DNA of 64,000 nucleotides, taken from Bartonella sp. CM31XJBT. Lineage in GTDB: Bacteria; Pseudomonadota; Alphaproteobacteria; Rhizobiales; Rhizobiaceae. Position 1 is the first letter of the stretch. Each line of letters opens with the position of its first letter. The DNA is taken from assembly GCF_028618555.1 (NCBI RefSeq), contig NZ_JAQITD010000005.1, positions 1 to 64,000 on the forward strand, written 5' to 3'. Of this stretch, positions 1 through 64,000 are shown in pieces. Below the pieces are notes generated by a model. That model saw only the letters and a list, made by a program, of their open reading frames with translations, was not told the origin of the DNA and did no database searches. A program made the position numbers and the translations under genes.

Positions 1-115
1 TGCGATGGATGTTTCGTTGATCGTTCCGATAGCGATGGAAGAGAAACTTCGTTTTGCTATTCGTGAAGGTGGTCGTACTGTTGGTGCCGGTATCGTCTCT
101 AAGATCATTGAATAA
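1..115 (+). CDS. tuf: Elongation factor Tu, C-terminal fragment (cut by window edge)
   Basis: The last 37 codons of EF-Tu are read in the frame starting at base 2 and end at TAA 113-115. The end matches the very conserved EF-Tu C-terminus ([21 protein letters not shown], then VSKIIE), which is part of domain 3. EF-Tu is the GTPase that delivers aminoacyl-tRNA to the ribosome. The gene lies directly upstream of tRNA-Trp, secE and nusG, a standard bacterial arrangement. The start and the GTPase domain lie outside the window. Confidence 0.95.
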
Positions 116-162
116 ATAATGCTTGTTAAAGGGGTGTTAAAAGTGTTTTAGTTTTGAGAGTT

Positions 163-238
<76 letters not shown>

Positions 239-432
239 AAGGGGGGATTTTACATATAAGGGAGTGGATTTTGCTGCCTTTTTCGCTTTTTTTGATATGG
301 GGCTTGTTTTTTTGTGTGTGAAACGGTATTGAATAGAAAGTAAGGAAATTGCATAAGTCTGAAAGTTGGCTTTTGCATTTTTTCCTGTTTATTTTGTTCT
401 ATAAAACACAATAGGACTAGAGAGAGTATAGT

Positions 433-651
433 GTGACGATGGCATCTAAAACCAATCCGATTACCTTTTTGAAGCAGGTTTATGCAGAAACAATTAAAGT
501 GAAATGGCCTACACGTCGTGAGACGGTTATTTCTACTATTATGGTTTTGTTGGTAACTGCATTGGCTTCAGCTTTCTTTTTTATTGTGGATCAGGTTATG
601 CATTTTGGTGTTTGGCGGGTTATTGATCTTCTGAAATATCTTTTTAGTTGA
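433..651 (+). CDS. secE: Protein translocase subunit SecE
   Basis: This 72-residue protein is the small essential subunit of the SecYEG channel in the inner membrane. It has the short single-membrane-span form usual in alphaproteobacteria: an amphipathic segment with the conserved KVKWPTRRET motif (about residues 23-32), then one hydrophobic helix (about 37-58). It sits between tRNA-Trp and nusG, as in most bacteria. The start is ambiguous. GTG at 433 has a purine-rich stretch at a good distance, but ATG at 439 (MASKTNP) is also plausible and removes two residues. Confidence 0.93.
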   Translation: MTMASKTNPITFLKQVYAETIKVKWPTRRETVISTIMVLLVTALASAFFFIVDQVMHFGVWRVIDLLKYLFS

Positions 652-671
652 GAATGTAAGGAAGTGTGACT

Positions 672-1202
672 GTGGCAGCTCGTTGGTATATTGTTCAGGC
701 ATATTCAAATTTTGAAAAGAAAGTAGCGGAAGCTATTGATAAGGAGGCAAAGCAAAAGGGACTTGATCATCTTTTTGAAAAGATTTTTGTTCCAACAGAG
801 CGTGTTGTAGAGGTTCGTCGTGGACGCAAAGTTGATACTGAGCGAAAATTTTTTCCTGGTTATGTTCTTGTTCGTGCTGAGTTAACAGATGAAGTTTATC
901 ATCTTATTAAGAATACGCCTAAAGTGACAGGTTTTTTAGGATCGGATGCGCGTCCTGTTCCAATTTCTGATCGAGAGGTTGAGCAAATTCTCAAACAAGT
1001 TCAGGAAAGGGTTGAGTCTCCAAAGTCCTCTGTATTGTTTGAGGTTGGAGAGCAAGTTCGCGTTGCTGATGGTCCTTTTGTTTCGTTTAATGGAATTGTT
1101 CAAGAGGTTGAAGAAGAGCGCTCTCGTCTTAAGGTTGAAGTGCTTATTTTTGGGCGTCCTACGCCTGTTGATTTGGAATTTGGTCAGGTTGAAAAACTCT
1201 GA
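672..1202 (+). CDS. nusG: Transcription termination/antitermination protein NusG
   Basis: NusG binds RNA polymerase near the clamp and couples it to Rho, NusE/S10 and the ribosome. The protein has about 176 residues. The N-terminal NGN domain begins RWYIVQAYSNFEKKVAEAI and contains FFPGYVLV. The C-terminal KOW domain contains VRVADGPFVSFNGIVQEV. I chose GTG 672 rather than GTG 666 because AAGGAAG at 658-664 then has normal spacing and the protein begins MAARWYIV, as in relatives. It follows secE by about 20 bases and is probably co-transcribed with it. Confidence 0.95.
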   Translation: MAARWYIVQAYSNFEKKVAEAIDKEAKQKGLDHLFEKIFVPTERVVEVRRGRKVDTERKFFPGYVLVRAELTDEVYHLIKNTPKVTGFLGSDARPVPISDREVEQILKQVQERVESPKSSVLFEVGEQVRVADGPFVSFNGIVQEVEEERSRLKVEVLIFGRPTPVDLEFGQVEKL

Positions 1203-1224
1203 TTAAACTTAGAGTAGTTTTAAT

Positions 1225-1351
1225 TACTTTAAGGAAGGAGTGGGAGGTGATTTATAGCTTTTGTCGGCTTAATGATCCGAACCACGTGACTGCAGCGGGT
1301 AACGGGCAAGGTGAATTGTCAGTATACCAGTGAAATTAAAGGCAGATTGTT
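1225..1351 (+). promoter_or_regulatory. Leader region of rplK-rplA (possible L1 autoregulatory site)
   Basis: About 150 bases separate nusG from rplK. They hold a GC-richer block (CACGTGACTGCAGCGGGTAAC at 1282-1302) within otherwise AT-rich DNA. In other bacteria L1 represses its own operon by binding the mRNA just upstream of rplK. The position and the locally distinct composition fit such a leader, but I did not derive a full L1-type fold, so this is inference. Confidence 0.3.
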
Positions 1352-1780
1352 ATGGCAAAAAAAAGTATAGGTCAGCTTAAGTTGCAGGTTCCTGCAGGAG
1401 CTGCTACTCCATCTCCACCGATTGGTCCAGCTCTTGGGCAGCGTGGTATTAATATCATGGAGTTTTGTAAGGCGTTTAATGCAGCTACACAAGAAATGGA
1501 AAAGGGGGCACCGATTCCAGTTGTTATTACGTATTATCAAGATAAGTCTTTCACATTTTCTCTCAAGACGCCTCCTGTATCATTCTTTTTAAAGAAGGAA
1601 GCAAACCTGAAATCTGGCTCAAAAGAGCCTGGTAAAGTGTCTGTAGGAAGCATTTCTCGCGATAAAATTCGTTCGATTGCGGAATCAAAGATGAAAGATC
1701 TTAATGCGAATGACATTGAGGCAGCAATGCGTATGGTTGAAGGTTCTGCTCGCTCGATGGGCTTGGAAGTGGTGGGCTAA
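1352..1780 (+). CDS. rplK: 50S ribosomal protein L11
   Basis: L11 (142 residues) binds the 23S rRNA GTPase-associated region at the base of the stalk and is needed for factor-dependent GTP hydrolysis and RelA activation. The N-terminal domain shows [23 protein letters not shown] with the conserved proline-rich turn. The C-terminal RNA-binding domain contains [12 protein letters not shown] and ends RSMGLEVVG. The length is normal. It is followed 4 bases later by rplA, forming the usual L11-L1 pair. Confidence 0.97.
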
Positions 1781-1784
1781 TATT

Positions 1785-2489
1785 ATGGCAAAAGTAGCAA
1801 AAAGAATAAAAAATATCCGAAAAGATATTGATTTTAATGAACTTTACGCTTTAAAAGATGCCGTTTCAATGGTTAAGGAGCGTGCTGTTGCTAAGTTTGA
1901 TGAAACAATCGAAATTTCAATGAACTTGGGTGTTGATCCTCGTCATGCTGATCAAATGGTTCGAGGCGTTGCTCATTTGCCTAATGGGACAGGGAGAAAT
2001 ATTCGTGTTGCCGTTTTTGCTCGTGGGGATAAGGCTGAGGAAGCTAAGGCGGCAGGAGCTGATATTGTGGGTGCCGAAGATTTATTTGAAAGCGTTAATA
2101 GAGGGACTATAGACTTTGATCGTTGTATTGCAACGCCAGACATGATGCCTCTTGTTGGTCGTCTTGGTAAGATTCTTGGTCCACGGAGTTTGATGCCAAA
2201 TCCGAAGGTTGGTACTGTAACACTTGATATCGCCGGTGCTGTCAAAGCTTCTAAAGGTGGTGCTGTTGAGTTTCGTGTGGAAAAAGCTGGTATTGTGCAT
2301 GCTGGTATTGGTAAGGCTTCTTTTGGTGTTGAAAAAATCGTAGAAAATATAAAAGCCTTTGCAAGTGCAGTTATTAAAGCCAAACCGCAAGGTGCAAAAG
2401 GTGAATATATTAAACGCGTTGCTGTTTCGTCGACTATGGGAATTGGTGTTAAAGTTGATCCAGCAACGGTTCGTTCAGAGTTAATGTAA
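1785..2489 (+). CDS. rplA: 50S ribosomal protein L1
   Basis: L1 (234 residues) binds the mobile L1 stalk of 23S rRNA and also represses translation of its own operon mRNA. The start at ATG 1785 ([13 protein letters not shown]) lies just after the rplK stop. The open frame continues upstream, but that part overlaps rplK and does not resemble L1. Family signatures include [20 protein letters not shown] near residue 69 and [19 protein letters not shown] in the middle of the protein. Length and order are normal. Confidence 0.97.
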
Positions 2490-2594
2490 GCTGATTTATG
2501 ATTTTGTTTTTTGGGGTATGGGAATATCAAAATTGTATTTTAAAGTGCTGGTTTTGATCAGCATTTAGCTATCTAAGCTTTATAGGGCTTAGGT

Positions 2595-2790
2595 TGTGCC
2601 GGGAGAAATTCCGGAATATCCTGTCCGAGATTGTAGGTGATACTTTTAAGTATCTTAATCAAAAAAAACCTGCATGAGACTGGGGTAAAAACTGAGAGTT
2701 AAAAGACTTAAAGGGTTTGAGCCAAGGTTGCCTTTGAACGCTGTGCGTGAAAAAGGGGACAGGATCCTCATCGGTGACATGAAGTATTTT
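2595..2790 (+). ncRNA. L10 leader (autoregulatory mRNA element)
   Basis: The untranslated stretch before rplJ shows features of the ribosomal L10 leader. A long arm TGTAGGT (2632-2638) pairs with ACCTGCA (2668-2674) and is capped by a perfect hairpin GATACTT/AAGTATC (2639-2654). The side A-tract and the GAGAC after the helix look like the kink-turn bound by the L10-(L12)4 complex. A small CCGG/CCGG hairpin sits at 2599-2614. In the family, excess L10-L12 binds here and shuts off rplJ-rplL translation. Boundaries are approximate. Confidence 0.7.
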
Positions 2791-2850
2791 ATGTTATCAA
2801 AGGTAACCAACAGGTTTGTTTTAAGTAAATCTGTTAAATGGAGAGAGACA

Positions 2851-3369
2851 GTGAATAGAGCGGAAAAACGCGAATTTGTTACATGGCTTAACGAGGCTTT
2901 TCGGAAGTCTGGTTCTGTTGTTGTTGCACATTATTCCGGTCTGACAGTTTCACAGATGAATGATCTGCGTTCGAAAATGGGTGAAGCTGGCGGTGCCGTT
3001 AAAGTCGCCAAAAACCGTCTTGCTAAAATCGCTCTTCAGGGCACGGAATCTGAATCGATAGTGGGTTTGTTTACTGGACAAACACTTATTGCTTATTCAG
3101 AAGATCCAATCACAGCACCGAAAGTTGCTGTTGATTTTGCGAAAAGCAATGACAAATTTGTCATACTTGGCGGTTCAATGGGTGCAACAAGTTTAACTGT
3201 AGATGCTGTGAAGTCATTGGCTTCATTGCCTTCATTAAACGAGTTGCGTGCAAAACTTGTGGGTATGATTTCTACCCCTGCGACCCGTATTGCACAGGTT
3301 GTTAATGCCCCTGCTGGTCAGGTTGCACGTGTCATTGGAGCATATGCTCAGGAGGATAAGGCGGCTTAA
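2851..3369 (+). CDS. rplJ: 50S ribosomal protein L10
   Basis: L10 (172 residues) anchors L7/L12 dimers to the ribosome. I place the start at GTG 2851 ([17 protein letters not shown]), preceded by GGAGAGAGA. The frame stays open upstream, but that part is the L10 leader RNA and has no L10 similarity. The rRNA-binding N-terminal domain contains [19 protein letters not shown] and [12 protein letters not shown]. The C-terminal helix ([18 protein letters not shown]) is where L7/L12 dimers dock. The length equals the family norm. Confidence 0.96.
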
Positions 3370-3470
3370 GGCTGTTTGTATTCACGTTTATGGAAGAGCT
3401 TTAATGCTTTTCTGTTTTTTTGGATAAAATTTAATAATGGTTCAAATCTTTTAATTGAAGGAATTTAAAA

Positions 3471-3842
3471 ATGGCTGATCTAGAGAAGATCGTAGAAGAC
3501 CTTTCTAATCTAACCCTTTTGGAAGCCGCTGAGCTTTCTAAGTTACTTGAAGAAAAGTGGGGAGTTTCGGCTGCTGCTCCTGTAGCTGTCGCTGCTGTTG
3601 CTGGTGCTGCTGCTCCAGCTGCTGAAGAAAAAACAGAATTTGATGTTATTCTTGTTGAAGGTGGCGCACAAAAAATTAATGTTATTAAGGAAGTTCGTGC
3701 TCTTACTGGACTTGGTCTTAAAGAAGCTAAAGATCTGGTTGAAGGTGCACCTAAGCCTATTAAAGAGGCTGCTTCTAAAGAAGAAGCAGAAAAAATTAAA
3801 TCTCAACTTGAAGCTGCTGGTGCTAAAGTGGAACTTAAGTAA
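3471..3842 (+). CDS. rplL: 50S ribosomal protein L7/L12
   Basis: L7/L12 (123 residues) forms the flexible stalk that recruits translation GTPases. The N-terminal dimerisation helix ([26 protein letters not shown]) is followed by an alanine/proline hinge (about residues 33-52). The globular C-terminal domain has EKTEFDVIL and [20 protein letters not shown], and the protein ends [19 protein letters not shown] lies just before ATG 3471. It is translated with rplJ from the same leader-controlled mRNA. Confidence 0.97.
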
Positions 3843-3852
3843 ATTTAATTTT

Positions 3853-3886
3853 ATCGGCGGGCATTTATGTTCGCCGATTTCTTTCT
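3853..3886 (+). terminator. Terminator/attenuator between rplL and rpoB
   Basis: A perfect 7-bp stem ATCGGCG (3853-3859) / CGCCGAT (3872-3878), with a 12-base loop, is followed by a T-rich run (TTTCTTTCTCTT). It lies 10 bases after the rplL stop. An attenuator at this place in other bacteria lets the stalk proteins be made in excess over RNA polymerase. Its strength here is unknown, since rpoB transcription must partly read through or have its own promoter. Confidence 0.75.
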
Positions 3887-4131
3887 CTTAATACAAAGAG
3901 GGAAAATAATGAGTAAAAAACCTTTTCCTAATGGTTTCGTAACAGGAATGGGATAGGTTTAGATTACTTACTCCTTCATCATAGAGTCAAAAAGATAAAT
4001 GGCTTATGTTGGTGGGGAAAGTTAATGATGCTCATTATTGAGTGTCAAGTGAACTGGTCTGCATATGCAGGTTAATGATATAAGGCTTTCAAGGTTGGTC
4101 TACCTTGAAGAGTAAAGATCAAGGAGCGACG

Positions 4132-7100
4132 ATGGCTCAGACTCACGCAATGATGTCTCAATTCAATGGTCGTAAGCGCGTACGCAAATTTTTTGGTAAG
4201 ATTCCTGAAGTAGCAGAAATGCCGAATCTTATTGAGGTTCAAAAAGCGTCATACGATCAGTTTCTCATGGTTGAGGAACCGAAAGGTGGACGACCAGATG
4301 AAGGTTTGCAAGCTGTTTTTAAATCTGTTTTTCCTATTTCAGATTTTTCCGGTACAGCTATGCTTGAGTTTGTAGGTTATGAATTTGATTTACCAAAATT
4401 TGATGTTGAAGAGTGCCGTCAACGTGATTTAACTTATGCTGCCCCATTAAAGGTCATATTGCGTTTGATTGTTTTTGATGTTGATGAGGATACTGGCTCC
4501 AAAGATATCAAAGACATTAAAGAGCAAGGCGTTTATATGGGCGATATGCCTTTAATGACGACGAATGGTACCTTTGTTGTTAATGGTACGGAGCGTGTTA
4601 TTGTTTCTCAGATGCATCGTTCTCCTGGTGTCTTTTTTGACCATGATAAAGGAAAGTCCCATTCATCAGGAAAGCTTCTTTTTGCTGCTCGTGTTATTCC
4701 GTATCGTGGTTCTTGGCTTGATATTGAGTTTGATGCTAAGGACATCGTTTATGCGCGTATTGATCGACGGCGCAAAATTCCTGTTACAAGTCTTTTGATG
4801 GCATTAGGTATGGATGCGTCAGATATTTTATCAACGTTTTATGATAAAGTGACTTATGAGCGTGATGGAGAAGGATGGCGAGTTCCTTATTCTGTTGATC
4901 GCTTTAAAGGAATGAAGCTCATTTCTGACCTTATAGATGCAGATAGTGGTGAAGTCGTTGCGGAGGCTGGTAAAAAATTAACAGTTCGTACTGCGAAGTC
5001 TTTGGCAGAAAAAGGACTTAAAGCGGTTAAAGTTAGTGAAGATGATTTATTAGGTTGTTATCTAGCCGAAGATATCGTCAATTACGAAACAGGTGAAATC
5101 TACCTTGAGGCTGGTGATGAAATTGACGAAAAAGTATTAAAAATTTTGCTTGATGTTAGTGCTGATCAAATCAATATTCTTGATATTGATCACATGAATA
5201 TTGGCGCTTACATTCGCAATACTTTGAAGGTGGATAAAAATGAAAGTCGGCAGGATGCGTTATTTGATATTTACCGAGTAATGCGTCCAGGTGAGCCTCC
5301 AACAATCGATACAGCAGAAGCAATGTTCCATTCATTGTTTTTTGATCCAGAGCGTTATGATCTTTCTGCTGTTGGGCGTGTTAAGATGAATTTGCGTATG
5401 GATCTTGATTGTCCAGACACAGTTCGCATTTTACGCCAAGAGGATATTCTTGCTGTTGTTAAGATGTTGGTTGAATTGCGTGATGGACGTGGTGAAATTG
5501 ATGATATTGATAATCTTGGCAACCGTCGCGTTCGTTCCGTTGGGGAGTTGATGGAAAATCAATATCGCATTGGTCTTCTTCGTATGGAGCGTGCGATAAA
5601 AGAGCGTATGTCATCGGTTGAAATTGATACAGTTATGCCACAGGATTTGATCAATGCAAAGCCTGCTGCAGCAGCAGTTCGTGAGTTTTTTGGGTCTTCA
5701 CAATTGTCGCAGTTTATGGATCAAACCAATCCATTGTCGGAAATTACCCATAAGCGCCGTCTTTCTGCTCTTGGTCCAGGCGGTTTGACTCGTGAACGTG
5801 CGGGTTTTGAAGTCCGTGACGTACATCCTACGCATTATGGTCGTATTTGTCCGATTGAAACACCAGAAGGCCCCAATATTGGTCTAATCAACTCCTTAGC
5901 AACATTTGCGCGAGTTAACAAATATGGCTTTATTGAAAGTCCATATCGAAAAATTATTGATGGAAAAGTTACAAAAGAAGTTATTTATCTTTCAGCGATG
6001 GAAGAAGCAAAGCATTATGTCGCTCAGGCTAATTCTTCATTAGATAGCGAAGGTCGTTTTATAGAAGAGTTTGTTGTTTGCCGTCATGCTGGTGAAGTTT
6101 TAATGGCGCCGCGTGATCATGTTGATTTGATGGATGTTTCACCAAAACAGTTGGTTTCAGTTGCAGCAGCGCTTATTCCTTTTTTGGAAAATGATGATGC
6201 GAATCGTGCACTTATGGGATCAAACATGCAGCGTCAGGCAGTTCCTCTTGTACGCGCTGAAGCACCATTTGTTGGGACGGGAATGGAATCCATAGTTGCG
6301 CGCGATTCAGGAGCTGCTGTGAGTGCAAAACGTAGTGGTGTTGTTGATCAAGTTGATGCTACCCGTATTGTTATCCGTGCAACAGAAGATTTAGATCCTT
6401 CAAAATCAGGCGTTGATATTTACCGCTTACAGAAATTTCAGCGTTCTAATCAGTCCACTTGTATTAATCAGCGTCCTCTTGTAAATGTTGGTGATAGGGT
6501 AGAAAAAGGTGATATCATTGCAGATGGTCCATCCACGGATCTTGGTGATTTGGCTCTTGGGCGGAATGTTCTCGTAGCCTTTATGCCTTGGAATGGATAC
6601 AATTATGAAGATTCTATTTTGTTATCCGAGCGCATTGTTGCTGATGATGTGTTTACTTCAATTCATATTGAGGAATTTGAAGTTGCGGCACGCGATACAA
6701 AACTTGGGCCTGAGGAAATTACGCGCGACATTCCTAATGTTGCGGAAGAAGCGTTAAGAAATCTTGATGAAGCTGGCATTATTTATATTGGTGCTGAAGT
6801 TCAACCGGGTGATATTTTAGTTGGAAAGATTACCCCAAAAGGTGAAAGTCCCATGACGCCGGAAGAAAAGCTTCTGCGTGCGATTTTTGGGGAAAAGGCA
6901 TCCGATGTTCGTGATACTTCTATGCGTATGCCTCCTGGGACTTTTGGTACTGTTGTTGAAGTTCGCGTTTTTAATCGCCATGGCGTGGAAAAAGATGAAC
7001 GTGCGATGGCAATTGAGCGTGAAGAAATTGAGCGTTTAGCAAAAGACCGTGATGATGAACAGTCTATTCTTGATCGCAATGTTTATTCGCGCCTCACCGA

Positions 7101-8280
7101 TATGTTGACAGGTAAAGTTGCTGTAGAAGGTCCGAAAGGCTTTTCGGGCAGCAAAAAGCTTGATAGTACAGTGATGGGGCATTATCCACGATCCCAGTGG
7201 TGGCAATTTGCTGTTGAGGATGAAAAACTTCAAAATGAAATTGAAGCTTTGCGCAAGCAATATGATGAATCAAAGGAAGCATTACAACGTCGCTTTATGG
7301 ATAAAGTTGAAAAGGTCCAAAGAGGTGATGAAATGCCTCCTGGTGTCATGAAAATGGTGAAGGTTTTTGTGGCTGTGAAGCGCAAAATCCAACCAGGTGA
7401 TAAGATGGCGGGACGTCACGGAAATAAGGGTGTTGTTTCACGTATTCTTCCCGTAGAAGATATGCCATTTCTTGAAGATGGGACCCATGCTGATATCGTC
7501 TTGAATCCGCTTGGTGTGCCTAGTCGTATGAATGTTGGACAAATTCTTGAGACGCACCTTGGTTGGGCATGTGCGGGGATGGGCAAGAAGATTGGTGATT
7601 TGTTAGAGTTGTATCAAGAGACTGGGGATATATTGCCGCTGCGTCAGCGTATTGAAAATCTTATGCCTGATGATAATCATAATGAACCAGTCCGTCAGTA
7701 TGATAATGAAAGCCTCTACAAATTGGCATTACAGATGAAAAAAGGGGTTTCAATTGCAACGCCTGTTTTTGATGGAGCACATGAGTCTGATATTAACATG
7801 ATGCTGGAAGACGCAGGCTTAGATAGTTCAGGGCAGGTTACGCTTTATGATGGTCGTACTGGGGAGCCTTTTGATCGTCCAGTAACGGTGGGATATATTT
7901 ACATGTTGAAATTGCATCACCTTGTTGATGATAAGATTCATGCACGTTCTATAGGTCCCTATTCACTTGTGACACAGCAGCCATTAGGAGGTAAGGCACA
8001 GTTTGGTGGTCAGCGTTTTGGTGAAATGGAGGTATGGGCACTTGAAGCTTATGGTGCTGCATACACTTTGCAGGAGATGCTAACAGTAAAATCAGATGAT
8101 GTGGCTGGGCGGACAAAAGTCTATGAGGCAATTGTGCGTGGTGATGATACATTTGAGGCAGGGATACCCGAAAGCTTTAATGTGTTGGTAAAAGAAATGC
8201 GCTCACTTGCTCTTAATGTGGAGCTTGATGATGCGCGTGAACTTATTGCACAGCGGGCATTGTCTGATACGGCAGAGTAA
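4132..8280 (+). CDS. rpoB: DNA-directed RNA polymerase subunit beta
   Basis: This is the 1382-residue beta subunit, which forms one pincer of RNA polymerase and much of the active-site channel. I chose ATG 4132 ([22 protein letters not shown]) because AAGGAG lies 6 bases upstream; the frame is open a little further. The rifampicin pocket region ([20 protein letters not shown], near residue 520) and the following [11 protein letters not shown] carry the usual sensitive residues. The C-terminal part has [15 protein letters not shown] and [24 protein letters not shown]. Length is normal for alphaproteobacteria. Confidence 0.98.
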
Positions 8281-8289
8281 TAATTCAAG

Positions 8290-8322
8290 GAGCGCACTGG
8301 AAAAAGGCTGCGCTCTTATTAC
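8290..8322 (+). terminator. Terminator-like hairpin in the rpoB-rpoC spacer
   Basis: GAGCGCA (8290-8296) pairs with TGCGCTC (8309-8315) around a 12-base loop, 9 bases after the rpoB stop, and a T-rich but interrupted tail follows. It may be a weak attenuator or an mRNA-processing hairpin in the unusually long 172-base rpoB-rpoC gap. Strong termination is unlikely unless rpoC has its own promoter in the AT-rich stretch that follows. Confidence 0.5.
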
Positions 8323-8452
8323 TTTAAGAGGCTCAATAACCTTATTAAGGCTATACAGGTCGTTTTTAAAAGTAAATGTATTTTAAAAAAGATCTGTTAT
8401 AAAATAAATGAGATATTACAACAGGTTCTAAGAATCTTTGAAGGAGAACAGC

Positions 8453-11400
8453 ATGAACCACGAGGTCATGAATCTTTTCAATCCTCAAGCGCCAGCGCAG
8501 ACATTTGACTCTATTCGTATTTCTATTGCGAGTCCTGAGAAAATTTTGTCCTGGTCGTATGGTGAGATTAAGAAGCCTGAGACTATTAATTATCGGACTT
8601 TTAAACCAGAACGTGATGGTCTTTTTTGTGCACGTATATTTGGCCCTATTAAGGACTATGAGTGTCTATGTGGCAAATATAAACGCATGAAGTATAAGGG
8701 CATTATTTGTGAAAAATGCGGTGTAGAGGTTACTCTTTCGCGCGTACGTCGTGAGCGTATGGGGCATATTGAACTTGCGGCACCTGTTGCACATATATGG
8801 TTTCTTAAATCATTACCAGGTCGTATTTCTACACTTTTAGATTTAACTTTAAAAGATATTGAGCGGGTTCTTTATTTTGAGAATTATATTGTAACCGAAC
8901 CAGGATTGACATCTCTTAAGCTCCATCAGCTTCTTTCTGAAGAAGAATATATGCTTGCTATTGATGAGTTCGGAGAAGATCAATTTACAGCTATGATTGG
9001 CGCTGAAGCTATTTACGAGCTTTTAGCTAGTATGGAGTTAGATAAAATCGCTAATGATTTGCGTCTCGAATTAGCTGAAACAACTTCAGAGTTAAAGCAG
9101 AAAAAATTGATTAAACGACTTAAAATCGTTGAAAATTTTCTTGAATCTGGGAATAAGCCAGAGTGGATGATAATGAAAACAATTCCGGTTATTCCACCGG
9201 ATTTGCGTCCATTGGTTCCGCTTGATGGTGGGCGTTTTGCGACATCCGATCTGAATGATCTTTATCGGCGTGTTATTAATCGTAATAACCGCTTGAAACG
9301 GCTGATTGAATTGCGTGCTCCTGGAATTATCGTGCGCAATGAAAAGCGTATGGTACAAGAAGCTGTTGATGCATTGTTTGATAATGGACGGCGTGGGCGT
9401 GTGATTACTGGAGCCAATAAACGTCCTCTCAAGTCTCTATCAGATATGTTGAAGGGCAAGCAAGGACGGTTTCGTCAGAACTTACTTGGGAAGCGAGTTG
9501 ATTACTCGGGGCGTTCTGTTATCGTGACGGGTCCTGAATTAAAATTGCATCAATGTGGTCTTCCTAAAAAAATGGCTCTTGAATTATTTAAGCCTTTTAT
9601 TTATGCGCGGCTTGATGCAAAAGGCTATTCATCAACGGTAAAGCAGGCAAAGAAGCTTGTTGAAAAAGAACATCCAGAAGTTTGGGATATCTTGGATGAG
9701 GTTATTCGTGAACACCCTGTTTTACTCAACCGTGCGCCAACATTGCACCGTTTGGGGATTCAGGCTTTTGAACCTATCTTAATTGAAGGCAAAGCTATTC
9801 AACTTCATCCACTGGTGTGTACTGCTTTTAATGCAGATTTTGATGGTGATCAGATGGCGGTTCACGTTCCGCTTTCTCTTGAAGCACAGCTTGAAGCCCG
9901 TGTTTTGATGATGTCCACCAATAATATTCTTCATCCGGCCAATGGTGCTCCCATTATTGTTCCCTCACAGGATATGGTTCTTGGTCTTTATTATCTTTCA
10001 ATTGTTTCTGAAAAAGAACCAGGTGAAGGAATGGCCTTTTCTGATATAGGTGAGCTTCATTATGCCTTGGAAAATAAGGTTGTAACGCTTCATACGAAGA
10101 TTAAAGGCCGTGTTAAGAATATTGGGAAGGATGGAAAAGAAGTTTCTAAACTTTATGATACGACACCTGGTCGTTTGATTATCGGTGAGCTTTTGCCAAG
10201 AAGTGCGGATATCTCATTTGATATTGTCAATCAAGAGATGACAAAAAAGAATATTTCTAAAATGATTGATCATGTTTATCGGCACTGTGGACAAAAAGAG
10301 ACGGTTATTTTTTGTGACCGTATTATGCAGCTTGGCTTTTCTTATGCTTGTCGTGCAGGAATTTCATTCGGTAAGGACGATATGGTTATTCCTGATAGTA
10401 AGTCGCGTTTAGTTGCAGAAACAGAAGCTTTGGCTAAGGAGTACGAACAGCAATATAATGATGGTTTGATTACACAAGGTGAAAAATACAATAAGGTTGT
10501 AGATGCTTGGGGTAAGTGTACAGATCGCGTTGCAGATGAAATGATGAAACGTATTCAAGCCGTCGATTTTGATCCTAAAACAGGTCGTCAACGGCCGATG
10601 AATTCGATCTATATGATGTCGCACTCTGGTGCTCGTGGTTCTGCTAATCAGATGAGACAATTGGCCGGTATGCGTGGATTAATGGCAAAACCATCGGGTG
10701 AAATTATTGAAACGCCCATTATTTCAAATTTTAAAGAAGGTCTAACTGTTAATGAGTACTTCAATTCCACGCATGGTGCACGTAAAGGACTTGCTGATAC
10801 TGCTTTAAAGACGGCGAACTCTGGTTATTTAACACGGCGTCTTGTTGATGTTGCACAGGATGCTATTATTTCAGCAGTTGATTGTGGTACCGCAAAAGGG
10901 CTTACCATGCAGCCGATTGTTGATGCAGGACAAATTGTTGCCTCCATTGGGCAAAGAATTCTTGGTCGTACAGCGCTTGTTGATATTCTACATCCTGTCT
11001 CTGGAGAAGTTATCCTTGAAGGTGGAGCAATGATTGAGGAAGCTGATGTCGCGAAGATTGAAGCAGCTGGGATTCAATCTGTTCAAATTCGTTCTGCTTT
11101 AACATGTGAAACACGTCTTGGTGTTTGTGCAAAATGCTATGGTCGTGATTTGGCGCGTGGAACACCTGTTAATCAGGGAGAAGCCGTTGGTGTTATTGCT
11201 GCTCAATCCATTGGTGAGCCGGGAACACAGCTTACTATGCGTACTTTCCACTTAGGAGGAACTGCGCAGGTTGTTGATTCATCGTATTTAGAGGCATCTT
11301 ATGAAGGTAAGGTGGAGATTCGTAATCGTAATGTGGTTCGTAACTCTGAAGGCCAATTGGTTGTTATGGGGCGTAATATGGCTATCCTTATCAAGGATGA

Positions 11401-12664
11401 GTTAGGAAAAGAGCGCGTTGTACATCGTGTTAGCTATGGTGCTCATATTTTTGTTGATGATGGTGATGTGGTTAAACGTGGCCAACGTATAGCAGAATGG
11501 GATCCTTATACACGTCCAATTTTAACGGAAGTTGAAGGATATGTGGGTTTTGAAGATATGGTTGATGGTCTATCTGTCACTGAAACAGCTGATGAATCTA
11601 CGGGTATTACAAAGCGTTTGGTGATTGATTGGCGCGCTAATCCACGTGGTGCGGATCTTAAACCAGCCATTATTATTCACACAGATAAAGAAGGTGAATC
11701 CATTGCTAAATTGTATAAGGGAGGTGAAGCCCGTTATATGATGTCAGTGGAAACTATTCTTTCTGTTGAGCTTGGTGCTCATGTTAAGGCTGGTGATGTT
11801 ATTGCTCGTTTGCCAATGGAAAGTGCCAAGACGAAAGATATTACGGGTGGTTTACCACGTGTGGCTGAGCTTTTTGAAGCGCGTCGTCCAAAGGATCATG
11901 CGATTATTGCTGAAGTAAGTGGCACGATTCGATTCGGCCGTGGTTATAAGAATAAACGTCGTATCATTATTGAACCAAATGATGAAACTCTTGAGGCAGT
12001 AGAATATTTGATTCCAAAAGGTAAGTTGTTTCACTTCCAAGAAGGCGATCAAATTGAAAAGGGAGATTATATCCTTGATGGTAATCCAGCACCTCATGAT
12101 ATCTTGGCGATTAAGGGGGTTGAAGCTTTGGCATCTTATCTTGTTAATGAGATTCAGGAGGTTTATCGTTTACAGGGAGTTCTTATTAATGATAAGCACA
12201 TTGAAGTGATTGTTCGTCAAATGTTGCAAAAAGTTGAAATTACTGAATCTGGAGATTCTGGTTATATTCCAGGTGATAATGTTGATCGTATTGAACTTGA
12301 TGAAATCAATGATAATTTGATTGCAGAAGGGAAGAAACCAGCATCTGGTAATCCCATTCTTCTTGGAATTACAAAAGCTTCTCTTCAAACGCCTTCTTTC
12401 ATTTCGGCGGCATCGTTTCAGGAAACAACACGTGTTCTTACTGAAGCAGCAGTTTCTGGTAAAATTGATACTTTGCAAGGACTTAAAGAGAACGTTATTG
12501 TCGGTCGTCTTATTCCAGCAGGTACAGGTGGTACGATTTCTCAAATCCGTCGTATTGCTGCGGTTCGTGATGATTTGATTGTAGATGAGCAGCGTAAGTC
12601 TAGTAATAACGAAGTGGCTAAGGCTATGTTGACAAATATGACAACTGGGGCCGTTGCTGAATAA
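8453..12664 (+). CDS. rpoC: DNA-directed RNA polymerase subunit beta'
   Basis: This is the 1403-residue catalytic beta' subunit. The start is ATG 8453 ([12 protein letters not shown]), with AAGGAG at 8441-8446; the frame's TTG 15 bases upstream overlaps that ribosome binding site. The N-terminal zinc site ([20 protein letters not shown], residues about 70-90) and the Mg-binding loop [12 protein letters not shown] (near residue 460) are intact. The second zinc site contains [12 protein letters not shown], and the trigger-loop region reads [20 protein letters not shown]. It assembles with RpoB, RpoA and RpoZ. Confidence 0.98.
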
Positions 12665-12688
12665 TTTAAATACAACATCACATAATAT

Positions 12689-12723
12689 AAAAACGTCTGA
12701 ATAGAAAGTTCAGACGTTTTTTT
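12689..12723 (+). terminator. Rho-independent terminator after rpoC
   Basis: An 11-bp stem AAACGTCTGAA (12691-12701) / TTCAGACGTTT (12709-12719) with a 7-base loop is followed by a run of T, 26 bases after the rpoC stop. It marks the end of the secE-rpoC transcription unit. The rpsL-rpsG-fusA genes that follow rpoC in many relatives are not here. Confidence 0.9.
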
Positions 12724-13207
12724 ATCTCAAAATGCAGAAGTTGCATATTTTCTTGAAAATGTCAAAAATTATAAGGCGACAGTTATTGGGAACGTCTTTA
12801 GTAGCTTATTATTTTGTAATGATGTTTATCTTTTTTGTTACTTTATTTTAAAGTTTCTTAATTTCTAAAAGCAGTATAGAATTTTTCCAAAATATGTAAA
12901 ACTCAAAAGCCATATTCAAGGAAAAGAGTTGATTATCTACAAATCAAATAATGATTGATTTTGAATTTTAGGAAAATTTTTGATTGATATCTTCTATAAA
13001 GATTTAAAAGGACTTATAATGAAAGGTCAATAGTCTTTTCTGTAATCTAAAAAATAATTGATTCTCTACTATACAATGCTTGTATGATAAGAATGTATTT
13101 TCTTATAAATTAGAATGCAGGAAAGTAGAGATTAGGGTGCTTACTAAGTTTTATAAAAATAGACACATTTCTTATAACAATGTGATCTGTGCAGACAGAA
13201 TGATAAA
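12724..13207. other. Gene-free AT-rich spacer between rpoC and the MerR gene
   Basis: There are 484 bases with no coding frame of interest and no recognisable RNA. The sequence is very AT-rich. The last 60 bases (AT-rich, with ATAAAAATAGACACATTTCTTAT) probably hold the promoter of the downstream regulator gene, but I could not define -35 and -10 boxes with confidence. Confidence 0.5.
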
Positions 13208-13594
13208 ATGTACGAATATTATTCAATTGGAAAATTAACACGTGAGTTTTCAATAACAGCTCGAACTTTGCGTTATTATGAAGAAGAGGGACTTCTTATT
13301 CCTTTTCGGCGTGGAAGTACACGGCTTTATACACAAACGGATCGTCATAAGTTAAAGCAAATACTGCGTGCTAAAAGAGTTAAATTTTCGTTGTCTGAAA
13401 TATCTGATATGTTGACAATAGTTGGAAAACCACCAGATGATGAGAAAAAGCTTAAGAAATTAATTGCAGGAATTCATAAAAAACGAGCTGATTTAAAGCA
13501 GATGCAGCATGATGTTGATGATCTTCTACAGGATTTAGAACGAATTGAGGAGAGTTTTTTTGAGAGCTTAGCGGAGTTGGGGGTTAGTCATTGA
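13208..13594 (+). CDS. MerR-family transcriptional regulator
   Basis: A 128-residue protein with an N-terminal MerR-type winged helix-turn-helix (about residues 5-73). It shows YSIGKLTREFSITARTLRYY, then EEEGLLIPFRRGSTRLY, the hallmark of the family. A coiled coil follows (KKLKKLIAGIHKKRADLKQM, about 75-118), the usual dimerisation helix. There is no cysteine-rich effector site, so it is not a metal sensor of the MerR/CueR kind. It resembles the short regulators found beside acyl-CoA metabolism genes in alphaproteobacteria, but the ligand cannot be read from the sequence. A nitroreductase gene follows about 200 bases downstream on the same strand. Confidence 0.88.
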   Translation: MYEYYSIGKLTREFSITARTLRYYEEEGLLIPFRRGSTRLYTQTDRHKLKQILRAKRVKFSLSEISDMLTIVGKPPDDEKKLKKLIAGIHKKRADLKQMQHDVDDLLQDLERIEESFFESLAELGVSH

Positions 13595-13800
13595 TTATAA
13601 AATTTATTTTGTCTGCTTTTAGACAATTTTCTTTCTCTTAAAAGGGATAGGTTATACTATCTCTAAGGGGGATATTTAACACTGCGTGAAATGTGTAAGT
13701 CATTTAAAGAAATAGAGTGTTTGAAAAAGCTGCAAAGGTATTTTCGCAGTATATTGTCCTTGATAAGAAAAAATTATTTTTCATAAAGAAAGTAAAAACA

Positions 13801-14490
13801 ATGACAGTTTCTCCTATGAGTGTTTTTCAATCTATTTTGTCACGAAAGTCAATTCGCGCTTTTACTGATCAGCCAGTTAGTTTGGAAACAATCAAAGAAA
13901 TCTTAAAACTTGCAGCACGTGCACCATCTGGAACAAATATTCAGCCATGGCAAGTGATTGTGCTTACAGGAAGTGTATTACAGAAAGTAGGGCAAGAGCT
14001 TTCACAACTTGTGCTTTCAGGTGTAAAAGGAGAGCGTGAATATAATTATTATCCACGTCAGTGGCGTGAGCCTTATATTTCAAGGCGTCGAAAAGTTGGT
14101 TTGGATCTTTATCAGAGTCTTGGAATTCAAAAAGGAGATAAAGAAAAAATACTTCATCAAAAGGCGCGAAATTTTTTATTTTTTGATGCACCTGTAGGAC
14201 TCTTATTTACAATGGATCACGACATGGAAATGGGGAGTTGGCTTGATTTGGGTATGTTTATGCAGACCATTATGTTAGCTGCACGTGGATTTGGATTAGA
14301 TACCTGTCCTCAAGCTGCTTTTGCTGATTATCATAAACAGATTCGTACGCTTTTATCTATTCCTTCTGATCGCCATATTATCTGTGGTATGGCACTTGGT
14401 TATCGCGATATGAGTGCTCCAGAAAACAAGTTTGAAACAGAACGAGAATCGTTAGAAAACTTTGTACGTTTCATTGAAACATACCCATAA
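13801..14490 (+). CDS. Nitroreductase family flavoprotein
   Basis: A 229-residue FMN-dependent oxidoreductase of the nitroreductase fold, probably cytosolic and dimeric. Family signs are SRKSIRAFTDQPV near the N-terminus (FMN phosphate contacts), LAARAPSGTNIQPWQV, and later MFMQTIMLAARGFGLDTCPQ followed by CGMALGYRD. ATG 13801 is favoured. The frame extends 28 codons upstream, but that part (rich in lysine and phenylalanine) lacks family similarity and the similarity starts soon after ATG 13801. The substrate is unknown; quinones, nitroaromatics or a flavin-linked role are all possible. Confidence 0.88.
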   Translation: MTVSPMSVFQSILSRKSIRAFTDQPVSLETIKEILKLAARAPSGTNIQPWQVIVLTGSVLQKVGQELSQLVLSGVKGEREYNYYPRQWREPYISRRRKVGLDLYQSLGIQKGDKEKILHQKARNFLFFDAPVGLLFTMDHDMEMGSWLDLGMFMQTIMLAARGFGLDTCPQAAFADYHKQIRTLLSIPSDRHIICGMALGYRDMSAPENKFETERESLENFVRFIETYP

Positions 14491-14667
14491 AATATTTCAT
14501 ACAATTAAGCATACGTTTTGAAGAACTTAGTGCATTATGAAAAATATTTCCGATAAGATTTCTCATCCTTATTGAATTTTAATATTGCATATTAACACTT
14601 ATTTTACTACGCTTGGAACATTAGGAGTGGTGACTCTAGGGGCATTGCCCGTTTTGAAGGTTGGCTA

Positions 14668-14763
14668 ATGGAAAACACTATAGAAAGAAAGTGTTGGGTG
14701 GTAGCAAGACGAGCGACATTCGTGTTTATTGCTGTTATTTTTTTAGTTTATCTCGCAATTTGA
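14668..14763 (+). CDS. Possible 31-residue membrane peptide
   Basis: ATG 14668 to TGA 14763 encodes 31 residues: a short charged N-terminus (MENTIERKCWVVARR) followed by one strongly hydrophobic segment (FVFIAVIFLVYLAI) that reaches the C-terminus. GAAGG lies 7 bases before the ATG. The shape, positive-inside then a single span, is that of known small membrane proteins. I do not recognise a family, and chance cannot be excluded at this length. Confidence 0.35.
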   Translation: MENTIERKCWVVARRATFVFIAVIFLVYLAI

Positions 14764-14783
14764 TTTTAAACGGGAGAAACGTT

Positions 14784-14828
14784 ATGAAAAAGCATATATG
14801 CTCAAACTGTACTATAGTTTTGAGGTGA
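14784..14828 (+). CDS. Possible 14-residue leader peptide coupled to the serine dehydratase gene
   Basis: ATG 14784 to TGA 14826-14828 encodes MKKHICSNCTIVLR, with GGGAGA 7 bases upstream. The AGG TGA at its end is also the likely ribosome binding site of the dehydratase gene, whose GTG follows 3 bases later. Translation of the two could therefore be coupled. This is inference from spacing only. Confidence 0.25.
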   Translation: MKKHICSNCTIVLR

Positions 14829-14831
14829 TAC

Positions 14832-16223
14832 GTGTTTCTATCTGTTTTTGAACTTTTTAAAATTGGGATTGGTCCTTCTAGCTCACATACGATGGGACCG
14901 ATGACAGCTGCTAATATGTTTTTGCAAAAGATAGGAGATTTTTCTCAGTCGTCTGATATTCAAGTTTCTCGTATACGTGTTTATCTTTATGGTTCTTTAG
15001 CTTTCACGGGTATTGGTCATGCAACAGATAGGGCTATCATATTAGGACTTTTAGGAGAAAAAGCTTCTACTGTTGATCCTGATAGCATGGGGTTTCTGTT
15101 AGAAAAAGTTATACGTGAAAAAAAAGTGCAACCAGAAGGCCATCCCGCTTATCAGTTTGATGTGCAATGTGATCTTATTTTTGAACGAAAGCAAATCCTC
15201 CCTGGACATACAAATGGACTAGCCTTTGAAGGACTTAATACTGATGGGAATGTTCTGTTGCGGCAGATTTATTATTCTATCGGCGGTGGCTTTGTTGTGA
15301 CTGAGGATGAATTAAGCCATATGAATGATAATATACAACCAAAAGCATTTGAGGTACCATATCCATTCGATTCTGCTTGTACAATGTTATCAATGGCAGA
15401 AAAATCAGGACTTTCAATTGCTGAAATGAAGCGCTTAAATGAAGAAACAAAGATAGAGCGTTCTTCTCTTGATGTAGGGCTTGATGAAATTTTTTCAGCG
15501 ATGACAAATTGCATTGATAGAGGTCTTTCACAAGAAGGTGAGTTGCCTGGTGGATTGCGTGTTCTAAGGCGTGCTAAAAAGCTGCATGAAACGCTTTTGG
15601 AAAATCAAAGGAAAAATCACAATTATCCACTTTGGGCAAATGATTGGCTTTCGGTATATGCCATAGCAGTCAATGAGGAAAATGCAGCAGGTGGTCGTGT
15701 TGTTACAGCACCAACAAATGGAGCAGCTGGTGTCGTTCCAGCAGTTTTGCGTTATTATCTTCAATTTAATGATGATTCAGATCGAGAGGGAATACATAAT
15801 TTTCTATTAACGGCAGCAGCTATAGGCGGTGTTATCAAACATAATGCCTCTATTTCTGGTGCAGAAGTTGGGTGTCAAGGTGAAGTTGGAACGGCATCTT
15901 CAATGGCCGCAGCAGGGTTGACCGCAGCATTAGGTGGAACACCAGCTCAAATTGAAAATGCGGCAGAAATTGCGCTTGAACATCATTTGGGAATGACATG
16001 TGATCCTGTTGCAGGTCTTGTACAAGTTCCTTGTATTGAGCGTAATGCAATGGGAGCTGTTAAGGCGGTAACGGCTTCTTCTCTTGCATTATATGGTAAT
16101 GGAGATCATTTTGTTTCTCTTGATGCTTGTATAGAAACAATGCGCCAGACTGGTCATGATATGAGTGAACGCTATAAAGAGACAAGTAAAGGTGGTCTTG
16201 CAGTCAATGCAATATCTTGTTAA
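14832..16223 (+). CDS. sdaA: L-serine dehydratase (single-chain, iron-sulfur type)
   Basis: This 463-residue enzyme deaminates L-serine to pyruvate and ammonia with a [4Fe-4S] cluster. The N-terminal beta domain starts at [21 protein letters not shown]. The alpha domain has the conserved cysteine segments [19 protein letters not shown] and [21 protein letters not shown]; a further cysteine is at the end (AVNAISC), which in the family acts as a tail cysteine at the cluster. GTG 14832 is the start, preceded by GAGGTGA. It is the single-polypeptide form seen in proteobacteria rather than the split sdaAA/sdaAB. It may feed pyruvate from host amino acids. Confidence 0.95.
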
Positions 16224-16800
16224 GAGCTAGAACATTTTTCAATCCATAACTGGACGTTTTGGAGAAGAATCATATTTCCTGATAAAGCTTATGTTTTTTG
16301 TTCCTTATAAATCAAAACTCCAAATTAATTCAGCAGCATGCTTAAAATAAATTTGAGATGGCTCAGTGCTTTCTTAACGAATAGTAGCTGTTGATACAAG
16401 TTTGGAGAGAGCGTATTGTTGATATATGTTTGATTTGTCCTAAAATGGAAAAAATAAAAAAGCGTAAAGTAAAATTAGTGATCAATTTACCATTATTTTT
16501 TAGCTGGGTTTTATGGTTTTAAAAAGTTTCCATAGCCATATCTTTTAAGTAATGGAAGATTATACCTGAGTATCTAAGGAAAATTTATTTTAAATCTGAA
16601 TAATTATGATAAAGAGAGATTTTTAAAGATTTTAATTTTTTAAAAGTGAAGTTTTTTGCTACCTATATGGTAAAAAAATATCTTGAAAAGAAACACTAAT
16701 TTACAATAATTAAAGATATATTGGGAATATCTTTTTTATTTATAAATTCTGTACCGACAAAAAAATTAAAATAAATAATAACGTATACATTAGGAAATAT
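16224..16800. other. AT-rich gene-free stretch after sdaA
   Basis: About 580 bases have stop codons in all frames and very low GC. I see no terminator with a clear stem, no RNA gene and no coding similarity. It forms the left part of the decayed island that runs to 18.0 kb. Confidence 0.5.
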
Positions 16801-16814
16801 TTATAAAAATTTTC

Positions 16815-17035
16815 ATGAGAATAGAATGCACACGATAGAACATTATCGTGTTACTTGTTCGTGAGTTCGTTTAAAAAATATCTCTCAACGCTCCTAAGCT
16901 CATTTCGCGATGGCACCCGTGAATGATATAATAACGGTAAATCCATTGAGCTGTTCCATCTTTATGCTTAATAAAAAGAGTACGCTGGGCATGATTGCAC
17001 ACTTTGCCAAGCCCCCCGTACAGGGATCAAAGCCC
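16815..17035 (-). pseudogene. Remnant of a phage-type tyrosine integrase (N-terminal arm-binding part)
   Basis: Read on the minus strand, bases about 17010-16871 translate without a stop into FIKHKDGTAQWIYRYYIIHG followed by CHREMSLGALRDIF. This closely follows the DUF4102/arm-DNA-binding region of P4-like integrases (pattern: DGxAQWxxRYxIHGRRREMxLGALRDxSL). Further on, NELTN and VLSCAFYSHEN, each after a stop or gap, resemble the following ARELAxxWRSVLxxGxDP stretch. The rest of the enzyme, including the catalytic Arg-His-Arg-Tyr domain, is missing. The stretch is visibly less AT-rich than its surroundings. An open frame on the opposite strand (16910-17140) is a shadow. Confidence 0.6.
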
Positions 17036-17129
17036 TTAGCATTTGAAATGGTTCATTATAGGTATTTTGAGTATTTTGGGTACAGTTTTACGCCACACAC
17101 TAATCTCGCCCATAACATGCAAGAGAACG

Positions 17130-17265
17130 GTTTTTATTAATTCAACATAAACAAATTTCAAATGAGAGAATCTTACGATATTCGAGATTATCATCTAACA
17201 TGAAAAATAATGAATTATCTTTATAAATCAGCATCTTGAATATGAATAGTATAATGTAAGTCATT
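17130..17265. repeat. Diverged direct repeat, copy 1
   Basis: This block aligns by eye with 17462-17600. Shared landmarks in order are ATTCAAxATAA, GAGAATxTTACGA, ATGxAAAAATAA, ATTAT and TATAAAT. The copies are diverged, with small gaps. It lies just right of the integrase remnant. Confidence 0.45.
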
Positions 17266-17461
17266 CCATGGATGGTATAAAATCTATAGAGTATTAGCAT
17301 CTTTATTTATAAAGGGAGAAAACCAGCACTATCATCCTTTTTTCAACGTTCAATGTTACAAAAGATCCTCGTACTTGAAATAATTCATAAGGGATATTTG
17401 ATTCCTTTTTTAAATAGTTTATATGCCAATCTTTCTCGTGATGAGCAGGCGGACGATTTTG

Positions 17462-17600
17462 ACTGATTCAATATAAGAAGGAAAATAAGAGAATTTTACG
17501 AAAATCTCTTATTCAATATGCAAAAAATAAATTATAATTATAAATTAAAATCTTATGGAAATCGTTATCATAATATTTAATCTGATAATTTCTTTTACGT
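17462..17600. repeat. Diverged direct repeat, copy 2, with a perfect hairpin
   Basis: This is the second copy of the block at 17130-17265. It contains a long inverted repeat, AATAAGAG (17484-17491) with CTCTTATT (17506-17513), continued inward by ATTTT/AAAAT with one bulged A. No T-run follows on the plus strand, so a terminator is not clear. Confidence 0.45.
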
Positions 17601-18022
17601 TTTTTCATCGGTAGTATTTTTATTTTCCAATTTGCTTTGTCTGTTGAAAGAAATGCAAGTAAGAGGAGTGAGATTATTTTTTACAGCGTTTATGTTGTCA
17701 GGGGAGCATTAGTAAGAGGGACTTTCTTTATTGAACGTTTAGAATAATTCCTAAAATGATAAGCTTTCATCCAATGAAGCTATTCATTTTTCCAAAAAGA
17801 TATCAAGGATAATTTTTTATATTAAATCCAAAAGTGGAAAAATATTGGATGTTTTTTATGTTCTTAACAATGGTTTTATTGAAGGCTTGGAGATATTGGA
17901 TAGTTGGAAAAGCTGTCAAAACAATTCCACAATTTAAGAAAAAAGTATGTTTATCAAAGGGTTTTCTAAGGCTATAGATAATGGTTAATAATAAAATAGT
18001 TTTTTAGAGATGGTCTGTAGAA
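17601..18022. other. Gene-free stretch left of the small unknown gene
   Basis: About 420 AT-rich bases with stops in every frame. I recognise no gene, RNA or clear repeat here. It appears to be the right end of the decayed island. Confidence 0.45.
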
Positions 18023-18301
18023 TTAAATATTTGTTGCTCCTAGACGGATTTTAATAGGCACATTACCAGTTTGGCTCGCAACGCGTAAATGAATACGTAC
18101 AGGAGGCATTATGAGACGACGGTTGCGCATTGTTTGGCAAATGAGAAGGTTAACAAGAGATTGTGTATCTAATGCAGTCGAATTATATTTTAAACCAGTA
18201 AGTTTTGCAGCAGCATCGTGAAGAGAACGCAATGAAAGGAGGGATGATTGCTTCAATAAAATTTCTTTTTTATGGAATGAAGCAAAAGCATTATCTGTCA
18301 T
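18023..18301 (-). CDS. Small conserved-looking protein of unknown function
   Basis: A 92-residue protein starting at ATG 18301, with AAGGATAG 6-7 bases upstream on the minus strand, which supports real translation. It is basic and has no signal peptide or membrane span. The N-terminal half is helical and leucine-rich (KEILLKQSSLLSLRSLHDAA). The C-terminal half is strand-like (MPPVRIHLRVAS, VPIKIRLGA). I do not recognise a family. It lies 32 bases downstream of the carboxypeptidase gene on the same strand, so the two may be co-transcribed. Confidence 0.65.
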   Translation of the reverse strand: MTDNAFASFHKKEILLKQSSLLSLRSLHDAAAKLTGLKYNSTALDTQSLVNLLICQTMRNRRLIMPPVRIHLRVASQTGNVPIKIRLGATNI

Positions 18302-18333
18302 AATACTATCCTTAACGCAGAATTCAAAATTTT

Positions 18334-19683
18334 TTAGTAGGCTACAGTATAGCAGTTAAAATTTGCTTTCTTTAATGTAGAACAAGCATCAAATGCAGCT
18401 TTTTTTGATTGAAACCCTGTAAAGCGCGCCCGGTAATAACGCTGCCCATTCTTTTCAAACAGTTGCATATGTGAAGATGCGTGCTTTAAAGTAGAAAAAG
18501 CTATATTTTTTGCTTTTAAAAGTAGAGTTTTTGCTTGTTCTTCACTAGGAAGAGAACCTATTTGGATAGCCCATCCGGCATTTTCGGACAAAGAGGCTGT
18601 TACAATTTTATGAGTCTCAACCGGTATAGTTTTTTGAGGGTTCGGTATTGGTATAATTACCTTATTTACAGCCGTTATTGCGATGTTGGAGTTTTTAGGT
18701 TGTTCTGCAAATGCTGTCAACATAGTCGAAATTTCATCGTCAAAATTACTTAAATCATCTTTAATGGTTGGTATAGGAGTATTGGCGCCAGTGGGTAAGT
18801 GATAGCGTACAGAAGCTATTAAACGTTCACCACTTTTCATTTGGCTTGCTTTGGGCAAATATTGATTCAATAAGCTAGCCATATGCTCGTCACGTGCAGT
18901 AGATGATTTTCCTCCCATAACAACAGCGACAATAGAGCGCCCCTCAAGACGCATCGAAGTTGCTAAATTAGAACCTGACATTTGTGTGTATCCTGTTTTA
19001 ATTCCATCGACACCTTTCATTATTTTAACAAGTTTATTGTGGCTGTTAATTTTATGTCCACGGAAATTAAAACTTTTTGTTTTGAACAATTTATATTGTT
19101 TGGGAAAATGTTTACGTAAAGCTAAGGACAAAGTCGCTATATCTCGTGCTGTAGAATAATTGCGCACATCCGGAAGTCCTGAAGCATTTGCGAAATGTGT
19201 ATGTTTCATGCCAAGTTTATGAGCTTTTGCTGTCATCATTTGAGCGAATTTTTTTTCACTACCTCCAAGATATTCTGCAATGGCAGCAGCAACATCATTT
19301 GCAGATCTTGTAATGAGTGCTTTAGCTGCTGATTCTGCAGAAATTGTTTGGCCTGCTTTAAACCCAATTTTTGTCGGTGGACGCATTGCTGCATAATGTG
19401 AAACAGGAATTGGTGTATTGGGTGTCACACGACGCATCTGCATAGCTTCAAAGAGTAAGTACAATGTCATCATTTTTGTTAAAGAAGCAGGATAACGTTT
19501 CAGTGTTGCATTGGCTTGAAATAGAGTTTTTCCCGTAGTAGCATCTATAACAATAGCTGCATACTTATCAGGATAGGCGCCTTGAGGTGTGGCTGATGCC
19601 CAACAGTAAGAAAAAGCTAACACAACAAAAGAAATTGCTATTGTTTTACAGTAGCGCATAATTTTTTGATAATTAATATACAC
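18334..19683 (-). CDS. D-alanyl-D-alanine carboxypeptidase with C-terminal SPOR domain
   Basis: A 449-residue periplasmic penicillin-binding protein of the S11 (DacA/DacF) type that trims the terminal D-Ala from peptidoglycan stem peptides. A signal peptide or membrane anchor covers residues about 9-31. All three active-site motifs are intact: SLTK at 67-70, SAN at 127-129 and KTG at 229-231. A linker of about 100 residues leads to a SPOR-like domain at about 372-449 (AGWAIQIGSLPSEEQAKTLL), which binds septal glycan strands denuded of peptides. The fusion suggests targeting to the division site. An alternative start is the internal ATG at residue 9. Confidence 0.92.
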   Translation of the reverse strand: MYINYQKIMRYCKTIAISFVVLAFSYCWASATPQGAYPDKYAAIVIDATTGKTLFQANATLKRYPASLTKMMTLYLLFEAMQMRRVTPNTPIPVSHYAAMRPPTKIGFKAGQTISAESAAKALITRSANDVAAAIAEYLGGSEKKFAQMMTAKAHKLGMKHTHFANASGLPDVRNYSTARDIATLSLALRKHFPKQYKLFKTKSFNFRGHKINSHNKLVKIMKGVDGIKTGYTQMSGSNLATSMRLEGRSIVAVVMGGKSSTARDEHMASLLNQYLPKASQMKSGERLIASVRYHLPTGANTPIPTIKDDLSNFDDEISTMLTAFAEQPKNSNIAITAVNKVIIPIPNPQKTIPVETHKIVTASLSENAGWAIQIGSLPSEEQAKTLLLKAKNIAFSTLKHASSHMQLFEKNGQRYYRARFTGFQSKKAAFDACSTLKKANFNCYTVAY

Positions 19684-19870
19684 TTGCAGTATCCTATTTC
19701 TCCATTTATCCTGAAAAACTTCTATAAAGCTTCCTTTTCTGTAATTTGTTGATGCAATTTAGACGAATGGTATTACTAATTTGTTTACAGAAGTTATTTT
19801 ATGAGTGAGTGATTGAAGTCTAACCATAGAGGGAAATTTTTTTCTAATACAAACAGGTATTGCAATAGTT

Positions 19871-20290
19871 ATGAAAGAATTTAAAATTAATAAAAAATGT
19901 GCTGCATGGAAAACGATAATGGGACAGACGCTCATAATAAACTCTATAGCTCATATTATGCATAATGAAAAGGGCAAGAATTGGGATGAAGGTAGGCATG
20001 GTGCGGTTATAATGCCTAAGGCTAGAGAAAAACTCGAAAAACCTAAATTATGTCGAGTTTTTTTGCTTAATGATGATTACACACCTATGGATTTTGTTGT
20101 TTTTGTTTTGAAGAACTTTTTTAAAAAAAGTTTCGAAGAGGCAACGCGGATAATGTTAAATGTTCATCACAATGGGATAGGAGAATGTGGGACTTATACT
20201 TATGAAGTCGCTGAAATGAAAATATTACAAGTGAGAGAATGTGCGCGTCAAAATGAACATCCGTTACAATGTGTAATGGAATGGAAGTGA
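19871..20290 (+). CDS. clpS: ATP-dependent Clp protease adapter ClpS
   Basis: ClpS delivers N-degron substrates to ClpAP. The core domain shows [20 protein letters not shown], which binds the N-terminal residue, and ends with [10 protein letters not shown]. The reading frame gives 139 residues, longer than the usual 105-120. Codon 17 (ATG 19919) and codon 30 (ATG 19958, giving [12 protein letters not shown]) are alternative starts, and none has a strong ribosome binding site. It lies 6 bases before clpA, so the adapter and its unfoldase are made together. Confidence 0.93.
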
Positions 20291-20296
20291 GGAGCT

Positions 20297-22648
20297 ATGC
20301 CATCTTTTACACCTAGTCTTGAAGAGGTTTTACATCGTGCATTAACAATTGCTACTCAAGCACGGCATGAATATGCAACATTAGAGCATCTTCTACTTGC
20401 GCTGTTAGATGATGCCGATGCAAATTCCGTTATTCAGGCTTGCCAAGTAGATGTGGAGGAATTGCGAGAGCGCTTAACCAATTATCTTCGCTCAGAGTTA
20501 GATGAACAGATTAGAGCTGATGAGGATACAAAGCCTACAGCTTTTTTCCAGCGTGTTATCCAACGTGCGGTGATTCATGCACAATCGGCTGGAAAAGATG
20601 AAGTATCGGGGGCAAATGTTCTTGTTGCAATTTTTTCTGAACGTGAAAGCCATGCAGCATATTTTCTTCAAGAGATGGGAATGACACGCTATGATGCTGT
20701 ACGTTTTATTTCACAGGGTGTCACGCGTGATGATGGGTTATCCATGTTACTTGAAGGACTTGAAGAGCAATTAGATCAGCAGATTTCGGATAATGGTGAA
20801 AGAGGAACAAGTGCTTTAACGAATTATTGTGTTGATCTCAATTGTAAAGCACGTAATGGAAAAATTGATTTATTAATTGGCCGTGAAATGGAAATTTCAC
20901 GCATGATTCAGATTTTATGTCGAAGGTCGAAAAACAATCCGCTTTTGGTTGGTGATCCTGGAGTGGGGAAAACCGCTATAATTGAGGGATTGGCAAAACG
21001 CATTGTTGATGGGCAAGTACCTGAAGTTTTATCAAATGCAACAATATTTTCTCTTGATATGGGGGGACTTGTTGCAGGTACACGTTATCGCGGTGATTTT
21101 GAAGAACGCTTAAAGCAAGTTATTAAAGAGTTTGAGCTGTATCCAGATGCTATTTTATTTATTGATGAAATTCATACCTTAATTGGAGCAGGAGCGACAT
21201 TAGGGGGAAATATGGATGCAGCAAATCTTTTGAAACCTGTATTATCTTCTGGAACTATGCGATGTATTGGTTCGACGACTTATAGAGAATATCGCAAATT
21301 CTTTGAACAAGATCGTGCTTTAGAACGTCGTTTTCAGAAGATTGATATTAATGAACCTTCTGTTACAGATGCGATTAAGATTTTGCAAGGGATGAAGCCT
21401 TACTTTGAAGATTTTCATCAGATTAAATATACAGATCAGGCGATGAAGGCATCTGTAGAATTATCTTCACGTTATATAATTGATCGTAGGTTACCTGACA
21501 AAGCAATTGATATTATTGATGAAAGTGGCGCAGCGCAAAAGCTTTTGCCACAAAAACAACGCAAGAAGAGTATAGGTGTTAAAGAAATTGAAGCGACTGT
21601 TGCTACAATTGCAAGAATTCCACCAAAAACAGTTTCCCGGAATGATCAGAAGATACTGAGTAAGCTTGAAAGAGAACTCAAACATGTTGTTTATGGTCAA
21701 GATCAGGCAATTTCCATCTTAGTTTCATCCATAAAATTGGCGCGAGCAGGTTTACGCGAACCTGATAAACCAATAGGAAGTTATTTATTTTCAGGACCAA
21801 CAGGTGTAGGAAAAACTGAAGTTGCAAAACAGCTTGCATCATCTTTAGGCATTGAATTATTGCGTTTTGATATGTCAGAATATATGGAACGGCATACGAT
21901 AGCACGTTTAATCGGAGCACCTCCAGGTTATATAGGGTTTGATCAAGGAGGTCTCCTTACAGATGCCGTTGATCAGAAACCTCACGCAGTTCTATTGCTA
22001 GATGAGATTGAGAAAGCGCATCCAGAGTTATTTAATATTTTATTGCAGGTAATGGATTATGGTAGATTAACAGACCATAATGGTAAGAAAATTGATTTCC
22101 GCAATGTTATTTTGATTATGACGACCAATGCGGGTGCTTCAGATATGGCAAAATCAGCTATTGGATTTGGGAAAGTACATCGTGATGGTGAGGATATAGA
22201 AGCAATCAATCGGTTATTTACACCAGAATTTCGTAATCGGTTAGATGCAATTATTCCGTTTGCACCTTTATCTCATTTAATCATCAATCAGATAGTGCAA
22301 AAATTTATTTTTCAGCTTGAAGCACAATTAGCTGATCGGGGAATTTGTTTTGAATTAAGCCCTTCTGCAACTTTATGGCTTTCCAATAAAGGATATGATT
22401 CTCAGATGGGAGCACGCCCATTAGGGCGTGTTATACAAGAATATATTAAAAAGCCATTAGCTGATGAAATTTTATTTGGAAAGTTACGCAATGGTGGTAC
22501 CGTTCGCGTATTGACACAAAAATCAAATGGTAAAAAAGAAAGCTTACAGTTAGAAATTTCATCTTCCGATATATCTGTAAGTTCAAAGAAAAGTAAAATG
22601 GAAAATTTTACAAAAAAACGTGTAGGAAAAAAAAGCTCAACAACTTAA
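20297..22648 (+). CDS. clpA: ATP-dependent Clp protease ATP-binding subunit ClpA
   Basis: ClpA (783 residues) is the AAA+ unfoldase that feeds proteins to ClpP. The N-domain (about residues 1-145, beginning PSFTPSLEEVLHRALTIA) binds ClpS. The first ATPase module has Walker A GDPGVGKT (219-226) and Walker B ILFIDEIHT. The second has Walker A GPTGVGKT (500-507) and LLLDEIEKAHPE. The C-terminal tail after about residue 750 is basic and less conserved. There is no ClpB-type middle coiled coil, which separates it from ClpB. GAGGAG lies just before ATG 20297. Confidence 0.97.
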   Translation: MPSFTPSLEEVLHRALTIATQARHEYATLEHLLLALLDDADANSVIQACQVDVEELRERLTNYLRSELDEQIRADEDTKPTAFFQRVIQRAVIHAQSAGKDEVSGANVLVAIFSERESHAAYFLQEMGMTRYDAVRFISQGVTRDDGLSMLLEGLEEQLDQQISDNGERGTSALTNYCVDLNCKARNGKIDLLIGREMEISRMIQILCRRSKNNPLLVGDPGVGKTAIIEGLAKRIVDGQVPEVLSNATIFSLDMGGLVAGTRYRGDFEERLKQVIKEFELYPDAILFIDEIHTLIGAGATLGGNMDAANLLKPVLSSGTMRCIGSTTYREYRKFFEQDRALERRFQKIDINEPSVTDAIKILQGMKPYFEDFHQIKYTDQAMKASVELSSRYIIDRRLPDKAIDIIDESGAAQKLLPQKQRKKSIGVKEIEATVATIARIPPKTVSRNDQKILSKLERELKHVVYGQDQAISILVSSIKLARAGLREPDKPIGSYLFSGPTGVGKTEVAKQLASSLGIELLRFDMSEYMERHTIARLIGAPPGYIGFDQGGLLTDAVDQKPHAVLLLDEIEKAHPELFNILLQVMDYGRLTDHNGKKIDFRNVILIMTTNAGASDMAKSAIGFGKVHRDGEDIEAINRLFTPEFRNRLDAIIPFAPLSHLIINQIVQKFIFQLEAQLADRGICFELSPSATLWLSNKGYDSQMGARPLGRVIQEYIKKPLADEILFGKLRNGGTVRVLTQKSNGKKESLQLEISSSDISVSSKKSKMENFTKKRVGKKSSTT

Positions 22649-22655
22649 GAGTGTG

Positions 22656-23078
22656 TTATAAGGCAGCACGGATTTTTTTTGCATTCTCTTCAAGTATTTC
22701 TGTAGGTGTTATCATATCATTATGAGGGGTAAGTTCTATTCCCTTCATACGTGGTATAATATGAAAATGGAGGTGATAAACGGTTTGTTGACTAGCTGCT
22801 TCATTAAATTGCATGACAGTTATGCCATCTGCCTGAAAGGCTTTTTTGACGGCATTTGCAATTTTTTGAACAGCTTTAATAACAGGAAATAATGTTTCAG
22901 TATCTGCATCAAGTAAGTTTCTCGAGCCTTTTTTAGGAATGACCAGCGTATGACCTGGTGCCTGTGGCATGATATCCATAAATCCAATAACATCATCATC
23001 TTCGTAGACACGAACAGAAGGGATTTCATTGCGAATCAATTTAGCAAAAATATTGTTATTGTCGTAAGCTTGTTTCAT
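22656..23078 (-). CDS. HIT-family nucleotide hydrolase/transferase
   Basis: A 140-residue HIT (histidine triad) protein, likely acting on nucleotide phosphoramidates or AMP-linked adducts like HinT. The triad HLHFHIIPR sits at residues 102-110, preceded by FNEAASQQTVYHLHF. The N-terminal half contains the usual IFAKLIRNEIPSVRVYEDD and the PGHTLVIPKK strand. It converges with clpA, the two stops being about 7 bases apart. The natural substrate is not defined. Confidence 0.93.
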   Translation of the reverse strand: MKQAYDNNNIFAKLIRNEIPSVRVYEDDDVIGFMDIMPQAPGHTLVIPKKGSRNLLDADTETLFPVIKAVQKIANAVKKAFQADGITVMQFNEAASQQTVYHLHFHIIPRMKGIELTPHNDMITPTEILEENAKKIRAAL

Positions 23079-23212
23079 ACAAATATTTCCTTTTATTGTA
23101 AGTTTAAGATTCTAATTTAAAAACGAAAAAATGCAAGGTTTATCAGAGTGTAAGACAAAGAAGTATTTTGACTTCAGTTATATTTAGGATGGTGCACTGT
23201 CTTAATGAAGGT

Positions 23213-23674
23213 TTAGATTTCTATGATAGCTTCAACTTCTACAGGAACATCCATAGGAAGAGAGGCAACACCAATAGCAGAACGGGCGTGTTTTCCAATT
23301 TCACCAAGGATATTGACGAATAAATTAGAAGCTCCATTGGCAACAAAAGGAATATCGGTAAAATGAGAATCTACAGCCACAAAAACAGTAATTTTTACCA
23401 CACGTTTTATTTTATTTAAGTCACCCAGAGTTGCCTTGAGTTGCGCGAGAATATTGAGAGCGCAAGCTTCGGATGCTTTTTGGGCTTGTTCGGTATTCAC
23501 AGTTGCACCAGCTTTACCGATGGCTATTGGTTTTCCATTAATAAGAGGGAGTTGTCCAGAAATAAAGAGTTGATTGCCACTTTGTGAAGTGGTGATGTAA
23601 TTGGCAAGGGGGGAGATTACTTCAGGAAGAGTGATTCCGAACTTCTCTAAGTTTTTTTCAATCATATTGGTCAT
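23213..23674 (-). CDS. RidA-family (YjgF/YER057c/UK114) protein
   Basis: A 153-residue cytosolic protein of the RidA superfamily. These are trimers that often hydrolyse reactive enamine/imine intermediates released by PLP enzymes. Signs are GNQLFISGQLPLINGKPIAIG and the C-terminal RSAIGVASLPMDVPVEVEAI, with the arginine that binds the substrate carboxylate in active members. The length is nearer the alphaproteobacterial subgroup than to E. coli RidA (128 residues). It is divergent from eipB. Confidence 0.9.
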   Translation of the reverse strand: MTNMIEKNLEKFGITLPEVISPLANYITTSQSGNQLFISGQLPLINGKPIAIGKAGATVNTEQAQKASEACALNILAQLKATLGDLNKIKRVVKITVFVAVDSHFTDIPFVANGASNLFVNILGEIGKHARSAIGVASLPMDVPVEVEAIIEI

Positions 23675-23819
23675 AATGTTAACTCCATAGCTGCTCTATA
23701 ATATATTCATTGCATAATCTATTTTTTGATTTAAGAAAATGTGTGGTTAATTGAGAAATTAGCCTTTTTTGCCTTATTGTATGATGTTATGCAACGGGGA
23801 TAAAGTTCGGAAGTTGGGA

Positions 23820-24656
23820 ATGATTAGATCATTATTTATAATAATTTTATATATTGTTTTTTTATGTACTGCGAGAGCTGAAGAGCCCATTTTTATTGTG
23901 CCTCATCGAGCAATTTATGATTTTCATCTCGATAGTGTTTCTCATGAAATGACAATTTCTGCGATGTCAGGACGAATGGTTTACGAGCTTACTGGTTCGG
24001 CATGCCAAGGCTATAGCACACGTTTTCGTTTCATTAGCCGTGTTCACATTGAAGATATGCCAGTACGTTTGACGGATCAACAGACGACGAGTTATGAGAC
24101 AGGAGACAGCCGTACATTTCGTTTTAATATCACAGATCAAGAGGGAGAAGAGGTTGTGCATCGTGCCGAGGGGGTTGCGGAGCGTACTCAAGATGGTATT
24201 ACAGTTACCTTAAAAAAGCCAAAGGAAAAAGAGTATAAGCTTGCAATGGCTGAATTTCCAATAATGCAACTAAAAAATATTATCCGCCATGCAAAAGCAG
24301 GAGATCATTTTTACAATGTTACTGTATTTGATGGGACAAATAAAGCAGATAAAGTTATAAAAGAAAGTATCGTCATCGGGGAAAAGAAGACGCTTTTATC
24401 TGATAGCGAAACGGAAAAAGTAAGAAAATTGGATGAAGAAGAATATTGGCCTGTTACAATTTCTTATTTTGATGATGGAGAAAATAAAGATGGTTTGCCG
24501 GTTTATCGTAGCAGTTTTCTCTTACATGAGAATGGTGTCATGCGTGATCTTCATATAGATTATGGAACTTTTTCAGTGCGTGCAAAATTGAACAGTCTCG
24601 AATTCTTGGAACTTGGAAAAGATCTTAATCAATGTGAAAATGCAAATATTAAATGA
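23820..24656 (+). CDS. eipB: EipB/DUF1849-family periplasmic cell-envelope protein
   Basis: A 278-residue protein of the DUF1849 family. Its Brucella member EipB is a periplasmic beta-spiral protein needed for envelope integrity. I start at ATG 23820 (MIRSLFIIILYIVFLCTARA), which gives a clean signal peptide cut near residue 20 and has GGAAG 7 bases upstream; the open frame extends 17 codons more. The two cysteines that form a disulfide in the Brucella protein have counterparts: Cys62 (TGSACQGY) and Cys272 near the end. YELTGSACQGYSTRFRF and PVTISYFDDGE are family-like stretches. Confidence 0.85.
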   Translation: MIRSLFIIILYIVFLCTARAEEPIFIVPHRAIYDFHLDSVSHEMTISAMSGRMVYELTGSACQGYSTRFRFISRVHIEDMPVRLTDQQTTSYETGDSRTFRFNITDQEGEEVVHRAEGVAERTQDGITVTLKKPKEKEYKLAMAEFPIMQLKNIIRHAKAGDHFYNVTVFDGTNKADKVIKESIVIGEKKTLLSDSETEKVRKLDEEEYWPVTISYFDDGENKDGLPVYRSSFLLHENGVMRDLHIDYGTFSVRAKLNSLEFLELGKDLNQCENANIK

Positions 24657-24699
24657 TTAAAGAAAATAACTTGAAAAAGAATCAAATATTAGTATGTTT

Positions 24700-24823
24700 G
24701 CGCTATTCCACACGCGGAGTCTGGGTGTTTGCAAATGATCTGTGAGAAAATTCTAGCAAGCATCCGCCGGTAGCAGGTCTTTCTGCTTTTTCCGCGGAGG
24801 TTGAACCGGAAAGGATAAGATTT
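24700..24823 (+). promoter_or_regulatory. GC-rich leader of rpsB
   Basis: The 167-base gap before rpsB becomes GC-rich and foldable. AGCAG/CTGCT encloses GTCTTT (24773-24788), nested within a possible TCCGC/GCGGA pairing (24761-24797). Other bacteria have an S2-controlled leader at this place. I see the folding potential but not a match to a known class. Confidence 0.3.
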
Positions 24824-25603
24824 ATGGCACTACCCGATTTTACTATGCACCAGCTTTTAGAAGCCGGTGTGCATTTTGGTCACCAGACTCATCGCTGGAA
24901 TCCCAAAATGACTCCCTATATTTATGGTCAGCGTAATAATATCCATATTATTGACCTTGCTCAGACCGTTCCACTTTTACACCAAGCGCTTAAACTTGTT
25001 TCAGATACTGTAGCGCGTGGTGGTCGTATTCTCTTTGTTGGTACGAAACGGCAAGCATCTGACATTATCGCAGATGCGGCGAATCGTTCCGCCCAGTATT
25101 ACGTTAATGCACGTTGGCTTGGCGGCATGCTCACAAACTGGAAAACGATTTCCAATTCGATCCATCGTTTGCGGAAGCTTGATAAAATTCTTGCTGCTGA
25201 AGCGCAAGGCTTTACCAAAAAGGAACGTTTAAATCTTGAACGTGATCGTGAAAAGCTTAATCGTGCGCTTGGTGGTATTAAAGATATGGGTTCTGTTCCA
25301 GATCTTATTTTTGTTATCGATACGAATAAAGAAAATATTGCACTCCAAGAAGCAAAACGTTTAGGTATTCCAGTGATTGCTATTATTGATACCAATTGTG
25401 ATCCCGATGACGTAACACATCCAATACCAGGTAATGACGATGCTTCACGTGCAATTTCTCTTTATTGCGATCTTTTTGCCCGTGCTGCTCTTGATGGTAT
25501 TGCACGCCAGCAAGGAGCAATGGGTATCGATTTAGGAGCTCAAGTTGATGCACCTGTGGAGCCTATTTTGGAAGAAAATGCAGTTTCAGAAGTTTCTGAA
25601 TAA
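24824..25603 (+). CDS. rpsB: 30S ribosomal protein S2
   Basis: S2 (259 residues) binds the small-subunit body late in assembly and helps dock S1. The N-terminal signature is [19 protein letters not shown]. Later motifs include [45 protein letters not shown] and [23 protein letters not shown] precedes ATG 24824. The C-terminal tail of about 30 residues is acidic ([16 protein letters not shown]), as often in alphaproteobacteria. tsf follows after about 100 bases. Confidence 0.97.
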
Positions 25604-25609
25604 TATAAA

Positions 25610-25680
25610 ACGCCTAATTAAGGTACTTTTATTGTCTAAAGAAGAAGTTATAGGCGTGCAGAGGGATTTTGCACGCTTTC
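25610..25680 (+). terminator. Two-state hairpin/attenuator in the rpsB-tsf spacer
   Basis: GCGTGCA (25654-25660) pairs with TGCACGC (25670-25676) around a 9-base loop and is followed by TTTC, a terminator-like structure. Its left arm overlaps TAGGCGT (25651-25657), which can instead pair perfectly with ACGCCTA (25610-25616) just after the rpsB stop. The two folds exclude each other. This could set the S2:EF-Ts ratio. Confidence 0.5.
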
Positions 25681-25705
25681 ACTGTTACAAAATAAAGAGG
25701 CAAAT

Positions 25706-26629
25706 ATGAGCATTACTGCTGCACAAGTAAAAGAACTTCGAGAATTATCTGGCGCTGGTATGATGGACTGTAAAGCCGCTCTAGCAGAGACCAATGGTGA
25801 TATGGAAGCTGCTGTTGATTGGCTTCGTAAAAAAGGAATAGCTAAAGCAGATAAAAAGGCTGGTCGTACAGCAGCTGAGGGATTAATCGGAGTCGTATCA
25901 AAAGATTCACATGCAGTTTTGGTTGAGATTAATTCTGAAACAGATTTTGTTGCACGCAATGATGGATTCCAAGACATTGTGCGTAAAGTAGCAACTGCTG
26001 CCTTAGATACGCTAGGGGATGTTGAATCTGTTTCTGTTTCTCTTTATCCAGGCTCTGAGAAGACTGTAGAGCTTACGATTAAAGATGCAATTGGTACAAT
26101 TGGCGAAAATATGACATTTCGTCGTTCCGCTAAATTGTCTGTTGAGAATGGTGTTGTTGCGACTTATATACACAATAGTGTGGCTGATGGGCTTGGAAAA
26201 CTTGGTGTTTTGGTTGCGATTGAAACAACAGGAAATAAGGAAGCTGCTCTTGCTTTTGGTCGGCAGGTCGCGATGCATATTGCGGCAACCAATCCATTAG
26301 CACTTACAGCACAAGATGTTGATGCTGCTGCTGTTGAGCGTGAAAAAGCAATTTTTTCAGATCAAGCACGTCAGTCTGGAAAACCTGAAAATATCATTGA
26401 AAAAATGGTAGAAGGACGTATGCGTAAGTTTTTTGAAGAGGTTGTTTTGCTTTCTCAAGCTTTTGTTATGAATCCTGATATAACTGTTGAGGCCGCTTTA
26501 AAGGATGCTGAGAAATCAATTGGTGCTCCAGCAAAAATTACAGGCTTTATTCGTTTTGCATTAGGTGAAGGTGTGGAAAAAGAGGAGTCTGATTTTGCTG
26601 CAGAGGTTGCTGCTGCTGTAAAAGGCTAG
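25706..26629 (+). CDS. tsf: Elongation factor Ts
   Basis: EF-Ts (307 residues) recycles EF-Tu by releasing GDP. The N-terminal UBA-like domain shows [20 protein letters not shown]. The core carries [18 protein letters not shown] and [11 protein letters not shown], and the coiled coil or dimer part follows with [34 protein letters not shown] precedes ATG 25706. It is the second gene of the conserved rpsB-tsf-pyrH-frr cluster. Confidence 0.97.
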
Positions 26630-26709
26630 TTATTGCAAACTCTTGAACAGAGATTTAAAGTCATATCGTTGGTTGTAGAATCTCTGAGGGGAACAATGTA
26701 ATTGTTGAG

Positions 26710-26738
26710 AGGGCGTCACGTGAAAAAAGTGGTGCCCT
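26710..26738 (+). promoter_or_regulatory. Strong hairpin in the tsf-pyrH spacer
   Basis: AGGGCGTCAC (26710-26719) pairs over 10 positions, two of them G-T, with GTGGTGCCCT (26729-26738) around an A-rich 9-base loop. No T-run follows, so it is more likely an mRNA-stability or processing element than a terminator. Confidence 0.4.
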
Positions 26739-26786
26739 TCGTGATGTCAAAAGCAAAAAGTAAATGGGCTTTTGGGGAGATTATTA

Positions 26787-27506
26787 ATGGCATTAGCACT
26801 TCCGTATAAACGTATTCTTTTAAAGGCTTCTGGTGAAGCTCTTATGGGAGGGCAGAATTTTGGCATTGATGTTTCTGTTGTAGACCGTATTGCCGCTGAT
26901 ATTGCAGAAGTGCGCACAATGGGGATAGAAGTTGCGGTTGTTATCGGTGGGGGAAATATTTTTCGTGGCGTTGCTGTTGCTTCGCATGGTGGGGACCGAG
27001 TGACAGGTGATCATATGGGAATGCTTGCAACTGCTATTAACTCTTTAGCATTGCGAACATCTTTGACAAAATTAGGGGTTGAAACTGTTGTACTCTCTGC
27101 GATTGCTATGCCACAAATTTGTGAAAGTTTCTCGCAACGTAAAGCAATAGCTTATATGAATCAGGGAAAAGTTGTTATTTTTGCAGGTGGTACAGGAAAT
27201 CCATTTTTTACCACTGATTCTGCTGCTACTTTACGTGCAGCAGAAATTGGTGCGGATGTCCTTCTTAAAGGAACACAAGTTGATGGTATTTATTCAGCAG
27301 ATCCAAAAATAGACCCTACGGCTAAGCGTTTTGACCAATTAACACATGTTGAAGTTTTGCAATGGGGATTATCTGTTATGGATTCAACGGCGGTCACTTT
27401 AGCACGTGAGAACAATGTACCGATTATTGTGTATTCCATTCATGAAAAAGGCGGTTTGGCTAAGGTCTTGAATGGAACAGGACGCTTTACAATAGTATCG
27501 GAATAA
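26787..27506 (+). CDS. pyrH: Uridylate kinase
   Basis: PyrH (239 residues) phosphorylates UMP to UDP in pyrimidine synthesis and belongs to the amino acid kinase family. I use ATG 26787 ([21 protein letters not shown]), with GGGGAGA upstream. Signatures are [13 protein letters not shown] (phosphate loop), [42 protein letters not shown] and [17 protein letters not shown]. Length and position between tsf and frr are standard. Confidence 0.97.
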
Positions 27507-27543
27507 GGGTAAGCTTCAAAGGACAATTGAAGGAGACAGGAAT

Positions 27544-28104
27544 ATGAATGTTACATCAATTATGGATGATCTGAAACGTCGCATGGATGGTGCCATTACG
27601 GCTTTTAAACATGAATTAGGTGGTTTGCGGACTGGACGTGCATCGGCCAGTTTATTAGAGCCGTTGACCGTTGAATCTTATGGTTCTGTTGTGCATATAA
27701 ATCAGGTTGCTAATATTTCTGTTCCCGAACCTCGGATGCTTTCTGTTTCTGTATGGGATAAAACGATGGTCGGAGCTGTAGAGCGCGCTATTCGCGATTC
27801 TGGTCTTGGTTTAAATCCCATAACTGATGGTACGAATCTACGTATTCCTTTGCCTGAGTTGAATGAAGAGCGCCGTAAAGAACTTGTAAAAATTGCGCAT
27901 CACTATGCAGAGCAAGCGCGTGTTGCTACACGTCATGTCCGTCGGGATGGTCTGGACAATTTGAAAAAGTTAGAAAAAGATGGTGAAATTGGACAAGATG
28001 AAGCCCATAGTTTGTCTGAAAAAGTTCAAAAACTCACAGATGAAACTATTGCTGATATTGATAAAATTTTAGCCGTAAAAGAATCTGAAATTATGCACGT
28101 TTAA
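27544..28104 (+). CDS. frr: Ribosome recycling factor
   Basis: RRF (186 residues) splits post-termination ribosomes together with EF-G. Characteristic segments are [44 protein letters not shown]-like [20 protein letters not shown], and [11 protein letters not shown]-like [33 protein letters not shown] precedes ATG 27544. In relatives the next gene is uppS. Here 0.7 kb of non-coding DNA follows before cdsA. Confidence 0.97.
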
Positions 28105-28250
28105 GACGGTTTTGTCGCTAGAAAAAAGATGTTACACTCCCAAGCCTGTAAATTGTTTCTAGGGATAATAGGAGGGGTGGTGTGTTCTGTGATAGCAAGG
28201 TGTGATGCAGGAAGGTATTCTATCATTTTGATATGGGAGAGACTGATTTG

Positions 28251-28300
28251 AAAGGGCAGATGTTTAAATTTTTTAATCTGCGTGGTAAATCATGCCCTTT
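28251..28300 (+). other. Nested stem-loop downstream of frr
   Basis: AAAGGGCA (28251-28258) pairs perfectly with TGCCCTTT (28293-28300). Inside, AGAT (28258-28261) can pair with ATCT (28276-28279), competing for one base. No T-run follows. It may be the 3' end of the frr mRNA, a processing site, or part of a small RNA. Confidence 0.35.
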
Positions 28301-28403
28301 GCTGGAAGACACTATTTAACAGCATAGTGTGGGCTTTTAGTTGAGTACGTCTTTGTTAAACTGCATAATGAAAGCATTATTAGAAATTATTCAAATATTC
28401 TAA

Positions 28404-28448
28404 GATGAAGGTTGGGGAAAGAATATTAAGCCTAACCTTTCTCTTATT
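28404..28448 (+). terminator. Possible terminator in the frr-cdsA gap
   Basis: AAGGTTGGG (starting near 28406) pairs with CCTAACCTT (ending near 28440) using one G-T pair, with a loop of about 15 bases, followed by TCTCTTATTTCTC. The tail is T-rich but broken. It could end the rpsB-frr transcript. Confidence 0.4.
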
Positions 28449-28828
28449 TCTCATTATAAAACATGTGGGTATGATCGATCAAGCAGATGTTATGTGGCGT
28501 AATTCGTTTTTTAATGACGAATAGTTGATAGAAAAGTGTTTTTATACGAAACCTATATTAGTTAATTTGTATGGGGTAGAGGTAGCTGCTTTTTCATTTT
28601 ATATTTGAGAAAATATTAAAAAAATATTTAGGATTAATCTTGACTGAGATTTTTGAAGCTGTTTTCATTGATTATTAGTCTCATAAGCGCTATCTTAGTA
28701 GACTGAATTATTTATGATAAATTATAAGAGAAATTATACAGGTATGAGATAAAAACACTGCGTAGGGGAATTTTTCTTGCGTTAATTTCAGGGCTTGTAT
28801 TTTCTATTTTTATTGTTTGGATGTTGTT

Positions 28829-29644
28829 TTGTCTAATTTGGTTTATCGTATTCTGACAGCTTTTGTTTTTGGCGTTATTGCGTTGTATCTAACATGGTTG
28901 GGAGGAAACTTCTTTTTTTTATTTGTATGGTGTATTGGCGGTTTTGTTCTTTATGAGTGGATGAGTATTACTAAAGAGAAGTGGTGTGTTTTACAAAAAA
29001 TATTAGCAAGTATCTTTTACTTGATCTTTGGCTTTTTTTTAGTGTTGAGTGTATCTGCTCCGTTGATTTTTTGTGTTTTAATCGTTTTGGCTGCGGTGTT
29101 GGCTATTATATCTATAAAAAAGAGTGGTTGGGTTTTTTGTGGTTTTTTATATGCATCTTTTCCTGTTGTTGCTTTATGCTTTCTACGGGATCATGAAATG
29201 TTGGGGTTCCAAGTTGTTATTTTCTTATTTACGATAGTGTGGGGAACAGATATTGGTGGTTATTTTATCGGACGTGCATTAGGGGGCCCTAAATTAGCAC
29301 CACAATTTTCTCCTAATAAAACATGGTCAGGAGCACTTGGTGGTACATTTGTCGGAGTTTTCGGTGGTATATGGGTTGCTTTTGGATTTTTTGATATAAA
29401 TTTAGCTAGTTTTTTTGTGCCACTCCTTACACTTGTTTTATCAATTGTTTCACAATTGAGTGATTTAGGGCAATCGTGGCTCAAAAGACGGTTTTCTGTT
29501 AAAGATTCTAGTTCTTTATTGCCTGGACATGGTGGTTTTATGGATCGTATAGATGGATTGGTAGGGGCAGCTTTTCTTCTTTATTTAATTGGTTCATTTA
29601 TGTCTGATATGGATGCGCCTTTTAATCTTTTTAGTATGATCTAA
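28829..29644 (+). CDS. cdsA: Phosphatidate cytidylyltransferase (CDP-diglyceride synthase)
   Basis: A 271-residue inner-membrane enzyme making CDP-diacylglycerol from phosphatidic acid and CTP. It has about eight hydrophobic segments. The family signature near the end is intact: LKRRFSVKDSSSLLPGHGGF followed by MDRIDGL. No ATG or GTG gives a full N-terminus. TTG 28829 gives MSNLVYRILTAFVFG, with GGATG 5 bases before it; TTG 28817 is an alternative. The gene is followed immediately by rseP. Odd points are the TTG start and the missing uppS upstream. Confidence 0.92.
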   Translation: MSNLVYRILTAFVFGVIALYLTWLGGNFFFLFVWCIGGFVLYEWMSITKEKWCVLQKILASIFYLIFGFFLVLSVSAPLIFCVLIVLAAVLAIISIKKSGWVFCGFLYASFPVVALCFLRDHEMLGFQVVIFLFTIVWGTDIGGYFIGRALGGPKLAPQFSPNKTWSGALGGTFVGVFGGIWVAFGFFDINLASFFVPLLTLVLSIVSQLSDLGQSWLKRRFSVKDSSSLLPGHGGFMDRIDGLVGAAFLLYLIGSFMSDMDAPFNLFSMI

Positions 29645-29659
29645 TTGGGAGAAGATCGT

Positions 29660-30808
29660 TTGGAACTTTTAAATCATATCGTCACTATGGGTGATTTTCT
29701 TTTAAGAAGTTTGAGTATTCTTTTCATCATTATGATTATCATTTTTGTGCACGAATTTGGGCATTATCTCATTGGTCGGTGGTGTGGTATTAAGGCGTTA
29801 ATTTTTTCGCTTGGATTTGGACCAGAAATAGCGAGTTATACAGATAAGCATGGCACAAAGTGGCGTTTAGCACTTATCCCCTTAGGAGGTTATGTAAAAT
29901 TTGTTGGGGATGAGGAAAAAATCGATACGGAATCATCCCAATCATCTCTGATTGTTGATGGTTCATTTGCTAGTGCGCATGCTTGGAAAAAAGCAGCAAC
30001 TGTTTTTGCCGGTCCTTTCTTCAATGCCCTTTTTACTGTTGTTATTCTAACATTTTTTTTCTTTATCTATGGTCGTGTAGCCATTGAGCCCGTTGTTGGT
30101 TCTTTGGTAAAAGATAGCCCTGCTCTTCAATCCGGTTTGGAATTAGGTGATCGTTTTGTTGAAATGGATGGACGACGGGTTGAAAGCTTTGAAGATTTGA
30201 TGAATTATGTAGCTTTTCATGGAAGAGAACCCATAGAGTTTAAAATAGAACGCATGGGGCGAGTCTTTACAACGATGATTACCCCGAAAGTCGTTGAGCG
30301 AGATGATGGATTTGGTAATCGAACACGAAGTGCTATGATAGGTGTAGGTGTTCCTGTTGATTTAAATAATCCAGCACATTTAGATCCAACTTATATAAAA
30401 CATATTCGCTATGGTTTTGTAACAGCTGTAAGAGAAGCGTCAGACCGTACTGTGTTTATCGCCACTCAAACTGTTCTTTTTATGAGTCGTTTAATAGGAG
30501 GAAAAGAGGATCGTTGTCGGCTAAGTGGACCTTCTAAAACCGTTAAAATTGCTTGGAAAGTGAGCGAGACAGGTTTTATCTCTTTGTTGAATTTGGCAGC
30601 TTTTCTTTCAATAAGTGTTGGGCTTATTAACCTTTTTCCGATTCTACCGCTTGACGGTGGGCATCTTTTATTGCATGTCATTGAGGTCATTACTGGGAGG
30701 AGAATATCTACCAAAATTCAGGGAATTGTTTTTCGTTTAGGTTTTTCCATTCTTCTCCTTTTTATGATCTTTGTCTTTTTTAATGATTATTTTTGTTGGT
30801 TTAGCTAA
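29660..30808 (+). CDS. rseP: Site-2 intramembrane zinc metalloprotease RseP
   Basis: A 382-residue membrane protease that cleaves anti-sigma factors and signal-peptide remnants within the membrane. The zinc motif HEFGH is at residues 31-35 and the third ligand motif is in NLFPILPLDGGHLL near the C-terminus. One PDZ domain (SPALQSGLELGDRFVEMDG) lies between them in the periplasm. TTG 29660 has GGGAGAAG well placed, while TTG 29645 immediately follows the cdsA stop and ATG 29687 would shorten the protein by 9 residues. Probably co-transcribed with cdsA and bamA. Confidence 0.93.
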   Translation: MELLNHIVTMGDFLLRSLSILFIIMIIIFVHEFGHYLIGRWCGIKALIFSLGFGPEIASYTDKHGTKWRLALIPLGGYVKFVGDEEKIDTESSQSSLIVDGSFASAHAWKKAATVFAGPFFNALFTVVILTFFFFIYGRVAIEPVVGSLVKDSPALQSGLELGDRFVEMDGRRVESFEDLMNYVAFHGREPIEFKIERMGRVFTTMITPKVVERDDGFGNRTRSAMIGVGVPVDLNNPAHLDPTYIKHIRYGFVTAVREASDRTVFIATQTVLFMSRLIGGKEDRCRLSGPSKTVKIAWKVSETGFISLLNLAAFLSISVGLINLFPILPLDGGHLLLHVIEVITGRRISTKIQGIVFRLGFSILLLFMIFVFFNDYFCWFS

Positions 30809-31019
30809 TTAAATTATGGAAAACGCTTTATAAATTAAGTAATAATAGCAAAAACAAATTTAAGGTTGTTTACCATGTCTACAAAATGTTGTGGCGTTGT
30901 AGGTTATAATGAGTAATTAAGGAATGAAAAGTCTCGCTGTAAAGCTGTAAAAAGGTTGTTATGGCAGTTAGCTTTTTAAGGCATCATGTCCAAGGAACGA
31001 GAGTAAGGTAAAAAAGCCA

Positions 31020-33416
31020 ATGACTACGAATTCAAAGTTTTTAAATGCAGCATCTGTATTGGTGTTAAAGATGGGGATGATTGCCCCAGCAACGGTTTTT
31101 ATGTCAATTGCTGCGGTCGGAGAAATACAAGCGTCTGTAGTCCGCTCTATTGAGGTTCGTGGGAATAAGTTTGTAAGTTCTCAGGCGATTCGAGACAATA
31201 TGGGGATTAAGGTTGGGCAAGGTGTTTCCAGTGGTGATGTTGATAGTGCTGTGAAGAACCTTTTCGAATTGGGTTTATTTTATGATGTTAAAATAAATCC
31301 GGTGGGTGATAAATTGGTTGTATTCGTAAAAGAATATGAGGTTGTCAATCAAATATTGTTTCAAGGAAATAAATCTTTTAAAGACCCAGATCTTAAGCGG
31401 TTTATTTCTTTAAAACCGAATGAGCCTTTTAATTCTGCTAAGCTTTCTGCTGATATAAATACAATTCGTGAGGCTTATAAAACTCTTGGTCGTAATAATA
31501 TCACTGTTAACGTTCAAACGATTAACCTTGGAAAAGGGCGGGTTAATGTGGTATTTAATGTCGTTGAAGGGAAAAAAACAAAGATTGGTGATATCACTTT
31601 TAAGGGCAATAGTGTCTTTGGAAGTCGCCGTTTGCGTGATGTGATTTCAACAAAAACTTCAGGAATTTTTTCGAAGTTGTTGGGAGGTGATGTTTACAGT
31701 GAAGAGCGCCTCGCTGTTGATGAAGAAGCTTTACGTCGCTTTTATTATAACCGTGGTTATGCAGATTTTCGTGTAGTCTCTTCTAAAGCAACTTTTGATG
31801 CAGCAAGCAATACGTATAAAATTTCTTTCGTTCTTGATGAGGGTGCGCTCTATAAAATTAGCGATATTCAGGTTGAAAGTGATGTTGATGGAATTGACGT
31901 TCAATCTGTGAAAAGGGTGCTTAAAACCCAGCCAGGTAATGTTTATAGTGCAGAAGATATTGAGCAGTCTGTTGCAACTATTAATAACAAAGTTGCTGAT
32001 TCGGGATATGCTTTTGCTAAAGTTGAACCGCGGGGAAATCGTAATTTAGCAAATCATACAATTTCAATTTTATATAATATTGAACAGGGTACACGTGCTT
32101 ATATTCAACGTATTGATATACGTGGCAATGAGAAAACGCGTGATTACGTCATTCGCCGTGAGATTGATTTAAATGAAGGAGATGCTTACAATCAAACTTT
32201 ACTACAGCGGGCGAAACGTCGTCTAGAAAGTTTAGGTTTCTTCAAAGCCGTTAATATTTCAATGGTTCCCACAGATCAATCTGACCAAGTTGTTTTGGTA
32301 ATAGATGTCGTTGAAGCTTCAACAGGAGATCTCTCTCTTTCTGGAGGGTATACAACAGGGGGAACAAGTCCTGGTATGTCACTTGAAGTTTCTGTTACTG
32401 AACGTAATCTTGGGGGACGTGGTCAATATGTTCGTTTAGGATTAGGTGCGGGGCAAGAAAAATCTCGTAATTATAATTTATCCTTTGTTGATCCTTATTT
32501 CTTAGGATATCGTTTATCTGCTGGCGTTGATGTTTTTCGTAGTACTTATCGTGCTGATAAAGCCTATGATGTACGGCAGACAGGTGGATCGTTGCGGTTT
32601 TCGTTACCTATTAATAATCAATTATCTGCTAATGTAGCTTATTCTTATGTGCAGGAAGAATATGATTTTGGCGGAGAGTATGATTTTGACAAAGAGGGTG
32701 ACATAATAGAATTATATGGGAAATATTCTGGTGCGATTGTTCAAGCTGCAAAACACAGCCCTTGGAAACGTTCATCAATTAGTTATGGTTTCACCTATAA
32801 TACGATTGATGATATGAGATCCCCCCATGATGGGTGGTACGTGCATCTGCTTCAGGAATATGCAGGGCTTGGTGGGAGTGCAAAGTTCTTGAAGACCACG
32901 GGTAAGGCGATGATGTACAAGACTCTTTCTGACCAGAAGGATATCGTTGGTTTGCTTTCCTTTGGGGGTGGTTATATCCATGAAGTAGGCAAAGAAGGTG
33001 TTCGTATTTTCGATATGTTTAAAGTAAATTCTGATATGATTCGAGGGTTCAAATATAATGGAATAGGTCCGCGCCAGGTTTCCAGTAAGGGTGAGGTTTA
33101 TTTCTTGGGGGGAACGACATATATGAATGCGACTGCTGAAGTACAGTTTCCTATCCCTGTTGTGCCTGAAGGATTCGGGTTGCGCGGTGCTTTATTTGCG
33201 GATATTGCCACGCTTTATGGCAATAATTATAAAGCCGTTTTTCAGGGTGAACCGTCTGTTACCAATACCAAAAGTGCTTGGCGTTCATCTGCAGGTGTGA
33301 GTTTGATGTGGGATTCTCCGTTTGGTCCTTTGCGTTTTGATTATGCTTGGCCAATAACGAAGCAGGAAGGTGATCGTTTGCAACAATTGAATTTTGGTAT
33401 TTCTACGAAGTTCTGA
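31020..33416 (+). CDS. bamA: Outer membrane protein assembly factor BamA
   Basis: BamA (798 residues) inserts beta-barrel proteins into the outer membrane. A signal peptide covers residues 1 to about 38 (ending near GEIQAS). POTRA domains follow from VVRSIEVRGNKFVSSQAIRD to about residue 430, including RAYIQRIDIRGNEKTRDYVI and YNQTLLQRAKRRLESLGFF. The C-terminal 16-strand barrel contains the conserved VRGF-like region MIRGFKYNGIGPR and GPLRFDYAWPI, and ends in Phe (LNFGISTKF), the outer-membrane sorting signal. It sits in the classical rseP-bamA-lpxD order. Confidence 0.97.
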   Translation: MTTNSKFLNAASVLVLKMGMIAPATVFMSIAAVGEIQASVVRSIEVRGNKFVSSQAIRDNMGIKVGQGVSSGDVDSAVKNLFELGLFYDVKINPVGDKLVVFVKEYEVVNQILFQGNKSFKDPDLKRFISLKPNEPFNSAKLSADINTIREAYKTLGRNNITVNVQTINLGKGRVNVVFNVVEGKKTKIGDITFKGNSVFGSRRLRDVISTKTSGIFSKLLGGDVYSEERLAVDEEALRRFYYNRGYADFRVVSSKATFDAASNTYKISFVLDEGALYKISDIQVESDVDGIDVQSVKRVLKTQPGNVYSAEDIEQSVATINNKVADSGYAFAKVEPRGNRNLANHTISILYNIEQGTRAYIQRIDIRGNEKTRDYVIRREIDLNEGDAYNQTLLQRAKRRLESLGFFKAVNISMVPTDQSDQVVLVIDVVEASTGDLSLSGGYTTGGTSPGMSLEVSVTERNLGGRGQYVRLGLGAGQEKSRNYNLSFVDPYFLGYRLSAGVDVFRSTYRADKAYDVRQTGGSLRFSLPINNQLSANVAYSYVQEEYDFGGEYDFDKEGDIIELYGKYSGAIVQAAKHSPWKRSSISYGFTYNTIDDMRSPHDGWYVHLLQEYAGLGGSAKFLKTTGKAMMYKTLSDQKDIVGLLSFGGGYIHEVGKEGVRIFDMFKVNSDMIRGFKYNGIGPRQVSSKGEVYFLGGTTYMNATAEVQFPIPVVPEGFGLRGALFADIATLYGNNYKAVFQGEPSVTNTKSAWRSSAGVSLMWDSPFGPLRFDYAWPITKQEGDRLQQLNFGISTKF

Positions 33417-33481
33417 TTTGAGCGATTTTAAGAAGGAAAAATTTGAAGAGAATAGCTTAAGCTGGGAGAGAAAGTGTTTTG

Positions 33482-34528
33482 ATGGCGGATACATTTTTTT
33501 TTACGCCGTCCCGACGATTGACAGTTGCAAATGCTGCTGAGTTGACGGGTGCAAAGCTTCTTAATCCAGAGTTTTCTCATAAAGTTATCAATACTCTTTC
33601 TTCACTTGAGAGTGCGGTGGAAGGTTCGCTTGTTTTTGTAGAGCATCGGAAGTTTTCTGATGCTTTACTGGACAGTTCTGCTGTTGCTGTTTTGTGTACG
33701 AATGAGATTGTTTTTAAAGTTCCCGAAACTATGGCAATTTTGGTGACATCCACACCACAGCGTGACTTTGCTCAGATTGGTCGTATTTTGTTTCCAGATT
33801 CTGTCAAGCCAATGCCTTGGTTGGGGCAGAAGGGGATTTCATTACATGCGCATATTCATCCAACGGCTAAGTTGGCACATGATGTGTGTATTGAAGCTGG
33901 AGCTGTTATTGGTAAAAATGTTGAGATTGGTGCAGGAACTCTTATTTCATCCACAGCTGTTATCGGTGAAAATTGCCGTATTGGATGTGACTGCTATATT
34001 GCTCCTAAGGTAACAGTTCAGTGTTCTATAATAGGTGATAAGGTTCAGCTTTATCCTGGCGTTTGCATTGGACAAGATGGTTTTGGTTATGTTGGAGGCG
34101 GAGTTGGGATCGAGAAAATTCCACAGCTTGGTCGTGTTATTATTGAGGATGGTGTAGAAGTTGGTGCGAACACGACTATTGATCGTGGGACATTTCAAGA
34201 TACTGTTATTGGTGAAGGAAGCAAGATTGATAATCTTGTACAAATTGCCCACAATGTAAAAATTGGCCGCTATTGTCTTATTGCCGCTCAATGTGGCATT
34301 GCGGGAAGTACATCTATAGGGGATATGTCTCAGCTTGGCGGAAGTGTGGGAGTAGCTGATCACATCATAATAGGTAAATCTGTTCAGATTGCTGCTCGTA
34401 GTGGTGTTATGAATGACATTCCGGATGGCGAAAAATGGGGAGGTAGTCCAGCGCGACCATTTAAACAATGGTTTCGTGAAGTAGCGGCGTTGCGCAGTAT
34501 GGGAAAAGTTAAAAAGGAGAAACGCTGA
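33482..34528 (+). CDS. lpxD: UDP-3-O-acylglucosamine N-acyltransferase LpxD
   Basis: LpxD (348 residues) adds the second, amide-linked hydroxyacyl chain in lipid A synthesis. The N-terminal uridine-binding domain reaches about residue 110. It is followed by a left-handed beta helix of hexapeptide repeats ([46 protein letters not shown]). The active-site histidine lies in [23 protein letters not shown] 33482 is used; the TTG one codon earlier overlaps it. fabZ follows within two bases of the stop. Confidence 0.96.
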
Positions 34529-34529
34529 T

Positions 34530-34997
34530 ATGATCAGCAGTGAAAAAACTAAAAACTTAGAGGCTGTCGATATTGAAAAACTATTATCAATATTACCGCA
34601 CCGTTATCCATTTTTATTGATTGATCGTATCGTTGATATTGATGGTGAACAAGAAGCGATTGGTATTAAAAATATAACGATTAATGAGCCACATTTTACG
34701 GGACATTTTCCCGCAAAGCCTGTTATGCCTGGAGTTTTGATTTTAGAAGCTATGGCACAAACGGCAGGAGCAATAGCACTTTTAAATTTAGGCAATAAGC
34801 AAACAAATTTAGTTTACCTTATGACGGTTGATAATGCGAAATTTCGTAAGCCGGTTATGCCTGGTGATCAGCTCAAGATTCATGTTCAGCTTTTGAAAAA
34901 AAGATCTGGTATGAGACGTTTTTCATGTGTTGCAAAAGTAGAAGATGTCCGCGTCGCTGAAGCAGAAATTGCTGCAATGATTGTCGAAGAAGAATAA
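34530..34997 (+). CDS. fabZ: 3-hydroxyacyl-[acyl-carrier-protein] dehydratase FabZ
   Basis: FabZ (155 residues) dehydrates hydroxyacyl-ACPs in fatty acid synthesis and competes with LpxA/LpxD for hydroxymyristoyl-ACP. [11 protein letters not shown] is at 24-34. The catalytic pair is His59 (in [13 protein letters not shown]) and Glu73 (ILEAMAQ). The C-terminal half ([19 protein letters not shown]) completes the hot-dog fold. The start lies one base past the lpxD stop, suggesting translational coupling. The order lpxD-fabZ-lpxA is conserved across proteobacteria. Confidence 0.97.
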
Positions 34998-35021
34998 ACG
35001 ATATTTGATGGGAATTTAAAA

Positions 35022-35846
35022 ATGTCCGGTACGAAAATCCATCCAACTGCTCTTGTGGAGAAGGGAGCGCAGCTTGGTGAGAATGTACGCGTTGGACCAT
35101 TTTGCCATATTAGTTCAGAGGCTGTTATTGGTGATGAATGTAGTTTGACAAGTCATGTTGTAATAATGGGAAAGACAACATTAGGAGCCAAGAGTAAAGT
35201 ATTTTCTCATGCTGTTTTGGGGGCAGATCCGCAAAATAATAAACATAAAGGAGGAGCTACAACTCTTTTTATTGGTAAGAATTGTACGATTCGTGAAGGT
35301 GTAACAATGCATAGGGGTTCCGATTCGAGTGTAGGAATGACAGTTGTTGGTGATAATTGCCAATTTTTTTGTTATGCGCATATCGCTCACGATTGTTATG
35401 TAGGCAATCATGTAACATTTGCCAATAACGCAATGATTGCTGGTCATGTCACTGTTGGTGATTATGTGATTATTGGTGGTGGTGCTGCTGTTCATCAATT
35501 TGTTCGTGTTGGACATCATGCATTTATCGGCGGCGTATCTGCACTGGTTGGTGATCTGATACCTTATGGAACAGCTGTTGGTGTGCAGGCAAAACTTGCC
35601 GGCCTCAATATTATTGGCATGAAGCGTGCAGGACTTGAGCGTCAAGATATTCATGCACTCCGTCATGCAGTTGCCATGCTTTTTGATCATAGCAAACCAT
35701 TTAAAGAGCGTGTTAGTGATGTTGCTTCTTTTTATTCTTCTTCTCAGTCTGTTTCTGAAGTTGTTAATTTTATTAAAGAAGAAGGAAAGCGTTTTTATTG
35801 TACACCAAAATTTGAAGGTGATAAAATAAAAGAACATAAGGATTAA
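35022..35846 (+). CDS. lpxA: Acyl-[ACP]-UDP-N-acetylglucosamine O-acyltransferase LpxA
   Basis: LpxA (274 residues) catalyses the first step of lipid A synthesis. The N-terminal beta helix of hexapeptide repeats begins IHPTALVEKGAQLGENVRVG. The active-site histidine lies in CQFFCYAHIAHDCYVGNHVT, and GNHVTFANNAMIAGHVTVGD follows. The helical C-terminal domain contains IGMKRAGLERQDIHALRHA, which is very typical. It is three bases upstream of lpxI. Confidence 0.97.
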   Translation: MSGTKIHPTALVEKGAQLGENVRVGPFCHISSEAVIGDECSLTSHVVIMGKTTLGAKSKVFSHAVLGADPQNNKHKGGATTLFIGKNCTIREGVTMHRGSDSSVGMTVVGDNCQFFCYAHIAHDCYVGNHVTFANNAMIAGHVTVGDYVIIGGGAAVHQFVRVGHHAFIGGVSALVGDLIPYGTAVGVQAKLAGLNIIGMKRAGLERQDIHALRHAVAMLFDHSKPFKERVSDVASFYSSSQSVSEVVNFIKEEGKRFYCTPKFEGDKIKEHKD

Positions 35847-35848
35847 AA

Positions 35849-36721
35849 ATGCCTATTTGGGGAGCCAGAAGTTTTCTTTCCGGCCGTACTGCTATTATAG
35901 CAGGAAATGGTGTTCTACCGATTACTGTTGCGCAGACTCTTGAGAAGAATGGAGAAAATCCTTTTCTTGTGCTTTTGCATGGTGAGGCAGATTCTGTTCT
36001 TTATCGCTATGAGCATTGCGAGCTATCAATTGTAGAGTTAGCGCGACTCGTTAAAATTTTAAAAGAGGCTGGTGTATATAATGTTGTTTTGGCAGGTGGT
36101 GTGAAAAAGCGTCCACTTCTTAAACAATTGCGACTGGACTGGACAACATTTTTAGCTCTTCCTAAGTTAATCGGAGCTTTGAAGAGGGGAGACGATGCGT
36201 TATTAAAAGCTTTTATACGGGTTATTGAAGCACACGGTTTTTGTGTTATCGGTGCTCACGAAATAGTCCCAGATCTTTTAGCTCCCATAGAATTTAATTT
36301 AACAGTACGGCGCGCTACTCCAAAAGAGAAAAAAGATATTTTTTTAGCAGTAGAAGCAGCAAAGCTTTTAGGTCAATTAGATATCGGGCAAGCCGTTGTC
36401 GTTGTCCAAGGAAGGGTGGTTGCTCTGGAGGGTGCTGAGGGAACTGATAATATGCTGTGGCGTGTTTGTGAAATGCGAGAAAGAGGGCAAATTCCCCTTA
36501 AAGGTGGCATTCTTGTAAAATGTGCAAAACCACAACAGGATAATCGCGTTGATTTGCCATCAATTGGGCCAGCGACAATAATAAATATTGCAAAGAGTGG
36601 TTTATCTGGTGTTGCGGTGGAGGCAAATAGAAGTCTAATATTATCGGTGAAAACAACAATAGAAAAAGCCAACAAATATTCTCTATTTATAGAGACATTT
36701 GAAAGGTTTGGTCATGAATAA
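35849..36721 (+). CDS. lpxI: UDP-2,3-diacylglucosamine diphosphatase LpxI
   Basis: LpxI (290 residues, DUF1009) cleaves UDP-2,3-diacylglucosamine to lipid X and UMP. It replaces the unrelated LpxH in alphaproteobacteria. The N-terminal domain has TAIIAGNGVLPITVAQTLEKNG. The C-terminal catalytic domain carries GQAVVVVQGRVVALEGAEGTD and PSIGPATIINIAKSGLSGVA, with the conserved acidic GAEGTD. Its stop overlaps the lpxB start, an arrangement shared with relatives. Confidence 0.95.
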   Translation: MPIWGARSFLSGRTAIIAGNGVLPITVAQTLEKNGENPFLVLLHGEADSVLYRYEHCELSIVELARLVKILKEAGVYNVVLAGGVKKRPLLKQLRLDWTTFLALPKLIGALKRGDDALLKAFIRVIEAHGFCVIGAHEIVPDLLAPIEFNLTVRRATPKEKKDIFLAVEAAKLLGQLDIGQAVVVVQGRVVALEGAEGTDNMLWRVCEMRERGQIPLKGGILVKCAKPQQDNRVDLPSIGPATIINIAKSGLSGVAVEANRSLILSVKTTIEKANKYSLFIETFERFGHE

Positions 36722-37910
36722 TTGTTTCTTAAAGATTGCTGTGGTTTCAGGTGAGGAATCTGGTGATTTACTTGGGGCCGATTTAATTACTTGTTTATCA
36801 CAACAGATAGGATGCAATATTCATTTGATTGGTGTTGGGGGGAGGCATTTAAAGGCATTAGGTTTAAAAAGCTTTTTTGATTCCCATGATATTGCTTTAA
36901 TAGGTTTAAAGGAAGTATTGAAAAAACTACCATTGTTGTTGCTACATATTCGCAATTTATCCAAATTTATTGCACAAGAACAACCTGATTGTTTAATTAT
37001 TATTGATAGTCCTGATTTCACACATCGTATTGCAAAAAAGGTACGTGCTTTAGCGCCTTCTATTCCTATTATTAAATATATTGCACCAACCGTTTGGGCA
37101 TGGAGGCCAGAGCGTGCAAAAGCTATGCGTGGATTTGTTGATCATGTTTTAGCGGTTTTTCCTTTTGAAGAAAAGATTATGCAAGATTTGGGAGGCCCTG
37201 CCACGACCTATGTTGGACATCGTCTTTTGACATATCCTCCCCTTTTGAGAGTTCAGTCAGAAAAAAAAAGCCAATTAGAACAAAGAAATTTGATCGATAC
37301 ACAAATATCATCGCCTACATTAGTTATTTTGCCAGGATCACGCAATTTAGAAATTCGTTCCTTAATGCCTATTTTTCGAGAAACAGTAGAGATTCTTGTA
37401 CAACGTATTCCTCATTTACGTATTATTTTACCAACCTTACCTCATTTGGTAGATAGAATCCGTGATTTTGTGCAAGGCTGGAAAAGCAAGATAGAAATTG
37501 TCGTTGGTGAAGATGAAAAATGGCGTGCTTTTGCACAAGCAGATGTTGCTCTTGCGGCACATGGAACTGTTTCACTTGAATTAGCCTTAGCAAAAATTCC
37601 TATGGTTCTTTGCTATAAACTTGATCGTTTTTCTAAATTATTTATTTTTCCTAAAATGATGTTATGGAGTGCTGCTCTTCCAAATATTATTGCTGATAAG
37701 CCTATTGTTTCGGAATATTTGAATGAATTAATCCGTCCTGGTATGTTAGCAAGACAAGTAGAACAACTTTTGGCTAATCCTTTATTGCGACAGGCACAAC
37801 TTGATGCCTTTGAGATGGTAGAACAGAAAATGAAAACTGAAGTACCATCGGGGGTTGTTGGCGCACAAACAATTATCGCTCTTTTAAAAAACAAGAATAA
37901 AATTGTATAA
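36714..37910 (+). CDS. lpxB: Lipid-A-disaccharide synthase LpxB
   Basis: LpxB (398 residues) condenses lipid X with UDP-diacylglucosamine to give the lipid A disaccharide at the inner membrane. The family start VVSGEESGDLLGADLI is clear. Further marks are DCLIIIDSPDFTHRIAKKVR, YIAPTVWAWRPERAKAM, LPGSRNLEIRSLMP and ALAAHGTVSLELALAKIPMV. ATG 36714 overlaps the lpxI stop by 8 bases. The open frame starts 5 codons earlier at TTG, which I do not favour. It is the last gene of the rightward envelope cluster. Confidence 0.96.
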   Translation: MNNCFLKIAVVSGEESGDLLGADLITCLSQQIGCNIHLIGVGGRHLKALGLKSFFDSHDIALIGLKEVLKKLPLLLLHIRNLSKFIAQEQPDCLIIIDSPDFTHRIAKKVRALAPSIPIIKYIAPTVWAWRPERAKAMRGFVDHVLAVFPFEEKIMQDLGGPATTYVGHRLLTYPPLLRVQSEKKSQLEQRNLIDTQISSPTLVILPGSRNLEIRSLMPIFRETVEILVQRIPHLRIILPTLPHLVDRIRDFVQGWKSKIEIVVGEDEKWRAFAQADVALAAHGTVSLELALAKIPMVLCYKLDRFSKLFIFPKMMLWSAALPNIIADKPIVSEYLNELIRPGMLARQVEQLLANPLLRQAQLDAFEMVEQKMKTEVPSGVVGAQTIIALLKNKNKIV

Positions 37911-37930
37911 ATAAAGCAATATTTTAATGA

Positions 37931-38704
37931 TTAATATTTAATTTTAGCAAGAAAATTACAAGCACGTTGGCTTTTAGGATTGGTAAAAAATTCTTCAGAG
38001 GCTGTATCTTCAACAATTTTTCCATTTTCTAGAAAGAGTATTCTTTCTGAGACTTTACGTGCGAAGCCCATTTCATGGGTAACACAAAGCATTGTGATCC
38101 CTGTATCGGACAATCGAGCCATCACTTCCAAAACTTCTCCCACACTTTCTGGATCAAGAGCAGAGGTTGGTTCATCAAAAAGCATGACTTCAGGTTCCAT
38201 ACAAAGTGCACGGGCAATCGCAACACGTTGTTGTTGCCCACCAGAAAGTTGTAAAGGATATTTTTCACAGTGTTTTTCAATACCAACATGTGTTAAGTAA
38301 CGAATTGCCCGTTCTTGTGCTTGTTGTTTGGAAAGCCCTTGAACGGTCATAGGTGCTAAAATACAATTTTGTATAACGCTCATGTGGGGAAATAAATTAA
38401 AATTCTGAAAGACCATTCCTATCTTACGAAGAACTTTTTTTTGCTGTTGTATAGGAGCGGTATGGATATCAACGTTATGGATACAGATTGAACCTTTTTG
38501 TGCTTGTTCTAATTGATTAATACAACGAATTAACGTTGATTTTCCTGATCCGGATGGTCCACAAATAACGATATGTTCACCAGCTTGAACATTAAAGTTG
38601 ATATCATGTAGGACCTGAAAGTTTCCATACCATTTATTTAGATTTTGAATAGAGATCACTGGTTTTTTATTGGGAGAGATCGATTTATTATTTTTCAAAT
38701 TCAT
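37931..38704 (-). CDS. Polar amino acid ABC transporter, ATP-binding protein
   Basis: A 257-residue ATPase of the GlnQ/HisP/ArtP group that energises amino acid import at the inner membrane. Walker A is GPSGSGKST at 49-57, the ABC signature is LSGGQQQR at 153-160, and Walker B is VMLFDEPTSAL at about 173-183. MVFQNFNLFPHMSV is the Q-loop region typical of the group. It is the last of four genes transcribed leftward with two permeases and a binding protein. It converges with lpxB. Confidence 0.94.
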   Translation of the reverse strand: MNLKNNKSISPNKKPVISIQNLNKWYGNFQVLHDINFNVQAGEHIVICGPSGSGKSTLIRCINQLEQAQKGSICIHNVDIHTAPIQQQKKVLRKIGMVFQNFNLFPHMSVIQNCILAPMTVQGLSKQQAQERAIRYLTHVGIEKHCEKYPLQLSGGQQQRVAIARALCMEPEVMLFDEPTSALDPESVGEVLEVMARLSDTGITMLCVTHEMGFARKVSERILFLENGKIVEDTASEEFFTNPKSQRACNFLAKIKY

Positions 38705-38783
38705 CTTATTTTATTCTTTCATTGATGAATAACGTGATTAATTCAACATTTTGGTTTGGTAAAGTTTTTTATGATCATTTTAT

Positions 38784-39491
38784 TTAACGTAAATATCGAG
38801 TGAGGCGCTGTTCGATAAAAACAATAAAACGATGAATGAGTTCAACGATAAAGAGATAGATAAGAGCAGCCCAAACGTAAACTTGAAAATCAAAAGTCCG
38901 TGAATAAGTGAGTTTAGCAACTCCCATTAAATCATAAACAGTAATAAGTGAGGCAACAGCACTGGATTTAATCATTAAAATCAACTCATTTCCTAGGGGG
39001 CGTAATGCTACAATCATTGCTTGTGGAAGAATAACTCTAAAAAATGTGACAGAGTTGCTTAAACCTAAAGCTTTTGATGCTTCACGCTGTCCAGTTGTTA
39101 CGGATAAAAAACTTCCTTTAAAGATCTCAGATTGATAGGCAGCAGAATTGAGTGTAAAAATAAAAAGACAACAATACCACGCATTTTGAAAAAACCACCA
39201 TAGTCCCACCTGTTGCCAAAAACTATTCATTGAACCAAGCCCATAATAAAAAAGAAAGAGTTGAGCTAATAAAGGAGAGCCACGGAAAAAATAGACATAA
39301 GCATTTGCAAAATATTGTAAAAATGTATTCTTTGATAGACGAGCAAAAGCGATAAGCATACCAAGAAAAAGACCTAGAGAACAAGAAATAGAAACAAGCT
39401 CAACAGTAACAATAAAGCCATTAATAAATTTGGGTCCATAATGGCTTAAAAGATCAGGATTAAAAAGGAAATAAAGCCACTCAGGAATCAT
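38784..39491 (-). CDS. Polar amino acid ABC transporter, permease 2
   Basis: A 235-residue inner-membrane permease of the HisM/ArtM/GlnP type. The N-terminus LLSHYGPKFINGFIVTVELV and the EAA loop region QREASKALGLSNSVTFFRVILPQA (about residues 135-158) are typical. The latter couples to the ATPase. About five hydrophobic segments are seen. The start ATG at 39491 overlaps the end of permease 1 by 4 bases, as usual for the two subunits of a heterodimeric channel. Confidence 0.93.
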   Translation of the reverse strand: MIPEWLYFLFNPDLLSHYGPKFINGFIVTVELVSISCSLGLFLGMLIAFARLSKNTFLQYFANAYVYFFRGSPLLAQLFLFYYGLGSMNSFWQQVGLWWFFQNAWYCCLFIFTLNSAAYQSEIFKGSFLSVTTGQREASKALGLSNSVTFFRVILPQAMIVALRPLGNELILMIKSSAVASLITVYDLMGVAKLTYSRTFDFQVYVWAALIYLFIVELIHRFIVFIEQRLTRYLR

Positions 39492-40225
39492 TGACCTAGC
39501 ACCTTTTTATAGCCTATTTGAGTGTATGTTTCCAAATGGCGTAAGATTGCAGTAAAAACCGCTGAAAATAACAAATAGAGTAAGCATGCTACAAAATAAA
39601 ATAGCATGGGTTTATTGGTAGCAGCGACAGCTAAATTCGTTTGTCGCATGAGGTCAACAAGCGCGATGGTAGAAACAAGGGATGTATCTTTCAGTAAAGT
39701 AAGCCAATTATTAGAAAGTCCTGGCAAGGCATTTCGGATGAGCTGAGGGAAGACAATACGAAAAAATGTGGTTGACCGTGAAAGTCCTAAAGCTTTAGCC
39801 GCTTCATATTGACCTTTATCAAAAATATTAAATGCTCCAAGCCAAACTTCACAAGAAAAAGCTGCAAGAACCATACTAAGGGCAAGAACACCAGCAACAA
39901 ATGCATTGATACTGAACATGATTTCAAAATTAAAATAGTCAAATAAATTTTGAATAAGGCTTTGTAATCCGTAGTAAACTAAAAACAAAGTTAAAAGCTC
40001 TGGTAGCCCACGGAATACTGTTGAAAAGAGGCGTGCCATAGCTTTGGCCATCTTAATATTGGATCGAATCATCACTGCATTGAGAAGTCCTAGAGGAAAT
40101 CCTAGAAAGCCACAACATAATGCCAATGACAAAGTCATTCCTGCACTGGAAAGTATAACCACTCCCCATCCACCATTGCTAAATGATAGCAATGCTAAAT
40201 TTTCAATCATTCCTGTGTTCCTCAT
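39488..40225 (-). CDS. Polar amino acid ABC transporter, permease 1
   Basis: A 245-residue inner-membrane permease of the HisQ/ArtQ type. It shows the family GGWGVVILSSAGMTLSLALC entry, FRGLPELLTLFLVYYG, and the EAA loop QYEAAKALGLSRSTTFFRIVFPQ. It has five or six membrane segments. It pairs with the overlapping permease downstream and is preceded by a binding protein about 65 bases upstream. Confidence 0.93.
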   Translation of the reverse strand: MRNTGMIENLALLSFSNGGWGVVILSSAGMTLSLALCCGFLGFPLGLLNAVMIRSNIKMAKAMARLFSTVFRGLPELLTLFLVYYGLQSLIQNLFDYFNFEIMFSINAFVAGVLALSMVLAAFSCEVWLGAFNIFDKGQYEAAKALGLSRSTTFFRIVFPQLIRNALPGLSNNWLTLLKDTSLVSTIALVDLMRQTNLAVAATNKPMLFYFVACLLYLLFSAVFTAILRHLETYTQIGYKKVLGQ

Positions 40226-40289
40226 GAAAGAGTTCGATAATATTTTTTAGCAATAACCAGTAGGTTTCATTTAAATATCATATCGATAT

Positions 40290-41042
40290 TTAATAAACAT
40301 CACCTGTAAAATACTTTCTCATAATTTTTTCATAAGTTCCATCCAAACGGATTTCTTTTAGCGCCTTATTGAACTTATTTTTAAGTTCATTATTATTTTG
40401 ACGGACTGCAATTGCAATAGGAAATCTTGTTTCTTCTAGAGTTCCCAAGAGGAGACAGCAATCTTTTCCTTCATTTTTAAGCCAATTTAATGCTTGTAAT
40501 TTATCAACAATAATCACATCAAGTCGATGATTTAAAAGGTCACGATTCACTTCTATTGTGGAAGGGTAGAGTTTGATTTTCACCTCTTTAGAAACATAAT
40601 GATCTTCTGCATAGAAAGCTTGTGTTGTATTTGATTGCACACCAAGATTTTTACCTCTAAAGTCTTGTGTCGAGATTTCTTTAATTCCCGAAGCTTTGGT
40701 AACGATAACAGCCAGTGCTGTATCGTAGTAAGGATCTGTGAAGTCAATTTTTTGTAAGCGCTCTTGTGTGAGAGAGAGGGAAGCAATGATAGCATCATAT
40801 TTTTTTGCAATAAGTCCAGGGATCATTCCCTCGAAGTCTTGTGTAACAATAGTACACTCAACATTCATTTTTTTACAAAGTGCATAAGATATATCAATAT
40901 CAAGTCCCTGCAATTTATTATTTGAGTCAATATAACTAAAGGGAGGGTAGGTGCCTTCACTCGCAATTTTTAATGTTTTCGCATCAGCCAATTGGGTGAA
41001 TAGTACGGCGCTTATTATAAGAGCTCCTGCTAATAATTTCAT
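40290..41042 (-). CDS. Periplasmic amino acid-binding protein, copy A
   Basis: A 250-residue substrate-binding protein of the HisJ/ArtJ/lysine-arginine-ornithine family. A signal peptide covers residues 1-22, with a cut after LADA. Family marks are TLKIASEGTYPPFSYIDSNN, LQGLDIDISYALCKKMN, and AIIASLSLTQERLQKIDFTDPYY. The Arg-Asp type ligand contacts suggest a basic or polar amino acid. CC in KDCCLLLG may form a disulfide. It stands first in the ABC operon. Copy B lies directly upstream at 41382-42134. A ribosome binding site (GGAGAA) precedes the ATG. Confidence 0.93.
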   Translation of the reverse strand: MKLLAGALIISAVLFTQLADAKTLKIASEGTYPPFSYIDSNNKLQGLDIDISYALCKKMNVECTIVTQDFEGMIPGLIAKKYDAIIASLSLTQERLQKIDFTDPYYDTALAVIVTKASGIKEISTQDFRGKNLGVQSNTTQAFYAEDHYVSKEVKIKLYPSTIEVNRDLLNHRLDVIIVDKLQALNWLKNEGKDCCLLLGTLEETRFPIAIAVRQNNNELKNKFNKALKEIRLDGTYEKIMRKYFTGDVY

Positions 41043-41180
41043 GATGTTCTCCTATTGGATAAGCGGGCAAATATGAAATCATTATGTTTTTATAATCTGT
41101 AAGCTTTTTGGGAGCAATTCAAAAATTTATTGATGCTTATTTTAGATCATTATGTTGGGCATTATTATCAAAAAATTAGA
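41040..41180 (-). repeat. Duplicated upstream region, copy A
   Basis: The 140 bases upstream of binding protein A match those upstream of binding protein B (42132-42275) with scattered changes. Both have the ribosome site, [17 protein letters not shown], TTTTATAATCTGTAAGCT and a terminal TCAAAAAAT. The duplication therefore included the promoter region. TATAATCTGTAAG may include or overlap the promoter. Confidence 0.7.
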
Positions 41181-41381
41181 TTTTGATACGATAAAAATAC
41201 AACTTTATCGTTGTCATTAGATTCTATAAAGTGTTTAAATATTGAGGAACAATTAAAAATTATTTTGATAAATGTAAATTTTCTTATAGAAATGCCGAAT
41301 TTCCAATTATACCTGCATGTCCAATAAAGAGTTAAAGATACTCCTTAAATATACAGATTGAATTTTAATTCATAGTGAGAT
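41181..41381. other. Spacer between the two binding-protein genes
   Basis: About 200 AT-rich bases separate the copy A promoter region from the end of gene B. I see no strong terminator for gene B and no other gene. Confidence 0.4.
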
Positions 41382-42134
41382 CTAATCGATATCGAAAGTA
41401 AAATATTTTCTCATAATTTTCTCATAGGTTCCATCGGCGCGGATTTCTTCTATTGCTTTATTAAAACTGTTTTTAAGATCATTATTATTTTGACGGAGTG
41501 CAATTGCAATAGGAAAATTTGTTTTTTCTAGAGTTCCCAAGAGGAGACAGCAGTCTTTTCCTTCATTTTCAAGCCAATTTAATGCTTTTAATTTATCAAA
41601 GATGATGATATCAAGCCGATGGCTTAAAAGATCACGATTAACTTCTGCTGCTGTAGGATAAAGTTTGATATTAACTCCTTCAGAGGCATAATGATCTTCC
41701 GCATATGCAGCTTGTGTTGTATTTGATTGTACACCAAGGTTTTTACCTCTAAAGGCTTGTGTTGAGATTTCTTTAATTTCCGAATTTTTGGTAACAATAA
41801 CAGCGAGTGCTGTATTGTAGTAAGGATCTGTAAAATCAATTTTTTGTAAGCGCTCTTTTGTAGGAGAAAGGGAAGAAACAATAGCATCGTATTTTTTGGC
41901 AAGAAGACCGGGAATCATCCCCTCGAAGTCTTGTGTGACAATAGTACATTCAACATTCATTTTTTTGCAAAGAGCATAAGATATATCAATATCAAACCCT
42001 TGAAGTTCGTTATTTGAGTCAATATAACTAAATGGCGGATAAGAAGCATCACTTGCAATTTTCAGCGTTTGAGAATTGGCCGATAGGGTAAATAGTGTCG
42101 CGCTTATTATAAGAACTCCTGCTAATAATTTCAT
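41382..42134 (-). CDS. Periplasmic amino acid-binding protein, copy B
   Basis: A 250-residue paralogue of the downstream binding protein. The two share length, signal peptide type (MKLLAGVLIISATLF) and long identical blocks such as DIDISYALCKKMNVECTIV and KKYDAI. Differences cluster in the N-terminal loop (SDASYPP in place of SEGTYPP) and near the hinge. It probably uses the same permease and ATPase but may prefer a different amino acid, or raise dosage. It has its own ribosome site and a copy of the upstream region. Confidence 0.92.
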   Translation of the reverse strand: MKLLAGVLIISATLFTLSANSQTLKIASDASYPPFSYIDSNNELQGFDIDISYALCKKMNVECTIVTQDFEGMIPGLLAKKYDAIVSSLSPTKERLQKIDFTDPYYNTALAVIVTKNSEIKEISTQAFRGKNLGVQSNTTQAAYAEDHYASEGVNIKLYPTAAEVNRDLLSHRLDIIIFDKLKALNWLENEGKDCCLLLGTLEKTNFPIAIALRQNNNDLKNSFNKAIEEIRADGTYEKIMRKYFTFDID

Positions 42135-42275
42135 TATGTTCTCCTATTAGATAAGCTGGCAAATATGAAACCATCATGAATTTTTATAATCTGTAAGCTC
42201 TTTTGGAGCAATGTAAAAAATTTATCTGTGGTCATTTTGCTATCATTATGCTGAATATCATTGTCAAAAAATAAT
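42132..42275 (-). repeat. Duplicated upstream region, copy B
   Basis: This is the partner of 41040-41180. The match covers the ribosome site, the AT-rich promoter-like stretch and about 100 further bases, then stops. Confidence 0.7.
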
Positions 42276-42825
42276 TTCTTTTTATCAAGTATGGGAATAA
42301 AAAATACAGGAAAGAAGGACACCTCTATTGATTATATGATTTAATGATTTTACTTAAAAAATCAATAATTTATCTTTAAAAGAAAAACTATTAACTTAAA
42401 TACAAAGAAAATTTCAGCTCTTAACAGGACAAAATGTAAAGTATTTTTATTCGAATCTATTTGAAGAGGGATAAGAAGTTTTGGCATCTTAGAGAAGCAC
42501 TTAATGTAAGTCTTTTGCAATTTTATCTGAAGAAGATAGAAAGAAAAATTCTGACATTGCTAGATTTTAATATGTAATAGGGCTTTTAAACATGGGGGAA
42601 TGATAGGGAATACATTTCCATTAAAGATAATGAGGATTATAAGGTAAAATTTTCAATTTCTTTTTGCTAAATGTTTGGCTAATTCGCAGAAGAGTATTCT
42701 CAATTTCTTTACAGAGCTAAAACTTAGAATTTTTTAGTAAATTTTTATGATGATGTTATCTCTGTAGAAAGAGTTTTAAAATCACGTTTTATAAAAATTC
42801 TTAAAGGATGTTTTTTGATTACTCT
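42276..42825. other. Gene-free stretch between gltA and the ABC genes
   Basis: About 550 AT-rich bases with stops in all frames. I recognise no gene, RNA gene or repeat except the hairpin at its left border with gltA. A 62-codon open frame on the minus strand (ending at 42134) overlaps the duplicated regulatory region and is not credible. Confidence 0.5.
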
Positions 42826-42866
42826 CAATAAAGCTTCAGTAAACTGAAGCTTTATTGATCTCTTTT
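42826..42866 (-). terminator. Long hairpin after gltA (likely terminator)
   Basis: A perfect 14-bp stem CAATAAAGCTTCAG (42826-42839) / CTGAAGCTTTATTG (42844-42857) with a 4-base loop starts about 9 bases after the gltA stop. On the plus strand a T-run follows (TCTCTTTTTT). On the minus strand, the direction of gltA, the tail is not T-rich. It may act in either direction. Confidence 0.6.
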
Positions 42867-44162
42867 TTAATTTGCACGTTCATCTATAGGAACATAGTCA
42901 CGCATAGCATAGCCTGTGTAGAGTTGTCGAGGACGACCAATTTTTTGTGCAGGGTCTTCAATCATTTCTTTCCATTGTGCCACCCACCCGACACTGCGCG
43001 CCAATGCAAAAAGGACAGTAAACATTTCAGTTGGAAAACCTAGAGCTTTTAATGTAATGCCGGAATAGAAATCAACATTGGGATAAAGCTTTTTTTCAAT
43101 AAAATATTCATCACTTAAGGCAATTTTTTCAAGCTCTATTGCAATATCAAGAAGAGGGTCATCTTGAATGTTGAGTTCTTTTAAAACTTTATGACAGGTT
43201 TTTTGCATGATTTTTGCACGTGGATCATAATTTTTATAGACACGGTGCCCAAAGCCCATAAGGCGGAAAGGATCATTTTTATCTTTTGCACGTGCAATAA
43301 ATTCAGGAATTCTTTTAATAGAACCTATTTCTTGTAGCATTTTTAGACATGCTTCATTGGCACCACCATGTGCTGGTCCCCAAAGGCATGCAACTCCTGC
43401 TGCAATACAGGCAAACGGATTAGCACCCGAGGATCCAGCAAGACGTACCGTAGATGTAGAAGCATTTTGTTCATGATCTGCATGAAGGATAAAGATTTGA
43501 TCCATCGCCCGAGCAAGCACAGGGTTTGTTTTATATTCTTCACAAGGAACTGCAAAGCACATATGGAGGAAATTTGCAGCATAATTAAGATCATTACGTG
43601 GATAAACAAATGCTTGTCCGATACTGTATTTATAGGCCATAGCAGCAAGCGTTGGAACTTTTGAGATAAGACGAACAGAAGCAATCATTCTCTGGTGAGG
43701 ATCTGTAATATCAATAGAGTCGTGATAGAACGCAGACATAGCGCCAAGGCAGGCAACCATGACGGCCATAGGATGAGAATCACGACGGAAGCCATGGAAG
43801 AAGCGTGCAAACTGTTCGTGTACCATGGTATGCTGCATAATACATCGATCAAATTCATTTTTTTCTTGCTGTGTTGGGAGTTCACCATAAAGTAAAAGAT
43901 AACAACTTTCGAGAAAGTCTCCTTTTTCAGCCAATTGATCAATAGGATAACCACGATAAAGCAATATACCTTTATCACCATCGATATAAGTAATTTTTGA
44001 TTCACAAGAAGCTGTTGAAGTAAAACCAGGATCATAAGTAAAAATATCGGTTTTTTTGTAGAGAGAAGCAATTTCAATGACTTCAGGTCCACTCGTGCCT
44101 TTACGCAAGGGAAGCTCTACTTTTTTATCATTCACAATAATATATGCGTTATTCTCAGACAT
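42867..44162 (-). CDS. gltA: Citrate synthase
   Basis: Citrate synthase (431 residues, type II hexameric form) condenses oxaloacetate and acetyl-CoA in the TCA cycle. The catalytic residues are present: His265 ([10 protein letters not shown]), His306 (GFGHRVYK) and Asp364 (PNVDFYSGI). The N-terminal beta domain typical of Gram-negative type II enzymes is included. The gene is a common typing marker in Bartonella, and the regions at 43003-43024 and 43363-43381 fit the known conserved typing sites with about one mismatch each. It is monocistronic. The start ATG 44162 is preceded by GAAAGGAAT. Confidence 0.98.
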
Positions 44163-44424
44163 TCGGTATTCCTTTCAGATCCTTCACTTCTAAAAATTAA
44201 GACTCTGCTTCATCAGAGTGGGGGATGTATAACTGAAGCTTTTCTTACTTATATTAAGGGTAGATTGCCTCTAAAAGTGAGTACATGCAATCTAAAAATA
44301 TTTCCTTATTGATCATTATTACTCAATAAGAAATGTATTTCAATGATATAACATAAAAAACTCTTTTAAGGCGCGTTGAGATATCTGTATAGATCCTTAT
44401 TTGAGGAAATATACTCAGTGCACA

Positions 44425-45855
44425 TCATGGGCATATTGTTGTGATAAGTTGGTCCTTGATGCGATGAAGGGATTCATCGCGTCCTAATAAAATAAGAATA
44501 TCCAAAACACCTGGTGATGTTGCACATCCTGTAAGAGCTGCGCGAAGTGGTTGGGCGATAGATCCAAATTTGAGATTCTGTGTTTGGACAAAAGAGCGAA
44601 GTGTTTCATCTAGAGTTTTTGTATCCCAAGAGGGGCACGCTTTCAGAGCAAGATAAAGATCGTTTAAAATGGTTCGTCCATTTTTATCTAAGAGCATTTG
44701 AGCTTTTTCATCAAGTTGTAAAGGTCGTTGCGTAAAAATGAAGGAGGCATTGTCAATCAGTTCGCACAGTGTTTTTGAACGTTCTTTCAAATGCGGGATT
44801 GCTTTTAAAAATTGAACACGGCGTTTTTCATCAAGTTTTTCAATAATTTGTGCTCCCCTATCGGTTTCTGGTAGAATATTAAGAGCGGCATCAAAAAGTT
44901 CTTGATCATTACTCATACGCATATAGTGTCCGTTGATGGAATCGAGCTTTTTGAGATCAAAACGAGCAGCACCTTTGTTAATATCCTCAATATCAAACCA
45001 AGAAATCATATCTTTAAGTGACATCAGTTCGTCATCACCATGACTCCAACCTAAACGGACAAGGTAATTGCGCAAAGCAGCAGGAAGATATCCCATTGTT
45101 CGGTAGGCATCAACACCGAGCGCGCCATGTCGCTTTGATAATTTTGCACCGTTTTCACCATGGATAAGAGGAATATGGGCCATAACAGGAATGTCCCATC
45201 CCATTGCTTTAAAGATAATCGTTTGTCGGGCTGCGTTGGTAAGATGATCGTCACCACGTATAATATGTGTGATGCCCATATCATGATCATCAACGACAAC
45301 AGCATGCATATAGGTAGGCGAACCATCAGAACGCAAAATAATGAAGTCATCGAGATCTTTATTGGGAAAACGGATATCACCTTGAACGCGATCATGTACA
45401 ATCGTTTCTCCATCTTGAGGGGCTTTGATGCGAATAACAGGCTTAACACCTTTAGGAGCTTCAGAACTATCACGGTCGCGCCAACGTCCATCATAACGTG
45501 GTGGGCGCCCTTCTGCACGGGCTTTTTCACGCATTTCAGCTAACTCTTCAGGTGAAGCATAACAATAATATGCTTTACCATTCTTGACCAACTGTTCAGC
45601 GATTTGGCGGTGACGTTCTGCACGTTCGAATTGCGAAATAGGGGCGCCATCGTAACTAAGACCCATCCAGTGCAAGCCATCTATAATGGCTTTTACAGCT
45701 GCTTCTGTTGAACGCTCTCGGTCTGTATCTTCAATTCGTAAAAGCATTTTTCCACCGGTATGTTTTGCATAAAGCCAATTAAAAAGAGCAGTACGAGCAC
45801 CACCAATATGAAGGAAGCCAGTGGGTGAAGGGGCAAAACGAGTAATAACAGACAC
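44425..45855 (-). CDS. gltX1: Glutamyl-tRNA synthetase 1
   Basis: A 476-residue class I tRNA synthetase that charges tRNA-Glu. HIGG (17-20, in [19 protein letters not shown]) and KLSKR (238-242) are the ATP-binding signatures. [17 protein letters not shown] is a conserved stretch of the catalytic domain. A second paralogue lies at 54930-56303. In alphaproteobacteria without GlnRS, one GluRS (or both) must also make Glu-tRNA-Gln for GatCAB. Which copy is discriminating cannot be read with certainty. It is divergent from the ComEC-like gene. Confidence 0.95.
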
Positions 45856-45966
45856 GAATATTTTCCTTTAAACTAAGATATTACTTATGGAATTTTATAG
45901 AAAAGTCATGTTAGCATAAGTGATGGGGCGTGCAATAGCCGTATTGCGAGTTAAAGTGGGGGACTG

Positions 45967-48225
45967 ATGTTTTATAAAAGTAAAGAGGGTTTATCCGAAA
46001 AATCTGTTACAGAAGGAAAAAAGCCATGTCAGATAGGGCAGAGTGTTTTTTCTAGATATGATGATGCAAAGAACGGTAGCTATAACCAACAAAAACTTTT
46101 TTTATTGACACTCTTAAAAGAAGTAATCATTTTTTTTCGCAAATGGTTAGAAGATTGTATCAATAAAGAAGTTTCTTTTGGTATCCTTTTTTCGCTGATT
46201 TTAGTCTTTTTTGCCCTAGGAATCATTTTCTATTTTCATTTAGAGTGGGAACCAAGTTGGGGACAATTGGGGGCGTTGGTCAGTATTTTTCTGGGAATAT
46301 TCTATGTTGCACGTTTTTATCGAAAAATATGGATTCCCGTGGGGTTTCTGTTTTGTATTATATTGGGTGCTTTAGCGGCAAAAATAGAAACGTGGCGTAT
46401 TGCAACACCCATGCTAAGCAGTGACATTGTCACTACATTGACGGGAAGAATTGTTTCTATTGAGTCAGGTGCCAAAGGAGGATTTCGTTTAGTTTTGGAG
46501 ATTTTGAATACAGAAAATCCTGTATTACGACATAGTCTTCATCGTGTTCGTTTATCGGCAAGATATTTGCCATCTGGCTTAGCGATTGGTGATGGACTGC
46601 ATGGAAAAGTTAAGATTCGTGCATTCTCTGGGCCTGTGCGTCCAGGAGGCTACGATTTTAGTTTTCATAATTATTTTAAAAGAATTGGAGCACAAGGCGT
46701 TTATTTAGAAAAACCAAGAAAAATATTCGTTTCGCAGCCTGATGGAATATTCGCTATCATTCTACAGAAAATTGAAAATTTACGCACGAAGATGACACAA
46801 AGAATCCATATAGCCCTTGAAGGAGAAAAGGGGAGTGTTGCAGCTGCCCTCATAACAGGGCAGCGTGCTGGTATTTCAAATGAGACAAATGAAGCATTAC
46901 GTACAGCTGGATTAGCTCATATTTTATCAATATCAGGTTTACATATGGCGTTGTTAAGCGGCATAGTTCTTTTGAGTATCCGTAGTTTTTTAGCATTTTT
47001 TCCAGTTTTTTCTTCCTATTATTCCAGTAAAAAATTTGCTGCTATCGTTGCTTTTATGATAACAGCTTTTTATTTGTTATTGTCGGGCTTAGCAATATCA
47101 GCGCAAAGAAGTTTTGTGATGATTGCTGTTATGTTGGTTGCTATATTGTGTAATCGCTCTGCTATAACAATGCGTAATTTTTCCATTGCAGGGTTGATAA
47201 CTCTAGCGATGACACCCCATGAAATATTAGGTCCTAGCTTTCAAATGTCCTTTTCTGCGACTGCTGCTTTGATCGCTTTTTTTGATTGGTGGAGTGGAAG
47301 GTCATTTTTTCGTAAAAGAAAAACAACTCCCTCTTATGTTGGAGGAGGAGTGATAAATTTTGTTTTCTCATCGATGCTTTCAACATGTGCTTCTTCCTTT
47401 GTTGCAGGGAGTGCAAGTGGAATTTATGCTGCTTATCATTTTTCTAATATGGCATCTTTGAGCATTATTAGTAATGCTTTTGCTTTGCCTGTCATCTCAA
47501 TTTTTGTCATTCCCTTTGGATTAATCGCAGTTCTTGCAATGTTAGGAGGATTCGAATGGCTTCCTCTTCAAATTATGGGTTTTGGAGTTGATCTTGTAAT
47601 AAAGATTGCACATGCTATCAAGGCTATTTCTCCTGATTTGAATCCTGGTTTTATGCCGTTATCAGCGTTAGTTTTATTGAGTATAGGCTTGGTTGGACTG
47701 ACTTTTTGCAAAACACCCATCCGGCTCTTTTTTAGTTTGTTTATTTTGGCAGGTATTTCTATTTGTGTAATGCATTCACCTGTACAACTGATTATAGCAG
47801 ATAATATGCGTCTCGTGGGCGTTATCCATGATAAAAAATTATATATTGATCGTTACCATATTTCTAAGTTCACGACATCCATATGGAAAAAGTCATTTCG
47901 TGTGAATGAAACGATTAAACCAACAAAATATGGTCCTTCGTTGCACGGACAATTTATTTGTGATTATCATGTATGTACATCTTTATTGGATAATGGATTA
48001 AAAGTGATCGTTTTACAGAGAGAAACAGATCAATGTGTAGAGGCAGATATTCTCATTCAGACATTTGTGATGCATAATCCAACTTGTTACAAGAAGGCAA
48101 AAATAATATTTATGCCTCAACAATTGTTATCACGAGGAAGCGTTATGATGACCAAAGGTGGAGATATTATTTGGTCTTCTCTAGGGTTTCATAGACCATG
48201 GAATATGCACAGACAGCATTCATAA
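45967..48225 (+). CDS. ComEC/Rec2-family DNA uptake channel protein
   Basis: A 752-residue multi-spanning inner-membrane protein related to ComEC, the channel for single-stranded DNA in competence. Two or three hydrophobic segments at about 55-140 precede a soluble DUF4131-like domain. The competence domain starts near residue 280 with VAAALITGQRAGISNETNEA, then LRTAGLAHILSISGLHMAL, and has many spans to about 600. The last 140 residues are soluble. They do not show the HxHxDH metal motif of the beta-lactamase-like domain found in Gram-positive ComEC. Some alphaproteobacterial homologues also lack it. A role in DNA uptake is not shown. Confidence 0.85.
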   Translation: MFYKSKEGLSEKSVTEGKKPCQIGQSVFSRYDDAKNGSYNQQKLFLLTLLKEVIIFFRKWLEDCINKEVSFGILFSLILVFFALGIIFYFHLEWEPSWGQLGALVSIFLGIFYVARFYRKIWIPVGFLFCIILGALAAKIETWRIATPMLSSDIVTTLTGRIVSIESGAKGGFRLVLEILNTENPVLRHSLHRVRLSARYLPSGLAIGDGLHGKVKIRAFSGPVRPGGYDFSFHNYFKRIGAQGVYLEKPRKIFVSQPDGIFAIILQKIENLRTKMTQRIHIALEGEKGSVAAALITGQRAGISNETNEALRTAGLAHILSISGLHMALLSGIVLLSIRSFLAFFPVFSSYYSSKKFAAIVAFMITAFYLLLSGLAISAQRSFVMIAVMLVAILCNRSAITMRNFSIAGLITLAMTPHEILGPSFQMSFSATAALIAFFDWWSGRSFFRKRKTTPSYVGGGVINFVFSSMLSTCASSFVAGSASGIYAAYHFSNMASLSIISNAFALPVISIFVIPFGLIAVLAMLGGFEWLPLQIMGFGVDLVIKIAHAIKAISPDLNPGFMPLSALVLLSIGLVGLTFCKTPIRLFFSLFILAGISICVMHSPVQLIIADNMRLVGVIHDKKLYIDRYHISKFTTSIWKKSFRVNETIKPTKYGPSLHGQFICDYHVCTSLLDNGLKVIVLQRETDQCVEADILIQTFVMHNPTCYKKAKIIFMPQQLLSRGSVMMTKGGDIIWSSLGFHRPWNMHRQHS

Positions 48226-48707
48226 AAACATATAATCGGTCATATTTTGCTTCACATTTGGATAATGACAAAACAAAAAATAACAGAAGACTTTTCTCAT
48301 AATATTTTACGGTATTTAGATTGGTAATTTTATCAATGTCATTGAAACGAGATAATAATCTACAGTTTTCTAGAAATAGATGATTTTTTATATCTGATCA
48401 TTTTAATTTTTTCAAAAAAATTGATATGTGCATCTTTGTGCATCCTATTGATAGCACAAGATAAATCAAAAATTCTTATTGAATGAAAAAAATGCTAACA
48501 AATCTTCTCAAAGAAATAAAAAAGATAATTGTTGATTATTCTATTTTATTCTTATCATATATTTCTATAACGGGTAACATCTCTTCAAGCAAAAGATGAT
48601 GGTAAATTTAAATAGATTGCGTCAAGAGGTTATCTTTTATTATCATTATTATCGGTGGTAATAGGGGTGATAAATGCTGCTTATGCGGATAGAAGGCAAA
48701 GTCATTC
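48226..48707. other. Gene-free spacer upstream of rpiA
   Basis: About 480 very AT-rich bases with frequent stops in all frames. No terminator, RNA or repeat is recognised. The right end presumably holds the rpiA promoter. Confidence 0.5.
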
Positions 48708-49412
48708 ATGAATGTTCAGCAGTTAAAAAAAATGGCAGCTATTAAAGCGCTTGAGTTTGTTGAAGATGGTATGCGGCTTGGTATCGGATCTGGTTCGACA
48801 GTCAATGAATTTATTCGTCTTCTAGGTGAGCGTGTTGCGGATGGTTTGCGTGTGACTGGTGTTGCTACTTCAAGATATTCTGAACAACTCTGTCATAAGT
48901 TTGGAGTGCCTGTTAGCACTTTAGAACAAATACCTGAGCTGGACCTTGATATTGACGGAGCAGATGAAATTGGTCCTGAGATGATGCTCATTAAAGGGGG
49001 AGGGGGAGCATTGTTGTATGAAAAAATTGTAGCATCGGCATCTCGTGCAATGCTTGTCATTGCGGATGAAACAAAGGTGGTAAAAAGACTTGGTGCTTTT
49101 GCACTACCAATTGAAGTTAATCCATTTGGTATCCACACAACATGCAGAGCCATTGAAAAAGTCGCTGATGATTTAGGGCTTTCTGGAAAAATTTCATTGC
49201 GAATGAATGGAAAAGATCCTTTTGAAACAGATGGTGGCCATTTTATTCTTGATGCATTTTGGGGCTGCATTTTGCAACCAAAACCATTATCGGATGCACT
49301 TCTTGCTATTCCTGGTGTTGTTGAGCATGGCCTTTTTTTGGGGTTGGCTTCACGTGCAATTGTCGCTATGGCTGATGGTCAAATAAAAGTTTTAGAACCG
49401 TTTGATTTTTAG
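48708..49412 (+). CDS. rpiA: Ribose-5-phosphate isomerase A
   Basis: RpiA (234 residues) interconverts ribose 5-phosphate and ribulose 5-phosphate in the pentose phosphate pathway. Signatures are [15 protein letters not shown] (phosphate loop), [21 protein letters not shown] (catalytic Asp and Lys region) and KLGAF-like [16 protein letters not shown]. The length is normal. It is followed by a DUF2059 protein, an arrangement seen in Brucella and relatives. Regulation is not visible. Confidence 0.96.
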
Positions 49413-49519
49413 AAAAGGCATTTACATGATGATATGTTAGCACAGTAAATAAAGGGTCTTAAAGATTTTAGGTAGAATAACGAATTAAAATTATAATTAG
49501 CTATCGGGGTAATCATTAA

Positions 49520-50089
49520 ATGAAAATAATATTTTCTTTTCAGCGTTTTGTCGTATATTTTGGTGTAATTGCTATTTTTTTTGTAAATGTTGGAACGGTT
49601 TATGCACAAGGTGTGAGTGATCAACATTTGGATTCAGCGCGAAAGGCAATCAGAGCTATTCATGCAACGGATCAATTTGATAGTTTTTTACCAAATGCGG
49701 TCCATGATTTCAAAAATGAACTGATCAGCGATGATCCGAATTTAGCAACAGCTATTTCTGATATTGTTGATAAGCAGGCGCTTGCTTTAATTAAAAGGCG
49801 CTCTGATCTAGAAAAAGAGATTGCTCATGTATATGCAAAATATTTTACTCAAAAAGAGCTTGATGCGATAACAACATTTTATAATTCTGATACCGGTAAA
49901 AAGTTTTTGACAGAAGTCCCCAATATTGCACGTGATTCTTATTCAGCATTTGATATATGGCGTACTGCTCTTATGCGGGATCTTGTAGAAAATGTGAAAA
50001 AAGAGATGTCTGAAACACTTAATTTGAATAATTCTACTATGCCTACAAATATGCCAATAAAATCAGAATCTTCAGAAAATAAAAAATAG
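49520..50089 (+). CDS. Secreted DUF2059-domain protein
   Basis: A 189-residue protein with a signal peptide ending near VYAQG (residue about 30), so it is probably periplasmic. The mature part is helical. A DUF2059-like domain spans about residues 95-155, with IAHVYAKYFTQKELDAITTF and YNSDTGKKFLTEVPNI. The last 25 residues are polar and probably disordered. DUF2059 proteins have no firmly assigned function. It lies about 107 bases after rpiA and ends in a good terminator. Confidence 0.85.
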   Translation: MKIIFSFQRFVVYFGVIAIFFVNVGTVYAQGVSDQHLDSARKAIRAIHATDQFDSFLPNAVHDFKNELISDDPNLATAISDIVDKQALALIKRRSDLEKEIAHVYAKYFTQKELDAITTFYNSDTGKKFLTEVPNIARDSYSAFDIWRTALMRDLVENVKKEMSETLNLNNSTMPTNMPIKSESSENKK

Positions 50090-50136
50090 CTTGATCGATA
50101 TCATGACAACAATGGGCAATTTCTGATTTTTTTTTA

Positions 50137-50163
50137 TAGCGGCGGTTTTCCCGCCGTTTTTAA
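50137..50163 (+). terminator. Rho-independent terminator after the DUF2059 gene
   Basis: CGGCGG (50139-50144) pairs with CCGCCG (50150-50155) around TTTTC and is followed by five or more T. A T-run on the left side also allows function on the minus strand. It lies about 50 bases past the stop. Confidence 0.88.
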
Positions 50164-50293
50164 TATTTTAATGAGAGTAGGTCTTTTTAGAATACTGCTT
50201 TATAAAAAATGCTTCTTCAAAAGAAAAAAAGACTTTCATTTGATAATAAAAGACCTTAGCCTACTCTTGCAGCTATATAAGAAGGAATAATTC

Positions 50294-51685
50294 GTGGGCT
50301 CTTTTGATTTTGATTTATTTGTTATTGGAAGTGGTTCTGGTGGAGTGCGTGCAGCACGGCTTGCTGGAGGTCTTGGCAAGCGGGTCGCTATAGCAGAGGA
50401 ATATCGTATAGGGGGCACTTGTGTTATTCGTGGTTGCGTTCCCAAAAAACTTTATGTTTATGCATCACAATATGTAAAAGAATTTAAGAAAAGTGTTGGT
50501 TTTGGGTGGGAATATGCGGATCCAATTTTTAGCTGGGAAAAGTTGGTTGCAGCTAAAAATAAAGAAATATCAAGGTTAGAAGGGCTGTATCGTAAGGGAT
50601 TAGAAAATAACAATGTGCATATTTATGAAAGTCGTGCTACTTTTATAGATGATCACACATTAGAGCTTTCTGCCACGGGTGAGCGGGTAAGTGCAGAAAA
50701 AATTTTGATTGCAACGGGAGCAAAATTTGCACAAAATACTCCCATAGAAGGTGGTGAATTTTGCCTTACTTCTAATGAGATTTTTGACCTTGATCAACTC
50801 CCAAAATCAATAGTCATTGTTGGTGGAGGGTATATTGGTGTTGAATTTGCTAATATTTTTCATGAATTAGGTGTAAAAACAACACTCCTCCATCGGAGTG
50901 ATTTAATCCTTCGTAATTTTGATCATGATTTGCGGCAATTGCTCAGCGATGCAATGATTGAAAAAGGGATTTCTATTCTCTACGGAATAACAATTTCTAA
51001 AGTGCAGGCTGCAGAAAATTGTTATGAAGTTGTTTTATCAAATGGGAAAATAATCAGTGCCGATCAGATTATGTTGGCTACGGGGCGTGTACCAAATACA
51101 ACGGGTTTAAGACTTGATAGGGCAGGTGTTCAAGTGGATGAATTTGGTGCAGTTGTTGTTGATGAGAAAATGACAACAAATATCCCCCATATTTGGGCTG
51201 TTGGTGATGTAACAGGTCATATTCAATTAACACCTGTTGCGATTCATGATGCAATGTGTTTTGTTAAGACAGCATTTGAGAATATTCCCACAACACCTGA
51301 TTATGATTTAATTACAACAGCAGTTTTTTCACAGCCAGAGATTGGAACGGTGGGTCTTTCAGAAGAAGAGGCGGTAAAGCGTTATAAGCGTCTTGAAATT
51401 TATCGTACAGTTTTTCGTCCTATGCGTAATGTTCTTTCTGGTAGTTCAGAGAAAATGCTTATGAAACTCATTGTTGATGGTGAAAGCCGTATTGTTGTGG
51501 GCGCTCATATTTTAGGGGAAAATGCTGGTGAGATGGCACAGCTTATAGGGATATCTCTCAAGGGTAAGCTGACGAAGGATATTTTTGACGAGACGATGGC
51601 AGTGCATCCAACGATGGCAGAAGAATTGGTAACAATGTATAAACCAAGTTATATATATGAAAATGGGAAGAAAATAGAAAGTTAA
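50294..51685 (+). CDS. gor: Glutathione-disulfide reductase
   Basis: A 463-residue FAD enzyme that keeps glutathione reduced using NADPH. The FAD-binding GSGSGGVRAARLAGGLGKRV opens the protein. The redox pair is Cys43 and Cys48 in GGTCVIRGCVPKK. The second dinucleotide fold VGGGYIGVEFANI is followed by HRS rather than an acidic residue, fitting NADPH use. The catalytic histidine is His438 in HPTMAEE. GTG 50294 is preceded by AGAAGGAATAATTC. Related trypanothione or mercuric reductases are less likely. Confidence 0.95.
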   Translation: MGSFDFDLFVIGSGSGGVRAARLAGGLGKRVAIAEEYRIGGTCVIRGCVPKKLYVYASQYVKEFKKSVGFGWEYADPIFSWEKLVAAKNKEISRLEGLYRKGLENNNVHIYESRATFIDDHTLELSATGERVSAEKILIATGAKFAQNTPIEGGEFCLTSNEIFDLDQLPKSIVIVGGGYIGVEFANIFHELGVKTTLLHRSDLILRNFDHDLRQLLSDAMIEKGISILYGITISKVQAAENCYEVVLSNGKIISADQIMLATGRVPNTTGLRLDRAGVQVDEFGAVVVDEKMTTNIPHIWAVGDVTGHIQLTPVAIHDAMCFVKTAFENIPTTPDYDLITTAVFSQPEIGTVGLSEEEAVKRYKRLEIYRTVFRPMRNVLSGSSEKMLMKLIVDGESRIVVGAHILGENAGEMAQLIGISLKGKLTKDIFDETMAVHPTMAEELVTMYKPSYIYENGKKIES

Positions 51686-51753
51686 ACAGCATATATTATG
51701 GTAAAAAGTTTTTGATATGCTAATCTTTAAGCTTAATCTTTAGAGAGAGTGTA

Positions 51754-53133
51754 ATGATAAAAGAATGGGCGCCTGACACTTGGAGAACAAGGCCAATTAA
51801 ACAAGTTCCGACTTATCCGGATAAGTCTATGTTAGAAGATGTTGAGCGAAAACTGAGAAGCTATCCTCCTTTAGTTTTTGCCGGTGAAGCACGTGATTTA
51901 AAAAATGAATTAGCAGCCGTTGCGAAAGGCCAAGCTTTTTTATTACAAGGTGGTGATTGTGCCGAAAGCTTTGCAGAACATGAAGCTGATAATATCCGTG
52001 ATTTTTTTCGCGTATTTTTGCAAATGGCGATTGTTTTAACCTTTGGTAGTTCTAAACCGGTTGTTAAGATTGGTCGTATTGCTGGTCAATTTGCAAAGCC
52101 TCGCTCTTCTGATATAGAAAGAAAAGAGGGGGTTGAATTTCCTGCTTATCGTGGGGATATTATTAATGGCATTGAATTTGAAGCCGGTTCTCGTATTCCA
52201 GATCCGCAACGGATGTCTATGGCTTATCGCCAATCTGCGGCAACACTTAATCTATTGCGTGCTTTTTCACAAGGTGGCTATGCTAATTTAGAAAATGTTC
52301 ACACATGGATGTTGAGTTTTGTTTCTAACAGTCCGCAGGGGGAACGTTATGAATTATTGGCAGAGCGTATTTCTGAAGCAATTGATTTTATGCGTTCTAT
52401 AGGGATTACATCCAAAACACATTCTTCATTGCGTGAAACATCTTTTTATACCAGTCATGAAGCACTGTTGCTTGGTTATGAAGAGGCTTTGACTCGGATT
52501 GATTCAACTTCAGGAAATTGGTATGCAACATCTGGTCATATGCTATGGATTGGTGACCGTACGCGTCAGATTGACCATGCTCACGTTGAATATTGTCGCG
52601 GCATTAAAAATCCTATAGGATTAAAATGTGGTCCTTCCATTGAGTCTGATGAGCTTTTAAAATTAATTGATATTTTAAATCCTGAAAACGAGTTGGGGCG
52701 GCTTACTCTCATTACGCGCTTTGGTTATGATAAAGTTGAACGTTATCTGCCTAAACTCATCCGTGCCGTTGAACGCGAGAAGCGTGCGGTTATATGGTCA
52801 TGTGATCCAATGCATGGCAATACAATTACTGCCAATGGTTATAAGACGCGTCCCTTTGATTATGTTTTAAAAGAAGTAGAGAATTTTTTTGCAGTGCATC
52901 GTGGAGAAGGAACTTATCCAGGGGGCATTCATATTGAGATGACAGGTCGTGATGTTACTGAATGTACAGGAGGGGCGCATGCCATTTCTGTGGACGATCT
53001 ATCTGATCGTTATCATACGCAATGTGATCCTCGGCTAAATGCAGATCAAGCGTTAGAATTGGCTTTTCTTGTTGCTGAACTCCTTAAAAAAAATCGTGCG
53101 ACTGACTCGTTAGCAATTGCTGCTGAGGGGTAG
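51754..53133 (+). CDS. aroG: 3-deoxy-D-arabino-heptulosonate 7-phosphate synthase, class II
   Basis: A 459-residue type II DAHP synthase, the first enzyme of the shikimate pathway; it condenses PEP and erythrose 4-phosphate. Marks are [42 protein letters not shown]-like [13 protein letters not shown], and [18 protein letters not shown]. These define the plant/Mycobacterium-like class. It has no extra N-terminal regulatory domain. It starts 68 bases after gor. The symbol is a convention; aroH or aroF are also used for this class. Confidence 0.93.
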
Positions 53134-53257
53134 GCAAAAATTTACTTAATATTTTTTTTAGGTCATTATGGCAGAAGAGAATTTTTAAAAAAGTGATATT
53201 TCCGATGATGAGGAATAAAGTTGTGGTTGCTAAACTGATGAAATGATACAAAGGCTT

Positions 53258-54919
53258 ATGAAAAATGATTTTCGGGTATCAATTGCCCAATTAAATCCTA
53301 TTGTCGGTGATATTGAGGGGAATTTTTCTTTAGCTGTCATGGCGCATCAAAAGGCCAAAGAAGAGGGGGCTGATCTTGTTTTATTCACGGAACTTTTTAT
53401 AAGCGCTTATCCGCCGGAAGATCTTGTTCTAAAACCTGCTTTTACAAAAACATGTGAAGAGACTGTTGAGAAATTAGCAAAGATAACCGTAGGCGGACCA
53501 GGAATTGTCATTGGTCTTCCATTAAGGCGCAATGGTAATATTTACAGCGCTGTCATGGTTCTTGATGAAGGGAGAGTCATAGCCGAAAGTTTGAAGTTTG
53601 ATTTACCTAATTATGCTGAATTTGATGAAAAGCGTTTATTTTCTTCAGGTCCACGTCCTCAGCCTATTGTCTATCATGGAAACAAATTAGGAATAGTCAT
53701 TTGTGAGGATCTTTGGAATGATTCCTCTCTTAGTACAGAGCTTAAAGATAAAGGAGCGGAAATTATTCTTGTCCTTAACGGATCTCCCTACTATCGTAAT
53801 AAAACTTTAAAACGTATAGATGTTATCCATACGCAAGCTCTACGATCTGGGATACCAATTATTTATGCTAATCAAGTTGGTGGTCAAGATGAGCTCGTTT
53901 TTGATGGCGGGTCTTTTGCCTTGAATGGACAAGGCAAAAAGATATTTCAAATGAAACACTTTGATAGCCATATTGCTTTAAGCCATTGGCAAAAAACAAC
54001 GACGGGATGGCACTGTGTTTCAGGTCCTAATGAAAGTCTTCTCAATGGATTAGCGGCTGATTATCAAGCTTGTGTTTTGGGGTTGAAAGATTACGTTAAT
54101 AAAAACGGCTTTAAGGATGTTATTCTTGGTCTTTCAGGAGGAATTGATTCAGCCCTGTGTACGGCAATGGCGGTGGATGCTCTTGGTGCTGAGAGGGTTC
54201 GCACCATTATGATGCCCTATCATTATACTTCGCAAGAATCATTAAAAGATGCTAAAGAATGTGCTGATCTTTTGGGATGTCGTTATGAAATCATACCGAT
54301 TGAGCAAGCTGTTGAAGCTTTTCTTGAAACAATGGCACCTGTTTTTTCAGGGTTACCCTCTGACGTCACAGAGGAAAATCTTCAAAGTCGTATACGCGGT
54401 ACAGTTTTAATGGCTCTTTCAAATAAATTCGGTTCAATGGTGGTAACGACAGGCAATAAGTCAGAAATGGCTGTGGGATATGCAACACTGTATGGGGATA
54501 TGAATGGCGGGTTTAATCCTATAAAAGATATTTATAAAATGCAGGTTTATGCATTAGCTGAGTGGCGCAATAAAAATCACTTGCATAATTTAAGAGGACC
54601 AGAAGGGATTGTCATTCCATCCAATATTATAGAAAAAGCGCCTTCTGCAGAGCTGCGAGAAAATCAAAAAGATGAAGATTCTCTTCCGCCTTATCCTATT
54701 CTAGATGATATCTTACAATCTCTTGTAGAAAATGACATGAGTATTTGTGATATTGTTAAACGTGGACACTCACGAGAAACTGTTGCAAAAGTTGAACAGC
54801 TTCTTTATGGTGCCGAATATAAAAGGCGTCAATCTGCGCCTGGTGTAAAAATCAGTTACAAAAATTTCGGACGCGATCGTCGCTATCCCATAGTCAATCA
54901 TTTTCGCGATAAAAATTGA
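53258..54919 (+). CDS. nadE: Glutamine-dependent NAD+ synthetase
   Basis: NadE (553 residues) amidates nicotinic acid adenine dinucleotide using glutamine. The N-terminal nitrilase-type glutaminase has the catalytic Glu45 (LVLFTELF) and the cysteine in IVICEDLWND; the lysine of the triad is in LKFDLPNYAEFDEKR. The C-terminal synthetase has the P-loop LGLSGGIDSALCTAMA near residue 290 and VVTTGNKSEMAVGY. ATG 53258 follows AAAGG closely. An ATG 15 bases upstream would add five residues and has no ribosome site. Confidence 0.96.
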   Translation: MKNDFRVSIAQLNPIVGDIEGNFSLAVMAHQKAKEEGADLVLFTELFISAYPPEDLVLKPAFTKTCEETVEKLAKITVGGPGIVIGLPLRRNGNIYSAVMVLDEGRVIAESLKFDLPNYAEFDEKRLFSSGPRPQPIVYHGNKLGIVICEDLWNDSSLSTELKDKGAEIILVLNGSPYYRNKTLKRIDVIHTQALRSGIPIIYANQVGGQDELVFDGGSFALNGQGKKIFQMKHFDSHIALSHWQKTTTGWHCVSGPNESLLNGLAADYQACVLGLKDYVNKNGFKDVILGLSGGIDSALCTAMAVDALGAERVRTIMMPYHYTSQESLKDAKECADLLGCRYEIIPIEQAVEAFLETMAPVFSGLPSDVTEENLQSRIRGTVLMALSNKFGSMVVTTGNKSEMAVGYATLYGDMNGGFNPIKDIYKMQVYALAEWRNKNHLHNLRGPEGIVIPSNIIEKAPSAELRENQKDEDSLPPYPILDDILQSLVENDMSICDIVKRGHSRETVAKVEQLLYGAEYKRRQSAPGVKISYKNFGRDRRYPIVNHFRDKN

Positions 54920-54929
54920 GTATTATTTT

Positions 54930-56303
54930 ATGGTTAAAGTTCGTTTTGCTCCCTCTCCAACAGGTTATATTCATATTGGCAATATCCGTATTGCGCTTTT
55001 CAACTGGCTTTATGCGCAAGCGTATAAGGGAGAATTTATTTTACGCTATGATGATACAGATATTGAACGTTCTAAACAAGAATATATCGATGCTATTGCT
55101 GTTGACCTTGAATGGCTTGGTATTCAACCAGATGCAATTTATTACCAATCCAAGCGATTTAATCGATATGATGAAGTGGCAGAAATTCTCAAACAACGTG
55201 GTCTTCTTTATCCTTGTTATGAGACAACAGAGGAATTAGAGCGGCGTCGTAAAATCCAGCTTTCACGCAAATTGCCTCCTGTTTATGACCGTGCAGCATT
55301 GAAGTTGACAACAGAAGAGAGAAAAAACTTTGAATCACAAGGTCGTAAACCCCATTGGCGTTTTCTTCTTCCTAATTTTGAAAGTGATCCTTTACACACA
55401 AAGCGAACAGAAGTTTGCTGGAATGATGCAATAAAGGGAAAGCAGACGATTGATTTAGCTTCTCTTTCAGATCCTGTTCTTATTCGTGAAGATGGAACCT
55501 ATCTTTATACATTGCCGTCTATTGTTGATGATGTAGATATGGCTATTACGCATATTATTCGTGGGGATGATCATATTACAAATACAGGCGCTCAAATTGC
55601 TCTTTTTAAAGCTCTTAATGCAGAATTACCGGTTTTTGCTCATACCAATTTATTGGCGACAGTTTTAGGAAAAGGATTTTCAAAACGTAATAATGATCTT
55701 TCTATTCGTTCTCTACGGGAAGAAGGATTTGAATCTATAGCTGTTCAATGCCTTGCCGTTTTGATTGGGACATCGCAAAATGTGCATCCCTATCCCAATC
55801 AAGCTGCGCTTTTAGAGCATTTTAATCTCCAAGATACGTCAAGATCCGTTGCAAAATTTGATATTGCTGATCTTCTTGCTTTGAATAGTCATCTTGTCCA
55901 TGAGTTAACCTATGAGGAAGTAAAAATGCGCCTTAAAAAACTTTCTATTGAGGGAGATAAGGCGGAATATTTCTGGAACGCGATAAGAAGCAATATTAAT
56001 AAAGTCAATGATGCTGTTTTTTGGTGGAAAATCATTCATGATGAACAGAATTTTGATACAGTAGCACTAGAGGATCGTGCTTTTGTGCACCAATCACTCG
56101 ATTTCTTACCTGAAGGTGCTTTGAATGAGGAAAGTTGGAAAATTTGGACAACAGCATTAAAAGAAAAAACAGGTCGAAAAGGAAAAGCTTTATTTATGCC
56201 ATTACGTCAGGCACTTACGGGCATGGATCATGGACCTGAAATGGGAAAAATTTTGCAGCTTTTAGGGCGTGAAAAGGTAACGGAAAGGCTCTCTAGGAAA
56301 TAA
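54930..56303 (+). CDS. gltX2: Glutamyl-tRNA synthetase 2
   Basis: A 457-residue class I glutamyl-tRNA synthetase paralogue. HIGN is at 15-18 (PSPTGYIHIGNIRIALFNW) and the KMSKS equivalent is KGFSKR at 248-253. It differs markedly from GltX1 in the C-terminal anticodon-binding half. With GltX1 it gives the pair expected in alphaproteobacteria that form Gln-tRNA through GatCAB. One copy may specialise on tRNA-Gln. It starts 10 bases after nadE and is probably co-transcribed. Confidence 0.94.
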   Translation: MVKVRFAPSPTGYIHIGNIRIALFNWLYAQAYKGEFILRYDDTDIERSKQEYIDAIAVDLEWLGIQPDAIYYQSKRFNRYDEVAEILKQRGLLYPCYETTEELERRRKIQLSRKLPPVYDRAALKLTTEERKNFESQGRKPHWRFLLPNFESDPLHTKRTEVCWNDAIKGKQTIDLASLSDPVLIREDGTYLYTLPSIVDDVDMAITHIIRGDDHITNTGAQIALFKALNAELPVFAHTNLLATVLGKGFSKRNNDLSIRSLREEGFESIAVQCLAVLIGTSQNVHPYPNQAALLEHFNLQDTSRSVAKFDIADLLALNSHLVHELTYEEVKMRLKKLSIEGDKAEYFWNAIRSNINKVNDAVFWWKIIHDEQNFDTVALEDRAFVHQSLDFLPEGALNEESWKIWTTALKEKTGRKGKALFMPLRQALTGMDHGPEMGKILQLLGREKVTERLSRK

Positions 56304-56362
56304 GAGCGGATTTTTTAAAAGTATTTCGTTCATTTCACTCTTAAAGAGAGTAAAGAACGGGT

Positions 56363-57766
56363 TTATTTACACGTTTTTATAAGCATGAAAGCAGGAATAT
56401 CATCACCAAATCCAATGGGTGTGTAATTCTTATTTTTTCGTGAGCGTTGTTGCTCAGATGGTTTCTCCTTATTATTTGCATTTTTGATATATTCTGTTTT
56501 ATTCTCTTCTACAGATTTTTTAGTGTGAACAACAGGCTCTTTTGGAGCAGTTTTCTTTGATGGTTTTGAAGATTTTTTCTTTACAACAATATCTTCTGTT
56601 TGATCATCAGCTATTAAAGTTGAGAGATCTCCATTGAGCCATTCAATTTTTTCATTACTCATTTCTTCGATGGCATTGATATATTTTTGATCAGCTTTTG
56701 TGACAATTGTAAAAGCTTTTCCGCTACGATTTGCACGCCCTGTACGACCAATTCGATGGATATAGTCTTCAGCATGTGTAGGAACATCATAGTTAAATAC
56801 ATGACTTACAGCTGGAATATCGAGTCCACGGGCAGCAACATCAGAAGCAACAAGAAGTGTAAGTTTATTATTTTTAAAATCAGCTAGGGTGTTCATGCGC
56901 GAATATTGGTCCATATCTCCATGAAGTGCCCCTACATTAAAGTTATGTTTGATGAGCGATCTAAAAAGTTCAGAGATATCTCTCTTTCGATTACAGAAAA
57001 TGATTGCATTTTGAAGCTCTGCACCTTCATTTTGGATAAGCTCTCGTAAAACCGCTCTTTTATCCCATGATTTATTTCCAGATTTGACAAGCCGCTGTGT
57101 AATTGTGGTTGCAGTTGAGGATGCTTTTGTAACTTCAACAGATACAGGAGAATGTAAAAATTGTTTCGTTAGTTTTGTAATTTCTGGCGCCATTGTTGCA
57201 GAAAAGAACAAAGTTTGACGCGTAAAAGGAGTTAGCTTACAGATGCGTTCAATATCAGGAATAAAGCCCATATCCAACATGCGATCAGCTTCATCAATCA
57301 CAAGGATTTCAACGCCCATCAGGAGCAGTTTACCGCGCTCGCAATGATCAAGAAGGCGCCCTGGTGTTGCTATAAGAACATCAGCTCCCCGTTCAAGTTT
57401 GCGATCTTGGAGTTCAAAAGAAACTCCACCAATCAAAAGAGCAACATTTAAACGATGATTTATTCCGTATTTATCAAAATTTTCTTCAACTTGAGCTGCA
57501 ATTTCTCTTGTTGGTTCTAAGATGAGCGTACGGGGCATTCGTGCTCTTGCACGACCTTTTTCAAGGAGAGTGAGCATAGGCAATACGAAAGAGGCAGTTT
57601 TACCTGTTCCCGTTTGGGCGATTCCTAAAACGTCTTTTCTTTGAAGGACATGCGGAATTGTTTCGCTTTGAATAGGTGTTGGAGCTGTATACCCCGCTGA
57701 TTTCACCGCATTAATAACCTTTGCGGAAAGACCTAAATCATCAAAACTGTTTAAAGATGGTATCAT
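56363..57766 (-). CDS. DEAD-box ATP-dependent RNA helicase (RhlE-like)
   Basis: A 467-residue RNA helicase that remodels RNA duplexes, perhaps in ribosome assembly or mRNA decay. Motif Q is APTPIQSETIPHVL, motif I AQTGTGKT (50-57), motif II DEAD (158-161), motif III SAT (189-191) and motif VI HRIGRTGRA. The tail after about residue 385 is basic, low in complexity (KKKSSKPSKKTAPKEP) and variable, typical of RhlE relatives. It converges with gltX2, stops being about 60 bases apart. Confidence 0.94.
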   Translation of the reverse strand: MIPSLNSFDDLGLSAKVINAVKSAGYTAPTPIQSETIPHVLQRKDVLGIAQTGTGKTASFVLPMLTLLEKGRARARMPRTLILEPTREIAAQVEENFDKYGINHRLNVALLIGGVSFELQDRKLERGADVLIATPGRLLDHCERGKLLLMGVEILVIDEADRMLDMGFIPDIERICKLTPFTRQTLFFSATMAPEITKLTKQFLHSPVSVEVTKASSTATTITQRLVKSGNKSWDKRAVLRELIQNEGAELQNAIIFCNRKRDISELFRSLIKHNFNVGALHGDMDQYSRMNTLADFKNNKLTLLVASDVAARGLDIPAVSHVFNYDVPTHAEDYIHRIGRTGRANRSGKAFTIVTKADQKYINAIEEMSNEKIEWLNGDLSTLIADDQTEDIVVKKKSSKPSKKTAPKEPVVHTKKSVEENKTEYIKNANNKEKPSEQQRSRKNKNYTPIGFGDDIPAFMLIKTCK

Positions 57767-57911
57767 TTTTTTATCAACTGCTCTGTGATTTTAACTGCGT
57801 TATCTAAATGATAATTATAATCAATATTCTACACTCTTTAAAAGTGTTAAGATGTTTTTACAAAAAATTAACTATAACAATCATATACACATAAAACGCA
57901 TAATACAATCA

Positions 57912-58685
57912 TTAATAGCGAAATTGTTCTGATAAAATGCGCTCATCCCATGAATGATTTGAGTCAAAAAGGATTGAAGCTGTTACTTCTGTTGCCATTG
58001 AAATAGTAACTGAATGGACAGATTTAACTTCAATATTATCTGCAGCAGCATTTACAGGGCGTTTGTCAGGTTCAAGCATATCAAAGCGCACTGTTACTGT
58101 ATTGGGAAGCAAAGCTCCATGCCAACGCCGAGGGCGAAAAGGGCTAACAGGAGTGAGGGCCATAAGGGGAGCCATAAGAGGTAAGATAGGTCCTTGTGCT
58201 GATAAATTATAGGCGGTTGATCCAGCTGGTGTAGCGACGAGGACACCATCACAACTTAATTGTTCCATGCGTACGTTGTTATCAATGGTGATGCGAATTT
58301 TTGCAGCTTGATAAGATTGCCGAAAGAGGGATACTTCATTAATTGCAAGCGCCTCGATAGAATCTTGACATTCAGATTTTGCAATCATGCGCAGGGGATG
58401 GATTTCTTTTTTATGTGCGGCAGCAATACGATTGGGCAATTTTTTTTCATGAAATTCATTCATAAGAAATCCTACAGAACCTTGATTCATGCCATAAATA
58501 GGTTTGCCTGTGTTCATGACGTCTCGTACGGTTTGTAACATTGTCCCATCACCACCGATTGCAACAACAATATCAGTTTCTTCCAGAGAAGAATGACCAT
58601 AAACGGAAATTAATTTATGGGTAGCTTTGATAGCCTCCTCAGTTTCTGCGGAAATAAAATGAAAGCGACTTGGTAATGTAGCCAT
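57912..58685 (-). CDS. nadK: NAD kinase
   Basis: NadK (257 residues) phosphorylates NAD to NADP in the cytosol. The signature GGDGTML (44-50) binds the phosphate donor. Others are NQGSVGFLMNEF, LAINEVSLFRQS and SCDGVLVATPAGSTAYNLSA, which carry the nicotinamide and substrate contacts. The short form is usual in alphaproteobacteria. It adds to NadE upstream as part of pyridine nucleotide supply, though on the opposite strand. ATG 58685 is the first start in frame with family similarity. Confidence 0.95.
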   Translation of the reverse strand: MATLPSRFHFISAETEEAIKATHKLISVYGHSSLEETDIVVAIGGDGTMLQTVRDVMNTGKPIYGMNQGSVGFLMNEFHEKKLPNRIAAAHKKEIHPLRMIAKSECQDSIEALAINEVSLFRQSYQAAKIRITIDNNVRMEQLSCDGVLVATPAGSTAYNLSAQGPILPLMAPLMALTPVSPFRPRRWHGALLPNTVTVRFDMLEPDKRPVNAAADNIEVKSVHSVTISMATEVTASILFDSNHSWDERILSEQFRY

Positions 58686-58948
58686 TTAAAAATTGTCCTG
58701 ATACTTATAATTTATGTTGTAACTTATTTATGAGAGTTTTGAAGTTGTAATAAAAGCTCTTTTTATAATAAAAAGAGCATTGAATAAAGAGAAGTTATTT
58801 CAAGGTAAAGTATCATTAAAAAGTAAAAGGAGTGCGTCGTTAGATAAATCACAAACAAGTAATTTTTTTATTAGAATGATAATTTAGCATTGAAGCTAAG
58901 AGTATGATTAGTTAAAAGACCATAACTGATTTTAATAATCAGTGTGAA

Positions 58949-59025
<77 letters not shown>

Positions 59026-60110
59026 AATTTTTCAACTTCATATTATCCTAAATAACAATATTACCTAAAAAGAAGCCAATTTCCTCTTTTATGAAAATGG
59101 TTATTTGAGTTGTTTATTAAGTTTTTTAGCGAATAAGCAAATGATTTTAAGAGAAGCAAAATTTACGGCTGCGTATATAATTCTTCGGTTAGTCATTTTG
59201 AATATCGAGATAAAAAACAAGATTATCTAAATATGCTTTCAATTTAACTATAAACATTTATAACATAAAAATACATATTAATTCAATATGTTATTGTACA
59301 ACTGATCTGGCGATGTTGATAGTAGATCGCTAAATATATTGTTTTGAGCATTAAAATAGATAGCTAAATTTTCTTTTATTCTATTTTTGGAGCTAAAGGC
59401 TGTTATGGTGAGATGGAACGCGGATGAGAAATATCACCAGTTAAAGGAACAATAAGGAGGAAAAACAACCTTCAAGATTTGAATTGTTTCAAAATGCTGT
59501 ATTCGGTATGGTTTTGATATGGGTATCTGGTGATTTCTCTATACACCAATATTGCCAGTTATGTTGGATGAGGGATTGTTTACCTTTAATCAACGTTCTT
59601 ATATACCGAGCGCTAATTATGATGGTTATTTAGTTGGGAGTATGTTCTTTACGTTTGGCAGAATTGGGAATATATCTCTTGCTCCTCGCATGCGATCTTA
59701 TACAGTTATAGTAATGAGTGCACTTAATTATTTCCATGGCGTTAATACTTAGTCCTTTTGATCCGTTTTGCTGCTGGTGTTGCGAGTGTAGCAATGATGG
59801 TTTTTGGTTCTATTATAGTCATACAGCATAGCCATATGGGCGGATTATTGCTTCGCTTTATGCAGGTGTAGGAGTTGATATTCTACTACTAGGTAATGAA
59901 TATGTTATTATTAGTTTGAACAGAGCACTTGATTCAACAAACATTTGGTTTGGAGTTAGCTTAATGTCTGTTCAAAATTTTTAAAAACATATAGGTTTAA
60001 TTATAACAACTATATCAAAAAACACCTCCGTTATTTCTTTCATTGCAAATGAAACCGCTCCTGTTAATCAGAAAAAACCATCCAAAATATGAATAGATCA
60101 ATCAAATGGA
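59026..60110. other. Decayed stretch right of tRNA-Arg, with unidentified coding fragments
   Basis: About 1.1 kb without an intact gene. Short protein-like pieces in different frames appear between 59400 and 60000. Examples are MVRWNADEKYHQLKEQ (59404-59451) and GRIIASLYAGVGVDILLLGN with its continuation to about 59984. A 66-codon open frame at 59552-59752 has no ribosome site. I could not assign a family. The pattern fits one or two old genes broken by frameshifts. Confidence 0.45.
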
Positions 60111-60124
60111 TTTCGTGACTGGCA

Positions 60125-60640
60125 TTATATCGCATTCGTGCTTTAAAAGATTTTGGTGATGTAAGAAAGGCGGTCTAGATGCTTTTATTGAAATTGAAAG
60201 CAACCTCTCTCATGATGGCAATTACTGGGTTGCTGATAATGCCGTGTTGTAAAATCTAGTCGTGTTTATGAAAATACAAGGGGCTATGGCAATACTGCCA
60301 TTGGGGGCTATGTCTATGGCAATACCCTTATATGTGATAAAACCTATGTGTATTTTGGTGCTCATGTTTATGACAATGCTCATCTTTTTTATAACGGTTG
60401 AGTTTATCATTATGCGTGGGGTTATGGGAATGAAAAATTATCCGGTAGTGTACGTATTTATAGCAATGCAGCGGTTTATGATCATGCGGTTGTTTAGGCA
60501 AGGTTTAGGGCAATGCTAGTGTGGGGTGTCATACTAAGGTCTACGGCTCTGTTTATGGCAATGTCAAGATCTCCTGATTATATCGTGATTAGAGGTAATG
60601 TATATGGCAATGCAAGACTTGTTGTGATGATAGTATCTCC
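60125..60640 (+). pseudogene. Broken phage protein with YGNA-type repeats
   Basis: The conceptual translation starts LYRIRALKDFGDV and, after a one-base shift near 60163, continues KKGGLDAFIEIESNLSHDG and NYWVADNA. After another shift it reads through RVYENTRGYGNT, GGYVYGNTLICDKTYVYFGA, HVYDNAHLFYNG, KLSGSVRIYSNAAVYDHAVV and VYGSVYGNVKIS. Intact members of this phage-associated family begin RIRALKDFGxVKKGDLGGFI and then carry tandem xVYGNAxV repeats that should form a beta-solenoid. At least two internal stops and several frameshifts break it. The open frame at 60262-60519 is an out-of-frame shadow. Confidence 0.7.
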
Positions 60641-61118
60641 ATAATGTCTGCCTATCATTTACTAACTTTTTAGTAAGTGGTGCTTTAAAATTGACTTGTC
60701 TTTAAATCCTTTTATGTGCCCTTAATGAATTAAAACCTATCTTATGATAGTTTCAAATGATTATTTTTTTAAGGTTTAGCTCAAAAAAAGAGTAAACCCC
60801 ATACCATTCTTTAAACGTATGCAATTTATGTTTATCGATAATTTCAAACGATTACGTTTTTAACAATACGATTTGTGTGTGATAAAAACGTATCATAAAA
60901 TTTATGAACTGTTATGAATGATAGCTGCTTTTCACTTCATTTGAATGTTTACATGCGTTATAACATTTGCATCATGATTTGCTTTTTGTGGTCTATTCAT
61001 ACATGGTAATTGTTTATAAAAAATGGTCAATTAAATCACGTATAAAAGTATAGATTTTAAATGGGATTTATATAAAATAATTGCACAAAACCTATTGACT
61101 TTATTGTGTTTTTTTATG
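60641..61118. other. AT-rich stretch between two decayed segments
   Basis: About 480 bases with no coding similarity and no stable hairpin of note. The repeated words GTTTA, AACGATT and TTATGA look like chance in AT-rich DNA. Confidence 0.4.
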
Positions 61119-62100
61119 AATAAGATTCCATCTCGTTTAGACGTTGCAAAAGAAATCACCAAAGACCTTATTGATAAGATTCTTCTCTTACACGGCGTTA
61201 TCACTTTTGTTTGCAAAAATCTGCTTCGCTTTTGACTTTTGATATGGATACAACCTCTTTTGAGGTAGAGCAAAGAATTTTTTAATCATGGAGAGTACAA
61301 CAGTGCTCTTCAAAAATCTTGATTGGTCTGTTGAAAAATTAAAGAGGTAGATAATTATTCAGCACGTTACCAACTACCAGATTGTGAAGTACAAATTCTT
61401 TATAATGACGCAATTATCAAAGGTTATCCGCAATTTGATTTTGGAGTTTCGATTACGACTGGTATTTTAGCTGCTGCCTGCGTGGTAATTGATCCCTATC
61501 AATTCTCAGCACTTACAAGATCTACAGCTTGATTTTGATAAAAAGGGGTGGAGAGTTTGTGAAGAAGAAATATAATGCAGATTGGTTGGAATTAAGCTTG
61601 ATTATGTCTTGAAATAGGCGATAGAAAAAATTGATCTTCATAAATGCTTTTATTCCAGATATGGAGCACCACCTTGGCGATAGAGTGAAGTTGGAGGCAC
61701 ATAAAGGTTATCAAGGTATATGATGCAGATTATAGCTTACTTCATATTGGTGCACTGTCTTTATTGGGTGATGTTGCAACCTTACAATCTTATTATCAAA
61801 GTTTCAGTGCAGAGGATCATTTAGGCTTTCATGAAAATACCCAACAGATTCATCTGAACGTGCATTGGCTTTAGTCAAAGAAGTGGTGAAATCTAAGCAG
61901 CTCAGCTACGCTTTAATTAAAAAGTAGCAAAAATATGAGCTATCTAGAAGAAAAACAAAGTTCTTAATAAGGGACTTTCCAGAGAGGTTGAGTCTCATTC
62001 TTGGAAGGAAAAAAATAGCTAAATTTATCGAAACAAAAGATAAGGAATAGCTCCTTAAGAAATATCAAGAAGATCTAAAAAGATTATAGGAGCCAGAGTC
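61119..62100 (+). pseudogene. Unidentified decayed gene(s), likely mobile-element debris
   Basis: Several protein-like pieces follow each other in changing frames: MNKIPSRLDVAKEITKDLID (61117-), then VDNYSARYQLPDCEVQILYN, DAIIKGYPQFDFGVSITTGI, VYDADYSLLHIGALSLLGDV, ATLQSYYQSFSAEDHLGFHE, and YPTDSSERALALVKEVVKSK. The order and codon usage suggest one or more former genes on the plus strand with many frameshifts. I do not recognise the family. A weak ankyrin-like look (DYSLLHIGALSLLGDVATL) is not enough to name it. Confidence 0.45.
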
Positions 62101-62498
62101 TGGTTTAAAGCTGCCATCATCAGTTGAGTGAACTCAACAATGGTGGAGTTTTATCCATTGGCGGAAATCTGATGTTTGAAAGAGGCTTTCTTGATATAAA
62201 GGTAATATTGTAATAAATAATTATTATAAATCAATATGTTGTATATATTCATTGTTTTTTAGATTAATGACCATTGACAAATAATTTTGCATCATTTTCT
62301 CTCTTCCAGCTTTTTGTCAATCATCAATGAAAATTTTTTGTAATGGAAAGTTCATTGATAACATAACTTTTGTATGTTCATTATTTTACGCTTAAAAAAA
62401 TATAAAAATAATGAAATGCAATTGAGTTATCAACTTCTTATTTTTTTCAATTTTTAATCATAAAAAAATCTTTTTATTCGTTTTGCTTATAAAAAGAA
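62101..62498. other. AT-rich stretch before the TerC-type gene
   Basis: About 400 bases with no open frame of interest. It probably includes the transcription end of the leftward gene that stops at 62499, but I see no clean stem with a T-run on that strand. Confidence 0.4.
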
Positions 62499-64000
62499 TT
62501 AGTTTTTTTCTGGTGATACAAGTGGAGAAATAAGGATTTTAGATATGTTTCGGCGTTCCATTTCAATCACTTTAAAGTGTAAACCATCAGTTTCAAAGCT
62601 TTCTCCCTCATTTGGTAAATGACCAAACTGCCAAAGCATAAAGCCTGCCAGAGTCGTATAACGATCTGCTTCATCCACAAGGTTACGCCCAAGATAACCA
62701 CTTAAACGGCGGATATCAGCATATCCCTCAACAAGAAGACTGCCATTTTCAAGTTGTTCTGCGATCATGAGTTCTTCATCGTCATCAGGAAAGTCTCCTG
62801 CAATAGCTTCAAGAATATCGGTTGGTGTTGCAATTCCTTCAAAAGATCCATGCTCATCAACAATAATTGCAAGCTGAATCGAAGAATGACGTAATTGCTC
62901 CATCAATCGTAAAACACTTGTGTTTTCATGAACAACGAGGGGTTCTCGCATAGCTTTTTTCCAATTAATCTTTTTCCCCTCAGCCAAATTCAAAAGAAGA
63001 TCTTTTGTCAACGCAACGCCAACAAATTCATCCACTTTTTCACGCGCAAGAATTAAGCGGCTATGTTTAACCTTTTGTAATTCTTCACGCATTTCATTTT
63101 CATCAGCATTTAAATCTAACCATTCAATTTCATTACGCGGCGACATGATAGAGCGAACAGGGCGATCAGCTAAATCGAGAACACCACGAATCATCTCCTT
63201 TTCTTCTGGTCTAAACAACTCAGATGCTGCGGCCTGTTCAGCAATAACATCTACAGTCTCAGCAAGGTGACTATCTTTGCTTCCTCCTCCTAAGAGCCTC
63301 AAAACAGCATCAGCTGTTCTACTGCGTAGATCATTCGTTTTAATCATTTTTTCACGGTTACGACGTCCAATTTGATTAAAAACTTCGATGAGAACAGAAA
63401 AACCAATAGCAGCATACAAATACCCTTTTGGAATATGAAAACCAAATCCTTCAACAATGAGAGTAAAACCAATCATCATCAAAAAACCAAGACAAAGGAT
63501 TACAATGGTGGGATGACGATTAATAAAACGCATAAGAGCACCAGATCCGCACATCATTACTCCCATAGCAGCTATGACTGCAATATACATAACTGCTGCC
63601 TGCTCTTTTGCAATCATACCTGTTGCGGTAATAATACTGTCTAGTGAAAAAACGGCATCCAGCACCACGACTTGGACGATTACTTGCCAAAAAACAGCAT
63701 AACCAAGGCCTGTTTTTCTTTCATGTGATACCCCTTCTAACCTTTCATGTAATTCTAGCGTTCCCTTTGCTAGCAAAAAGGCTCCACCACCGATTAAAAT
63801 AAAGCTATGCCAACTAAATACAAAAGATGAAAGTGAAAGAATGACCCTATCGAGTCTCATAACCCATCCAATAACTGTAAGAAGGAAAAGCCGCATAATT
63901 AATGCTAAAGTAAGACCTATAAAGCGTGCGCGGTCACGCAAATGCAGTGGCAATTTTTCAGCTAAAATTGCAATAAAGATAAGGTTATCTATTCCTAAAA
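62499..64000 (-). CDS. TerC-family membrane protein with CBS pair and CorC/HlyC domain (5' end outside window)
   Basis: The frame runs from the right edge of the window (first readable residues LGIDNLIFIAILAEKLP) to the stop at 62499, so the true N-terminus is missing. The N-terminal part is a TerC-type domain with about five more membrane spans, including VLDAVFSLDSIITATGM with conserved acidic residues. A cytosolic part follows from RPVRSIMSPRNEIEWLD (first CBS domain), through QLAIIVDEHGSFEGIATPTD (second CBS), to a C-terminal CorC/HlyC transporter-associated domain (LLVEGYADIRRLSGYLGRNL). The architecture is that of E. coli YoaE/YegH, with proposed roles in metal or cation transport. Confidence 0.92.
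   Translation of the reverse strand, partial: LGIDNLIFIAILAEKLPLHLRDRARFIGLTLALIMRLFLLTVIGWVMRLDRVILSLSSFVFSWHSFILIGGGAFLLAKGTLELHERLEGVSHERKTGLGYAVFWQVIVQVVVLDAVFSLDSIITATGMIAKEQAAVMYIAVIAAMGVMMCGSGALMRFINRHPTIVILCLGFLMMIGFTLIVEGFGFHIPKGYLYAAIGFSVLIEVFNQIGRRNREKMIKTNDLRSRTADAVLRLLGGGSKDSHLAETVDVIAEQAAASELFRPEEKEMIRGVLDLADRPVRSIMSPRNEIEWLDLNADENEMREELQKVKHSRLILAREKVDEFVGVALTKDLLLNLAEGKKINWKKAMREPLVVHENTSVLRLMEQLRHSSIQLAIIVDEHGSFEGIATPTDILEAIAGDFPDDDEELMIAEQLENGSLLVEGYADIRRLSGYLGRNLVDEADRYTTLAGFMLWQFGHLPNEGESFETDGLHFKVIEMERRNISKILISPLVSPEKN

Follow-up and report, generated by a model that had tools for sequence, protein, structure and literature searches.

Integrase fragments with one exact left end behind sdaA and across Bartonella genomes

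Related systems and the intact copies

Tyrosine integrases are, to our knowledge, regarded as conservative, two-ended and site-specific, and typical P4-type elements are found at one site or a small number of sites, in many cases tRNA genes. Tn916-like conjugative transposons combine a tyrosine recombinase with many AT-rich targets and a short variable overlap beside a conserved end; we know of no truncated, one-ended insertions among them. IS91-type elements and truncated LINEs, which rely on a HUH transposase or a reverse transcriptase, respectively, possess one exact and one variable end and leave many truncated copies, and MITEs have two fixed ends. The fragments described here lie in a stretch of 64,000 nucleotides from Bartonella sp. 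CM31XJBT (contig NZ_JAQITD010000005.1, positions 1 to 64,000; hereafter the window). Their family shares with Tn916-like elements the recombinase type, the many AT-rich targets and the short variable overlap beside a conserved end; with IS91-type elements and LINEs it shares the exact end, the variable end and the many truncated copies, although a tyrosine recombinase is found here. The likeness to MITEs consists of short, non-coding, dispersed sequences in very many copies, although the right end varies in the present family.

The fha-repeat islands of B. grahamii (PMC2697382) come from the same genus and the nearest species, and the full copies discussed below probably belong to these islands or to sister islands. 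The available portion of that article makes no mention of dispersed truncated left ends, an exact terminus or the sdaA site, all of which are features here. Prophage excision between short repeats is described in the accessible part of another paper (PMC10684924), and the word "integrase" is absent from the accessible main text of a third (PMC3610622). A search of open-licence papers by title and start of abstract found no description of the element family.

An intact integrase (locus L048, 9893-11038) carries Arm-DNA-bind_3, Phage_int_M and Phage_integrase in one open reading frame, above the cut-off, and the best relatives found outside the genus belong to a Sinorhizobium meliloti replicon (63%) and to Sulfitobacter phages (42%). 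The gene that follows the integrase is small, encodes an AlpA-like helix-turn-helix (HTH) protein and resembles phage excisionases (PHROGs 9834 and 66); the profile of this integrase-AlpA module comprises 1,785 positions. Of 42 long copies, 32 keep a stretch of 378 or more codons open, and the other 10 do not. The left flanks of these 42 copies fall into 31 groups, and the right flanks past the AlpA-like gene, available for 39 copies, form groups of 29, 9 and 1. Integrase, AlpA-like gene and primase/helicase occur together in L168 and L172, the only two stretches annotated, and the first two genes also in L048; the cargo of the two stretches includes DUF3987, a DUF7146/Toprim primase, a helicase, a Type ISP restriction-modification enzyme and an N4-gp56 capsid gene. 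The integrase domains, the excisionase-like HTH gene and the DUF7146/Toprim and DUF3987 cargo thus recall P4-type integrase elements and phage satellites, whereas the 31 left-flank groups among 42 copies and the very many truncated copies do not. Overall, the family is best read as an integrative element that consists of a P4-like tyrosine integrase, a small AlpA-like HTH gene and then variable cargo, and that has spread through many Bartonella.

Ordinary host genes, such as that for ketol-acid reductoisomerase, also occur in the cargo stretches, which therefore do not fix the far limits of the islands; a search of 24 stretches for the right end of a whole island gave no convincing one, with direct repeats (at most one mismatch) present in some. 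A solo IS-like element of 1.8 kb, made up of the integrase and AlpA-like genes only, had been suggested by common match ends and was rejected because 38 of 39 copies continue past the AlpA-like gene into right flanks of shared cargo. Separately, an intact integrase in L168 is followed by a 1,657-codon cargo gene (4930-9900, plus strand) whose product has Type ISP restriction-modification domains; it is likely a phage defence gene.

Three integrase pieces behind sdaA

The initial annotation of the window had recorded a single fossil fragment of the N-terminal arm-binding domain of a tyrosine integrase on the minus strand at 16815-17035, in otherwise gene-free DNA and with the catalytic domain gone. 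Such a fragment does exist, and it forms part of copy A (16835-17238, minus strand), which consists of the left end plus the 5′ portion of the integrase gene (module profile positions 2-396). Better-preserved family members in this genome yielded a profile that matches copy A at 16847-17238 on the minus strand (nhmmer E 2.4e-55), and tblastn with the intact integrase matches amino acids 14-62 (E 2.6e-10). Within it, the minus-strand frame NHAQRTLFIKHKDGTAQWIYRYYIIHGCHREMSLGALRDIF at 16874-16996 shares 59% identity over 41 amino acids with an intact integrase from this genome (single pair, E 2e-12); the match of the fragment to Pfam Arm-DNA-bind_3 (E 0.014) falls under the gathering score and is weak by itself. 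The first 110 positions of copy A (17131-17238, minus strand; left terminus 17239) were recognized at E 2.5e-23 by R1, a sequence-only model of the left end that was built from 33 copies of the same genome outside the window.

The interval first reported was accordingly too narrow, since the family match extends to 17238, and the fragment is not isolated, since two more pieces were matched at 17266-17553 and 16212-16556. The latter, copy B (about 16214-16560, minus strand), represents the middle of the integrase gene (profile 459-834; nhmmer E 4.5e-24) and reaches the sdaA stop; tblastn matches amino acids 89-129 (E 7e-7) in a frame other than that of copy A. Copy B is probably the continuation of copy A, that is, one gene copy split by an AT-rich spacer (16561-16834, no strand assigned). 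A stretch homologous to the spacer stands at the same place in related species, and its matches among the loci compared lie at the orthologous place, except for one 125-bp match in L178; the order of copy A, spacer and copy B recurs in B. grahamii (L153), B. massiliensis (L124) and Bartonella sp. AU16XJBT (L122). It may be observed in its own right that a spacer of 19.7% GC interrupts an integrase copy at the same point in several species. The third piece, copy C (about 17266-17555, minus strand; left terminus 17556), is a further left end (profile 3-312) that adjoins the host flank, with matches by nhmmer (E 3e-22, 17266-17553) and by R1 (E 1.3e-11, 17457-17555).

The comparison with integrases that had been proposed for this fragment thus returned matches by both tblastn and DNA profile, and as a control the profile found nothing at E≤10 in the reversed window or in 20 block-shuffled windows. 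The loss of the catalytic domain was likewise confirmed: the pieces in the window stop at profile position 834 of 1785, and tblastn with the intact protein finds no window match past amino acid 129, the Phage_integrase domain occupying amino acids 205-362. "Gene-free" remains correct with respect to genes; it misleads in that 16224-17556 consists largely of integrase-derived DNA and of DNA enclosed between integrase pieces. A mobile origin of the dead integrase fragment was supported as well, although the compositional argument for acquired DNA was not, with copy A at 36.5% GC against 37.5% for the window and 43.7% for the intact integrase reading frame; copy A looks distinct because the adjoining spacer region (16557-16846) has only 19.7% GC. 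The window fragment is best read as a dead, truncated left-end copy of an integrative element with a P4-like tyrosine integrase.

The target gene, sdaA (14832-16223, plus strand), encodes L-serine dehydratase in a reading frame of 463 amino acids with Pfam SDH_alpha and SDH_beta, and is apparently undamaged. Its convergent neighbour, a D-alanyl-D-alanine carboxypeptidase gene with a SPOR domain (18334-19683, minus strand; Pfam Peptidase_S11 and SPOR), was used as the probe for orthologous loci, of which 43 were found, 39 of them from Bartonella, with a top identity of 98% in B. grahamii ATCC 700132. In the empty relatives B. washoeensis (L133), L136, L143 and L144, the equivalent of window position 17570 onward begins at most about 17 bp after the sdaA stop; because this DNA adjoins the stop there, window 16224-17556 is an insertion of about 1.33 kb at the sdaA 3′ end, holding copies A, B and C. 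Its right edge is marked by the core ACAAGATATTG (16210-16220, minus strand), located in the final codons of sdaA; the left edge bears a decayed second core, ATAAGATTTTA (17546-17556, minus strand), which equals the sdaA core at 8 of 11 positions. Among species with an empty site, the sdaA end reads ACAAGATATTG in L136 and L144 and ACAGGATATTG in L133, L137, L138 and L141; ACAAGATATTG is also the commonest core among 89 left ends located off the window contig (8/89). When scored with a core matrix derived from these left ends over about 22,700 positions per locus, the sdaA end ranks first in L136, L143 and L144, second in L133 and third in L130; in the other five of the ten loci, its rank was lower (15th, 393rd) or the pattern used failed to locate it.

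An integrase piece occurs in the intergenic region downstream of sdaA in 25 of the 39 named loci and in none of the remaining 14. These 25 are not all insertions at the sdaA end, as L130, L134 and L137 keep ancestral DNA after sdaA and have the piece elsewhere. In Bartonella sp. ML70XJBT.G (L139), a young truncated piece (positions 4-1282) stops at the sdaA end and is bordered on each side by core-like sequence; this is a separate insertion, and the site has therefore been hit at least twice. The core rule is not general, for no core-like junction sequence was found at seven loci of four other integrase-free (empty) sites, where the best scores ranged from -9.5 to 3.4. The tRNA site that had been suspected for the fragment is not the site of insertion either: the two tRNAs of the window lie at 163-238 and 58949-59025, and the insertion is at the sdaA 3′ end.

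The left end and its copy number

The genome assembly comprises 2,351,308 bases in 85 contigs, and integrase segments were counted in 411,459 of these bases, a sample that is biased because its stretches were chosen around matches. It holds 101 segments, 61 of which begin at profile positions 1-9; the terminus of these 61 left ends is identical to the base, RYAANRYATTGATTTATAATGATAAT-like from the first base, and the 70 positions preceding it carry at most 0.32 bits each. Model R1 matches all 150 scored candidates of the genome, each at E≤2.5e-6, which amounts to at least 150 copies, the 33 training copies included. Interior models applied to the same genome at E≤0.001 match 115 of 150 scored candidates for positions 250-360 and 23 of 150 for positions 900-1010.

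Ten other genomes of the genus were compared at E≤1e-5. Left-end and interior counts, respectively, are at least 149 and 18 in G056, at least 150 and 26 in G049, at least 150 and 39 in G035, at least 143 and 21 in G016, and at least 150 and 24 in G022, left-end values at or near 150 being lower bounds; they are 19 and 2 in G009, 71 and 7 in G047, and 25 and 2 in G033, and the within-genus negative controls G015 and G020 give 1 and 0, and 0 and 0. The steep fall from left end to interior hence recurs in eight of the ten, with a ratio of about 4 to 12 or more, the exact value being uncertain because fossil and intact copies entered the training sets of the models in differing proportions. When the left part of an intact copy served as a DNA query, 42 of 61 genomes of the genus gave a match, the present one included. 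At orthologous places for 24 left ends of this genome, a left end stands at the same junction in 25 of 40 cases and is absent from 15; many copies are old, because 17 of the 24 sites are common to at least one of three relatives.

These counts bear directly on the view, taken in the initial annotation, that a lone old integrase entered a single time, at a tRNA or prophage site, and is now eroding. The fragment is indeed degenerate and integrase-derived; however, the site holds three pieces with no tRNA near, all 150 scored candidates match the left end, and plain erosion fails to explain one exact left end together with the loss of the right part across many copies. As a full account, this view is already contradicted, and we attach next to no probability to it. 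In the sampled sequence of this genome, one of 62 left ends lies within 300 bp of a tRNA.

The right ends of the 62 left-end copies are spread over positions 103 to 1785, with 58 of them ending by 1238; one of the 62 reaches the edge of its contig, and the local alignment of an old copy may break off early. This spread also weighs on a proposal in which the left end and a few hundred base pairs form a non-autonomous mobile unit, moved in trans by the intact integrase in the manner of MITEs or SINEs. Discrete inserts of only 250-370 bp and the very high copy number agree with such a unit, but the right ends, scattered from about 200 to 1238, lack a single common end, and we consider it improbable. 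A direct repeat of the core downstream was tried as a general marker of the right end and rejected, since with at most one mismatch it showed no excess over upstream (2/50 versus 8/50). Two further observations concern the left end itself. An inverted repeat of the type TTGAATGAGA...TCTCATTTCAA, recognized by eye at about positions 43-80 of the left-end model, is common to the left ends and is possibly a candidate binding site or hairpin. Elsewhere in the window, 62165-62241 (minus strand) gives a weak R1 match (E 0.0021) with a near-perfect core, and is probably another short fossil.

Joins to host DNA, insertion and deletion

A total of 91 distinct truncated copies were examined, both flanks could be paired in 12, and eight of these 12 were read by eye. 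Three of the eight were dropped, namely L045, where the target is paralogous, L188, where the insertion is at another left end, and copy C of the window, whose left end is also present in the compared locus. The five clear truncated insertions are C8:12420 (end position 306), C23:74588 (969) and C78:16269 (257) of the present genome, an inverted copy D in L122 (1138), and L204 (363), the last nested inside another integrase gene. All five have the fixed left end, a variable right end and an otherwise intact target, and the insert length equals the fragment length within about 45 bp. At the right join, element and host share microhomology of 7, 5, 5, 5 and 4 bp; for random junctions the mean sum is 3.7, and a sum of 26 was reached in none of 20,000 sets. 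If 3 bp of slack is allowed on each side, that sum is reached in 14 of 3,000 random sets; this is the fairer figure because the joins were chosen by eye.

The exact left end, the microhomologous and variable right end, and the fall in copy number over 0.9 kb therefore point to insertion that often ends early. Insertion driven by the integrase, with a fixed left end and usually stopping a few hundred base pairs in, is the preferred reading, for which we hold the balance to be level; we infer from sequence comparison both that truncation would occur during insertion and that the integrase would drive it. In this scheme, full copies would supply the integrase, and the left core (RYAANRYATTG-like) would be joined exactly to a chromosomal site, here the sdaA 3′ end. 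The right junction would usually not be made at the true end of the element; instead, the host would be rejoined a few hundred base pairs in, at a few base pairs of microhomology, with a short target duplication at truncated insertions where readable. Most insertions would be dead from the start, drift and decay would follow, and additional insertions, in one orientation or the other, would later land where a dead copy lies. With somewhat less confidence, we tentatively propose a tyrosine integrase that is mostly one-ended, whereby exact joining at one core is followed by replication or repair that copies only a few hundred base pairs of the element before switching back to the chromosome at microhomology.

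The main rival is deletion after whole integration, which yields the same final structure: whole islands would integrate at many sites and later be deleted, often from attR to a microhomology inside the integrase gene, so that the fragment is a remnant beside attL. Microhomology is typical of deletions too, and there are intact copies that carry cargo. The fha-repeats, 10-28 kb long, have integrase genes at their flanks, according to the available portion of the article (PMC2697382). The C12 site carries a truncated integrase in sister genomes as against a long one in the present genome; an overall identity of 81-83% (G010, G026) suggests that these pieces are not the same insertion, and wider own-genome copies of this site did not discriminate insertion from deletion. 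On the other hand, this rival needs one end of the deletion to fall exactly at the host edge every time and the other to fall at most about 1.2 kb from the left end, as the 58 of 62 copies ending by 1238 demand, and the same fall is seen in eight other genomes while intact copies run on into cargo. We regard deletion of whole islands as possible, though on the doubtful side.

If early-ending insertion is true, a family with one exact end, one variable end and at least 150 copies, most of them truncated, in 2.35 Mb of genome would represent a new result for tyrosine integrases, and one-ended integration would be the tyrosine-recombinase counterpart of truncated LINEs or of one-ended IS91 transposition. 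More than 100 dead copies per genome would have been seeded in several rodent-associated Bartonella, and the family would explain part of the seemingly empty AT-rich intergenic DNA in such genomes, placing repeats capable of fuelling deletions and rearrangements beside core genes such as sdaA.

Rearranged copies occur at several loci related to the window. In L122, the inverted copy D stands head to head with copy A, with 236 identities in 314 aligned columns between the arms; the resulting palindrome of integrase copies (7151-8610) has a dyad that is absent from L119, L121 and L125 and, with other breakpoints, from L123 and L126. We infer that two different deletions removed the dyad in these relatives, which would constitute a natural record of palindrome loss. 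In seven related loci, the inverted piece D starts near profile position 366-395, where copy A ends; an internal att site at about this position was considered and set aside for palindrome loss, L122 keeping both arms. In Bartonella sp. B1099, a full-length integrase copy lies beside D (L118, 7160-9701). The sdaA flank of this strain is on a contig (G016:C1:1347880-1349133) other than that of the carboxypeptidase flank, and this points to a rearrangement at the repeat, or a misassembly, at this place.
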